Shown: one piece after another, positions 1 to 39,545 of the stretch
Numbering within the stretch: position 1 is the stretch's first letter
Layout: each line of letters opens with the position of its first letter
Source of the DNA: a virus
Virus record (IMG/VR): IMGVR_UViG_3300009136_000018
Span: 1 to 39,545 of that record
DNA: 39,545 nucleotides
Direction: 5' to 3' (one strand)
Program-made: the position numbers and the translations under genes
The notes under the pieces: generated by a model
Databases searched by the model: none
What the model saw: the letters and a program-made list of their open reading frames with translations, nothing else
What the model was told of the DNA's origin: nothing

Positions 1-186
1 GATGCGACCGGCCTCCGAGTTAGCCGCGTTGGTCTCGCTGGTCGCAGCATTGCTTTCACTGTTCGCCGCGTTGGTCTCGGAGGTGGCCGCGGCATCGGCG
101 CTATTCTGCGCGTCGGCGGCGCTCGCTGCTGCCGCTGCTGCTGCTGCTTCGGCGTCGTCCACTGCCTGCTGGAGGCCGGTCGCATC
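1..186. repeat. 16-bp inverted repeat (1-16 and 171-186) at the window end
   Basis: Bases 1-16 (GATGCGACCGGCCTCC) are the exact reverse complement of bases 171-186 inside the same fibre gene. The fibre repeat pattern breaks precisely in the first nine bases of the window. GAGGCC at positions 5-10 (read on the minus strand) also equals the first six minus-strand bases at the other end of the window. This fits a fold-back or chimeric read end at an assembly break inside a repetitive gene. A real palindrome is possible but less likely. Confidence 0.6.
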
Positions 187-684
187 CACGTCGCTGTTGA
201 TGAGCCGATGGGGCAACCCGTCGTCGGGGTCCACGCTCCACTGCAGGAACTTGCCGCTCTCGTAGTCGGGGATGGTCAGCTCGGTGTTGGGGTCGTACCC
301 TGGCACGGCGAAGAAGACCCGGTCCTGAATGTCACGGTTCTCCTGCGCCACCATCATCGCCTTGTCGAGCGCGGTCTCGTGAGTCTCGGCAGGGAACGCA
401 TCGAAGGGAACGTAGTCAACCTCCTGCGTCTGGTCGGTGCGGCGTTGGACCGTCAGCGTGCCGGTGGCCGGCGGGGTGTCCATCACCACGTCACCACCGT
501 TCTGTCCAGCCGGGGGCCCTACGCTCAGGTTGACCGTGTACGTGGCATCCGACTCTGGCGTTGTGTTGTCGTCGAGGTACACCTCCACATCGTCATCTTC
601 CAGAACTCGGAAGGTGAACGAGAAGGTGTCCTGCACACCATCGGTGACGTGCTGAACTCTCGGTGTAGTGTCGTTGACTGTCAT
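1..684 (-). CDS. Tail fibre, N-terminal part (T7 gp17-like), cut by window edge
   Basis: Starts at ATG 684..682 and stays open to position 1 (228 codons). Residues 1 to about 165 resemble the N-terminal tail-attachment domain of T7 gp17-like fibres: the opening VQHVTDGVQDTFSFTFRV, then a beta-rich stretch with YDPNTELTIPDYESGKFLQW. After that comes an Ala/Ser/Asn/Glu/Thr-rich stretch of about seven-residue repeats (SETNAAN, SESNAAT), typical of a trimeric shaft. The frame continues exactly in the segment that ends at 39545, so the two pieces look like one gene on a circular genome. The ribosome site is GAGG, about 11 nt upstream. The preceding gene stops only 4 nt away. It is expected to be a virion fibre attached at the tail nozzle. 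The last residues at the window edge break the repeat pattern and may be an assembly artefact. Confidence 0.85.
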   Translation of the reverse strand, partial: MTVNDTTPRVQHVTDGVQDTFSFTFRVLEDDDVEVYLDDNTTPESDATYTVNLSVGPPAGQNGGDVVMDTPPATGTLTVQRRTDQTQEVDYVPFDAFPAETHETALDKAMMVAQENRDIQDRVFFAVPGYDPNTELTIPDYESGKFLQWSVDPDDGLPHRLINSDVDATGLQQAVDDAEAAAAAAAASAADAQNSADAAATSETNAANSESNAATSETNAANSEAGRI

Positions 685-688
685 CGTC

Positions 689-3667
689 TTAGAACCTCAA
701 GGGTGCGTCGCTGCGTTCTGGCACGGGCAAGCCGGGGCGTTCCGCTTTGCGACGGACACGGAAAATCTCTTTCTCTTCTTCGGTCATCTCGAAGCCGGCC
801 TCGACACGAGCCTTCAGCATGTCGACCACGGCTTCGGGGTTCATGCCGAACATCTCTGCAACCATGGAGCTGGCCTCGGGGTCTCCGAGTATCAGGCGCT
901 TGAGATCGTCTTCGATGAACTCGGCACGTGCGACCACCGTCGCCTGCCCTACCGCCTTGCGCAGCTCGTAGAACTGTTCGCTGCCAGGGCCGGCTTCGAG
1001 GTCGTTGAATCCGGGGGTCGCGATGAGGTCGTCGACAAACTTCTTGCGCTCCTTGCCCACCCTCTCGACGAAGGCATCGTAGATCCAGCCGCGCCCTCGG
1101 TCGAGCGCGAGCAGGCTGAACTCGACACCACCGAGCGACATGATCGACGGTGGGCGCGAGGGTCCGTACCCGTTCGCAATGAGAGCCGCGTCTGCCGCAT
1201 TCACATCTTCCTGCTGGCTCCACTTGATCGGCGACGAGTTCCACGCAGCATGCCCTGGCTGCGGGATAACATACGAGCCGTCCCAGTAGCGACGCTTCGG
1301 CAGGTCACTCGACCCCGGCATGAGCGGCACGAAGTCTGGCGTCGACTGTGCGACCCGTTGCCAGATCTGGTGCGTCAGCCCCTGCGTGTACTGGTCGTTG
1401 TAGCGCGCCCTGCCGTAGTCGTCTTTGTGGCGATCGAGGGAGCGCAGCGCACTGCTGTAAGGCACGAAGCTCGCAGCGTAGTTGGCGAGGAAAGAGTTCC
1501 GCTGCTTCTCGCTGCCGTCGATGGCTTTCAACAAGTCGTTGACGCTGCGCATGTACGTGGCATCGAGCGTGTGCTCGGCGATGCCGAACGACACCTGCAT
1601 GATCGCCTCCTCGGTGGTCGACTCGCGCCCCGCGAACTTCGCCTTGTCGAGGTGATCCGCGATCGCCGACATCGAAGCGGCGAACGGATCCATCCGGTTG
1701 TAGGTGAAGTACTGGTCACCGATGCGGATAGAGTTCGGCTTCCACCCGGTCTTCAGTAGCACCTCGCGCAGGCCCCAGTCTTCGGGACCGTTGCCGGTGA
1801 TCGAGCCGTTCTCGTAAGCAGCGAGCGCAGCGACGGTTACCAGCAGGCCCAGCGACATCTTCGCCAGCGCGATGTCGGCCTCGGCGCCACCCTTGCGCAC
1901 CTGGCCGATGAGCCGTGGCGAGACGACGGCGAGCGCGCTGGTCTCCATGGAGTAACGCAGCAGGTTCGACGGCGTCGTGATGAATGGCATGACGAACTTC
2001 GCCATCGGGTACTCTTCGACAATGCCCCGTGCACCGTTGAGCAGCGCGCCGGCCAGGCCACCGAGGTCACGCTCTTGGAACGTCATCTCGCGAGCACGCC
2101 TCATCGCGGCGTCATAGAGTTCCGGCGGGGGACTGTTGATCGAGTCGTTCACGTGCGCCCGAAAGTCATCGCCCCGCAGGCCGCGGCGCATCGCATCGCG
2201 CACCACCAGCGCGGTTATCTCCTGGCGGTAGGCGAGCGTCTTGAAGATCTCGTCACCGGATTGCAGCATCTTGAACGGCAGCGCCGCAGCGTACTCGCCG
2301 ATTTTTGCACCAGTAGCCGAGCCGCCCGTGAGCTTCTCGCCAACCCACTGACCCGCTTTTTCCAGTTCGCCCAGTTCCTCCGGTGATCGGTAATCAACAC
2401 GGCTCCCTCTGAACTGTCCCTGCTTGCCCTTGAGCACCTCGTAGGCGGCAGCCACGCCGTCACGTGCACCCGCCCAGCCGGCCATGACGTTAGCGATCGC
2501 CTCCTCACCCGTCACCCGGTCAGGGTTCGCACCAGGGATGGCTGTGCGCACAGCGCCGATGCCGGCAGCCAGCGGTCGCACCATCCCCGCTTCCCACAGT
2601 GCGACGGCAGTGTTGCCGGTCAGGTTCACGATGTGCGTGGTCGGCCCTGACAGGATGCTCGCCTGCCAGTATTGAATCGCGAGGTCCATGCCGCGGCGCC
2701 ACTTGTTGCCCTTGATCGCATTGACCATGGTGTTGATGTCGTCGGGGTTGCCCTCCTCGATCGCTTTCATCATCAGCGCAGCGCGCTTGTGGGTGTCGTG
2801 CGTGGCGCCGCCTTCCACAGCCATCACCTCGGCAATGCGTTGGATGTCGCCCGAGTCCAGGGTCTCGGCAATCATCCGTTGCTGGGAGAGAGCCTGGGCG
2901 ACACCACGCACATTCTTTCGCAGCCCCTCGTGGATCGCCATGAACGCAGCGCTCTTCTGCTCGAATCGCAGCAGCACTTCAGGTGAGCGGTCGCCGGCTT
3001 TGATGCGTTGGCCCAGCCCGGTCAGCGACTCACCCACCGTCGAGAGAATGCGCCGAGCTGCGAACAGCTGACGTGCCGTCCACAGTCCCTTCTGGCCGCG
3101 CAGGATGGGCTCGAACTCGGTCATTATCTTGGCGTGGCTGTCGGTGCCCTCGCGGATCGACTCGAAGCTCACCTTCTCCATCGTCTCCATGCGCTGCGCG
3201 GTGTAGTCGAGCACCTTAGCGATGTCGTCGCTGGTCTCAGCTATGCGCAGCATCTCGGCAGGCTCCCACTCCAGGCTCGATGCCGGCGCGCCTTCGTGGT
3301 GGCGCTCGATGTTGATGTTGCGCTGGTCGGTGCGCTTCTCCAGCGGCACGTCGTCAGAGAGTGATTCGAGAATGGCGCGACCCTCGACGGGGTCAATGCT
3401 CGGTGGTGCGGCAATGCTGGCACGCTGGCGCTCGATCATCTTGCCGGTCTTGTGCGCGAGGATGCCCCCGAGCTTGCCGAGCCCCGCGACCATCTGCTCG
3501 CCGTTGGGTTCCTGCTCGCGCAGGGGCATGCCTTCAGGCAGGTCTGTCTTCCCCGGAATGCGAATGGTCACGTCGCCGATGTTCATTGCACGCCGGTCGA
3601 TGTCCATCGCCTCGTGCTGCACCTCTTCGGCGAGGTAGGCTTGCGCCTGTTCTCTGTCGAGTGCCAT
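689..3667 (-). CDS. Large internal virion/ejection protein, second copy (gp16-like position)
   Basis: 992 residues, the last gene of the ejection set and just before the fibre, where T7-like phages encode gp16. Near residues 27-45 it carries NIGDVTIRIPGKTDLPEG, almost the same motif that opens the neighbouring 1113-residue protein. The middle has YWQASILSGPTTHIVNLTGN, a pattern I associate with very large phage internal or polyvalent proteins, followed by hydrophobic helices (for example around MSLGLLVTVAALAA) that could cross a membrane during ejection. Its ATG overlaps the stop of the 1113-residue gene, so translation is probably coupled. I see no lysozyme or transglycosylase active site. 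The virion-ejection role is inferred from position, size and motifs. Confidence 0.7.
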   Translation of the reverse strand: MALDREQAQAYLAEEVQHEAMDIDRRAMNIGDVTIRIPGKTDLPEGMPLREQEPNGEQMVAGLGKLGGILAHKTGKMIERQRASIAAPPSIDPVEGRAILESLSDDVPLEKRTDQRNINIERHHEGAPASSLEWEPAEMLRIAETSDDIAKVLDYTAQRMETMEKVSFESIREGTDSHAKIMTEFEPILRGQKGLWTARQLFAARRILSTVGESLTGLGQRIKAGDRSPEVLLRFEQKSAAFMAIHEGLRKNVRGVAQALSQQRMIAETLDSGDIQRIAEVMAVEGGATHDTHKRAALMMKAIEEGNPDDINTMVNAIKGNKWRRGMDLAIQYWQASILSGPTTHIVNLTGNTAVALWEAGMVRPLAAGIGAVRTAIPGANPDRVTGEEAIANVMAGWAGARDGVAAAYEVLKGKQGQFRGSRVDYRSPEELGELEKAGQWVGEKLTGGSATGAKIGEYAAALPFKMLQSGDEIFKTLAYRQEITALVVRDAMRRGLRGDDFRAHVNDSINSPPPELYDAAMRRAREMTFQERDLGGLAGALLNGARGIVEEYPMAKFVMPFITTPSNLLRYSMETSALAVVSPRLIGQVRKGGAEADIALAKMSLGLLVTVAALAAYENGSITGNGPEDWGLREVLLKTGWKPNSIRIGDQYFTYNRMDPFAASMSAIADHLDKAKFAGRESTTEEAIMQVSFGIAEHTLDATYMRSVNDLLKAIDGSEKQRNSFLANYAASFVPYSSALRSLDRHKDDYGRARYNDQYTQGLTHQIWQRVAQSTPDFVPLMPGSSDLPKRRYWDGSYVIPQPGHAAWNSSPIKWSQQEDVNAADAALIANGYGPSRPPSIMSLGGVEFSLLALDRGRGWIYDAFVERVGKERKKFVDDLIATPGFNDLEAGPGSEQFYELRKAVGQATVVARAEFIEDDLKRLILGDPEASSMVAEMFGMNPEAVVDMLKARVEAGFEMTEEEKEIFRVRRKAERPGLPVPERSDAPLRF

Positions 3668-6600
3668 TACTCTACGCCTTCGGCTGCTTTCGCCGCGCTG
3701 CGCTCTTCCGCTTTGGTGAGTTCTTCGGCGAAGAGTTGGGCGATGTTCCGCCGATGCTCACGCTCCAGGGTTCGTTGTACACGGGATCCGTATCGGCTCT
3801 TAATCCGCGCCAGATAACCCTCGCCCTTCTTGCTGGTGCTCCAGTCATTGCCATGGAACTTCGCCTCTATTTTTGTGAACGCAGGGCTCACGGTAATGTC
3901 CATCTCTTCGGCCACACGCTCGATGGCGTCGGCCAGTTCTTCTTGCAGCGCTGCGGTGTACTTGTCGCCACCCTTGTCGAACACAATGCGGATGCCTTCG
4001 CCGGCAGACTCTCGCACGGGCATGAACCCCAGCTCTTTCAACTGTGGCGCCGCCTCTTGGAGCTTGCTCCAGAACTCGGTCACCTTCTCCGGGTTGGTGA
4101 GCTTCGGGCCGACGATGTCGAGCCCCGCCTTCCATCCGGTCTTGCGCGCAACCGGGCGCGACACGAGCACGCTGTCCTGCTGCAGTAGATAGCCCATGAT
4201 GGCAGCCATGTCCTCGGCAGCTTCGAGCGACGACACCACCTTCTGGTGTGCGCTCGGCATCGCGGGGAAGTCTTGCCAGCCACCGGGACCGTAGAAGCGC
4301 ACGCTCTCGTGCGGTCGCACTATCGACAACGCAACACCCGACGCCAGGTCGCTGACCTTGCGCGTGACTCGTGACTTCTCAGCATAGTCGAGCGCGTCGA
4401 ACCTGCTGCCGAACACCGTGGCGAACTCGGTCGCAGCACCCGGCGACAGCTCGTAGCTCACCTGGCGCGTGTTGCGCTCGATGCTCTGCACGGCGTTGAA
4501 GGCCTCGCTGCCAGTGCGCCTGGCTTGCGCGGTCCATCCGATCGCCTGCACCTGCATCGGCGTGAGGTCGCCGCCGGCAAAGCCCATCGCATTCAGCTCG
4601 TCGGTCATGGCGCGCATGTGGTTCGCGGCGTGCTCGTACTGCGTGTCGGTGACGCCACCGCTCGCCATCGGTTTGCCGGTCGCCTTGTCGAGGTACTCCT
4701 TGCCGAAGTCGAGCTTCGCGCCCCACTCGGTTGGGATCCCGGCAGCGGCAACAGCATCAGCACCGAAGCGACTGATCAGGTGGTTGCGATACGCCGGATC
4801 CACGTAGCCCATGTCACGCGCACTGTGCACGTCGATGACTGCCGGCGCGCCCAGCTCGGCGACGTTGCCGGCAGCAGTGCGCCGACCCTTGCCGAGCGCT
4901 GAGTCGATGAAGTCGTGGAGCTTCAGGCCCATGCCCTTGGACGGCACCTCGCCCTGGAAGAGCTTGCGCACCATCGCATCGGACAGGCCCCCGAGCTTCC
5001 CCGCGGCGCCTGAGCCCACCTGCTCGCGCACCCGCAGGGCGTTCATCAGGGCCCCAGCCGGGTCGACGTTCTGGTTCGACATGAGCCACGCCGTCATCAC
5101 CTGCGGTCCCTCGTCGCCGAACTCGCGCTCGAAGGCGCCGGCTATCTCTGCGTACCAGCCCTTCGCCGCTAAGATCTCCTCCGGGGAGAGCATCTCCTCG
5201 ACGCGGGTCATCCAGTGATCAACCGTCGGCAGCCCCAGCTCGACGCAGCCGTCGTCGTCGCACAGTCGGGCGCCGGCATACTCAGGCTCCCAAGCGCCCG
5301 AGGCCTTACGGTTCAGTGTCTTACGCACGTGGTCCTGGGTGGAGTGGTATGTGATCGGAGACAACACGTCGTCGTTGGCCGTCTCCAGCAGCGCCAGCAC
5401 GTCCAGGTCGTTGACCTTCTGCCCCTCTGAGAGCTTCGTCCTGGCCTTGTCTGCCCTCGCAGCAGCTCTGCCGGCGGCTTGGTCCCCGAGGCTCCCGGTC
5501 TGCGCCATCGGCGTGCCTGGCGCCATGTGGCGCACGCTGAAGGCATTCTCCTTGATGCGACGCCCGGCGCGCATGTACAGCTTTCTGGCCGGCTTCGAGG
5601 CTGCCGCGGCTAGCGTGCCACCCAGCACGGCACCCCCAGCGGTCCCCAGCGCCGCAGCGCCAGCCGTCTGGCCGAGGTCACGCTCCTCTCGGGCGCCGGC
5701 CTCCATCTCGATGGTCTGGCGCAGCGAGTCCTCGACGCCCATGAACAGGCCACCTTCGAGCGCGCCGCCGGCAGCACCCCCCATGGCGATCTTCGCGACC
5801 ATGCTCTTCATCGGGATCGCCGCAGCCTTCGCCGCCAGGGTGCCGCTGCCGAAGCTCATGTAGGTCAGCGGGTCGGCCAGCACGTAGCCGATAGCGCGAC
5901 CGGTCTGTCCCGGCGCACTGTCGAGGTTGTCGTACATCGTCATGGCGTTGTAGGCAGCCATCTTGAAGTTCTCGTCGCCGTTCATCACGCGGGTGGTGAG
6001 GTAGGCCATGTAGGCGACGTTCCAGTTGAAGCTCGACATCTTCGTGATGAGCCAATCCGACAGCTGGTCGGGTGGCAGCGGTGGACGGTCCTCGGGCTCG
6101 GCGAAGTATTCGCCCTCGATGCCCTGCACCACCGGGTTGTCGCCTTCGAGCGCGTTCCACAGAGTCTGCGCCGCCGCCATCCAGGTGGTGTTCTCCGTCA
6201 GCTCCTCGTAGAGCAGGGGCTCGGGAAGCTCGGGCAGCGGGGGCTCGTTGCCAAGCGCTTCGGCTGCCGCCTCTCCGTGGTCCATGCCGAACTCTTCGAG
6301 CGACTCGCGCATGCGCACACGCTGCGTGGCGTTCCAGGCGCGCTGGATGTTCTCGTCGCTGTGGTAGCTCCCGAGCTGCTTCTTGTAGTCCTCCAGCGAG
6401 GCGCCCTCGTTCTGCACCCCGTAGGCAATGTTCGCCAGCGACTCGATGTCCTCGACGGGTGGTCCCTTCGCTGTGTTCGAGGTCGAGTCCCTGATGCCAG
6501 CCACACCCTCGGCGATGAAGCCGTCGGCGTCGTCCCAGCGCTCGGTCACACGCTCGCCGGTCACCACATCGAAGCCGGCAATGCCGTAGGTCATCGGCTT

Positions 6601-7008
6601 CCAGTGCTCGTTCGGCAGGTCGATGCCCTGCTCTTCGCCGGCAGACTTCAGGTTGCCCCCGCTCTCCACCAGCTGACGGAAGTCGTACTGCTCAGGCGCG
6701 CCGGCTGAGTTCATCACCCCGCTGTCGGTCACCTGTGTCTGCGTCTCTTCGTCGACCACCTGGCTGCGTGCCGCTTCGTTCTCGCGATCGGCAGTCATCA
6801 CGTCAGGCATCTGCTCAACGTCGCGCTCCTCGACACGCTCCCCGATGAGGTCGTCGGTGAGGTCCGTCAATGACGGTGGCGCAGGGCGCACGTCCTCTGC
6901 CAACGGCACGTCGGGGTCGGTGTGGGTCCATGGCGTGCCTTCGGGCAGATCCGGCTTCCCCGGAATGCGGATGACTACGTCGCCAATCGTGGTCGGTCGC
7001 TCGGCCAT
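3667..7008 (-). CDS. Very large internal virion/ejection protein, first copy (gp16-like)
   Basis: 1113 residues. It starts with ERPTTIGDVVIRIPGKPDLP, a motif shared with the next gene downstream and partly with the gp14-like protein. Around residues 105-150 a YDFRQLVESGG ... WKPMTYG segment resembles the YDxRG ... LPxxxKxPTHPTF pattern common in large podovirus internal proteins. A Gly/Ala-rich hydrophobic region follows (about residues 385-470). The C-terminal half is long and helical and includes GAPAVIDVHSARDMGY. The gene overlaps both neighbours by one base. It is likely ejected into the host with the gp14- and gp15-like proteins to form the trans-envelope conduit. No complete catalytic motif was seen, so enzymatic activity is unproven. 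Confidence 0.7.
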   Translation of the reverse strand: MAERPTTIGDVVIRIPGKPDLPEGTPWTHTDPDVPLAEDVRPAPPSLTDLTDDLIGERVEERDVEQMPDVMTADRENEAARSQVVDEETQTQVTDSGVMNSAGAPEQYDFRQLVESGGNLKSAGEEQGIDLPNEHWKPMTYGIAGFDVVTGERVTERWDDADGFIAEGVAGIRDSTSNTAKGPPVEDIESLANIAYGVQNEGASLEDYKKQLGSYHSDENIQRAWNATQRVRMRESLEEFGMDHGEAAAEALGNEPPLPELPEPLLYEELTENTTWMAAAQTLWNALEGDNPVVQGIEGEYFAEPEDRPPLPPDQLSDWLITKMSSFNWNVAYMAYLTTRVMNGDENFKMAAYNAMTMYDNLDSAPGQTGRAIGYVLADPLTYMSFGSGTLAAKAAAIPMKSMVAKIAMGGAAGGALEGGLFMGVEDSLRQTIEMEAGAREERDLGQTAGAAALGTAGGAVLGGTLAAAASKPARKLYMRAGRRIKENAFSVRHMAPGTPMAQTGSLGDQAAGRAAARADKARTKLSEGQKVNDLDVLALLETANDDVLSPITYHSTQDHVRKTLNRKASGAWEPEYAGARLCDDDGCVELGLPTVDHWMTRVEEMLSPEEILAAKGWYAEIAGAFEREFGDEGPQVMTAWLMSNQNVDPAGALMNALRVREQVGSGAAGKLGGLSDAMVRKLFQGEVPSKGMGLKLHDFIDSALGKGRRTAAGNVAELGAPAVIDVHSARDMGYVDPAYRNHLISRFGADAVAAAGIPTEWGAKLDFGKEYLDKATGKPMASGGVTDTQYEHAANHMRAMTDELNAMGFAGGDLTPMQVQAIGWTAQARRTGSEAFNAVQSIERNTRQVSYELSPGAATEFATVFGSRFDALDYAEKSRVTRKVSDLASGVALSIVRPHESVRFYGPGGWQDFPAMPSAHQKVVSSLEAAEDMAAIMGYLLQQDSVLVSRPVARKTGWKAGLDIVGPKLTNPEKVTEFWSKLQEAAPQLKELGFMPVRESAGEGIRIVFDKGGDKYTAALQEELADAIERVAEEMDITVSPAFTKIEAKFHGNDWSTSKKGEGYLARIKSRYGSRVQRTLEREHRRNIAQLFAEELTKAEERSAAKAAEGVE

Positions 7009-8690
7009 TACTGGTTCTCCCTCTCTGCTCGCCGGCGTAGCAGCTCCATGTGCGCAGCGCGCCGATCGCGGAAGAAGTCCACCGTCATCTGGTAGGTGCT
7101 GGGGCTGATGCTGCCGGCGTCATACGCGGCACGTGCCTTCTCCAACGACGCAGTCGTGTTGTACGGTGTCCCGCCCTCGGGCCCACCCACGTCTGCCGCT
7201 ACCGAGAAGCGCTCGGCGATCGCGACATCGGCCTTGGTCATGTTCGCCACTGCGGTGCCGCCCAGGTAGTTGTCCTTGTTCTGCTCCACCCAGGCGAGGG
7301 GATCGCGAGTCTCGCCACTGCGCACTGCCGCATTCATGTCGCGCAGCGCCTCGTAGAACTTCAGTGCCTGCGCGCCGTTGTTGCGGGTGCCGAGGTTCGC
7401 GACGCTGCCCTTGGTGATGTAGCCGGCGAGCTGCTCCTTCGCATCGTTGTAACCGATCGGGCGCATCTTCTCCTTCATGGCCCCAGCGATACGACCGCGC
7501 AGCACGTTGGCCTGGTCAGCGGTGATGCCGGGGCGCCCCGCTTGCTGGTCGACCAGCGCCTGATAGACCTGGTTGGTCAGGACATCCTGCATCACCTGCG
7601 GCGAGACATCAGCCGCCAGGCCGGCAGCCAGGATGTCAGTCTCGATGCCGGCGTAGATGGTCTCGTCGCCCTCGTCGTCCTCTTCCGCCGCCTCCTTCAT
7701 CTTCAGTTGGTTGAGCGTCACAGCGAGGCGCGCCGATGCCGGCGGCATGTCCTTCGTGAGCTGGCGGATCTGGTCCCACGGCTTCGCACCGTTCTCTTGG
7801 ATGTCGATGAGCGTGTTGGTGACGAAGCGCTCGCCTTCGAGCTTCTCGGCCTTCTCGCGATTGCGCTCCAACCGGTTCTCCCGCGCATCCATCTGGGTGT
7901 ACAGCGCCTTGCGCTGCTCCAGTGTGAGTTCGAGGCCTGTCTCTGCGGGTGGCCGGGAGAGCATCTCTTCGACCTGGTCCAGCTCGGCGCGCCCACCCTC
8001 GGTGAGCAGTTGCGAGGTGACGTGGTAGTCCACCTTCGAGCGCTCGACGCGGCTCTTCTTCACGCCCTCCTCGGCAGTGATGGCGCCCGAGCGCACCTGG
8101 TCGTTGATCGTCGAACTGATCTGCTGCTTGACTTCGTCCTTGATCTCGAACGTCGCAGAGTTCCTGAGCGTGTGCACTGCCTGGTCGGCCTTGGCGTTGT
8201 ACTCGTCGGTGCGCCACACGAAGGCCTGCTTCTGCACCGTGTCGCCCATCTTCGTGATCGAGCCGGCGAGCTTCTGGCGCATGACCCGGCGCTGCCCTGG
8301 CGCCATGCCCTCGGTGTACTTGTCTGTGATCGTCTTGACGCCGTCGGCCCACACCTTCTCCATCGTGTGGTAGCTGGAGAAACTCTCGACCGGGTTGCCG
8401 TCGACATCTTCCGCCTTGTAGTCGACGCCTGGCTGCAGGTCGTAGGCATCGACATCGGTCACCTTGTTCTGCACGAGCACGGTCTTCAGTTGCGAGAGTT
8501 CGTTCTGCGCGCCGGCCACACCCTCGCTCATCGCAGTGGCAGCCGCCTGCTCGGCGAAGTCGACCACCACCTTCTCGACGCTGCCGTACAGCGCCGACTG
8601 CGCAGCTGCCACTTTGCTGGGCAAGCTGAGATCCTGCCGACCCAGGCCGGGTGTCGACGACAGGTAGTTGATGTCGGGGAGTTTTGCCAT
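7008..8690 (-). CDS. Internal virion protein (gp15-like)
   Basis: 560 residues, starting LPDINYLSSTPGLGRQDLSL. The protein is almost entirely helical and charged, with long predicted coiled-coil stretches (about residues 170-330) and no membrane segment, signal peptide or enzyme motif. Its position between a short gp14-like membrane protein and a giant gp16-like protein, each joined by one-base stop-start overlaps, matches the T7 order 14-15-16. I therefore infer the middle component of the DNA-ejection tube. T7 gp15 is larger (about 750 residues), so this is a divergent or reduced version. Confidence 0.65.
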   Translation of the reverse strand: MAKLPDINYLSSTPGLGRQDLSLPSKVAAAQSALYGSVEKVVVDFAEQAAATAMSEGVAGAQNELSQLKTVLVQNKVTDVDAYDLQPGVDYKAEDVDGNPVESFSSYHTMEKVWADGVKTITDKYTEGMAPGQRRVMRQKLAGSITKMGDTVQKQAFVWRTDEYNAKADQAVHTLRNSATFEIKDEVKQQISSTINDQVRSGAITAEEGVKKSRVERSKVDYHVTSQLLTEGGRAELDQVEEMLSRPPAETGLELTLEQRKALYTQMDARENRLERNREKAEKLEGERFVTNTLIDIQENGAKPWDQIRQLTKDMPPASARLAVTLNQLKMKEAAEEDDEGDETIYAGIETDILAAGLAADVSPQVMQDVLTNQVYQALVDQQAGRPGITADQANVLRGRIAGAMKEKMRPIGYNDAKEQLAGYITKGSVANLGTRNNGAQALKFYEALRDMNAAVRSGETRDPLAWVEQNKDNYLGGTAVANMTKADVAIAERFSVAADVGGPEGGTPYNTTASLEKARAAYDAGSISPSTYQMTVDFFRDRRAAHMELLRRRAERENQ

Positions 8691-9205
8691 CAGCCCCAGT
8701 AGCTCGCCGCCTTTCCGACGCTACCGACGAGCGCTGCCTGCCCTTGTGCTGACGTGGCACTGGCTCGCGCCGCCCCCTCTTGGCGCGTGATGCTCTGCTG
8801 CGAGCTGCTCGACGCCTGCAGCCAGTCGCGCTCGGCTTTGAACGAGTCGCGCATCTGCTCGATGTAGGATTTCTGCGTGCCCTCCACCGTCATGCCACTC
8901 GCCGCCGCCGCGGCCTGCGCCTGGCTCAGGGTCTGCGCCTGTTGCAGCTTCATCTTGCGCAGCTGCTCGGCCTTCTCCGCGGCGATGCGCTGGGCGTTCG
9001 CCTCGGCGAGCTGCTTCTGCGACTTCGCCGCGCTCTGCGCTGACTTGTAAGTCATCACGCCCGAGACCACCGTCGCTACCGCCATGACCACCACAGCCGT
9101 GACGTGGGGACCGGCGTAGGCGTGCCAATCCGGCTCGCGCTCGACAAGCTCGAACTCTCTGCCCATGGGACCGATCGTGGTCGGCCTCCGTCTATGCCGG
9201 TTCAT
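8690..9205 (-). CDS. Internal virion protein (gp14-like)
   Basis: 171 residues from ATG 9205, chosen over a GTG at 9214 because AGGAGG lies 7-8 nt upstream of the ATG. Residues 8-13 are RPTTIG, shared with the first gp16-like protein. A hydrophobic helix follows (about residues 34-51, HVTAVVVMAVATVVSGVM), then a long Ala/Gln-rich amphipathic helix (KQLAEANAQRIAAEKAEQL) and a Ser/Ala/Gly-rich tail. A short protein with one N-terminal hydrophobic helix and a long Ala/Gln helix is what T7 gp14-like outer-membrane ejection proteins look like. Its stop overlaps the next gene (TGATG), and it overlaps the gene before by 14 nt. Confidence 0.68.
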   Translation of the reverse strand: MNRHRRRPTTIGPMGREFELVEREPDWHAYAGPHVTAVVVMAVATVVSGVMTYKSAQSAAKSQKQLAEANAQRIAAEKAEQLRKMKLQQAQTLSQAQAAAAASGMTVEGTQKSYIEQMRDSFKAERDWLQASSSSQQSITRQEGAARASATSAQGQAALVGSVGKAASYWG

Positions 9206-9713
9206 TACTCGCACCTCCTAACTCTGGCGTGTCATAGCGTGGCTCGAAGCCAGCCGCCCACTCTGGTTTCGGCTGCACCTCCACCTTCTTCGCCTTGTAC
9301 CACTTGACCATGCCGATCACGTCTTGCTGCTGTGGACCGTAGCGCGCCTTCACGTGCTCATCGACGAAGCCGAGCAGCTGCATCCACTTGTGCTGGTCCT
9401 CGTCGAAGGCCTGCGCATTGCAGCGGTGCACACCGTACACCTGGCAGTAGTCTTCGATGACCTTGCGTGTGTCGCGCACCAGGGTGAGCGCATGCGTCCC
9501 CGACTCGGGGTGCACCAGGCTCCAGATGTCGGCGACACCAGGCCACAGCATCGCGCTGCCCATGCACACCAGCACGTTGTCGTCGTCGTCGGTCAGCGTG
9601 ACGGCGTGGTCGCTCAAGATGATGAGCGCATCGAACCATTGCCGCTGCAGCTGCTCGGCACGGCGTGGGATCTGGTCCACATCTCCAGTCTGATAAGCGC
9701 GCACTTTGGTCAT
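9192..9713 (-). CDS. gp13-like / DUF2833-type protein (GNAT-fold appearance)
   Basis: 173 residues. It has the layout of the T7 gp13 / DUF2833 group: an opening about a short-range constraint (VRAYQTGDVDQI), a strand pair with VLVCMGSAMLWPGVADIW, then HALTLVRDTRKVIEDYCQ and the closing KWMQLLGFVDEHVKARYG, which resembles the end of an acetyltransferase fold. It sits directly after the gp12-like nozzle gene (ATG overlaps that stop by 4 nt) and before the ejection proteins, as in T7. In T7, gp13 is needed for virion assembly. Whether this one binds acetyl-CoA is not visible from the sequence. Confidence 0.68.
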   Translation of the reverse strand: MTKVRAYQTGDVDQIPRRAEQLQRQWFDALIILSDHAVTLTDDDDNVLVCMGSAMLWPGVADIWSLVHPESGTHALTLVRDTRKVIEDYCQVYGVHRCNAQAFDEDQHKWMQLLGFVDEHVKARYGPQQQDVIGMVKWYKAKKVEVQPKPEWAAGFEPRYDTPELGGASNEPA

Positions 9714-11893
9714 ACGTGTTGCGTGTCCGTTTTGCCGAAGAGACCGAGCACCTGCACGTCCTTCGGTACATCCTCGTACACCTCGACACGACCGAAGAGA
9801 TCGTAGCCGAGGTCCATGACTTTAACGTCCGTGCTCTCCAGCGGCTCGGGCGTGTCCATCGGTGTCGACGGTGTCCGGTCGGGTGGTCGCACACCGTTCA
9901 GGAAGGGCCGCGTCGAGGTCAGCAGTCGAATGTAGATCTCGACGTTGCGCCTGAGCGTGCCCTGCGCCGTGCCGGCCCGGTTGCCGCCGGTCTTCGGTAG
10001 CGTGAGCAACAGGCACGGTGCTTTCAACCCGATCTTGAAGTTGTAGCCCTCGCGCTGCGTCTCGATGGCGCCACCGCTTACCGTGGTGTCGGGGTCGACA
10101 GCGTCGTCCACGAGCACCGTGACGATCTCGCCTTCGAGGTGGTCGAGCCCTGTCACCGTCGTGGTGAGGTCGGGCAGCGTGTACTCCACCCACGACTCCT
10201 GATACACGTTTTGCGTCAGGTCCATCTCTTCGAGGTAGATCTTCGGCTCGCCGTCGATGATGCGCCGGGTGACCGCGACCACCAGGTCGATGCCCTGGAA
10301 GTTCAGCGGCGCGATGTCGAGTATCTCGGCGGGGAACTCGCGCACCTCGCGCTCGCCTGGGTCGCTGACGATGGGCCCGGTGTTGCCCACCTCGTGCTGA
10401 TGCCAGCCGACAATCTCCAGGCTGCGCTCGTAGGTGCTGCCGGCCAGCGTGCCGTTCTCGCGCAGAATCCAGATGACTTGCTCCGGGTCACGGGCGAAGG
10501 CGATGCGGGTGGCGCGCAGGCCGAAGCCCTTCAGGATGTGCTCCGAGGGGAACGTCAGGTCGATGGCGATCCAGCCCTGCTCGATGAAGCTCTGCTGCTC
10601 GGCCCTGAGCTTCGTGCGGTCTGCGGTGATGTACAGCACCTGGTCACCGATCTCGGCAGACTGAATGAACGTCGAGCCGAAGGCAGACTGTTGCACCACC
10701 TCCACGTCGCCGGTCTTCAGGATCCCTTGCGACGAGGTGACGATGTTCTCCTGGTTCTCGGTCGCCACCAGGAACTCGCGCACGCCCTGCATCCACTGGA
10801 TGGCACCGCGCTGGTTCAGCTCCCACGAGATGGCATCGGCGGGGTTGGCGCCTTCGAGGAAGTTGCGGTACTGCGCCGACACCGAGCCCCAGATGGCACC
10901 GGGGCGATCGGGCGTGCGTGCGAACCAACTGCGCCCCTGGAAAAAGCCCACCACACCGGGAAAGTTCGAGCCCGTCCACTCTGCCGGCGCGTCCGACAGC
11001 GGTATCGTCTGGAAGGTGAAGGTCGCCGTCGTCAGGTCGAGCAGCAGCTCGTAGGGGTCGTGGTTCTCCTGCACCAGGAAGATGGTCTCCTCATTCGGTG
11101 GCAGGGCAAACTGAATCTCGCCTATCTCACGCTCGGTCCACTCGGTGACGAAGGTCACGGCACCTGCGCCGGCGTCGTCCAGCAGCTGGATGTTGTCGAG
11201 CACGAAGTGTCCCGACCCCGCGGTCATCTCGAAGCGGATCCACACCGCACCCAGCGCGAGGACAAGGCCACCAACCACCAGTTGTGGGTTCGAGTCGGTC
11301 TGCATGTCGAGGATGTCGGCGAGCCCTTGCGCACTGCCGATCATAATGCGGCACAAGGCGCCCGAGCCCGGCACCTGGTTCACGAACTTGCCACTGAACG
11401 TGTGGGTGCCTGCCGTGAGCGCTGTCATCTCCTGCTCGATGAACGCAGTCGACCCACCTTGTGCGGTGGCGTTGAGTTCGGCACCACGCTGCTCTGCGTT
11501 GTAGCCCACCCTGCCGGCGTTCGTGGTGAGCAGCAGCCACGCCGTCAGCTCCTCGAAGAAGTCACCGTCCTCGACGATGTTGTTGTCGACCGCGGGACCG
11601 TTCAGGTTGTAGATGTCCATGCGCAGGTGCGTCAGCACCAGGATGAAGGTGACGTTCTCGCTCAGGTCGAAGGGGATGATGCGCGCAGGTTGCTGCTCGT
11701 CGATGGCGCCCACGTCGGCCAGGTCGGCAATGAACCGGAACGCCGTGCGGCGCTTCGCTGGGCCCTGCGAGAGCGCGACGAAGTTGCGCATGATCTCGGT
11801 GCCCTTCTGATAGACAGGCGAGTCTTCTTGGGCGTACACCCTCGGGCTGATTTCGCCGGCACTGAACGATGACTGGATCGGGTAGTACGGCAT
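9710..11893 (-). CDS. Tail tubular protein B / nozzle (gp12-like)
   Basis: 727 residues. The start YPIQSSFSAGEISPRVYAQ ... EIMRNFVALSQGPAKRRT is the typical opening of podovirus nozzle proteins: SFxxGExSP, a later N-terminal MxNFxxxxxGPxxRR, and FRFIADL. The rest is beta-rich, with repeated segments suited to a propeller, for example YITADRTKLRAEQQ and PEQVIWILRENGTLAGSTYE. The length is close to that of T7 gp12 (about 790). It forms the lower part of the tail and the docking site for fibres. It lies 4 nt after the LamG-type gene and overlaps the gp13-like gene by 4 nt. Confidence 0.88.
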   Translation of the reverse strand: MPYYPIQSSFSAGEISPRVYAQEDSPVYQKGTEIMRNFVALSQGPAKRRTAFRFIADLADVGAIDEQQPARIIPFDLSENVTFILVLTHLRMDIYNLNGPAVDNNIVEDGDFFEELTAWLLLTTNAGRVGYNAEQRGAELNATAQGGSTAFIEQEMTALTAGTHTFSGKFVNQVPGSGALCRIMIGSAQGLADILDMQTDSNPQLVVGGLVLALGAVWIRFEMTAGSGHFVLDNIQLLDDAGAGAVTFVTEWTEREIGEIQFALPPNEETIFLVQENHDPYELLLDLTTATFTFQTIPLSDAPAEWTGSNFPGVVGFFQGRSWFARTPDRPGAIWGSVSAQYRNFLEGANPADAISWELNQRGAIQWMQGVREFLVATENQENIVTSSQGILKTGDVEVVQQSAFGSTFIQSAEIGDQVLYITADRTKLRAEQQSFIEQGWIAIDLTFPSEHILKGFGLRATRIAFARDPEQVIWILRENGTLAGSTYERSLEIVGWHQHEVGNTGPIVSDPGEREVREFPAEILDIAPLNFQGIDLVVAVTRRIIDGEPKIYLEEMDLTQNVYQESWVEYTLPDLTTTVTGLDHLEGEIVTVLVDDAVDPDTTVSGGAIETQREGYNFKIGLKAPCLLLTLPKTGGNRAGTAQGTLRRNVEIYIRLLTSTRPFLNGVRPPDRTPSTPMDTPEPLESTDVKVMDLGYDLFGRVEVYEDVPKDVQVLGLFGKTDTQHV

Positions 11894-11897
11894 GTCA

Positions 11898-13598
11898 TCA
11901 GGCTGGCAGCGTGAGCCCAGTCACCCAGTCGGCGTACTGTACGAGCATGGCGCGCTCCTCGACGCTGGGCAGCTGGTCGTAGCACCCTGCCTGCAGCGTC
12001 GAACCGAAGACCGCTGCCAAGGTGATGGTGTTGGGCACCGGGACCGGCACGTAAGGCTCGACCACCGACACCTCGGCAGCACCCGAGACCTTCGTGCGCC
12101 CGTTGTTGCCAGAGTCGTTGCCGCTGTACTGCAGCACATGCTCGCCGGCACCCGTGATGCGCCCCTGGTTCACTACCTGGGTGCCGAGGATGGCTTCGTA
12201 GGGATCCGGCGGCGTGAAATCCTGGCGAGCACGGTTGCCGTAGTGCGCGTTCGCCCCACCGAAGTTCGCCCACGAGAACGACAGGTTGGTGACCGCTCCT
12301 GGGGACACGTCCTGCCGGGTGATGGCCCAGTTCATGATCCCGGCGGCGTCACCGGGCGTTACCGTCCACGCCGTCTGCGCGATGCCGGCGTTGACGATGG
12401 CGCTATCCGCGCCCATGAGGCCGGTCGCTGCATCGAGCACCCAGCTCGGTGCCGAGCCACCGATGAGATCTTGCGCGTCGGCGCCGACATAGCCCTTGTC
12501 GTCGGCTCGCTTGATGGGCGTTCCCGGCGTGATGGCGATGGTGCCAGCGGTGTCGGCCCACAGTGTGGAGCCGTCGTTGAAGTCCCAGAAGTGACGCAGG
12601 TGGGTCTCGGCAGGGAGCCCACGCTGCAGCGGCATGGCCCCGTACTTCGCGTCGAAGTAGGTGGTCAGTGCGAACGGCTGCGGCTGCTGGTTCGAGTAGA
12701 CGAGCACCTCGCCCACCTGGCCCTCGATGCCGCCGATGTTCATGGTGGCGCCGCCGGCCACGGGGTTGTACCCGGTGAGCCCCGCGACGATGGAAGCGCC
12801 GGCCACCTGGTGGTCGTAGAACGCACCCGTGATGGAGCCGATGACCCACACCCACTGGTTCTCGATGACTGCCTTGCCGGCGTTCACGAAGTTGCCGGGG
12901 TCGCCCGATGTCGCCACCTCCCACCCGAACCCGGAATCGTTGGCGCGAATGGTGTGCTGCGTGACAGCGGCTTCGATCCACTCGACCACCGCTTGAGTCG
13001 CCACCGAGGCGCCGATCTTCACAGCCACCGCGATGGTGATGCCGCCGGCGTTCGATGGGTTGGTGAGCACCGTCGACAGCGGTGAGCCGATGGCCGCCGA
13101 GTCGAGCACCTGCAGACCGTTGATCTGGTCGGTGCGCAGCACCGGCACGGCGCCGGCATCGATCATGGCCTGACCGTCGGTGCCCTTGTTGGTCACGTTG
13201 CGGATGGACTGCCCGTCGAGCGCCTGCGTGGTCCCGCCGACATCGGAGAACACCGTCGCCGCATCGGTGAAGTCCCACCAGTGCAGCAGGTTGACAGGAT
13301 CCGGCGGCGATGGCGCGACCGGACCCAGCGTTGCGTTCAGCCAGTAGTGACGCCAGTACTCGTTGTAGTCCTCCGACGGTGGCGCGCCCACCACCGAGAT
13401 GATGTATTGCACGGCTCGGTCGTTGAACTGCCCCGGCGGGATGGCAGCGGCGTCGAACACCTCCCACCAGCCATCGACGATGCTGCCCGAGGTGGCGCCG
13501 AGCGCCTGCACCCACAGCAGCTCCAGGTCGTTGACGTGCCCGGTGGCCGCGAGCTGCGTCTGCAGGGTGGCGAGCTTTGCGTCTTGGAGTGTGGTCAT
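11898..13598 (-). CDS. LamG/concanavalin-like structural protein with internal duplication
   Basis: 566 residues from ATG 13598, which overlaps the stop of the gp11-like gene (ATGA). An upstream in-frame start at 13697 lies inside the previous gene and was discarded. Residues 1-90 are helical. Two similar beta-sandwich units follow: one opens LLHWWDFTDAATVFSDVGGT (about residue 104), the other LRHFWDFNDGSTLWADTAGT (about residue 350). Each ends with a WVTG- or DAKYG-like segment, as in LamG (laminin G / lectin-like) domains of phage tail and adhesin proteins. It is likely a tail-surface or adhesion protein. The place between tail-tube genes gp11 and gp12 is unusual, because adhesins normally lie after the nozzle or fibre. 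Confidence 0.65.
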   Translation of the reverse strand: MTTLQDAKLATLQTQLAATGHVNDLELLWVQALGATSGSIVDGWWEVFDAAAIPPGQFNDRAVQYIISVVGAPPSEDYNEYWRHYWLNATLGPVAPSPPDPVNLLHWWDFTDAATVFSDVGGTTQALDGQSIRNVTNKGTDGQAMIDAGAVPVLRTDQINGLQVLDSAAIGSPLSTVLTNPSNAGGITIAVAVKIGASVATQAVVEWIEAAVTQHTIRANDSGFGWEVATSGDPGNFVNAGKAVIENQWVWVIGSITGAFYDHQVAGASIVAGLTGYNPVAGGATMNIGGIEGQVGEVLVYSNQQPQPFALTTYFDAKYGAMPLQRGLPAETHLRHFWDFNDGSTLWADTAGTIAITPGTPIKRADDKGYVGADAQDLIGGSAPSWVLDAATGLMGADSAIVNAGIAQTAWTVTPGDAAGIMNWAITRQDVSPGAVTNLSFSWANFGGANAHYGNRARQDFTPPDPYEAILGTQVVNQGRITGAGEHVLQYSGNDSGNNGRTKVSGAAEVSVVEPYVPVPVPNTITLAAVFGSTLQAGCYDQLPSVEERAMLVQYADWVTGLTLPA

Positions 13599-14251
13599 CG
13601 GACTCGGGTGATCGCTTCGCTGCGCTTCATCTCCATCTTGCCCTGGATACCGTCCATGGCCGATGCCCTCTGGAGCTTCTGCTCGTAGAGTGTCCACATG
13701 TCGCGCTGCAGGGTGCGGTTCTGCGTGAGCGGGATAGCGAGGTCAGCGGCGATGCGCTGCGCCAGGCACTGGACGAAGCTCGGCGAGTACAGGCCGATGT
13801 TGGTCACGCGCCAGATGACACGCAGGAACACCGAGTCGACGTTGGCGAGCAGCACCTTGCCAGTCGCGGTGGTCTCTTCGAGAGACTCGACTCGGAACGT
13901 CGACAGCTGCGGCTGCTGGTCGGGGCCCTCGGCCCTGCCACCCAGCCCGGTGCCAATCAGCGTGTCGTTGCTGTCACCGAAGCGCGTGTCGGGGACGTTG
14001 AGGATGCGGATGACATCGGGCGGTATCAGGAACTGGTTGGTGTACCCGTAGACTGGCTCCACCACCGTCGGCGTCAACCTGATGCGGCGAACGCAGAACG
14101 TCCACTCGCGCTCTTCGAGCACTGCATCGCGGATGTCGGGGTAGTTCGCCTTGCACAGCGCAGCCTCCTTGTTGTCATCGTTCAAGGAGATGATCAGGTT
14201 CGCACCGAGCCACCCCAGTGCCTGATTGCAGATAGACACCTGGGAGGCCAT
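13595..14251 (-). CDS. Tail tubular protein A / adaptor (gp11-like)
   Basis: 218 residues. The N-terminus QVSICNQALGWLGANLIISL followed by CKANYPDIRDAVLEEREWTFC is characteristic of T7 gp11-like adaptors (xxxNxAL..LG, then YxxxRxxxLxxxxWxFA). The middle has YGYTNQFLIPPDVIRILNV, also conserved in the family (YxxPxDxxRxxxV). The length is similar to T7 gp11 (196). It joins portal and nozzle in the short tail. The stop overlaps the start of the LamG-type gene by 4 nt. Confidence 0.88.
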   Translation of the reverse strand: MASQVSICNQALGWLGANLIISLNDDNKEAALCKANYPDIRDAVLEEREWTFCVRRIRLTPTVVEPVYGYTNQFLIPPDVIRILNVPDTRFGDSNDTLIGTGLGGRAEGPDQQPQLSTFRVESLEETTATGKVLLANVDSVFLRVIWRVTNIGLYSPSFVQCLAQRIAADLAIPLTQNRTLQRDMWTLYEQKLQRASAMDGIQGKMEMKRSEAITRVR

Positions 14252-14261
14252 GGGCTACTCC

Positions 14262-14567
14262 CTACGCGCTATCGGCTTGTGCTGCTTCCGCGTTCGCTCT
14301 ACGAGTCGCTGCTGCCTTCTGTGCCGACTGCCGGCGCTTCGCCTTCGCCGCGCTCTCTTCGTCTTTGGCGATCTTGTCTTCGAGGTGCAACACGTTCTCG
14401 GCTTCGCGAATCGACTCGCGCACCTCGGCCTCGTTCTCCTCGGTGAATGCCTTCACGACACCCAGCTCGATGTTGTACGACGCAGCGATCGCTTCGGGCG
14501 TGTGGCCCTCGCGCAGGTGCCTCTGCACCTTGTTGATCATGGTGCGGTTGATAGCTTTCTTCGGCAT
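14262..14567 (-). CDS. Small helical protein with HTH-like segment, unknown function
   Basis: 101 residues. Residues 20-45 (REGHTPEAIAASYNIELGVV) read like a helix-turn-helix of the homeodomain-like type. The remainder is highly charged and helical and ends in an Ala/Lys/Arg-rich tail. It lies within the head-to-tail region, 8 nt after the 138-residue gene and 10 nt before gp11. A structural accessory or DNA-binding head protein is possible. I do not recognise the family. Confidence 0.6.
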   Translation of the reverse strand: MPKKAINRTMINKVQRHLREGHTPEAIAASYNIELGVVKAFTEENEAEVRESIREAENVLHLEDKIAKDEESAAKAKRRQSAQKAAATRRANAEAAQADSA

Positions 14568-14575
14568 GTCGCCTC

Positions 14576-14992
14576 CTACTGCAGTTTGAAGTGGTCCTCG
14601 AACAGTCGCTCGCGAGCCTTGTTGTACATGCCCTTCACGAGCTGGCTGTTGTGCGGTAGGTTCGTGAACCCGGAATCGTAGAACACCGCGGCGTCAGTCT
14701 CGGCGAGTGCCGGCGTGGCGGCGCCCTCGCTGAACTCGACGTTCGCCTTGCCGAGACGCACCTCGCCTGAGCCAGTCGACACAGCGGCGTCTGCCGGCAT
14801 CTGCGCCTCTTGCAGCACATCGAAGCCGGCGTCGAGCAGCGCTAGCACCTCCAACTGGTTCTGCGCTTCCACGTCGTCACCCACCCACAGCACAAGCTCG
14901 CCGGCACCGGGCACGAGGGCGCCTGCTCCGACGGTCGACAGGACCATGTCCTGCTTCGACTGGTTGTAGGTCGTCGCTACCTGTGTGCCCAT
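14576..14992 (-). CDS. Unknown head-region protein, 138 residues
   Basis: Starts at ATG 14992 with a strong AGGAGGGG site. The protein has an Ala/Gly/Val-rich N-terminal half (VLSTVGAGALVPGAGELVLW) and an acidic middle; it ends FTNLPHNSQLVKGMYNKAR. There is no signal peptide or known motif. Its place between capsid and adaptor suggests a head decoration, completion or stabilising protein, but this is only inferred from position. Confidence 0.6.
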   Translation of the reverse strand: MGTQVATTYNQSKQDMVLSTVGAGALVPGAGELVLWVGDDVEAQNQLEVLALLDAGFDVLQEAQMPADAAVSTGSGEVRLGKANVEFSEGAATPALAETDAAVFYDSGFTNLPHNSQLVKGMYNKARERLFEDHFKLQ

Positions 14993-15001
14993 GGTCCCCT
15001 C

Positions 15002-15217
15002 CTAAAGGGTGAAGTAGTGATTGAGAAACGCAGTGCCCTGGTCGATGCGGCTCTGCTGTGCGTCGCGATAGAAAATCAGGCGCGCCTCCTTGGCTGACCC
15101 CGGTATCGTGCTCTTCAGCGCAAGCTCGGCATTGAATGCCGCCACCTGGTTGACCAGGCGAAGGCGGATAGCCGCCACGTTGTCAGAGATCCATTCGGGG
15201 GGCGCGCCAATCGCCAC
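15002..15217 (-). CDS. Small head-region protein, 71 residues
   Basis: Starts with GTG at 15217, 2 nt after the stop of the gene before. It reads GAPPEWISDNVAAIRLRL ... EARLIFYRDAQQSRIDQGTAF and is mixed helical, with no Cys and no membrane segment. I do not recognise it. Coupled translation with the 70-residue neighbour and location in the head cluster suggest a structural or assembly accessory. Confidence 0.55.
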   Translation of the reverse strand: MAIGAPPEWISDNVAAIRLRLVNQVAAFNAELALKSTIPGSAKEARLIFYRDAQQSRIDQGTAFLNHYFTL

Positions 15218-15219
15218 GG

Positions 15220-15432
15220 CTAGTTGACTTCGTAGGCGTCGTAGTGAGCGATCCTCGCGGTATCGTTCGCCACCCGAGCAGTCATGTCGATCTCCTGCTG
15301 CTCCAGTCGAAGCTCGGTCTCGCTACCGGTCGGGTAGTAGCCTCGCTCCGCAGTGATGGCGGCCAGGCGCACGACGTTCCGCGTCTGGCGGTTCACGTCG
15401 TGGTTGTATTGGACTGTGTTGTTGTCAGCCAT
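15220..15432 (-). CDS. Small head-region protein, 70 residues
   Basis: First gene after the capsid. It starts at ATG 15432 and follows a GC-rich hairpin. The sequence is polar and helical (NRQTRNVVRLAAITAERGYY, LEQQEIDMTARVAND). No family is recognised. Confidence 0.55.
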   Translation of the reverse strand: MADNNTVQYNHDVNRQTRNVVRLAAITAERGYYPTGSETELRLEQQEIDMTARVANDTARIAHYDAYEVN

Positions 15433-15461
15433 GTTCGTACTCTCTCTTCAGCAAGGGGGAA

Positions 15462-15478
15462 GGGGGCAACGTGCCCCC
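15462..15478 (-). terminator. GC hairpin just after the capsid gene
   Basis: In the 68-nt gap after the capsid stop, GGGGGCA-CGT-TGCCCCC forms a perfect 7-bp stem with a 3-nt loop, followed on the minus strand by TTCCCCCTTGC. There is no uninterrupted U run, so it is a weak or partial intrinsic terminator. It could also be a 3' stabiliser that raises capsid mRNA over downstream genes, a common arrangement in phages. Confidence 0.55.
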
Positions 15479-15500
15479 GACCACCTAACGAGTTCAGCTC

Positions 15501-16373
15501 TTACGCAAGAGCATCCTTCACGTGCAGATTGACCATGTGTTCGTCTTCTACACGCACGCTGCCCATCGACCAGTATCCGTAGATACGCCACGCGAAACTC
15601 TTCGAGGGGTCTTCCGCCACTCGCACAGTGATGTCGCGAGCGATGTGCAGGCCAAGTGCCCTGCGGGTGAAGAACAAGCAGAACAGCTCGCCCGGTGCCG
15701 GCGCCAGCAAGCGCGTCGACATGATCCAGGTGAAGCCCATCCACGACGGCACGATGCCGTACTGCGACAGCTCGTCGAGCCCCTGTCGGACGTAGTCCTT
15801 CGAGGTCTGCTCGGTCAGCTGCATCAGCTTGCGCACCTGAGTCGGCCCCACGATTGCCACCTTGGGCACGTCGGGGTCGATGTCGTTCTGCATGAACAGC
15901 TCCTGCACCGCAGTGATGTCATCGAAGCTGATCGGCGCGGCGCCGGTTCCGATGGTCTGCGAAGCGGGGAGAGGCACAGCGCCACCGCTGCCGTCCGTTG
16001 CGTCACCCGTAGCGTTCTCGATGATCAAGTCATCGACAGCTCGGCGCAGGGACATCGCGATGTTCTGGGCGATGTTGGAGTTGGGGTCCACGAGCATCTG
16101 CACGATGTCTTCCTGCTCGGTCGCTTCGCCGGCATCGAACGTGCGAGTCAAGCTCACGCGCCGAGACCAGGGGAGTTCTTGAACAGGGGTGTCCTGCAGT
16201 ACAGTGGTCTTTTCGGATGCAACACCTGCACCGAGCCGTTCCCAGTTGTGCTTCTCGCTCTGCTCGGCGCGCTCCGTCACGTGTGAACGTAACTTTGTCG
16301 CAGCCTGCTGCGCGAGATGTCGAACAATCTGCTCGAAGGTCTCGATGTAGACGTTGGAGATGCTGGTAGCCAT
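15501..16373 (-). CDS. Major capsid protein
   Basis: 290 residues from ATG 16373 with AGGAGG about 9 nt upstream. It follows portal and scaffold and is the only gene of the cluster with its own promoter and structured leader. Features fitting an HK97-fold capsid subunit are an N-terminal helical arm (TFEQIVRHLAQQAATKLRSH), a central spine helix region (NIAQNIAMSLRRAVDDLIIE), a domain with FDDITAVQELFMQNDI and PKVAIVGPTQVRKLMQL, and a C-terminal strand set with SFAWRIYGYWSMGSVRVED. The length is somewhat short for T7 (345) but usual for other podovirus families. Confidence 0.85.
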   Translation of the reverse strand: MATSISNVYIETFEQIVRHLAQQAATKLRSHVTERAEQSEKHNWERLGAGVASEKTTVLQDTPVQELPWSRRVSLTRTFDAGEATEQEDIVQMLVDPNSNIAQNIAMSLRRAVDDLIIENATGDATDGSGGAVPLPASQTIGTGAAPISFDDITAVQELFMQNDIDPDVPKVAIVGPTQVRKLMQLTEQTSKDYVRQGLDELSQYGIVPSWMGFTWIMSTRLLAPAPGELFCLFFTRRALGLHIARDITVRVAEDPSKSFAWRIYGYWSMGSVRVEDEHMVNLHVKDALA

Positions 16374-16419
16374 GGGGCTGCCCTCCTACGATTTACACAA
16401 TGTCCTTCGCAGGGGTAAC

Positions 16420-16433
16420 CCGGTAGCAACCGG
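16420..16433 (-). other. Small hairpin in the capsid leader
   Basis: CCGGT-TGCT-ACCGG on the minus strand, about 45 nt upstream of the capsid start codon. It is short but perfectly paired. It may help to order the leader of the capsid transcript; no ribosome site is contained in it. Confidence 0.4.
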
Positions 16434-16475
16434 ACCCATTGCTTGCAGACGTAGCCTGGTCTGCCGGCAGGGGGC

Positions 16476-16504
16476 GAGGGGGCCGCGGTCGCGGTAGTCC
16501 CCTC
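16476..16504 (-). other. Strong hairpin in the capsid leader
   Basis: On the minus strand GAGGGG pairs with CCCCTC around an inner CCGC/GCGG stem with a GACC loop. It begins about 9 nt after the capsid promoter -10 box, so it lies at or near the 5' end of that transcript. It could protect the 5' end from decay or end readthrough from the scaffold gene. It lacks a U run. Confidence 0.5.
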
Positions 16505-16512
16505 TGGTGTGG

Positions 16513-16541
16513 TGTATAACGCCAGCGACCGCTGACTGCAA
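16513..16541 (-). promoter_or_regulatory. Sigma-70-like promoter for the capsid gene
   Basis: Minus-strand TTGCAG (16541..16536), 17-nt spacer, TATACA (16518..16513). It is located in the 170-nt gap between scaffold and capsid, directed toward the capsid. Four of six -35 and four of six -10 bases match the consensus at ideal spacing. It would give extra capsid expression on top of the late readthrough transcript. Confidence 0.6.
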
Positions 16542-16543
16542 CC

Positions 16544-17512
16544 CTATCCCAACCCTGCCCTGGCCGGCGCCTCCTGGCTGGCGGTCGGGTTCGCCTGTTT
16601 CATGTACTCCAGGTGCTTCGCCACCATCGAGCCGTGCTCGGGGTGGTGGCTGTCGAGGAAGGCAGGGTGCGCTCTCACCTCGGCTGCACGTGCGGCGGCT
16701 TCGGCAGGCGCCACGCCAGTCGGCTGGTTCCCTTCGCCAGTGCCCACCATCTGCATGCCCTCACCCAGCAGGCCATCAGCCATCTGGGCGAACATCTTCA
16801 CGATGTGCGGCGGCACGTTGTCGTTGGCAAGCTCGGTGCGGAACCCCTCGGTGTTGGCGTACTTGCTCACCAGGTGGTCGATCTTCTTCACCCTGTCGGG
16901 GTAGGTGACGCCCCACTCGGCCTTCAGTCCGTTGAGCGCTTCGTCGTGCGTGCCCTTCATGGCGCCGACCGTGGCGAGCTGGTACTCGTTGAACTTCTTG
17001 TAGATGCCGTCGGCCTGGGCCTGCGTCATGTCGAGGTCGTTGGCCCAGGTGCGGTACTGCGCGGTCATCGCCTCGTCGAGGTCGCCACCCTCTGGCGGGG
17101 TGAACTGGTAGCCGTTGCCGTCCTCGGGTGCGCCGAGCTTGCGCTGCAGTGCCTTGATCTGCGCCGGGTCTTCGGCGTCAGGCATGTAGTAGACGCCGGG
17201 CACACGCTCTGCGAGCTTCGCATGGAACGCCGTGCGGTCCTCGACAGTGGCTTCGGGGCCTGGGATGCGCAGGCTGTCGCCCTGGTAGGCCTTCAGATCT
17301 TGAGCCGTCTTAACGAACGTCGCAAAGTCTGGTGCTTCCTTGACCATCGTCGGCAGCGCATCGGCAGCGTCGCCGGCGAGCGGCACGTACCATGGAGTGC
17401 CCGGTCCTGGGCCGCCACCACCTGCCGGTGGGAGACCACCGCCTGGGCCACCGCCACCACCGGCGCCATCACCACCTTCGCCCTGCATTACTGGATACCG
17501 AGTTGTCCACAT
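16544..17512 (-). CDS. Scaffolding protein
   Basis: 322 residues from ATG 17512, with GGTGGAG upstream; an earlier in-frame start at 17554 lies inside the previous gene. The N-terminus is a flexible Gly/Pro-rich arm (about residues 10-40). The rest is acidic and helical, containing FVKTAQDLKAYQGDSLRIPG, TAFHAKLAERVPG, FNEYQLATVGAMKGTHDEAL and LKAEWGVTYPDRVKKI, a pattern of podovirus scaffolds that lie between portal and capsid. It guides procapsid assembly and leaves before packaging. No protease motif was seen. Confidence 0.75.
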   Translation of the reverse strand: MWTTRYPVMQGEGGDGAGGGGGPGGGLPPAGGGGPGPGTPWYVPLAGDAADALPTMVKEAPDFATFVKTAQDLKAYQGDSLRIPGPEATVEDRTAFHAKLAERVPGVYYMPDAEDPAQIKALQRKLGAPEDGNGYQFTPPEGGDLDEAMTAQYRTWANDLDMTQAQADGIYKKFNEYQLATVGAMKGTHDEALNGLKAEWGVTYPDRVKKIDHLVSKYANTEGFRTELANDNVPPHIVKMFAQMADGLLGEGMQMVGTGEGNQPTGVAPAEAAARAAEVRAHPAFLDSHHPEHGSMVAKHLEYMKQANPTASQEAPARAGLG

Positions 17513-17517
17513 GTTGT

Positions 17518-17775
17518 TCACTCCACCTTGAAGTCGAGAAGTTCTGCGAGCCACACCACCGTCGAGCGTTGCCCCGCATTGAAGGCGTGCTGGTTTGAGT
17601 CGATGTGGAACGCACCGGGGAACCGTTGCTTCATCAGCGCGAGCAGCTCGACGCCGTTAGGGTTGTGCAGTGCGTGCTGCACGATGTCGGCCTCCTTGCC
17701 GATCGTCTGGCGCCGCGCCTCGCGCAGTTTGTCCGTGGGTGTCGGTAGTGGCTTTAACTCAGCCGGCTTGTCCAC
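17518..17775 (-). CDS. Small Bbp19-like protein between portal and scaffold
   Basis: 85 residues, starting with GTG at 17775 and overlapping the portal gene by 17 nt. Residues 30-80 (QHALHNPNGVELLALM ... SNQHAFNAGQRSTVVWLAEL) match my recollection of the Bbp19-type small phage proteins, with a conserved G..LL..L and an AF..GQR. In such genomes it lies in the same portal-scaffold gap. Its role in head assembly is not established. Confidence 0.55.
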   Translation of the reverse strand: MDKPAELKPLPTPTDKLREARRQTIGKEADIVQHALHNPNGVELLALMKQRFPGAFHIDSNQHAFNAGQRSTVVWLAELLDFKVE

Positions 17776-19462
17776 CGCCTACCCCCGTCTGTCGACCGAC
17801 CTGTTCGAGCAGCTGGTTGGCGCCCTCCTCACCGAAGCCGGCGTTGAGCGCACCCTTGCCCTTGCCGATGGCCTCCATGCCGGCGCCTTCGGCCTGAGCC
17901 TGCTCGGCCATGCGCTGCTTCGCCATCGCCTGCTCGCGAGACTTGCGCAAGCGCTTGATGTCGATCTCGCTGCGCACGTTGGATGCCGGCACGCCCAGCG
18001 TCTCGCCCAGCTCGCGAGCGAAGGCATCGAAGTCGACGTTGTCCAGTATCTCTGGCTTGATCTGAGCCAGCGGCGCTAAGTTGTTGACCCACCTCGTCAT
18101 CGAGTCGGCCTCGGTCATGCGCTGCGCTCTCGCCAGCGGTCCCGTGTACTCGATGTCCATCTCGCCGCCGGCCTCCTTCAGCGACTCGGGCATCTCGGGC
18201 AGCTGGCCGGCGCGCATCAGTATCTTGAAGGTGCGGCTCACCAGCGGGTCGAGGAAGTCGTTCTGCAGGCGCCCCAGTGTGGGACCGAGCAGGCGCTGCA
18301 TCAGCTCGTAGCGCACGTTGACTTCGGTCGCCGTCATGGCTGGCGACTCCTTCAGCTCCAGTTGGTCCACGTGGAACGTCGTCCTGATGCTGGCCTGCAG
18401 GTTGTCCTTGGTCAGCTCGCTCACATCGAAGCGCGCCCCGCTCTCGTAGGGCTTCACGTCGTCGATGTTCTGCACCACCACCACGCCGCCAGGCTCCATG
18501 TCGAGGTCGCCCATCACGCCACGCTGGGTGGTGAGCGTCACAGGGTCGAGCACCTTCTCTGCCGATCGCAGGATGAGGTTGACCAGCTCGTTGAGCGTCA
18601 GTATGTCGGGCAGTGCCAGCATCGCCGGCGAGAACCCCCACTGGCTGCCGCTCATCATTCGCCACCGAGCCACGAACGCCGGCATCTCGTAGTAGCCGCC
18701 CTCCTCGCCGATGGGTGTGGCGTCATCGGCCATCACATAGCGCCAGCCGTAGGGTCGTTCGAGCACGCCCAGCGGTTGGTTGGTGTTCACGTCCTTCTTG
18801 TCGTCGCGCCTGAAGATGCAGAACAGCACCGTGTACTTGCGGTCCACCTCGGCGGCAGCCTCGTAGGCTGTGCGGATCTTCGCTGGGGTCTTGTCACCGA
18901 ACTTGGTCACCATCTGCCCCGCGGTCATCTCCATCTCACGGTAGAGGTTGCGCACGTCGCGGTTCCAATCCATGTCGAAGTAGCAGCCCCTGATGTGGAT
19001 CACCTGGAACTGCACGCCGTTCCACTCTTCCTCGCTCTCGGTCTCCTCGACCAGCACCGTGGTGCCGAAGCACACCAGATCCATGTAGGCCTCGGCAGCC
19101 TCGATGTTGAAGTTGCTGTCCTGCAGCGCCATGAACACCCTGTCCTCGCACTCTTCGAGCCACTCCTTGGCCTCCTTCATCTCGTTGAGGTCGTCAGTGC
19201 GGAAGCGCAGGCGGAACCACTGCGTAGCCGGCGAGGTGAGCGAGCCGTGGATGCTGGCGGCAAGCGACTGCGCTGCCATGGGTGCGGTGCTGTCGTAGAG
19301 TTCGCGCCGTCGCCACGTCAGCTCGTGCTCGCTCTTTTCCTCTTGGAAGAACTTGCCCCGACCAGGGCACACGAAGCGCTCGATGAGCTGCCAGTGCTCC
19401 TCGACAGTCTTGCGCACCGAGTAGTGCGCCTGCCATCGCTGAACTATGTCACGTGGGTGCAT
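17759..19462 (-). CDS. Portal (head-tail connector) protein
   Basis: 567 residues, starting HPRDIVQRWQAHYSVRKTVE with GGAGG 9 nt before the ATG. Typical features of T7-type connector proteins are the N-terminal RELYDSTAPMAAQSLAASIH followed by LTSPATQWFRL, the FGTTVLVEE strand, the long stem segment with SGSQWGFSPAMLALPDILTL, and the crown helix TATEVNVRYELMQRLLGPTL. A Gln/Ala/Gly-rich C-terminus ends it. It forms the dodecameric DNA-entry ring. It is about 30 residues longer than T7 gp8 (536). Confidence 0.92.
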   Translation of the reverse strand: MHPRDIVQRWQAHYSVRKTVEEHWQLIERFVCPGRGKFFQEEKSEHELTWRRRELYDSTAPMAAQSLAASIHGSLTSPATQWFRLRFRTDDLNEMKEAKEWLEECEDRVFMALQDSNFNIEAAEAYMDLVCFGTTVLVEETESEEEWNGVQFQVIHIRGCYFDMDWNRDVRNLYREMEMTAGQMVTKFGDKTPAKIRTAYEAAAEVDRKYTVLFCIFRRDDKKDVNTNQPLGVLERPYGWRYVMADDATPIGEEGGYYEMPAFVARWRMMSGSQWGFSPAMLALPDILTLNELVNLILRSAEKVLDPVTLTTQRGVMGDLDMEPGGVVVVQNIDDVKPYESGARFDVSELTKDNLQASIRTTFHVDQLELKESPAMTATEVNVRYELMQRLLGPTLGRLQNDFLDPLVSRTFKILMRAGQLPEMPESLKEAGGEMDIEYTGPLARAQRMTEADSMTRWVNNLAPLAQIKPEILDNVDFDAFARELGETLGVPASNVRSEIDIKRLRKSREQAMAKQRMAEQAQAEGAGMEAIGKGKGALNAGFGEEGANQLLEQVGRQTGVGGGQAG

Positions 19463-19928
19463 CAGGTTTGTCCTCCATCAGGAACGAGAGGTCGCCGCCA
19501 CCTGACAAGGCGCGCAGGTTCATCACGTTGTTGAACTCTTCGAGCTTCTTTCGGCCCATGGTCACGACATCGAGGGGGAGCTTCGAGGTACGGACCAGCT
19601 CGTCGATGCCCACGTTGTTGTAGAAGATGATGGCCGAGCGACAGTCGAACTCGCGACACCGTCGTGGCGCCTGGCTGTGGATGCTGCAGCCTTCGAGACC
19701 GCTCTCACTGGTGATGAGATAGACGCACTTGCCGTCCACGTTGCGCAGCCGCCACTCGCCATGGTCATCCTTGACCGTGTCGAACATCACCTCTTCGGCC
19801 TGGTCGACCTTCGCACCCACCTCGCCACGGCAACACGCAATGCAGCCGTCGCAGTCGATGGCGAAGTCGCTGTCGGTGAACGACTCGGCGAGTACTGCGA
19901 TCGCCGGCGTTAGTGCGTCCTTAGACAC
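19449..19928 (-). CDS. Cys-cluster (YkgJ-like) metal-binding protein
   Basis: 159 residues from GTG 19928, which overlaps the stop of the preceding gene; the longer frame from 20105 lies inside that gene. It contains CDGCIACC (about residues 25-32), GKCVYLI, GCSIHSQAPRRCREFDC, the signature of the zinc/iron-chelating Cys-cluster family (CxxCxxCC followed by further Cys pairs, as in E. coli YkgJ). The C-terminus is helical. It lies between TerL and the portal, an odd place for such a protein. Its role is unknown; a metal or redox function in the infected cell or packaging chaperone activity would both be speculative. Confidence 0.7.
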   Translation of the reverse strand: MSKDALTPAIAVLAESFTDSDFAIDCDGCIACCRGEVGAKVDQAEEVMFDTVKDDHGEWRLRNVDGKCVYLITSESGLEGCSIHSQAPRRCREFDCRSAIIFYNNVGIDELVRTSKLPLDVVTMGRKKLEEFNNVMNLRALSGGGDLSFLMEDKPDAPT

Positions 19929-20379
19929 TGACGCCAGGGGGCAGCTGTCCACCACCTGAGCCAGGACCACGCCCTGCGCTGCCACCACCTCGCGGCTCTT
20001 TCGGCGTCTCGCCAACTGGCACGCCTGGCGGTAGCTCGCCGGGGTTGCCCACGTCATGCCCACCGCACTCGGGACCAGGCGGCAGGCCTCGGCCAGCGTC
20101 GGCACTCATCATGGGGTCGACCGCGGGGCCTGGCGGCATCGGGTTGCCGTTGTTGCCTGACATGCCGAGCGGGATGCCGTTGGCCGGCGGCAAGCCTGAG
20201 CCTGTCATCGCGGCGCCCATGCTTCCCGAGTTCGGGGGCGGCATGTTGATGCTGCCAGCACCAGGGCTCTCGCTCTTGTTGTCGGCGCCCTTCGCACCGT
20301 GCACCACCTCGCCGGGATAGTAGGCGGGGCCCTTCTCGGTCTTCGACATCTTCTCGTAGGTGGGATCGGTGTCACGCAT
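19921..20379 (-). CDS. Low-complexity Pro/Gly/Met-rich protein
   Basis: 152 residues. ATG 20379 overlaps the TerL stop (ATGCGTGA). The first 30 residues are charged (TYEKMSKTEKGPAYYPGEVV) and the rest is Gly/Pro/Met/Asn rich (PPNSGSMGAAMTGSGLPPA) with no predicted fold. Its place between terminase and portal and the stop-start coupling show it is expressed. It resembles disordered tether or linker proteins. Function unknown. Confidence 0.6.
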   Translation of the reverse strand: MRDTDPTYEKMSKTEKGPAYYPGEVVHGAKGADNKSESPGAGSINMPPPNSGSMGAAMTGSGLPPANGIPLGMSGNNGNPMPPGPAVDPMMSADAGRGLPPGPECGGHDVGNPGELPPGVPVGETPKEPRGGGSAGRGPGSGGGQLPPGVSV

Positions 20380-21826
20380 GGCTGTGTCCTCGTGGTGGTG
20401 GTCGTGGATACCTCAGTGCCCCGCTACGTACCACGCGGGGCTTGCGAGTACGACCCACCGATGACTCGATGAGCTTGTCGCCCTCGCCGGCGCCGACCAA
20501 TCCGTACTCGCAGGCCTCGACGATGTGGCTGTAGATGTTCTTGTCGGGCTTGTCGTGGAACCGCTCCTCACCCGTCACCGACATGCGTCGATACTTGAAG
20601 CCGCCGGCCAGTCCCTTGCGCAGCATTCGACACTTCGGCGACACCTGGAACCCTGGCTTGCCGTTCATCCCGAGACGAGAGAGTTGCCGTGACAGGGCGC
20701 CTCGTCTGATCACTTCGTCGTTGGTCCACACTGGTTGCGCCGGGATGCCGCTCGCCTGCAGCACCATGAACGGCGTCTCCTTGTCGGTCTGCGCTCGCTG
20801 GTCGCCGGCAGGGTCGCCCCAGAAGTCGATGCCAGTAGCGAAGCCGTACTCCTTCTGGAGCTTCGTGTTGAGCAGCTCGGCGAAGCGGTCGGTGGCAGTG
20901 TCCTCGGTGACCAGCTCGTCGATGGCACACCACTGTCCCCACTGGTTCTGCTGCAGGAACGCAGCCGCCGGCGTCAGGCCGAAGTCGATGCCGATGACCA
21001 GCGCGTCCTCGTGATTGAAGGGGATGATGTCGGCGCTGGCGTGCACGTCGTCCTGGTACGTGGGGTGCACTGGCTTGCCTTCCATGACGAAGCCGTACCT
21101 GCCGTGCACGTAGACGTTGACCCACTCCTGGTCGTGACCGTGCTGCAGCCGCTCATAGTATTGGTCGGGCAAGTTGTCGAGGTTCTCGGCGTGCACACTG
21201 AGCCCACTGGGCTGATGGAAGATGGCGAACCCCGGTGGTCGCTCCTCCTCGAAGATGCGATACCACCAGTGGTCCTCGTCGCACGGGTTGGTGTCCATGA
21301 TGATGCAGGCCTGCGTTGCGCCACCGTCGCGCTTCGCTGGGTAGCGACCGACACGACCCTGCAACATGTCGAGCACTGGCTTCGGTATCTCGCGAGCTTC
21401 GTTGAGCCACGCCCACGTCAGCTCCAACGACAGCAGCTTCTTGATGTCCTTCAGGTGGTCGAGGGCTCGGAACAGGATCTCGATGTGCATCTTCGGCGAG
21501 ACCATGTGGAGCGTCATGTTCACCTCGTCCCATCGACCGACACGTGCCGGCACCACCCAGTCGTTCCAGGTGTTGAGCGTGGTGTCTTTGAGTTCGCGGT
21601 AGGTGTTGCGGATGACGCAGCCACGAGCACGCACTACACCGTCGGGACCAGGCAACTGCGCCATCGACAAGCGCATCAGCTCCATGACGCACGCCACTGA
21701 CTTGCCGCTACCGAGCGGTCCCACCAGGGCGCGGATGAAGGCGTCGCTTTGATGGAACCTGGCACAGGTGGGCGACGCATCGTAGTACACGTCGAGCGGT
21801 CCACTGGTCTGTTCAGCTAGCGCCAT
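20372..21826 (-). CDS. terL: Terminase large subunit
   Basis: 484 residues. ATPase domain: Walker A GPLGSGKS at 36-43, Walker B with TWAWLNEARE at 137-146 (the acidic pair follows the hydrophobic strand). Nuclease domain (RNase H fold): VIGIDFGL with Asp281, FWGDPAGD with Asp338, and a distal HDKPDKNIYSHIVEACEYGL that supplies the third acidic site. It cleaves and pumps concatemeric DNA into the procapsid through the portal. The gene overlaps terS by 14 nt and the next gene by 8 nt. Confidence 0.93.
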   Translation of the reverse strand: MALAEQTSGPLDVYYDASPTCARFHQSDAFIRALVGPLGSGKSVACVMELMRLSMAQLPGPDGVVRARGCVIRNTYRELKDTTLNTWNDWVVPARVGRWDEVNMTLHMVSPKMHIEILFRALDHLKDIKKLLSLELTWAWLNEAREIPKPVLDMLQGRVGRYPAKRDGGATQACIIMDTNPCDEDHWWYRIFEEERPPGFAIFHQPSGLSVHAENLDNLPDQYYERLQHGHDQEWVNVYVHGRYGFVMEGKPVHPTYQDDVHASADIIPFNHEDALVIGIDFGLTPAAAFLQQNQWGQWCAIDELVTEDTATDRFAELLNTKLQKEYGFATGIDFWGDPAGDQRAQTDKETPFMVLQASGIPAQPVWTNDEVIRRGALSRQLSRLGMNGKPGFQVSPKCRMLRKGLAGGFKYRRMSVTGEERFHDKPDKNIYSHIVEACEYGLVGAGEGDKLIESSVGRTRKPRVVRSGALRYPRPPPRGHSHA

Positions 21827-22163
21827 TGCCCTTCTTCGCTGCTGCGCCCAGGTTCATGTGGAGAGTGAGGCCGAAGCCTTCGCCGTCAGCGGTGTGCTCG
21901 ATGCTCTTCAGCTTGGGCGCCACGTACTGTGCCACCTCACGCAGCATCGCCTCGCGAGTCGACAGTGGATACTTCGGGACGGTGACCTTCTTGCCCTTCT
22001 CGATGGCCTGCTCTGTGGCTGTCACCATCTCGGCCATCGCGAGCACTGGGTGGAAGTGCGGGTCACCGATGTGCTCACGGATCTGCGCGAGCAGGTCGGC
22101 CTTGTCCTTGTTGGGGGTGCCGGCCTTGCGCCCACCAGTCTTGGGTTTGTTCGGTCCAGCCAT
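21813..22163 (-). CDS. terS: Probable terminase small subunit
   Basis: 116 residues, first gene of the late block and overlapping TerL by 14 nt. The N-terminus GPNKPKTGGRKAGTPNKDKA is a Lys/Gly-rich arm common in small terminases and their relatives. It is followed by LLAQIREHIGDPHFHPVLAM and REAMLREVAQYVAPKLKSIE, helical segments suited to oligomerisation. It should recognise the packaging site and present DNA to TerL. The call rests on position plus this N-terminal pattern. Confidence 0.75.
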   Translation of the reverse strand: MAGPNKPKTGGRKAGTPNKDKADLLAQIREHIGDPHFHPVLAMAEMVTATEQAIEKGKKVTVPKYPLSTREAMLREVAQYVAPKLKSIEHTADGEGFGLTLHMNLGAAAKKGNGAS

Positions 22164-22253
22164 CTCTACTTTAGAAGAGCCACACTCGACGTGCCGTGGA
22201 GTTCACCGATGCCTGTCCAGTGACCCTGACGACACGCCGAGCGCTACCCCGCA

Positions 22254-22268
22254 TGCGGTTTGACCGCA
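22254..22268 (-). other. Hairpin in the terS leader
   Basis: Minus-strand TGCGGT-CAA-ACCGCA, a perfect 6-bp stem with a 3-nt loop. It begins right at the -10 box of the proposed terS promoter, so it would form at the 5' end of the late mRNA or serve as a palindromic protein site. Confidence 0.45.
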
Positions 22269-22295
22269 CCTTACCGGGCTTTACGTATACGTCAA
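22268..22295 (-). promoter_or_regulatory. Candidate late promoter before terS
   Basis: Minus-strand TTGACG (22295..22290), 16-nt spacer, TAAGGT (22273..22268). The spacer starts with a perfect 10-bp palindrome ACGTATACGT that overlaps the end of the -35 box. A GTTGA half-site of the early operators is also present here. The -10 box is weak (TAnnnT), so an activator may be needed, consistent with late timing. Confidence 0.45.
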
Positions 22296-22306
22296 CCCGA
22301 TGATGG

Positions 22307-22603
22307 TCAGGGTCGTGGCTTGGGGTTTCTCACTGGGGGGTTGTCGATGGGTCTGCCGCGGATGAGACCGGCGCGAGCACGAGCTGCTACCGCCTGGCCG
22401 AAGTCGCTGGGGTTCACCTCGTCATCCCATGCAGCGTGGTCAGGCCTGTTGCCTGGCAGCGTGTTGAACAGGATGCGGTCGCAGTAGATGCACAGCGTGC
22501 GGTCGCCGGCACCGTAGGGTGGGAGGTTCTCGGGGTCGGCTACCTCGGGGAGACGCTGCTTACGGGCACAGGGGCACTGGTTCGTCAGGGGCATGCCTGC
22601 CAT
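22307..22603 (-). CDS. Small Cys-containing protein, unknown function
   Basis: 98 residues from ATG 22603; the longer upstream frame lies inside the previous gene. It contains NQCPCARKQRLPEV and RTLCIYCDRILFN, two Cys pairs that look like a zinc ribbon, followed by a polar tail with FGQAVAARARAGLIRGRPI. Last gene of the divergent operon. The second Cys pair is CxxC, spaced about 30 residues from the first. Confidence 0.65.
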   Translation of the reverse strand: MAGMPLTNQCPCARKQRLPEVADPENLPPYGAGDRTLCIYCDRILFNTLPGNRPDHAAWDDEVNPSDFGQAVAARARAGLIRGRPIDNPPVRNPKPRP

Positions 22604-22623
22604 GGGGACAATCCTCGCATCGC

Positions 22624-22869
22624 CTAAAGTGGAAGGGTGGACTGTACTCCAACTGAACCGACGGCTGATGGCAACCCGGTCGTGAACACCCGTCCCGTGA
22701 CCTGCTCCACGAGAAGCTCGATGCGCCTGACGCAGACCGGGCACGCCTTCGTTCCCCCACAGTCTGGGCACGGCGCTGGGCACCAGTCTTCGGTCCATCC
22801 ATCAACGTGGGACCACTCGGTCACCACCCCAGAGGGGTAGTTGTGCATCGGGAGCTTGGCTTTGCGCAT
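22624..22869 (-). CDS. Small zinc-ribbon-like protein
   Basis: 81 residues. The centre reads CPAPCPDCGGTKACPVCVRR (about residues 30-49), two CxxC pairs with spacing of a zinc ribbon or DnaJ-like zinc finger. It overlaps the winged-helix gene by 68 nt, long for this genome, so either start may be later. Function unknown. Confidence 0.6.
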   Translation of the reverse strand: MRKAKLPMHNYPSGVVTEWSHVDGWTEDWCPAPCPDCGGTKACPVCVRRIELLVEQVTGRVFTTGLPSAVGSVGVQSTLPL

Positions 22870-23185
22870 CGCGTTCGTCCACTGGTTCGAGTACCGGGGT
22901 GTTGTTCAGGGCTGCGACCCACACCGGGTGCGCTTTGTACTTCGTCACACGACACACCCGCGGGGGGAGTTCGACCAGTGCCGGCGGCTCACGCTTATGC
23001 AGCAGGTAGTTCACCGCACCGCACACCGAGGAGAGGCGAATGCCTGAGCGCTCTTCGAGTTCTGCTCGGGTGAGCGGCTCTTCGGCGGCGGCCAGGTGAC
23101 GGAGGAGGTGCAGCTGCTGCTTCGCGGTGATGCCGAGCGCAGTGACAATGCGGTAGGCCTCCATCGAAGTGTCGGCGACCGTCAT
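22802..23185 (-). CDS. Winged-helix DNA-binding protein
   Basis: 127 residues from ATG 23185, overlapping the QueC-like stop (ATGA). Residues 15-70 (TAKQQLHLLRHLAAAEEPLT, RAELEERSGIRLSSVCGAVN, then LVELPPRVC) fit a MarR/IclR-like winged helix: helix, recognition helix, then a two-strand wing. The C-terminal half is polar. It could regulate this operon or other phage promoters; no operator is tied to it. Confidence 0.65.
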   Translation of the reverse strand: MTVADTSMEAYRIVTALGITAKQQLHLLRHLAAAEEPLTRAELEERSGIRLSSVCGAVNYLLHKREPPALVELPPRVCRVTKYKAHPVWVAALNNTPVLEPVDERDAQSQAPDAQLPLWGGDRVVPR

Positions 23186-23745
23186 TGGCCGATGCACTTG
23201 TAGCAGACACCGCACGGCTCTTCGGCTGACGGTCCCAGGTAACAGGCCACCGTCATCTCGCGCATGTACGCCGGCACCAGTTCAGCACGCTCGGCACGTT
23301 CGAGGCCTTCGAGAGGGTAGAGCACCTCGCCGGCGTAGGCGTACTGTTGCATTGCGGTCAGCCACCACCGCCTGATGCGGTTGTCGTGCTCGGGCACTTC
23401 GAGGAAGTCGGTGCCGAACGCCACGCTGTCGTAGCGGTGCGCCTTGTCTGCCGGGTACACGCAGGGGTCGCCGGCGTGGTGCATGATGGTCGAGATGCAC
23501 ACCGGCACCCAGCTGTACTTGGCGAAGCTCGTCACGGGGAACATCATGCGCGCCAGGATTTCGATGGGCAGGTTCAGCTCGCCGGCCAGGGTGTGCGCGG
23601 CCTGCGTCTGCACCTCTCCGAAGTTGGTGCCCTGGATGAGCCACACGACGTGCCCGAGCCTCACGTCGTAGCCCTGCTCCTTGAGCACGATCGCCGCGGC
23701 CAACGAGTCGAGGCCTCCACTGAACGATAGCAGGCAGGTCTTCAT
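23182..23745 (-). CDS. QueC-like PP-loop ATPase (7-cyano-7-deazaguanine synthase family)
   Basis: 187 residues. PP-loop SGGLDS at 9-14, preceded by the hydrophobic strand CLLSF, which binds ATP pyrophosphate. C-terminal zinc site: Cys168, Cys178, Cys181, Cys184, in ACYLGPSAEEPCGVCYKC, the spacing used by QueC. The family converts 7-carboxy-7-deazaguanine to preQ0 using ATP and ammonia, the precursor of queuosine in tRNA and of deazaguanine DNA modifications in phages. No other preQ0 genes (FolE, QueD, QueE) and no transglycosylase are visible, so substrate would have to come from the host. ATG overlaps the preceding stop, and its stop overlaps the winged-helix gene. It is somewhat shorter than bacterial QueC (about 220-230). 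Confidence 0.8.
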   Translation of the reverse strand: MKTCLLSFSGGLDSLAAAIVLKEQGYDVRLGHVVWLIQGTNFGEVQTQAAHTLAGELNLPIEILARMMFPVTSFAKYSWVPVCISTIMHHAGDPCVYPADKAHRYDSVAFGTDFLEVPEHDNRIRRWWLTAMQQYAYAGEVLYPLEGLERAERAELVPAYMREMTVACYLGPSAEEPCGVCYKCIGQ

Positions 23746-24104
23746 GCCGCGCTCCTAATGTCGAAGCTCTCCAGGGTCCGACCGTTCCACAACTGGGTCT
23801 CTTCATCATCGCTCCAGGTGAAGGGCACGTACTCCTGAATGTATTCAAGGTGAGCTTCGCGCAGCTCCCCCATGGCCCAACAGAAACCGAGCGCGGCGAG
23901 GGAGTCGTCGAGGTCAGCGCACCGCTCGCACATCTTATGCGCGCTGGCATCGCCCTCGTAGACGTAGAAGATGCGCCGGTACTCGTCGCCTGGCTCGATG
24001 GTGCGCCGGCACTCCCCGCAGACATGCTGCTTGCGCGCCGTGCGGTCCTCGGGTTGCCACAGCTCGGGGCCCTCATCCCAGCCGCAATCACACGAGAGAC
24101 TCAC
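23742..24104 (-). CDS. Cys-rich zinc-binding protein
   Basis: 120 residues, starting with GTG at 24104, which overlaps the stop of the microprotein. CDCG at the start, then HVCGECRRTIEPGDEYRRIF and HKMCERCADLDDSL: a CxxC pair, the I-x-PGD-x-Y segment and a second CxxC, common in phage proteins of a treble-clef-like type. The C-terminal half has FTWSDDEETQLWNG. It is coupled to the QueC-like gene by an ATGA overlap. It may deliver metal or bind nucleic acid, but no function is known. Confidence 0.7.
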   Translation of the reverse strand: MSLSCDCGWDEGPELWQPEDRTARKQHVCGECRRTIEPGDEYRRIFYVYEGDASAHKMCERCADLDDSLAALGFCWAMGELREAHLEYIQEYVPFTWSDDEETQLWNGRTLESFDIRSAA

Positions 24105-24187
24105 CAGCGCACCATCACGACGATGAGCACAGCCCAGAGTGCGATGCTCGGGGGGATGCCGTACAGCACACCCGTCCAGAACCTCAC
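24101..24187 (-). CDS. 28-residue membrane microprotein
   Basis: GTG at 24187 overlaps the stop of the VRR-NUC gene (GTGA), and its TGA overlaps the GTG of the Cys-rich gene. The product is one hydrophobic helix: after RFWTG it runs VLYGIPPSIALWAVLIVVM and ends VRW. This double stop-start coupling, the same arrangement as other genes in the operon, and the clear membrane helix support a real gene. Without it the neighbouring genes would be 79 nt apart in an otherwise gapless operon. Confidence 0.6.
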   Translation of the reverse strand: MRFWTGVLYGIPPSIALWAVLIVVMVRW

Positions 24188-24609
24188 ACCAATCCCTTCA
24201 CCCGCATCGAGCGCACCACGCTGTCCACTACCGGGTCGGCATCGGGCAGGGAAGGTGCTCTCACGTACTCGTCGAAGAACTCGCGAGCTTCGTCCCATCC
24301 GTAGTGCACCCCCGTGTAAAAGCCGCACAGATCTAGTCTCGTGATCCAGTCGGCTTGGGATTCGGTGACGGCAGACGGTGGCGCGCCTGGTCGCTTGAGT
24401 TCGGACACCGCACCGCAGTAGCCGGCACGTGGGAGGAAGAGCCAGTTGTCGAGCGGTCCCGCGGTGACGCCGGCGAGCCACATGTGGTGGCGCTCGCTCT
24501 TCGATGCGCGCTCGTTCGGCCAGTGGGCAAAGCTATCCCTCCACCACTGCGTCCTCACCCACTGCACCAGCGCTTCCTGATGCTCGCGCTCGCTGCCCTT
24601 GTTCGACAC
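24184..24609 (-). CDS. VRR-NUC-type PD-(D/E)XK nuclease
   Basis: 141 residues. N-terminal SEREHQEALVQWVRT, then AGVTAGPLDNWLFLPRAG, VSELKRPGA and TESQADWITRL. This is the VRR-NUC order: an N-terminal Glu/His helix, the GxxD motif with Asp in GPLDNW, the catalytic E-x-K in SELKRP, then Q in ESQADW. Such phage nucleases act as Holliday-junction or structure-specific endonucleases, which would suit ERF-driven recombination. It overlaps the HNH gene by 77 nt. Confidence 0.82.
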   Translation of the reverse strand: MSNKGSEREHQEALVQWVRTQWWRDSFAHWPNERASKSERHHMWLAGVTAGPLDNWLFLPRAGYCGAVSELKRPGAPPSAVTESQADWITRLDLCGFYTGVHYGWDEAREFFDEYVRAPSLPDADPVVDSVVRSMRVKGLV

Positions 24610-25387
24610 TACGCCGCACCTTCGCCGGCACGTAGTTCAGCAGGTCTTTCGATTTTAGCCACGCCCATAGGTCGTCCACGCTCACGGTCGCACTGACTGA
24701 GTCAGTCGCGAACACCTCGCGCAGTCTCTGGTGGCCCCATTCTTGCCGGGCCTTCGCTGCTTTCTCTTCCCACCATTCTCGCGGAGCGATCCCGCTCTCG
24801 CCGACGGCGTGTTGGATGGTGTGACAGGCGTCACAGAGAGGTATAGCAGAAAACTGGGGCTTGATGCCAGTGCCGGCGCCAGCCGAGACCCGTCGCACGT
24901 GGGCAGCCTGCACGAAAAAGTGGGTGGTGCCGGTCGCCTCGTCGATGTGCATCTCCTGCTTGCCGCAGTGCCAGCACACCTGAGACTTGAGCCACAGCAG
25001 GAAGTCGATGTCACCGTGGTCACTGTCGGCCAGGGCGCGCAGCACCTTCGGCGATTGAAAGAACCCGCCCATGTAAAAGTGCTTGAGTATCTGGCCGGTC
25101 AGCGGATCCCGCTTCGACCCGACCGCTGTCGGTGTGGAGTTGATGGGGGGTCTCGCCTCCTCCTCTTCGTCATCGACCTGCCGTCCACTACCGGTGGTCG
25201 TGACACTATCGTAGCGTTCCTGGTCAGTTTGCTCTTCAACCAGGCGAGCCAACGCCACCGTGGTGCCAACCTCACATAGAAGGCCGAGCGCCGCTGATGT
25301 GTCGCCGTGATGTACGTCAACCTGGAGTCGGAGCGTTCCGTCTGCGAGGCTGGCGAACTTGGTGATGGTCCCTTGGATTGCACTCAC
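24533..25387 (-). CDS. HNH-type (DUF968-like) nuclease
   Basis: 284 residues from GTG 25387, which overlaps the previous stop (GTGA) and has GGAGG upstream; the longer frame from 25417 lies in the previous gene. N-terminal domain: QGTITKFASLADGTLRLQVD, beta-rich. An acidic linker follows (VDDEEEEAR). The nuclease region has CWHCGKQEMHID, HVRRVSAGAGTGIKP and PLCDACHTIQH: two CxxC pairs and His residues as in zinc-bound HNH endonucleases (DUF968 / Ref-like). It probably cleaves DNA in recombination or packaging. Confidence 0.75.
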   Translation of the reverse strand: MSAIQGTITKFASLADGTLRLQVDVHHGDTSAALGLLCEVGTTVALARLVEEQTDQERYDSVTTTGSGRQVDDEEEEARPPINSTPTAVGSKRDPLTGQILKHFYMGGFFQSPKVLRALADSDHGDIDFLLWLKSQVCWHCGKQEMHIDEATGTTHFFVQAAHVRRVSAGAGTGIKPQFSAIPLCDACHTIQHAVGESGIAPREWWEEKAAKARQEWGHQRLREVFATDSVSATVSVDDLWAWLKSKDLLNYVPAKVRRSVEQGQRARASGSAGAVGEDAVVEG

Positions 25388-25542
25388 GTCACCTCCTCGG
25401 ATTTTGCAATGCGGCACGGCACCTTCTTGAAGTGCACCTCGATGGCGGCTTCGAGCATGTCCATCGCCGCGAGTTCAGCAGCCATCATGCACCGACAGTA
25501 GTAGTGCTCGCACCTCACCTGCGCAGCGACGATGGCAGTCAC
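25384..25542 (-). CDS. 52-residue Cys-containing small protein
   Basis: GTG 25542 overlaps the preceding stop and its TGA overlaps the start of the HNH gene, the same coupled pattern as its neighbours. It contains VRCEHYYCRCMMAAELAAMD, with three Cys and His close together, and a short helix (AAIEVHFKKVPCRIA). Too short for a family call. The coupling at both ends and GGAGG of the next gene lying in its 3' end support expression. Confidence 0.6.
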   Translation of the reverse strand: MTAIVAAQVRCEHYYCRCMMAAELAAMDMLEAAIEVHFKKVPCRIAKSEEVT

Positions 25543-25814
25543 TTCGACATGGTCTCGCGAAACAACCGGGCGATGCGCTGTGCTCGCGCAAGCTCCACCA
25601 GGTTGGCGTCTTGAATCTCATCAGCGGTCGCGCAGCGCAGCTGCATCTCGTCATCGAACGTGCACACCTCGGAGCAGTACGCACACACCGACACGTCACC
25701 TGGCTTCGGCACTAAGCTCTCATCGAGCAGCTCGTCGCTGTCGGCTTTGCCGATGCCGGTCGACATGTCGAGCTTCTTTCCGCAGTGTGGGCATGGGTAC
25801 GTGTACGTTGTCAT
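25539..25814 (-). CDS. Small zinc-ribbon protein
   Basis: 91 residues from ATG 25814, overlapping the first gene's stop (ATGA); the longer upstream frame is in that gene. It has YPCPHCGKKLDMSTGIG, later VSVCAYCSEVCTFDDEM and LRCATADEIQDANLVEL, a two-CxxC ribbon followed by a helix (QRIARLFRE). The KPGDVSVCxxC..D..LxLR..T..E pattern is common in small phage proteins. Function unknown. Confidence 0.7.
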   Translation of the reverse strand: MTTYTYPCPHCGKKLDMSTGIGKADSDELLDESLVPKPGDVSVCAYCSEVCTFDDEMQLRCATADEIQDANLVELARAQRIARLFRETMSK

Positions 25815-26032
25815 TCGTCGCTCCCGAAGTTGCTGGCGTGTCCCATGTAGATGTGACCGCAACGCCGGCAGTACATCTTGGCGTAGAGGGTGAAGCCGGC
25901 GAAGTGTTGGCCCTGGTCGATGAGCCTCTTCACCGTGGGGATGTCGGAGGCCTTGATGCCTTCCTCGGCAGCGCACGTCCAACTGTGATCACCCATGAAG
26001 CAGAGCAGCATGCCCAGTAGTTTTCTCCACAT
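25811..26032 (-). CDS. Small Cys protein (DUF1660-like), first gene of the divergent operon
   Basis: 73 residues. It starts WRKLLGMLLCFMGDHSWTC, then GFTLYAKMYCRRCGHIYMG. The GD/GH..W near the start and a CxRCG later resemble the small prophage DUF1660 group. ATG 26032 has AGGGG about 7 nt before it, itself preceded on the minus strand by an unbroken A8 run and other A's, which could enhance ribosome loading. It opens the leftward operon after the divergent control region. Function unknown. Confidence 0.65.
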   Translation of the reverse strand: MWRKLLGMLLCFMGDHSWTCAAEEGIKASDIPTVKRLIDQGQHFAGFTLYAKMYCRRCGHIYMGHASNFGSDE

Positions 26033-26347
26033 GTCGGTCCCCTTCTTTTTTTTCTTCCCGATGAGCGGGTTCGGTTCCGTGGCGCAGGAGTTCTCCTACA
26101 CCAGCAGTGTATGCGAGACCCCCACAGCGAGCGTGTTTCGGACACGAGGCGTGCAGGTCGGCAACTGTCAGTGCTTTCCAACACCGTCCGGTCTCGCGGC
26201 TTGCCGATACGTTCACCGCTGCGCTTGGCCGGTCCCCCAGTAGCGCGCTATGCCATGCCGCTGGTGCTACGAGAGCGTCCAGCACAGCATGGCCGTGACG
26301 AGATAGTTGTATGCGCGGGGGTTGACGCTCTTCTTGAGCATCACCAC

Positions 26348-26390
26348 CAACGTCACCATCGACAATACGCCTGGTGCTGGCAACGATCAA
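26348..26390 (-). promoter_or_regulatory. Leftward promoter of the divergent operon
   Basis: Minus-strand TTGATC (26390..26385), exactly 17 nt, TATTGT (26367..26362). The -35 box lies in GGTTGATC, which has the GTTGA half-site. GACGTTG follows the -10 box after 7 nt (26354..26348), the same distance and the same element as in two rightward promoters. This gives a leader of about 320 nt before the first gene at 26032. Confidence 0.6.
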
Positions 26391-26394
26391 CCTG

Positions 26395-26403
26395 TGCTAT
26401 CCT
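26395..26403 (+). promoter_or_regulatory. Candidate rightward extended -10 promoter for the ERF unit
   Basis: TGCTATCCT is an extended -10 box (TGn plus TATCCT). No good -35 is present 17 nt upstream (TGCTGG). It overlaps the leftward promoter region, so the two would compete or be switched together. A second weak candidate is TACTCT at 26542-26547, 12 nt before the GACGTTGCA element; neither is proven. Confidence 0.35.
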
Positions 26404-26471
26404 TCAGTCACCTCGGAGCCGGGCTCTCCCCCCGTGTTGAGCACCACCGAGTAGTACGAGCAGTCTCTTCT

Positions 26472-26581
26472 GATTGTCACCGTGCAACGTCTCTGGCGCC
26501 CCCTCCTTCGGGAGGGGGTGGTCGGACCCTCCCTGAAGCGCTACTCTCTGGTCTCCTGTGACGTTGCAACCGGAGACAATC
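26472..26581 (+). repeat. Long imperfect inverted repeat in the ERF leader
   Basis: Left arm 26472-26491 contains GATTGTC then TGCAACGTC; right arm 26560-26581 contains GACGTTGCA then GAGACAATC. The arms are complementary with two or three extra bases between the two blocks. The right arm includes the ERF Shine-Dalgarno (GGAG at 26572-26575), 8 nt before ATG 26584. If transcribed from an upstream promoter, the folded leader would cover the ribosome site; as DNA, the arms are two inverted copies of the GACGTTGCA element. Confidence 0.65.
26497..26520 (+). other. Very stable UUCG hairpin nested in the ERF leader
   Basis: CCCCCTCC-TTCG-GGAGGGGG: 8 perfect bp closed by the ultra-stable UUCG tetraloop, with a further G-U and C-G pair at the base. 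It lies between the arms of the large inverted repeat. No U run follows, so it is not a standard terminator. It could nucleate folding of the leader or cause pausing. Confidence 0.6.
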
Positions 26582-26583
26582 TG

Positions 26584-27351
26584 ATGCCCGACACGCACCC
26601 TGCGATGACTGCGCCTGCGCCTGAGCCCCTCGCCATCCCGCCCAACTACATCCCCGAGTGCTCGAAGACCCACACCAAGATGTTCCCCGCGCTGCTGGCT
26701 TTGCAAGCGCAGCTCGACCCCATCAAGAAGGCCTCGGAGAACGACCACCTCAAGTCCACCTACGCCGACCTGGTGGCAGTGTGGAACGCCATCCGCTCGC
26801 CGCTGCAGGCGCTCGGGTTGCTGGTCCTGCAAGAGCCACACCCACATCCCCGCGGTGCGATGGTCACCACCACCCTGGTGCACGTGGAGTCTGGCGAGTG
26901 GCGACGCAGCACCCTGTTCATCCCGGCGCGCAAGGCCGACGCCCAGGCCTTCGGGTCGGCCCTGACCTACTGCCGGCGTTACAGTTTGATGACGGTGCTG
27001 GGATTGAACACCACCGACGACGACGGGCACGCTGCGAGCTTGGAGCCACCACCAGCAGCTCGCCTGCCGGGCCCACCCGAGAAGCACGCCGCCACCGTGG
27101 CGAAGGACGAAGCCGCCCAGAAGGGGTGGGAGGCCTGGGGCCAACGCCAAGCGCTGCAGCTCCAGGGGTGCAACGACGAGGGCCAGCTCATCGCGGCGTG
27201 GACCGGCATGCAACCCGAGCTGAAGGGCGCGCCTGACTTCGTGCGTGGCATGCTGCTCGGGGTGAAGGACCAGGAGAAGACGCGCTGGCTCGCAGCATCC
27301 GGTGCTGGCAACCTGCCCAACGGTGTCGCTGGCGACGACGTGCCCTTCTGA
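26584..27351 (+). CDS. erf: ERF-family single-strand annealing protein
   Basis: 255 residues from ATG 26584 with GGAG 8 nt upstream; the longer frame from 26482 lies in the leader repeat. The ERF core is clear: LALQAQLDPIKKASENDHLK, STYADLVAVWNAIRSPLQAL and the hallmark AQAFGSALTYCRRYSLMTVL followed by DDDGH. The C-terminal half is Pro/Ala-rich, then helical, and ends GDDVPF, much like the acidic tip of SSB. It anneals complementary strands in recombination or circularisation and probably works with the phage SSB three genes on. Its stop overlaps the next start (TGATG). Confidence 0.9.
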   Translation: MPDTHPAMTAPAPEPLAIPPNYIPECSKTHTKMFPALLALQAQLDPIKKASENDHLKSTYADLVAVWNAIRSPLQALGLLVLQEPHPHPRGAMVTTTLVHVESGEWRRSTLFIPARKADAQAFGSALTYCRRYSLMTVLGLNTTDDDGHAASLEPPPAARLPGPPEKHAATVAKDEAAQKGWEAWGQRQALQLQGCNDEGQLIAAWTGMQPELKGAPDFVRGMLLGVKDQEKTRWLAASGAGNLPNGVAGDDVPF

Positions 27352-27788
27352 TGTTCAAGGCACCCGATAAGTATCGGGCCACCTTCGGTCCCGGTCACGC
27401 GCTGAACTCGACGCCGGCCTTCGGCAACAACGGTGTCTTCGTCCTGCCGTACAAGGGCAGGCGCCTGTACTGCATCGCCTCCGACGGTGCCGGCTGGGAG
27501 CACGTGTCGGTCACCGTGCAGACGGGCAACGCCGCTGCATCGGGCGGCACGTATCAGATCCCAAAGTGGCGCGAGATGTGCCACGTGAAGGACACGTTCT
27601 GGGGCGACGAAGACACCGTGCTGCAGTACCACCCGCCGAAGTCGGTGTATGTGAACTGCCACCCATCATGCCTGCACCTCTGGCGACCCATCACCGCTTA
27701 CGTGCCGGTGCCTGACCCACTGCTAGTAGGACCACAGGATGGCGACGACCGGGGAGCCATCGATCCACACACCGGGAGCAAACTATGA
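27351..27788 (+). CDS. DUF7694-type protein, unknown function
   Basis: 145 residues. It contains GWEHVSVTVQTGN, IPKWREMCHVKDTFWGDEDT, VLQYHPPKSVYVNCHPSCLH and LWRP. This W-E-H-V-S-V ... P-x-W-x-EM ... KDxFW ... HPxxSxYVNxHPxCLHLWR pattern is that of a common phage family (DUF7694 by recollection). It lies in the recombination block between ERF and Gp157, coupled to both by overlaps (TGATG and a 4-nt overlap). Role unknown. Confidence 0.72.
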   Translation: MFKAPDKYRATFGPGHALNSTPAFGNNGVFVLPYKGRRLYCIASDGAGWEHVSVTVQTGNAAASGGTYQIPKWREMCHVKDTFWGDEDTVLQYHPPKSVYVNCHPSCLHLWRPITAYVPVPDPLLVGPQDGDDRGAIDPHTGSKL

Positions 27789-28288
27789 CAACACTCTCCG
27801 AACTCACCCAGCAGCTCACCGAACTTGTCTACATGGAGGAGCACCTCGACCCGCAGACGTACAGCGACACGCTCGAAGGTGTCGAGGGTGCGTTCGAGGT
27901 GAAAGCAGAGAAGGTGGTCTATGCCATCCAGGGGATCGCCGCACGTGCCGAGATGATGAAGGAGCAGGCGAAGCGGTTCCGCGAGCGCATCGCCACCATC
28001 GAAGCCAACGCCGACTACCTGCGGATGTATCTCAAGCACGCGCTGGAGATTGCCGGCAAGAAGCTGGTCGAGACGCCTGCCTTCACCATCCGGTTGCGCG
28101 CATCGACCGCGGTCACCATCACGTGCGAGGATGACGTGCCGACACAGTTGATGCGCATCACCACCTCGAAGGCGCCCGACAAGACTGCCATCCGCAAGCA
28201 GCTCAAGGCCGGCGAGGAAGTACCCGGCGCCGAACTCGAAAACCGTGTCAGCCTGATCATCACCGGAGGGAACGATGGCAAACCTTAA
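27785..28288 (+). CDS. Gp157-family protein (siphovirus Gp157-like)
   Basis: 167 residues. It has the family pattern: helical N-terminus, VEGAFEVKAEKVVYAIQGIA, AEMMKEQAKRFRERIATIEA, NADYLRMYLKHALEIAGKKL, then a strand region AFTIRLRASTAVTI, the VPTQLMR segment and KTAIRKQLKAGEEVPGAELE. Gp157 proteins are usually encoded beside ERF/RecT and SSB genes; a resistance or recombination role has been proposed in streptococcal phages. It overlaps SSB by 14 nt. Confidence 0.85.
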   Translation: MTTLSELTQQLTELVYMEEHLDPQTYSDTLEGVEGAFEVKAEKVVYAIQGIAARAEMMKEQAKRFRERIATIEANADYLRMYLKHALEIAGKKLVETPAFTIRLRASTAVTITCEDDVPTQLMRITTSKAPDKTAIRKQLKAGEEVPGAELENRVSLIITGGNDGKP

Positions 28289-28685
28289 CAACGTCCAGAT
28301 CATCGGGCGCCTCGGGAAAGACCCCGAGACCCGGTACACCACAGGTGGCAAGGCAGTCACCAAGTTCAGCGTCGCCGTCGAGGGCTACGTGCCGAAGGAC
28401 AGCGACAAGCCGAAGCACACCGAGTGGTTCAACGTCGTCGGCTTCGACAGGCTGGCCGAGGTGTGCACCGAGTACCTCGGCAAGGGTGACGAGGTGTACG
28501 TGCAGGGTGAGCTGGAGACCCGCGAGTACGAGAAGGACGGGCAGCGCCGGTTCTTCACCGAGCTGAAGATGCGCAACATGCAGATGCTCAAGACCAAGGC
28601 GAAGCCGGCGCACCAGGAGAGCGCGCCCCGAGCCCAACCGGAACAGGCGCAAGTCCCTGATTTTGATGACGACATCCCCTTCTGA
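28275..28685 (+). CDS. ssb: Single-stranded DNA-binding protein
   Basis: 136 residues. OB-fold pattern: NLNNVQIIGRLGKDPETRYT, KFSVAVEGYVPK, EWFNVVGFDRLAEVCTEYL, KGDEVYVQGELETREYE. The C-terminus is VPDFDDDIPF, the same as the last eight residues of E. coli SSB, which dock host repair and replication proteins. Ribosome site GGAGGG at 28265-28270, inside the previous gene. It protects ssDNA during ERF-mediated annealing and probably recruits host SSB partners. Confidence 0.93.
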   Translation: MANLNNVQIIGRLGKDPETRYTTGGKAVTKFSVAVEGYVPKDSDKPKHTEWFNVVGFDRLAEVCTEYLGKGDEVYVQGELETREYEKDGQRRFFTELKMRNMQMLKTKAKPAHQESAPRAQPEQAQVPDFDDDIPF

Positions 28686-28693
28686 TACCGGGG

Positions 28694-28739
28694 GTTGACA
28701 CTCAACTGCCAGTTGACTATGCTTCGTCTTGACGTTGCA
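28694..28739 (+). promoter_or_regulatory. Early promoter A with two operator palindromes
   Basis: TTGACA (28695-28700), 17 nt, TATGCT (28718-28723). Palindrome GTTGA-CAC-TCAAC (28694-28706) covers the -35 box. A second palindrome, TCAACT-GCC-AGTTGA (28702-28716), shares its left half with the first and fills the spacer. GACGTTGCA follows the -10 box after 7 nt (28731-28739), then AGGAGA and the ATG at 28754. A dimeric repressor on either palindrome would block polymerase. Confidence 0.75.
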
Positions 28740-28753
28740 TAGGAGACTGACAG

Positions 28754-29653
28754 ATGACGAAGCGAACCGACCCCCACCACGAGAACGTACTGCGCCCCGA
28801 GGATTACGAGGTGCAGGAGTACATCTACACCAAGCTCCCCCCGCTTGGCTTCGACATGAGTGCCGCCGGCCTGGCGCACTTTCGCACGATGATTGACGAG
28901 TTCCGCGCCGACATGGAGCGGGTCAACAGCCTGCTCGCCCAGAAGGGCAACATGATCCACGGTGGCTGGTCCTCGTGCGACCACTGCGGCGCGCACTACC
29001 ACCACGGTGCCCTGCTCAAGCACATCCCCACGGGTCACTACATCACCGTCGGCTGGCAGTGTGCCGAGCAGCGCTTCGAGATGGGCAACGCCGCCTTCCA
29101 GCGCAAGCGCATCGAGAAAGTGATGAAGGCGATCCGCGCCCGTCGCGGTCGCTTCTCCAAGCTGCGTCGCTTCGTCGAGGAGAACCCCAGCGTGCGCCTG
29201 CTCTCGCAGTACCGCGACATCCAGTTCTTTAAGTCGCTGCGCACTCAGCTGATGGAGCGCTGCACCTTGAGCGAGAAGCAGGTCGACTGCATCCCCGCCG
29301 CCATCGAGCGCCAGGAGAAGTGGAAGGCCGAGCGCATCGAGCGCGACGAGCGCATGCCCGAAGCCACCCCCGTCGTCGAGGGTCGCATCGACATCACGGG
29401 TGAGGTGCTCTCCACGAAGCTGCAGGACAGCGACTACGGCACGCAGTACAAGTGGCTGGTCATCGACGACCGCGGCTTCAAGGTGTGGGGCACCATCCCT
29501 GCCGCTGCGCTCGACGGCGAAGAGACCCTCGCCACGCTGCGTGGTAAGCGCGTGAGCTTCACCGCTGCCGTCACGAAGAGTGACCGCGACGAGAGCTTCG
29601 GATTCTACAAGCGCCCGACCTGCCCGAAAGTGCTCGCCTCAACTGCGAGTTGA
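28754..29653 (+). CDS. Zinc-finger and OB-fold-like protein, unknown function
   Basis: 299 residues. The N-terminal half has SSCDHCGAHYHHGALLKHIP, then TGHYITVGWQCAEQRFEMGN: CxxCG, two His and a later Cys, as in a zinc knuckle seen in similar phage proteins. Around residues 130-190 it is helical and basic. The C-terminal third reads like an OB fold: GEVLSTKLQDSDYGTQYKWL, FKVWGTIPAAAL, RGKRVSFTAAVTKSDRDESF and a closing FYKRPTCPKVL. This fits nucleic-acid binding, possibly in recombination. Its stop codon lies within promoter B. Confidence 0.65.
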   Translation: MTKRTDPHHENVLRPEDYEVQEYIYTKLPPLGFDMSAAGLAHFRTMIDEFRADMERVNSLLAQKGNMIHGGWSSCDHCGAHYHHGALLKHIPTGHYITVGWQCAEQRFEMGNAAFQRKRIEKVMKAIRARRGRFSKLRRFVEENPSVRLLSQYRDIQFFKSLRTQLMERCTLSEKQVDCIPAAIERQEKWKAERIERDERMPEATPVVEGRIDITGEVLSTKLQDSDYGTQYKWLVIDDRGFKVWGTIPAAALDGEETLATLRGKRVSFTAAVTKSDRDESFGFYKRPTCPKVLASTAS

Positions 29654-29695
29654 CACTCAACCCCGAGTCATGGTACTATGCGCATTGACGTTTCA
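29639..29695 (+). promoter_or_regulatory. Early promoter B with mirrored operator palindromes
   Basis: TTGACA (29650-29655), 18 nt, TACTAT (29674-29679). TCAACT-GCG-AGTTGA (29639-29653) lies upstream and GTTGA-CAC-TCAAC (29649-29661) covers the -35; they share one half-site. The order is the mirror image of promoter A. GACGTTTCA starts 7 nt after the -10 box (29687-29695). The upstream palindrome contains the stop codon of the preceding gene. Confidence 0.72.
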
Positions 29696-29711
29696 CATGG
29701 GAGCACTGCGA

Positions 29712-29990
29712 GTGAGCGCATCAGTAGTCAAGTGGCGCACCGACGAGGGAGGGGTGGTCACGGCCATCCTTCTCGGTCGGGGGCGCAAGTACCTGCGGAT
29801 CATCCCCATCGACAGTGCCGGCATCAAGCTCGCGAACGTCCCCTTCGACGAAGAGCGACACATGGTGCCGGCGACGTTCCGCGACAAACCCTACCCCGTC
29901 AAGCGAGCTGCCAGGAGCATCCTGAAGTTCGGCAAGACGTTCGGCATCACCAAGACTGCGAAGGCAGCACTGAAGGAGACGTTGACATGA
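29712..29990 (+). CDS. Small basic protein, 92 residues, unknown function
   Basis: Starts at GTG 29712, with GGGAG 8 nt upstream and directly after promoter B; an ATG at 29697 is in frame but has no spacing for a ribosome site. It reads VVKWRTDEGGVVTAILLGRG, RKYLRIIPIDSAGIKLANVP, then a basic C-terminus (VKRAARSILKFGKTFGITKT). The stop overlaps the next ATG. Not recognised. Confidence 0.65.
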   Translation: MSASVVKWRTDEGGVVTAILLGRGRKYLRIIPIDSAGIKLANVPFDEERHMVPATFRDKPYPVKRAARSILKFGKTFGITKTAKAALKETLT

Positions 29991-30340
29991 GCACCAGCTA
30001 CGACGATTGCCAAGACATCGCGAAGGAGCGTGACCGCGAGGATCGCGAGTACGAGATCCGCCAGCGTGCGCTCGGTCCCATCGGCCAGCGCCCCAGCGAG
30101 CCAGGCCACCGCAAGCCGCTGCGCCAGCTCGTGCGCGACAGGGTCATCGCCACCGTCGCCGAGCTTCGCGACAACGCCGAGCTTGCCACCGGTTACGGCA
30201 CGACGCACTACGCACCCGGCGACCCGGTCGGCGAGGATCACTTCGTGGACGGTCCCTGCTGGGTGACCCACGTCGACCTGATGTCCGAGCTGGACGACCT
30301 GCTCGACGACATGAACACCATCGAGAAGGAGGGCTGGTGA
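29987..30340 (+). CDS. Acidic helical protein, 117 residues, unknown function
   Basis: ATG 29987 overlaps the stop before (ATGA). The first half is highly charged (IAKERDREDREYEIRQRALG), the second has THVDLMSELDDLLDDMNTIE, an acidic helix. It has no known motif. It is coupled to genes on both sides, within the promoter-B transcript. Confidence 0.62.
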   Translation: MSTSYDDCQDIAKERDREDREYEIRQRALGPIGQRPSEPGHRKPLRQLVRDRVIATVAELRDNAELATGYGTTHYAPGDPVGEDHFVDGPCWVTHVDLMSELDDLLDDMNTIEKEGW

Positions 30341-30708
30341 TGACCGCTATCGTGAAAATCATCGAGGTGCGCGACGTTGCCACCTGCATGCCCTGCCTCG
30401 CCATCCAGCCCAACCCCCAGACCGAGGCCGAGGTGTGGGCATTCAGCCGCACTGGCTACGGACTGGAGCCCTCCGACCACCGTCAGTACGTCCTGATGGT
30501 GCCGCTGAACCCAGGCCAGGGGATCATGACAGCCGACCCCTACTGCCAGCCAGGGGCCCCCGAGCGCCGCACGATGTTCGAGGCCCACCGCTACGTCATC
30601 AAGCACTGGGACGAGCTGTCCTCGGGCGACGTGGTGGATGTGGAGTACATCATGGGCGAGACCGAAGAACCGAAACGCCCCGACCGCTACTACAAGATGG
30701 GGGGTTGA
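30340..30708 (+). CDS. Unknown protein, 122 residues
   Basis: The start is ATG 30340 (overlapping TGA) or an in-frame GTG at 30337. It reads IVKIIEVRDVATCMPCLAIQ, with CMPC near the start, then FEAHRYVIKHWDELSSGDVV and DVEYIMGETEEPKRPDRYY. Probably a compact beta-alpha protein. Its stop codon lies inside operator C. Family not recognised. Confidence 0.62.
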   Translation: MTAIVKIIEVRDVATCMPCLAIQPNPQTEAEVWAFSRTGYGLEPSDHRQYVLMVPLNPGQGIMTADPYCQPGAPERRTMFEAHRYVIKHWDELSSGDVVDVEYIMGETEEPKRPDRYYKMGG

Positions 30709-30754
30709 CACTCAACCCCTGGTTCAGTACCCTAGTCCTGCGATTGACGTTGCA
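30701..30754 (+). promoter_or_regulatory. Early promoter C with a long operator palindrome
   Basis: TTGACA (30705-30710), 17 nt, TACCCT (30728-30733). GGGGTTGA-CAC-TCAACCCC (30701-30719) is a perfect 8-bp-arm palindrome over the -35 box and the previous gene's stop codon. GACGTTGCA lies at 30746-30754, here 12 nt after the -10 box, followed by GAGGAGA and ATG 30774. Confidence 0.7.
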
Positions 30755-30773
30755 CACACAGAGGAGACGCAAC

Positions 30774-31061
30774 ATGGCTAAGTCCAACCTTACGCTCGCC
30801 GACCAGCTCGGCACCCTTCAGGCCACCATCGAGGAGATGCAGCGCGAGGAGCGCGCCATGAAGGATGCCCTCATCGAGGAAGGCCTCGGCACCCACGAGG
30901 GTGATCTCTACGACGTGACCGTGTTCGAGTCCGAGCGCAAGACCGTCGCCTGGAAGCGCGTCGCTGAGAAGCTCGGCGCCACCGTGCAGATGATTGCCGG
31001 CAACACGAAGCGCTCGGTCACCACCAGCGTGAAGTGCACCGCGAAGAAGGTGGTCCGGTAA
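30774..31061 (+). CDS. Small protein, 95 residues, unknown function
   Basis: ATG 30774 with GAGGAG 8 nt upstream, directly after promoter C. It opens with a helix LADQLGTLQATIEEMQREER. The segment THEGDLYDVTVFESERKTVA, WKRVAEKLGATVQMI and NTKRSVTTSVKCTAKKV looks like a small phage family in which GDxYxVxV and WxxxAEKL are conserved. Role unknown. Confidence 0.65.
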   Translation: MAKSNLTLADQLGTLQATIEEMQREERAMKDALIEEGLGTHEGDLYDVTVFESERKTVAWKRVAEKLGATVQMIAGNTKRSVTTSVKCTAKKVVR

Positions 31062-31062
31062 C

Positions 31063-31308
31063 ATGCGACTGCAATGCCTGCGTCTGTGTTGGGTGCCGGC
31101 TGCCCCTTACGAGCGGTGGTCGGTACTCGACGCAGACGACAACCACCTCGGGTGGGTCGACCAACTGAGCCCGAGCTGCTTCTGGGCTCTCACCCCCGAC
31201 GACGAGCGCCTGCCGCAAGCCAAGAGCAGGACCGTCGCCGCCCAACAACTGCAGATGCACCACGCACTGAGGAGCACCAATGAAACCGATCAACGCACTG
31301 TGGGCTGA
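31063..31308 (+). CDS. Small protein, 81 residues, unknown function
   Basis: ATG 31063, one base after the previous stop. It reads CLRLCWVPAAPYERWSVLDA, HLGWVDQLSPSCFWAL, then a polar tail. The gene overlaps the XRE-type gene by 29 nt. Cys-containing but not in zinc-finger spacing. Confidence 0.55.
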   Translation: MRLQCLRLCWVPAAPYERWSVLDADDNHLGWVDQLSPSCFWALTPDDERLPQAKSRTVAAQQLQMHHALRSTNETDQRTVG

Positions 31309-31549
31309 CACCCTGTCCCGCCACCTCCACCACCTGCGCATGACTCGCTCCGAGTTCGCCGGCCTGATGGGAGTGAGCGAGGCGGCAGTCTACAAGTGGC
31401 TGCGCGGTGGCACGGCGACGCTCGACAACCTGTCTCGTGCTGCTGTCATCTTCAAGGTCCACCCGGCACGTCTGCTCGGTGGAGCTTCAGTCAACAAGGG
31501 CGCCATCAACATCTGGTACGACGCCCTCCACAAGGAATCGAGAAAATGA
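31280..31549 (+). CDS. Cro/CI (XRE)-type helix-turn-helix protein
   Basis: 89 residues from ATG 31280, with GAGGAGC 6 nt upstream. Residues 10-60 have the XRE layout: LSRHLHHLRMTRSEFAGLMG then VSEAAVYKWLRGGTATLDNL, LSRAAVIFKVHPARLLGG. The turn and recognition helix (EFAGLMGVSEAAVYKW) are well formed. It is the best candidate for the protein that binds the GTTGA/TCAAC operators of promoters A to C, because it is in the transcript of promoter C. Direct binding is not shown. Confidence 0.8.
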   Translation: MKPINALWADTLSRHLHHLRMTRSEFAGLMGVSEAAVYKWLRGGTATLDNLSRAAVIFKVHPARLLGGASVNKGAINIWYDALHKESRK

Positions 31550-31941
31550 AAACGAAAACCGTAGCCGAGCTGGCCGACGTGATGTTCGACGTGCATCGCG
31601 ACTGCGAGCTGAGTAACGCCGACTTCACCTCGTCGCTCATCTCGTGCGCGGTGTCCATCGGTGTTCGAGACGGGCTGACCGACGAAGCGCTGGTCAAGCA
31701 CGTAGTCGAGTCGGCCACCACAGCGCTCGCTGCCATCCGCACCAGGCTGGCGCTGATGGGCGAGGGCATCGACGACGAGGAGTATGCCGCGCTGAAGGCG
31801 GCGCAGGATCGCATCAAGCACCAGCACGCCGTCGACAACCTGCCAGCAGACGACCGTCGACACATCGAGTCGAAGGCCGCGCTGGCAAAGCTCAACGCCC
31901 TGGTGAGTGAGAACCTGGGCATCACAGGGAAGAAGCACTGA
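31546..31941 (+). CDS. Acidic helical protein, 131 residues, unknown function
   Basis: ATG 31546 overlaps the XRE gene stop (ATGA). It reads TVAELADVMFDVHRDCELSN, LTDEALVKHVVESATTALAA, IKHQHAVDNLPADDRRHIES, with a long central helix. No motif is recognised. Its stop (TGATG) overlaps the next gene. Confidence 0.6.
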   Translation: MKTKTVAELADVMFDVHRDCELSNADFTSSLISCAVSIGVRDGLTDEALVKHVVESATTALAAIRTRLALMGEGIDDEEYAALKAAQDRIKHQHAVDNLPADDRRHIESKAALAKLNALVSENLGITGKKH

Positions 31942-32171
31942 TGCGCAAGCTCGCGATCTTTTTCTTCGGGCTCACGCTCGGCGCATGGTCTGACGCGGCC
32001 CTCGTCGAGTTCGAGAACAGCAACTGGTGGCGAGTGTTCTCGCCATCGACCATCGAGTTCAACCGCGATGCCATCGAGGCTGCGCTCGAACCTGCCGGCA
32101 AGGATGCCGGCGACAACACGCCAGGCCCGACCTGGTACTACGAGGAGACGCCAGCACGCAAGCTGGCATAG
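31941..32171 (+). CDS. Small protein with N-terminal hydrophobic segment
   Basis: 76 residues. It begins RKLAIFFFGLTLGAWSDAAL, a positively charged start followed by a hydrophobic stretch, which could be a signal peptide or short membrane anchor. The rest is acidic (FNRDAIEAALEPAGKDAGDN). ATG 31941 overlaps the preceding stop. Function unknown. Confidence 0.58.
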   Translation: MRKLAIFFFGLTLGAWSDAALVEFENSNWWRVFSPSTIEFNRDAIEAALEPAGKDAGDNTPGPTWYYEETPARKLA

Positions 32172-32179
32172 GAGGAGAG

Positions 32180-32410
32180 ATGACACGCAAGCGAAAAGAC
32201 CGCTGCTCTATCGAGAACTGCGGTCGCGAGGTTCACTGCACGGGGCTATGCCGTCGGTGTTATCAGTCAGTACGCTACTGGCTCAACAAGCGCTCGGTGC
32301 GCGCCATCATGTCGCGGTCCCACAACCTCGACGTGTGGAGTGCTCGCCTGGCGAAAATCCTGGGCGAGCGCAAGGTTACGCGCATCAACAAGAAGAGGAA
32401 AGCAGCATGA
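32180..32410 (+). CDS. Small Cys-rich protein, zinc-knuckle-like
   Basis: 76 residues from ATG 32180 with GGAGGAGAG immediately upstream; longer upstream frames were rejected. The centre CSIENCGREVHCTGLCRRCY has five Cys in a zinc-knuckle or HNH-like spacing, and the C-terminus is basic (LGERKVTRINKKRKAA). A nucleic-acid binding role is likely. The stop overlaps the next ATG. Confidence 0.65.
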   Translation: MTRKRKDRCSIENCGREVHCTGLCRRCYQSVRYWLNKRSVRAIMSRSHNLDVWSARLAKILGERKVTRINKKRKAA

Positions 32411-33108
32411 TGCCGACACACTACATCGGTGCAGCGCTATCGTGGGTGAACTACCTGCGCCAGCACATGGGCAACAGGCCCATCCAAGACTTCCCGGCAG
32501 CCATACCTGGCGACGGGGAGAACTGCATGATCGCCCGAGCCATCAAGATGCACACCAGCAACGTGGACCTTGTGCAGATCTCGGGCAACAGCTGGCACGT
32601 TCGGTGGCACCACAAGGAGGTGCGCCTGGAGGCACCGATGTTCCCGGTGATCATGCACCCCAACGACTGCATCAAGGCAGAGAGTCTGCACACCGTCACC
32701 GTGCCCCGTCACAAGGAGGAGCAGGGCGAGCTACCCTACGAGTGCAAGAAGCTCATCAGGGCGTTCGACAGTGGCGACCCGAAGCTCGACCACTACAAGA
32801 GCGGGGAAATGCCGCCGGCACGCAGCGAAGGCATGGCCGACCTGATGAACAAGGCCGCGCAGAGTTCGCTCCAGGTGCTCACCGCGGCTGACTTCGGTGG
32901 CAAGGCCGACGAGAAGCCGCTCACGGCGACGGAGATCCAGGCCCTCATGGAGGAGGGGTTCAAGTCGCTGTGCCCGGTGCCACCGATGCCGGCACTGAAC
33001 TTCGTGCCCGAGCTGCCGAAGTTCGTCAAGACGCCCGACTGGGCGAAGCTGTCAGAAATCCCCGAGGCGCCCGTCAAGGTTCTCGAAGAAGAGCCGATAA
33101 CTGTCTGA
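32407..33108 (+). CDS. Unknown early protein, 233 residues
   Basis: ATG 32407 overlaps the previous stop (ATGA). N-terminal region: HYIGAALSWVNYLRQHMGN and DFPAAIPGDGENCMIARAIK, a PG..xxC.IARAI pattern seen in some phage proteins of unknown function. A central basic beta segment follows (SWHVRWHHKEVRLEAPM), then a Pro/Glu-rich tail ending EEPITV. No enzyme motif was seen. Confidence 0.58.
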   Translation: MMPTHYIGAALSWVNYLRQHMGNRPIQDFPAAIPGDGENCMIARAIKMHTSNVDLVQISGNSWHVRWHHKEVRLEAPMFPVIMHPNDCIKAESLHTVTVPRHKEEQGELPYECKKLIRAFDSGDPKLDHYKSGEMPPARSEGMADLMNKAAQSSLQVLTAADFGGKADEKPLTATEIQALMEEGFKSLCPVPPMPALNFVPELPKFVKTPDWAKLSEIPEAPVKVLEEEPITV

Positions 33109-33126
33109 AGGAAGGGGAGACCACGA

Positions 33127-33144
33127 GCACAGGGACGTGCTCAC
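33127..33144 (+). other. Small hairpin between early genes
   Basis: GAGCAC-AGGGAC-GTGCTC, a 6-bp perfect stem, in the 54-nt gap after the 233-residue gene. The GTG start of the next gene lies 19 nt downstream. No U run, so a weak pause or RNA-processing site is more likely than a terminator. Confidence 0.4.
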
Positions 33145-33162
33145 CTACCAGGAGACACGCTC

Positions 33163-33369
33163 GTGCCCCACGCCAAGCACAACACCGACGACTACCTCTT
33201 CGCCTACCTCTCCGTCCACGACGACGAGGATGCCCCTGACGGCGCCTGGTGGGCCAAGCTCGAAGACGGGGTGACGTATTACAACGAGCAGCACGGCGAG
33301 ACCCTCGACCCGCACGAGACCGTGCACGCCTACCTCCGACACAAGGGGGCCGACGATGACCAGGACTGA
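33163..33369 (+). CDS. Small acidic protein, 68 residues, unknown function
   Basis: Starts with GTG 33163, with CAGGAGA 10 nt upstream. Acidic (AYLSVHDDEDAPDGAWWAKL, LDPHETVHAYLRHKGADDDQ) and without known motifs. Overlaps the next gene by 14 nt. Confidence 0.55.
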   Translation: MPHAKHNTDDYLFAYLSVHDDEDAPDGAWWAKLEDGVTYYNEQHGETLDPHETVHAYLRHKGADDDQD

Positions 33370-33625
33370 AATGCTCGCCGCTGGCCGGCACGTGCGGCGC
33401 CTGCTCATGATCGCGAGCTGGCTCAACCAGACATCGTTCGCTGCCATGGCTGTCGGTGTGCCGCTCACCCTGGCTGCGTTCGCCGGCCTGAGCGTCTGGC
33501 CCGGCGTCATCTGCTGGAGCTGCTCGTGGGGCGCCTACACCTACAGCTCGCACCTTCTCGCGAAGGCCGAGGAGATCAACGCCGCGGTGCGCGCTAGTAG
33601 GTCAGGTACAGAACCAGAACAATAA
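33356..33625 (+). CDS. Small membrane protein, two predicted helices
   Basis: 89 residues. Helix one about 31-45 (AMAVGVPLTLAAFAGL), helix two about 47-62 (VWPGVICWSCSWGAYTY), separated by a short turn. Last gene of the rightward unit. Its 3' end overlaps the convergent minus-strand gene by 32 nt (33594-33625). It could be a small early membrane protein; no family is recognised. Confidence 0.6.
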   Translation: MTRTEMLAAGRHVRRLLMIASWLNQTSFAAMAVGVPLTLAAFAGLSVWPGVICWSCSWGAYTYSSHLLAKAEEINAAVRASRSGTEPEQ

Positions 33626-33776
33626 CCACGAGGCCGCAGAAGACCCCCAGCCCCGTCCACTCCCGCGACCCCATCGACGACACCCTCGTCGTCAACCGCT
33701 CCCACCACTGTGGCTCTGGGTAAGGCACAACAGGTGCCGGCTTCGGTTTCGCTGCCTTCTTCTTTTTCCCTGCCAT
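33594..33776 (-). CDS. Small tail-anchored membrane protein, last gene of the lysis block
   Basis: 60 residues from ATG 33776, overlapping the holin stop by one base (TGATG). A basic Lys/Pro N-terminus (KKKKAAKPKPAPVV), then a C-terminal hydrophobic helix (GLGVFCGLVVIVLVLYLTY). It could be a lysis accessory such as a second holin or antiholin, given position and topology, but this is inferred. It overlaps the rightward early gene at the 3' end. Confidence 0.6.
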   Translation of the reverse strand: MAGKKKKAAKPKPAPVVPYPEPQWWERLTTRVSSMGSREWTGLGVFCGLVVIVLVLYLTY

Positions 33777-34267
33777 CACTTCTTGCTCATGTTGCGGGTG
33801 CCGAACCACCACAGCACCGAGGTGGTGGCGATGTACAGCACCGTCTGGATGATGGTCACCGTGACCGGGATACCGTCGGGCCCGTTCATGCCATCGGCCA
33901 CCGTGAAGAAGATCACAGCCATCAGCACCAGAGTGCCCAGCGTGATCACCGGGCGCATCAGGCCGCGCACCACATCCACCACGATTAGCCAGGCAGAGTC
34001 GCCGGTCGACATGCGGGTGGTGCTCTCCTTGTAGCTCGCTTCGAGCGCCGACCAGGCCGCGGTGCGGTCCTTCGACTCCATGTCGAGTTCGGCAATGTCC
34101 TTGGCGATGTTCGCCTCGACCACCATCTGCTCGTTCTCGGCCTGCATGATGGCAAGCTCGTGACCGTGCTTCTGCTTGTTCTCGAAGAACTTCATGCCGC
34201 CACTGATGACTGTGCCGAGCAACCCGGTCACGCCACCGCTCAGAACTCCCATCAGTAGATCAAGCAT
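33776..34267 (-). CDS. Holin (three-TM, GTA-holin-like)
   Basis: 163 residues from ATG 34267, which overlaps the stop before by 8 nt; a longer frame from 34372 lies inside the DUF5675 gene. It begins LDLLMGVLSGGVTGLLGTVI, a helix; a charged coiled segment follows (QAENEQMVVEANIAKDIAEL), then two close helices (RPVITLGTLVLMAVIFFTVA and TVTIIQTVLYIATTSVLWWF). This is the layout of the three-TM holin family known from gene-transfer agents. It makes inner-membrane holes at lysis. Confidence 0.8.
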   Translation of the reverse strand: MLDLLMGVLSGGVTGLLGTVISGGMKFFENKQKHGHELAIMQAENEQMVVEANIAKDIAELDMESKDRTAAWSALEASYKESTTRMSTGDSAWLIVVDVVRGLMRPVITLGTLVLMAVIFFTVADGMNGPDGIPVTVTIIQTVLYIATTSVLWWFGTRNMSKK

Positions 34268-34649
34268 ACTCAACCTCCAGTGTGAACGGTCGCTTCGCCA
34301 GGTAGTCGAACAGCCGGCGCGTTGCGTGACGAGATGCAAGCACTGCCGGCAGACCACCGAGCACCCCGACACGTTGGCCGGGAAGGATGCAGCCCTTCGT
34401 GTGCCGCACGATGTTGCCAGGGTGGATGAGCACGTGGCTGCGACCCTCGATGCCGAGCAGCGCGTAGACCCACATGTATCGCGGCGACTTGTGCCAGTGG
34501 CACTGGTACTCGCCGGGCGGGATGCAGCTGACGTTCGGCTCGTTGTTCTGCCACGGTGGCTCCATGGTCACGCACTCAAAGCCATCGAGCGCGAGCACCC
34601 CGAGCGTGCCGAGCGGGGACGTGGAAGTGCGCGTCAGCAGCGCTCTCAC
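34260..34649 (-). CDS. DUF5675-type protein, probable lysis enzyme
   Basis: 129 residues. It has FECVTMEPPWQNNEPNVSCI then PPGEYQC, later HVLIHPGNIVRHTKGCILPG. The order SCIPPGxY ... HxGN ... TxGCI is the DUF5675 signature, in which conserved His and Cys sit like the catalytic pair of L,D-peptidase-type enzymes. It lies beside the holin (8-nt overlap). A peptidoglycan-cutting role is inferred from context; its activity is not established. No other endolysin was recognised in the window. Confidence 0.72.
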   Translation of the reverse strand: MRALLTRTSTSPLGTLGVLALDGFECVTMEPPWQNNEPNVSCIPPGEYQCHWHKSPRYMWVYALLGIEGRSHVLIHPGNIVRHTKGCILPGQRVGVLGGLPAVLASRHATRRLFDYLAKRPFTLEVEYA

Positions 34650-34882
34650 TTCTTCCCGAGCATCTCGACGTACTTGTCGATCTCCCGACCGCGGCCCGGT
34701 AGCGAGCCGATGCCGCGAGCCACAGTACTGTTGCTGGCTTCGACCGTTCGCTTTCTGCGTGCCGTTTTCTCGGCGTCACGCTGCGCCTGGGTCTTGCCAG
34801 TCCAGTGACCGGACGCCTGGCGCTGGTCGAAGCGCGCCTTCATGTCCTTGTATTCTTGCGTCGTCGTCGGATCCCGTGCCAT
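34646..34882 (-). CDS. Small basic protein, 78 residues, unknown function
   Basis: It reads ARDPTTTQEYKDMKARFDQR, WTGKTQAQRDAEKTARRKRT, GSLPGRGREIDKYVEMLGKK. Charged, helical, no membrane segment. ATG 34882 overlaps the stop of the 129-residue gene by one base, and it overlaps DUF5675 by 4 nt. Confidence 0.55.
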   Translation of the reverse strand: MARDPTTTQEYKDMKARFDQRQASGHWTGKTQAQRDAEKTARRKRTVEASNSTVARGIGSLPGRGREIDKYVEMLGKK

Positions 34883-35271
34883 CAGTACAACCTCTCATCG
34901 CTCGGCGTGAAGTCGTAGCCCACCGCGCCGGCGCCACTTGACCCCAGCGGCTGGGGGTTCGATGCGTTGCGTGTCTGCAGGTAGTCGGTGCCGAGCGCTT
35001 GCGTCGCCTGCGTCGGATCGTACAGAGACGATCGGTCGATGTTCGCTCGCTGCACGTTGCGCGCCTCACGGATCACCGGCACGTGTGGTTGTGGACCGGG
35101 GTCCGGTTCATCCTTCGGCCCCATCCATCCCGAGAGGTCGCCGACACCCGTGCCGCCCTCGCCGGCAGTCAGGCCGGATCCGCCGCCGACGTTTTGCTGT
35201 CCACCCTCTCCGGTGGTTTGGAATCCCTGCGCGCCCAGGTTGCCCCACACGTTACCTCCACCGTTCGGCAT
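34882..35271 (-). CDS. Gly-rich unknown protein, 129 residues
   Basis: Gly/Asn-rich first half (GGNVWGNLGAQGFQTTGEGG), Pro-rich middle (GPKDEPDPGPQPHVP), then NVQRANIDRSSLYDPTQATQ. Probably disordered with a short helical C-terminus. It lies in the lysis-to-tail segment, one base after the preceding stop. Not recognised. Confidence 0.55.
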   Translation of the reverse strand: MPNGGGNVWGNLGAQGFQTTGEGGQQNVGGGSGLTAGEGGTGVGDLSGWMGPKDEPDPGPQPHVPVIREARNVQRANIDRSSLYDPTQATQALGTDYLQTRNASNPQPLGSSGAGAVGYDFTPSDERLY

Positions 35272-35272
35272 G

Positions 35273-35635
35273 TCACTTCTCCTTCAGTTGGTCTTCGAGG
35301 GCATCGAGCACCTGCTCCTGCCGTCGTATCAGAATGTCGAGTTCCCGTTCGAGCTGCTTGTACAGCGTGTCGTCACCGCGGCGCACCCTGTTGTGCGAGA
35401 CCCGAGCGTCAATCTCGTCGAGCTTGTGCGTCACCTGGTAGATGCTGAAGGCCACCTCGTCGGCGTCCCTCTGCAGCTGCATGGCGTGCATCTCGACCTG
35501 CCGGGTGCGAGCCTCCCCGGCAACGGTGTCAGTGATAGCGAACCAGGCAGTGAAAGCCAACCCAACGATGGCCCCCAGCGAGGCCACCCCGGTGCCGACC
35601 TTCATCACCATGGCCCAGTTAGTTCCAGCCGCCAC
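35273..35635 (-). CDS. Membrane-anchored coiled-coil protein (spanin-like?)
   Basis: 120 residues. Residues 11-34 are a hydrophobic helix (VGTGVASLGAIVGLAFTAWF). The rest is a long charged coiled coil (VEMHAMQLQRDADEVAFSIY, LERELDILIRRQEQVLDALE). An N-terminal membrane anchor plus a periplasmic coiled coil resembles an inner-membrane spanin (Rz). The outer-membrane partner is not obvious, since no lipobox was recognised in the neighbouring gene. It overlaps the signal-peptide gene by 17 nt. Confidence 0.5.
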   Translation of the reverse strand: MAAGTNWAMVMKVGTGVASLGAIVGLAFTAWFAITDTVAGEARTRQVEMHAMQLQRDADEVAFSIYQVTHKLDEIDARVSHNRVRRGDDTLYKQLERELDILIRRQEQVLDALEDQLKEK

Positions 35636-36164
35636 TGCCCGAGCCGCCGAAGACGATGGTCGCCTTGTTGTCGCTCATCTGGACGCGCTTCTCGGCGGCC
35701 ACCATCAGGGTGCCCTGCTCGGTGCTCCAGTCCACGCACGTGGGGCTCTGCACGCCGGCATCCTTCATGGTCAGGCAGAAGGCCGCGGTGGCTGCTTCGT
35801 CCCTGGCGTCCCCGGTGGTCTGCTGTGCGGCCAGCCACAGGCCGCAGATGCGATCCCAGAAGCTACCGCTATAGCCGAGGCCGAACTCCTGCACACCGAG
35901 CGTGCCGCTCTCACCGAAGCGACACTGCGCGCTGGGTGGGTGTGCGTTGGGGTTGGCCGCGACCGGTGGGAAGTTCTGCTTCACCCCCGCCGGCATGGTG
36001 ACGGTCGCGCTCGATGGACCACCAGCAGCTGCAGCAGCCGCGCCGGCCTTCGTCACCTGCACCGCGATCTGTTTCTGCTTGTGCGTCTCGCTGTTGTCGA
36101 TGAGGGGGCCACCGGCATGTGCCGAGCTGACGCCCAGGAGGAGGCCGAAGAGTAGTGCTCTCAT
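35619..36164 (-). CDS. Exported protein with signal peptide, unknown function
   Basis: 181 residues. The N-terminus RALLFGLLLGVSSAHAGGP is a Sec signal with AHA as the likely cleavage site. The mature part starts with a polar linker (DNSETHKQKQIAVQVTKAGA), an Ala/Gly hinge, then CRFGESGTLGVQEFGLGYSG and FWDRICGLWLAAQQTTGDAR, with four Cys in the mature part (CRF, ICG, FCL, TCV) and an acidic C-terminus ending VFGGSGSGGWN. No lipobox Cys is present. It may act in the periplasm in lysis or superinfection exclusion. Confidence 0.55.
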   Translation of the reverse strand: MRALLFGLLLGVSSAHAGGPLIDNSETHKQKQIAVQVTKAGAAAAAAGGPSSATVTMPAGVKQNFPPVAANPNAHPPSAQCRFGESGTLGVQEFGLGYSGSFWDRICGLWLAAQQTTGDARDEAATAAFCLTMKDAGVQSPTCVDWSTEQGTLMVAAEKRVQMSDNKATIVFGGSGSGGWN

Positions 36165-36174
36165 GTTGCTGTCC

Positions 36175-38868
36175 TCAGTAGCTTGCCTTGTTGACGGGGA
36201 ACCCCGCCTCGGCGAACGCGATGCCGACGTACTCTGCAGCGTTGACGTTCACCGCGGCGTCGGTGTCGACGACCTTGAAGCCGTTCGCCTGCGCGTGCAT
36301 GCCGATGTTGTTGAACATGTTGTCGGTGGTGTTGAGAAAGCCCATCGAGTCCATCAGGTTGAACTGGTTGTTCTGCGCCGCAATGATGTCGGTGACCTTC
36401 ATCATCGACACCCAGTTGCTCGCCACCTGCGTGCGCTTGATGAGAATGAACCGCGGCTTGAATCCCAGATAGATCTCGGGACCGTCAGCGCTGCCGTTGC
36501 CGATGTAGCGGAAGGCCTTCGAGAACCCGTCGATGCTGCGCATCGCCATGCCGGCGTACTCGCCACCCTGTGCGTTCACCGGGTCGGTCGTGCTCACCGT
36601 GAGGAACGTCGAGTCGGGCGGCGTGTCGTTCCAGGTCAACTGACTGTCGACAGCAGCGCTCGTCAGGTTGAGCGACAGGTAGCCGTCCTCGGGCGCCGGC
36701 AGCGCGAGTTCGATCCCCTCGTGGTAGCACCGCCAGTTCTCCCCGGAGTCGAGTCGCTTGATGGCGTAGAACTCTGGCACCTCATCGAGACCGTGCATCA
36801 CCTGCGCGATCGTGCCGACACCGTCGTAGGTGAAGAGCGACAGACCGTTGTCCACGGTGCCCTCTTGCCACGCCACCTGCAGCATGGGTCCGACGGCTTC
36901 GGCTGGCGTGCCGGCGTTACCTGCCTCTGCTTCGTGCCGGCCCACCGTGCCACCGCTCTCGTTCTGAATGATGACAGCCATGTCGTTGCCGATCGCCCAC
37001 CCTCCACGGTCGACCACCTCCTTGATGGGCACCGCGATGTCAGGCGTGCGCTGGTCTGCGTCACGGTCCTGCGCTGATGTCCACTCGGGTGGCGACCACA
37101 GCACGCTCGCGCTGGTGCGGGTCCGGTCGCTGATGTCGTCGTCGGTGTCGGTGAACTCGGGCGCGTCGTCGATGTCCTCGGCCCAGATCTCCAGGTCGTT
37201 CGGTTGGTCGTTGCGCGGCGCGTCCACCATGAACTGCACGAAGGCCTCGTTGATGGTGGCGCCCTGCGGGATGCGCACGTTCTTCCACTGCATCCCGACG
37301 ATCTGTTCGGCACTGCCCGAGCCGCCATCTTCCGAGCCCAGCTCCAGGTCACTCGACCCAGTGTCGCAGCTACCGCTGCTGACTATCTCCTCGGCGTCGC
37401 TCTCGTCGTTGGTAGTCACTTGGATGTTCTGCGCATAGCGCAGCACCGTCAGTGCCAAGCAGTTGTACTTGTTGCCGAACTCGTTGAAGTTGTCGTTGTC
37501 GGTCGCGCCATCGGTCACCTCGAAGCCGGGGCCTGGGTCGAGCAGCTCGGTGATGACCCCGTTGGCGTTTACGGTCTCCTCTGCGCCGCCCGTGTTGATG
37601 GGCAGCTGCGCAGCCGGGCGCAAGCGGTGCGCCTGATACCAGTTCGTGCCGGCGGGGCCTGCCTTCTTCGCCCACACCAGGTCGCTGCGGCCAAGCAGGT
37701 CGGCGTACTCGATGTCGTAGACGGTGCTCTGCCCTTGCCCGGTCAGAATGTCGCGGGGGTTAGTGGCTTCGCCGTTCCACTCGATGACGCCCACGTAGTT
37801 GCGTGCGATGTCAGTGTCGGTCGCGGGGAAGTTGTTGCTGTTCACCGTAAGCTCGCCACCGCTGGGGCCCACGTCCACGAACGGCAGCTGGCCGAAGTTC
37901 ACCGAGGCCGGGCCGGCAATGATCGGGTCGAAGGGTCCAGACACACCCGTGTCCCACACGATGCCGACACCGTCTACCTCGTAGTACCACTCGCCGAACT
38001 CGGGGCGCATGGTGACGGCTGCGTTGCCACCGCTCACGTCGAGCGCACCGTCGTCGATGGTGCCTGTCGAGCGGTGGTCTTTCACATCGAGGATGCAGTA
38101 GTTGCGCTCCATCCAGTCGTCGACCTGGTCGCTGGAGCCACCGTTGGTGTGCACGGTGAAGTCGTTCGCGTTGCCGCTGAAGTCTTCGCCAAGGTCGACC
38201 GTGCGCCCGAAGCTCAGATAGAACCCGCGAGAGCCATGGCCGCCGGCGTAGGCGATGCGCTCCCACACACCCTTGCTGTTGAACGTACCGAACGCAGTGC
38301 GCGCCGGCAGCGAGCCACCACCCACGCAGTGCATCTCGTTGATGTAAGCGCTGAAGTGATCGGCGTCGAGCCCGTCGCTCGCGATGAAGTGTTCGGTGCC
38401 CGAGAGCCAAGCGTAGCCAGGGATGTTGGCAATGGTGGTGACGGGGATCTGTTGGATGGTCGGCGAGCCGTAGCCCTGGAACGACAGCTGCAGGAAGCCG
38501 CCGGTCCTGTTGAACGACAGGTGGATGTGGTGCCAGTTCGACACGTCCACGTAGTTGCGCTGCATGCCGACGAAGGCCTCCTGCACGCCGGCGATGTTCG
38601 CCCTGAAGATGAGACGGTTGGTCGCGTCCACCTCGAAGCGCGAGAAGTTGTTCGCGTCGATGCGCGCCTCCCACACCACCCGGTTGACGCCAAGGTCACC
38701 GACCACCTTCTGCCACCACGACATGACCCACTGGTCCGACTCGTCGCCGCCAGGCGTGTAGCCGCGCAGGTTCGTTGCACGTGTGCGGTCGAAGCGAATG
38801 CCCTGCTCGGGCACCGGGGGCGCCGGGCCGGGCCCACCTGCTGCTGGAATGATAGTGTTCTTGGGCAT
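36175..38868 (-). CDS. Tail spike-like adhesin, DUF7483-like with an inserted domain
   Basis: 897 residues; ATG 38868 overlaps the fibre stop (TAATG). An N-terminal concanavalin-like domain starts with GIRFDRTRATNLRGYTPGGD and contains VSNWHHIHLSFNRTG, followed by a stretch with RPEFGEWYYEVDGV and a jelly-roll body. The C-terminal third has TYDGVGTIAQVMHGLDEVPE, FKPRFILIKRTQVASNWVSM and EYVGIAFAEAGFPVN, typical of the DUF7483 tail domain. Between YNCLALTV (about residue 470) and GTVDNGLSLF (about 670) lies a separate beta-sandwich with VGMQWKNVRIPQGATINEAF and FVQFMVDAPRNDQ, like DNRLRE/disaggregatase-type modules. It probably binds host surface glycans. Confidence 0.7.
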   Translation of the reverse strand: MPKNTIIPAAGGPGPAPPVPEQGIRFDRTRATNLRGYTPGGDESDQWVMSWWQKVVGDLGVNRVVWEARIDANNFSRFEVDATNRLIFRANIAGVQEAFVGMQRNYVDVSNWHHIHLSFNRTGGFLQLSFQGYGSPTIQQIPVTTIANIPGYAWLSGTEHFIASDGLDADHFSAYINEMHCVGGGSLPARTAFGTFNSKGVWERIAYAGGHGSRGFYLSFGRTVDLGEDFSGNANDFTVHTNGGSSDQVDDWMERNYCILDVKDHRSTGTIDDGALDVSGGNAAVTMRPEFGEWYYEVDGVGIVWDTGVSGPFDPIIAGPASVNFGQLPFVDVGPSGGELTVNSNNFPATDTDIARNYVGVIEWNGEATNPRDILTGQGQSTVYDIEYADLLGRSDLVWAKKAGPAGTNWYQAHRLRPAAQLPINTGGAEETVNANGVITELLDPGPGFEVTDGATDNDNFNEFGNKYNCLALTVLRYAQNIQVTTNDESDAEEIVSSGSCDTGSSDLELGSEDGGSGSAEQIVGMQWKNVRIPQGATINEAFVQFMVDAPRNDQPNDLEIWAEDIDDAPEFTDTDDDISDRTRTSASVLWSPPEWTSAQDRDADQRTPDIAVPIKEVVDRGGWAIGNDMAVIIQNESGGTVGRHEAEAGNAGTPAEAVGPMLQVAWQEGTVDNGLSLFTYDGVGTIAQVMHGLDEVPEFYAIKRLDSGENWRCYHEGIELALPAPEDGYLSLNLTSAAVDSQLTWNDTPPDSTFLTVSTTDPVNAQGGEYAGMAMRSIDGFSKAFRYIGNGSADGPEIYLGFKPRFILIKRTQVASNWVSMMKVTDIIAAQNNQFNLMDSMGFLNTTDNMFNNIGMHAQANGFKVVDTDAAVNVNAAEYVGIAFAEAGFPVNKASY

Positions 38869-39545
38869 TACGGCAGCAACAGCGGCACGGTGATCGCCAC
38901 GTCAACGATACCGTTCACTGCTCCAGGCGCCACTATCTCGATGCGGTCGCCGGCAGCCAGGGTCTCATCGCCCCCCGCCAAGTCTGCCCACACGCCATCG
39001 TTGGAGCCGAGGCTGAACGTCATCGAGCCGAGCGCTGTGGTGCCGCCGGCCAGCAGCTCCTTGTTGACCGTGAACACGGTGCCAGCGCTGGGCGGCGTGC
39101 CGCAGAACCCGGTGCCGGCGATGCCGTCGAAGTCGTAGGTTGCCGAGCGCGTCATTATGTGGCGGATCTTCCCGGTCGCTGACGGCGTCGGGTCGAAGGT
39201 GCTGACATCGAAGAACGCAGCAACAGCCGCCGACGCAGCCGCAGCTGCAGCGCTGTTCGCGGCGTTGGTCTCGGAGGTGGCCGCATTCGTCTCCGAGGTG
39301 GCGGCGTTGGTTTCCGAGGTGGCCGCATTCGTCTCGCTGATGGCTGCCGCCGCCGCACTGTTGGCGGCGTTGGTCTCGCTGGTCGCAGCATTGCCTTCAG
39401 ACGCAAGGGCAGCCGCAGCGCTCGCAGCCGCGTCACCCGCGCTGGTGGCCGCGTTGCCTTCGCTGACGGCTGCAGCTGCCGCGCTGTTGGCGGCGTTGGT
39501 CTCCGAGGTCGCTGCGTTCGACTCACTCGCGGCAGCGGCGGCCTC
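38868..39545 (-). CDS. Tail fibre, C-terminal part, cut by window edge
   Basis: Open from 39545 down to TAA 38870..38868, 225 residues. The first 110 residues are the heptad shaft (repeats such as ATSETNA, with Ala-rich blocks); then FFDVSTFDPTPSATGKIRH and an internal Met at 39155. The end is a small beta domain: ATYDFDGIAGTGFCGTPPSA, AGGTTALGSMTFSLGSN, GDRIEIVAPGAVNGIVDVAI. It is in the same frame as the fragment ending at position 1. An apparent separate gene starting at 39155 is simply the C-terminus of this protein. Confidence 0.8.
   Translation of the reverse strand, partial: EAAAAASESNAATSETNAANSAAAAAVSEGNAATSAGDAAASAAAALASEGNAATSETNAANSAAAAAISETNAATSETNAATSETNAATSETNAANSAAAAAASAAVAAFFDVSTFDPTPSATGKIRHIMTRSATYDFDGIAGTGFCGTPPSAGTVFTVNKELLAGGTTALGSMTFSLGSNDGVWADLAGGDETLAAGDRIEIVAPGAVNGIVDVAITVPLLLP
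39247..39545 (-). repeat. Seven-residue (21-bp) tandem repeats in the fibre shaft
   Basis: Near-identical 21-bp units encode SETNAA followed by Thr or Asn, interrupted by Ala-rich blocks of AAAA or AAAAA. Further copies lie at 10-110 of the window, so the array continues across the ends. Such repeats form trimeric coiled shafts and vary in number by slippage. They are also a natural breakpoint for short-read assembly. Confidence 0.8.

Follow-up and report, generated by a model that had tools for sequence, protein, structure and literature searches.

The lambda family of phages has CI/Cro-type (XRE) repressor regulons, and some of the stoperators of Cluster A mycobacteriophages overlap a -35 box. 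In phi13, changing the half-site AGTTCAYR to AGTTGAYR abolished high-affinity binding (PMC8516035), and at the OL/OR sites of the restriction-modification controller C.Esp1396I adjacent strong and weak sites are filled cooperatively, the weak one being part of the -35 (PMC3758141). Here we analysed a 39,545-base IMG/VR record of an uncultured virus (64% G+C; "the window" throughout, meaning this whole stretch of DNA) in which three promoters of the replication-gene region, A, B and C, carry palindromic sites built from TCAAC/GTTGA half-sites; they are well supported as the presumed operators of one repressor regulon. The design is a familiar one, met here in a group of environmental podoviruses for which it offers a concrete, testable regulon. 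No published description of this operator was found in the literature searched, an absence of little weight as few subscription papers were covered.

Genome context and the three promoters

Similar repeat coding sequence is found, on one and the same strand, at the two window ends (1-690 and 39155-39545), and the record may thus represent the whole of a circularly permuted genome, opened within a single gene. The - strand structural genes are of podovirus type (a portal/head-tail adaptor of phrog_332, a PF19821 capsid, tail and internal virion proteins), and the terminase is nearest to those of Cronobacter phage Ss1 (53.5%), Vibrio phage VA-RY-3 (51%) and Burkholderia phage BcepC6B (42%). The + strand encodes Erf, a DUF7694 protein, Gp157, SSB, the genes behind the three promoters and an 89-aa XRE protein. 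No tRNA was found in the window, no cI-cro divergent pair was recognised in it, and neither an integrase, an S24 repressor nor restriction-modification genes were recognised among the window proteins scanned; as the scan gave no integrase and no S24-type CI, the system was classed as an XRE regulon rather than as a lysogeny switch. A single PDB sequence match to triosephosphate isomerase was judged spurious. A hairpin, GAGCAC-N6-GTGCTC, lies in the leader (33109-33162) of a small gene at 33163.

All three promoters lie on the + strand and have TTGACA at 17-18 nt from the -10 box, as the first-pass annotation had read: promoter A at 28695-28723 (spacing 17, TATGCT), promoter B at 29650-29679 (18, TACTAT) and promoter C at 30705-30733 (17, TACCCT). 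A consensus promoter scan detected A and B and missed C, the -10 of which is weak. We infer that their timing is early. Promoter A would drive a 299-aa gene (phrog_4265, 28754-29653) whose stop codon lies within operator B, and promoter B three overlapping small genes (92, 117 and 123 aa, 29712-30708), the last of which has its stop codon within operator C. Two small genes (95 aa and 81 aa, 30774-31308) stand between promoter C and the gene of the XRE protein (31280-31549), all on the + strand.

Paired sites and a leader box

The 13-bp palindrome GTTGACACTCAAC (GTTGA-CAC-TCAAC) was found, as had been claimed, over the -35 of each promoter, exact at 28694-28706, 29649-29661 and 30704-30716, always on the + strand and with only these three copies in the whole record. 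The second palindromes reported earlier for A (TCAACT-GCC-AGTTGA, 28702-28716) and B (TCAACT-GCG-AGTTGA, 29639-29653) are likewise present, on opposite sides of the -35, and at C the first palindrome does extend to arms of 8 bp, giving the 19-bp GGGGTTGA-CAC-TCAACCCC (30701-30719) on the stop codon of the 123-aa gene. Coding and control overlap in the way described, with operators over the preceding stop codons at B (TGA 29651-29653) and C (TGA 30706-30708); at A, GTTGA begins 8 nt past the SSB stop codon.

Exact TCAAC-N5-GTTGA was observed three times in the window where 0.05 were expected, one of these matches, at 1528 and inside a gene, probably being due to chance, and exact GTTGA-N3-TCAAC was observed three times where 0.04 were expected; a scan of half-site spacings from 0 to 15 gave zero exact occurrences in the window beyond the N5 and N3 pairs. 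The composite of three half-sites occurred twice in the window and in none of 400 third-order Markov shuffles. Written as a polar unit, GGGGTTGA-N3-TCAACY-N3-RGTTSA, it matched forward at A (20 of 20 fixed positions) and at C (19 of 20) and backward at B (20 of 20), where GGGGTTGA-N3-TCAACY-N3-RGTTGA runs on the - strand at 29639-29664, reversed with respect to the promoter; the best score in 100 shuffles was 17. As that consensus was derived from these sites, the 26-mer of A alone, GGGGTTGACACTCAACTGCCAGTTGA, is the fairer test: used as a query it recovered B from the opposite strand and C from its own (21/26 each), against a maximum score of 20 in 200 shuffles. The 13-bp dyad also keeps a GGGG or CCCC flank on the expected side at all three promoters, with both sides complete at C. 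A sequence at 26318-26343 (GGGGTTGACGCTC, about 240 bp upstream of Erf) resembles the left part of the operator unit; as a fourth site it was rejected, its 15/20 being within the shuffle range and a -10 being absent.

The composite thus points one way at A and C and the other way at B, and since duplication would give one orientation only, the reversal at B makes the set more than a duplicated promoter. One way to read the 26-bp polar composite is as a single unit in which the 19-bp and 15-bp dyads would be bound by different, mutually exclusive regulators, its orientation setting the order in which the promoters are shut off; we regard this as distinctly unlikely.

A different description reads the promoters in one register, with two 15-bp slots, O1 and O2, lying 18 bp apart at every promoter, of which O1 ends in the -35 and O2 fills the spacer as far as the -10. 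Scored out of 10, each pair places a strong site next to a weak one at the fixed distance of 18 bp, all on the + strand. At A, the weak O1 (GATACCGGGGGTTGA, 28684-28698, 7/10 in the common register) has its right half in the -35 region and O2 (TCAACTGCCAGTTGA, 28702-28716, 10/10) is a perfect 15-bp dyad. At B the order is the reverse, with the strong O1 (TCAACTGCGAGTTGA, 29639-29653, 10/10) on the stop codon of the 299-aa gene and a weak O2 (TCAACCCCGAGTCAT, 29657-29671, 7/10), and at C a weak O1 (AAGATGGGGGGTTGA, 30694-30708, 6/10) precedes O2 (TCAACCCCTGGTTCA, 30712-30726, 9/10). Where two sites of this kind face each other across the 3-bp gap, their inner halves have the appearance of the 13-bp palindrome, one half of which is the -35 itself, and GTTGACACTCAAC is read as the O1/O2 junction.

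The 15-bp description has evidence against it, in that there are only three promoters, the weak slots score 6-7/10 and these are partly the -35 itself; it neither requires nor explains the GGGG/CCCC flank of the 13-bp dyad. Mainly because of this flank, we kept as a rival the view that the palindromes truly overlap and share a half-site (GGGGTTGA-CAC-TCAACCCC and TCAACT-N3-AGTTGA), read by one protein in two registers or by two competing proteins. It would account for a 13-bp dyad that is identical and perfect at 3/3 promoters, with its flank on the expected side, and for C, which has a perfect 19-bp palindrome but a 15-bp site of only 9/10. We nevertheless consider it unlikely, since the -35 box itself makes up one half of the 13-bp dyad, and the same dimer would be required to recognise half-sites paired convergently (8 bp) as well as divergently (10 bp); the occurrence of the two sites in other phages, given below, also speaks against it.

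Each promoter is followed by a further element that the first-pass annotation had overlooked, a TTGACGTTKCA box that precedes the start codons of 28754, 29712 and 30774 by 25-30 nt. The copies at A (28729-28739) and C (30744-30754) read TTGACGTTGCA and that at B (29685-29695) reads TTGACGTTTCA, all on the + strand. A fourth + strand box with one mismatch (GTGACGTTGCA, 26558-26568) stands 26 nt before Erf (ATG 26584), where there is no operator pair; box and operators are therefore separable. At A and B, transcription would be expected to begin at the box. The box keeps a steadier distance from the start codon than from the -10, which makes it as probable that it acts in the leader RNA, or during initial transcription, as that it serves as a DNA site. 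Between the divergent region and the Erf gene there is also a strong GC hairpin, CCCCCTCC-TTCG-GGAGGGGG (26500-26519), with no T-run.

The three promoters share the -35, the start of the spacer and this leader box, and the palindrome at C could fold, where the upstream gene ends, into an RNA stem of 8 bp, features that would be expected if there were no regulation, the promoters being recent duplicates and the palindromes, if active, RNA hairpins at gene ends. This we hold to be very improbable. Duplication does not give a second palindrome that changes sides of the -35 between A and B, nor the reversed composite at B; the second palindrome of A, lying between the -35 and the -10, is for that reason absent from A's own transcript. 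A terminator reading of the palindromes was rejected, as none of the three appeared in the terminator scan.

Sites in other phages and the candidate repressor

Achromobacter phage AchV4 (L146; NC_052974.1, 28000-59489) held 25 near-exact 15-bp sites (9 exact) at N5 only, against 2 for a reversed-pattern control. Its one exact 13-bp site stood where two 15-bp sites, at a distance of 18 bp, adjoin; this paired site copies the layout of B, its -35 (TTGAGT) and -10 (TATACT) occupying the same positions as those of promoter B. One of the 15-bp sites of AchV4 lies directly against the start of gp78, an XRE gene. Among phages with relatives of gp78, Klebsiella phage YMC16 (57%; L257, NC_052975.1, 1-50000) had five exact 15-bp sites at N5 and, over the 50 kb read, no exact 13-bp match, SS2019XI (44%) had one exact and 14 near-exact 15-bp sites, and AH2 (40%) showed no excess of 15-bp sites. 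The dispersed TTCAAC-N5-GTTGAA-like sites of AchV4 and YMC16 lie mostly near gene starts, and they form a putative operator set that is apparently undescribed; a word search of the AchV4 paper (PMC7996906) gave no mention of palindromes or operators.

These phages bear on the two descriptions of the window sites. The 15-bp site often stands alone in AchV4 and YMC16, and the exact 13-bp site was met a single time in AchV4, as a junction, and was absent from the 50 kb read of YMC16, which argues against overlapping palindromes. What had been described as two palindromes sharing a half-site is better read as two tandem 15-bp sites at a distance of 18 bp. TCAAC-N5-GTTGA, of 15 bp, would then be the probable autonomous operator, and the 13-bp palindrome would form where a strong and a weak site meet. 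The case shows how a palindrome that arises where operators adjoin in tandem may be taken, wrongly, for the operator proper.

Perfect 15-bp pairs at 18 bp were also found in three bacterial genome contigs (L287, L303 and L290). That in Sorangium cellulosum (L303:2918-2950) lies between two genes, and in the Phenylobacterium contig (L290:7800-7856) three TCAAC-N5-GTTGA sites stand in a row between two genes. The layout of promoter A (-35, O2 in the spacer, -10) was seen between CI-like (HTH_3 and Peptidase_S24) and Cro-like genes in a temperate contig (L229), beside a divergent HTH_3 (XRE) gene in a Treponema contig (L308), and in L167, where no XRE gene was seen within its 5 kb. The recurrence of this geometry in unrelated phages, like the sites, their geometry and their excess over chance in the window, was found directly, and it suggests that phages unrelated to one another, and whose XRE proteins are also unrelated, share one grammar, a 15-bp TCAAC-N5-GTTGA that in some cases forms a pair at 18 bp.

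The scans for analogues demanded half-sites and did not demand a -10, an intergenic position or a particular neighbour. Most of their hits were coding coincidences, so good analogues are few, and such hits in the collection scan, including L235 (inside an ORF), were dropped; one discarded hit encoded VDNQP-VxIHVLQGE, which we take to be a DnaK motif. The sole match to the exact promoter-plus-leader pattern in the viral contigs (L004) was a coding coincidence in an AT-rich phage, and L099, with repeated GTTGAC..GTCAAC, was set aside as it had no clear promoter layout.

Among relatives of window genes, the portal relatives of about 90% (L014-L018, L082) were fragments outside the promoter region and held no exact sites. 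Relatives of the SSB, 299-aa, XRE and 95-aa proteins came from distant loci or were not found, and the loci checked for the 299-aa and 95-aa relatives held no exact sites. The podoviruses with related terminases (Ss1, VA-RY-3 and BcepC6B) showed no excess of the 15-bp site at N5.

The 89-aa protein at 31280 (Pfam HTH_3, E 3.4e-6; PHROG transcriptional repressors/regulators) is the best candidate for the binder, a putative one, since the window proteins tested included no other recognised regulator and its gene is the third after promoter C. No relatives of it were found in phage or viral collections, and it showed no significant similarity to AchV4 gp78 or gp71. Its single-sequence AlphaFold model was poor (pLDDT 66), too poor to be used as a guide to specificity, and in Foldseek gave weak matches to C proteins (E about 0.1) and to lambda repressor. 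The operators might be real and be bound by a host regulator or by an unrecognised phage DNA-binding protein, with the XRE protein acting elsewhere. Several early-region proteins are without a known family, so that a second DNA-binding protein could be missed, and the 31280 protein shows no detectable relation to any regulator linked here to the 15-bp site. We judge this quite unlikely all the same, given that the XRE protein is the sole regulator recognised, lies in the operon of promoter C, and that the half-site goes with XRE regulators in L229, in L308 and in the phages carrying gp78 relatives.

The earlier proposal of a repressor regulon with paired sites has been kept in its main part, as the sites are operator-like and placed to block RNA polymerase and their pairing makes cooperativity plausible; its "interlocking" palindromes are re-read as tandem 15-bp operators. 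We infer repression, cooperativity and the identity of the binder as follows. It is rather probable that one dimeric HTH repressor acting on TCAAC-N5-GTTGA controls A, B and C through a strong and a weak slot at each, the 31280 XRE protein being the likeliest repressor. The predicted dimer would recognise half-sites one helical turn apart, occupying its strong site at O2 of A and C and at O1 of B, and would then aid a second dimer onto the weak neighbouring slot. Together the two dimers would cover the -35 and the spacer and exclude RNA polymerase. From its position downstream of promoter C, the candidate repressor would limit its own synthesis, in a Cro-like shut-off.

Comparison with known systems

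In the CI/Cro-type regulons of lambda and of phi13/TP901-1, a phage-encoded HTH protein acts on palindromic operators placed over lytic promoters; the window likewise has palindromic sites that overlap more than one promoter and a phage-encoded XRE/HTH_3 protein in the region, here a candidate, for which autoregulation would be expected. It differs from CI/Cro-type switches in having no recognised cI-cro divergent pair or integrase, and its TCAAC/GTTGA half-site differs from the AGTTCAYR of phi13/TP901-1 (PMC8516035). With the restriction-modification controller C.Esp1396I it shares a small XRE dimer (a candidate here) and adjacent unequal sites, the weak one in the -35. The C-box of C proteins, however, has GAC half-sites (GAC...GTC) and a TATA spacer, whereas the window has TCAAC/GTTGA with a GC-rich spacer; C proteins also activate their own promoter and go with restriction-modification genes, none of which were recognised among the window proteins scanned.

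AchV4 and YMC16 have the same half-site and N5 spacing as the window, and the 18-bp pair of AchV4 matches the placement at promoter B. They are, by contrast, siphoviruses with an integrase and many dispersed sites, no similarity is detectable between their gp78 and the 31280 protein, and the binder is putative there too. The stoperators of Cluster A mycobacteriophages are alike in being repeated short phage repressor sites of about 13 bp, but are asymmetric, monomer-bound and genome-wide (PMC9283540), whereas the window sites are palindromic and confined to three promoters. The window system is neither of the Cluster A stoperator nor of the phi13/TP901-1 type, and resembles a CI/Cro-type or C-protein tandem operator set.
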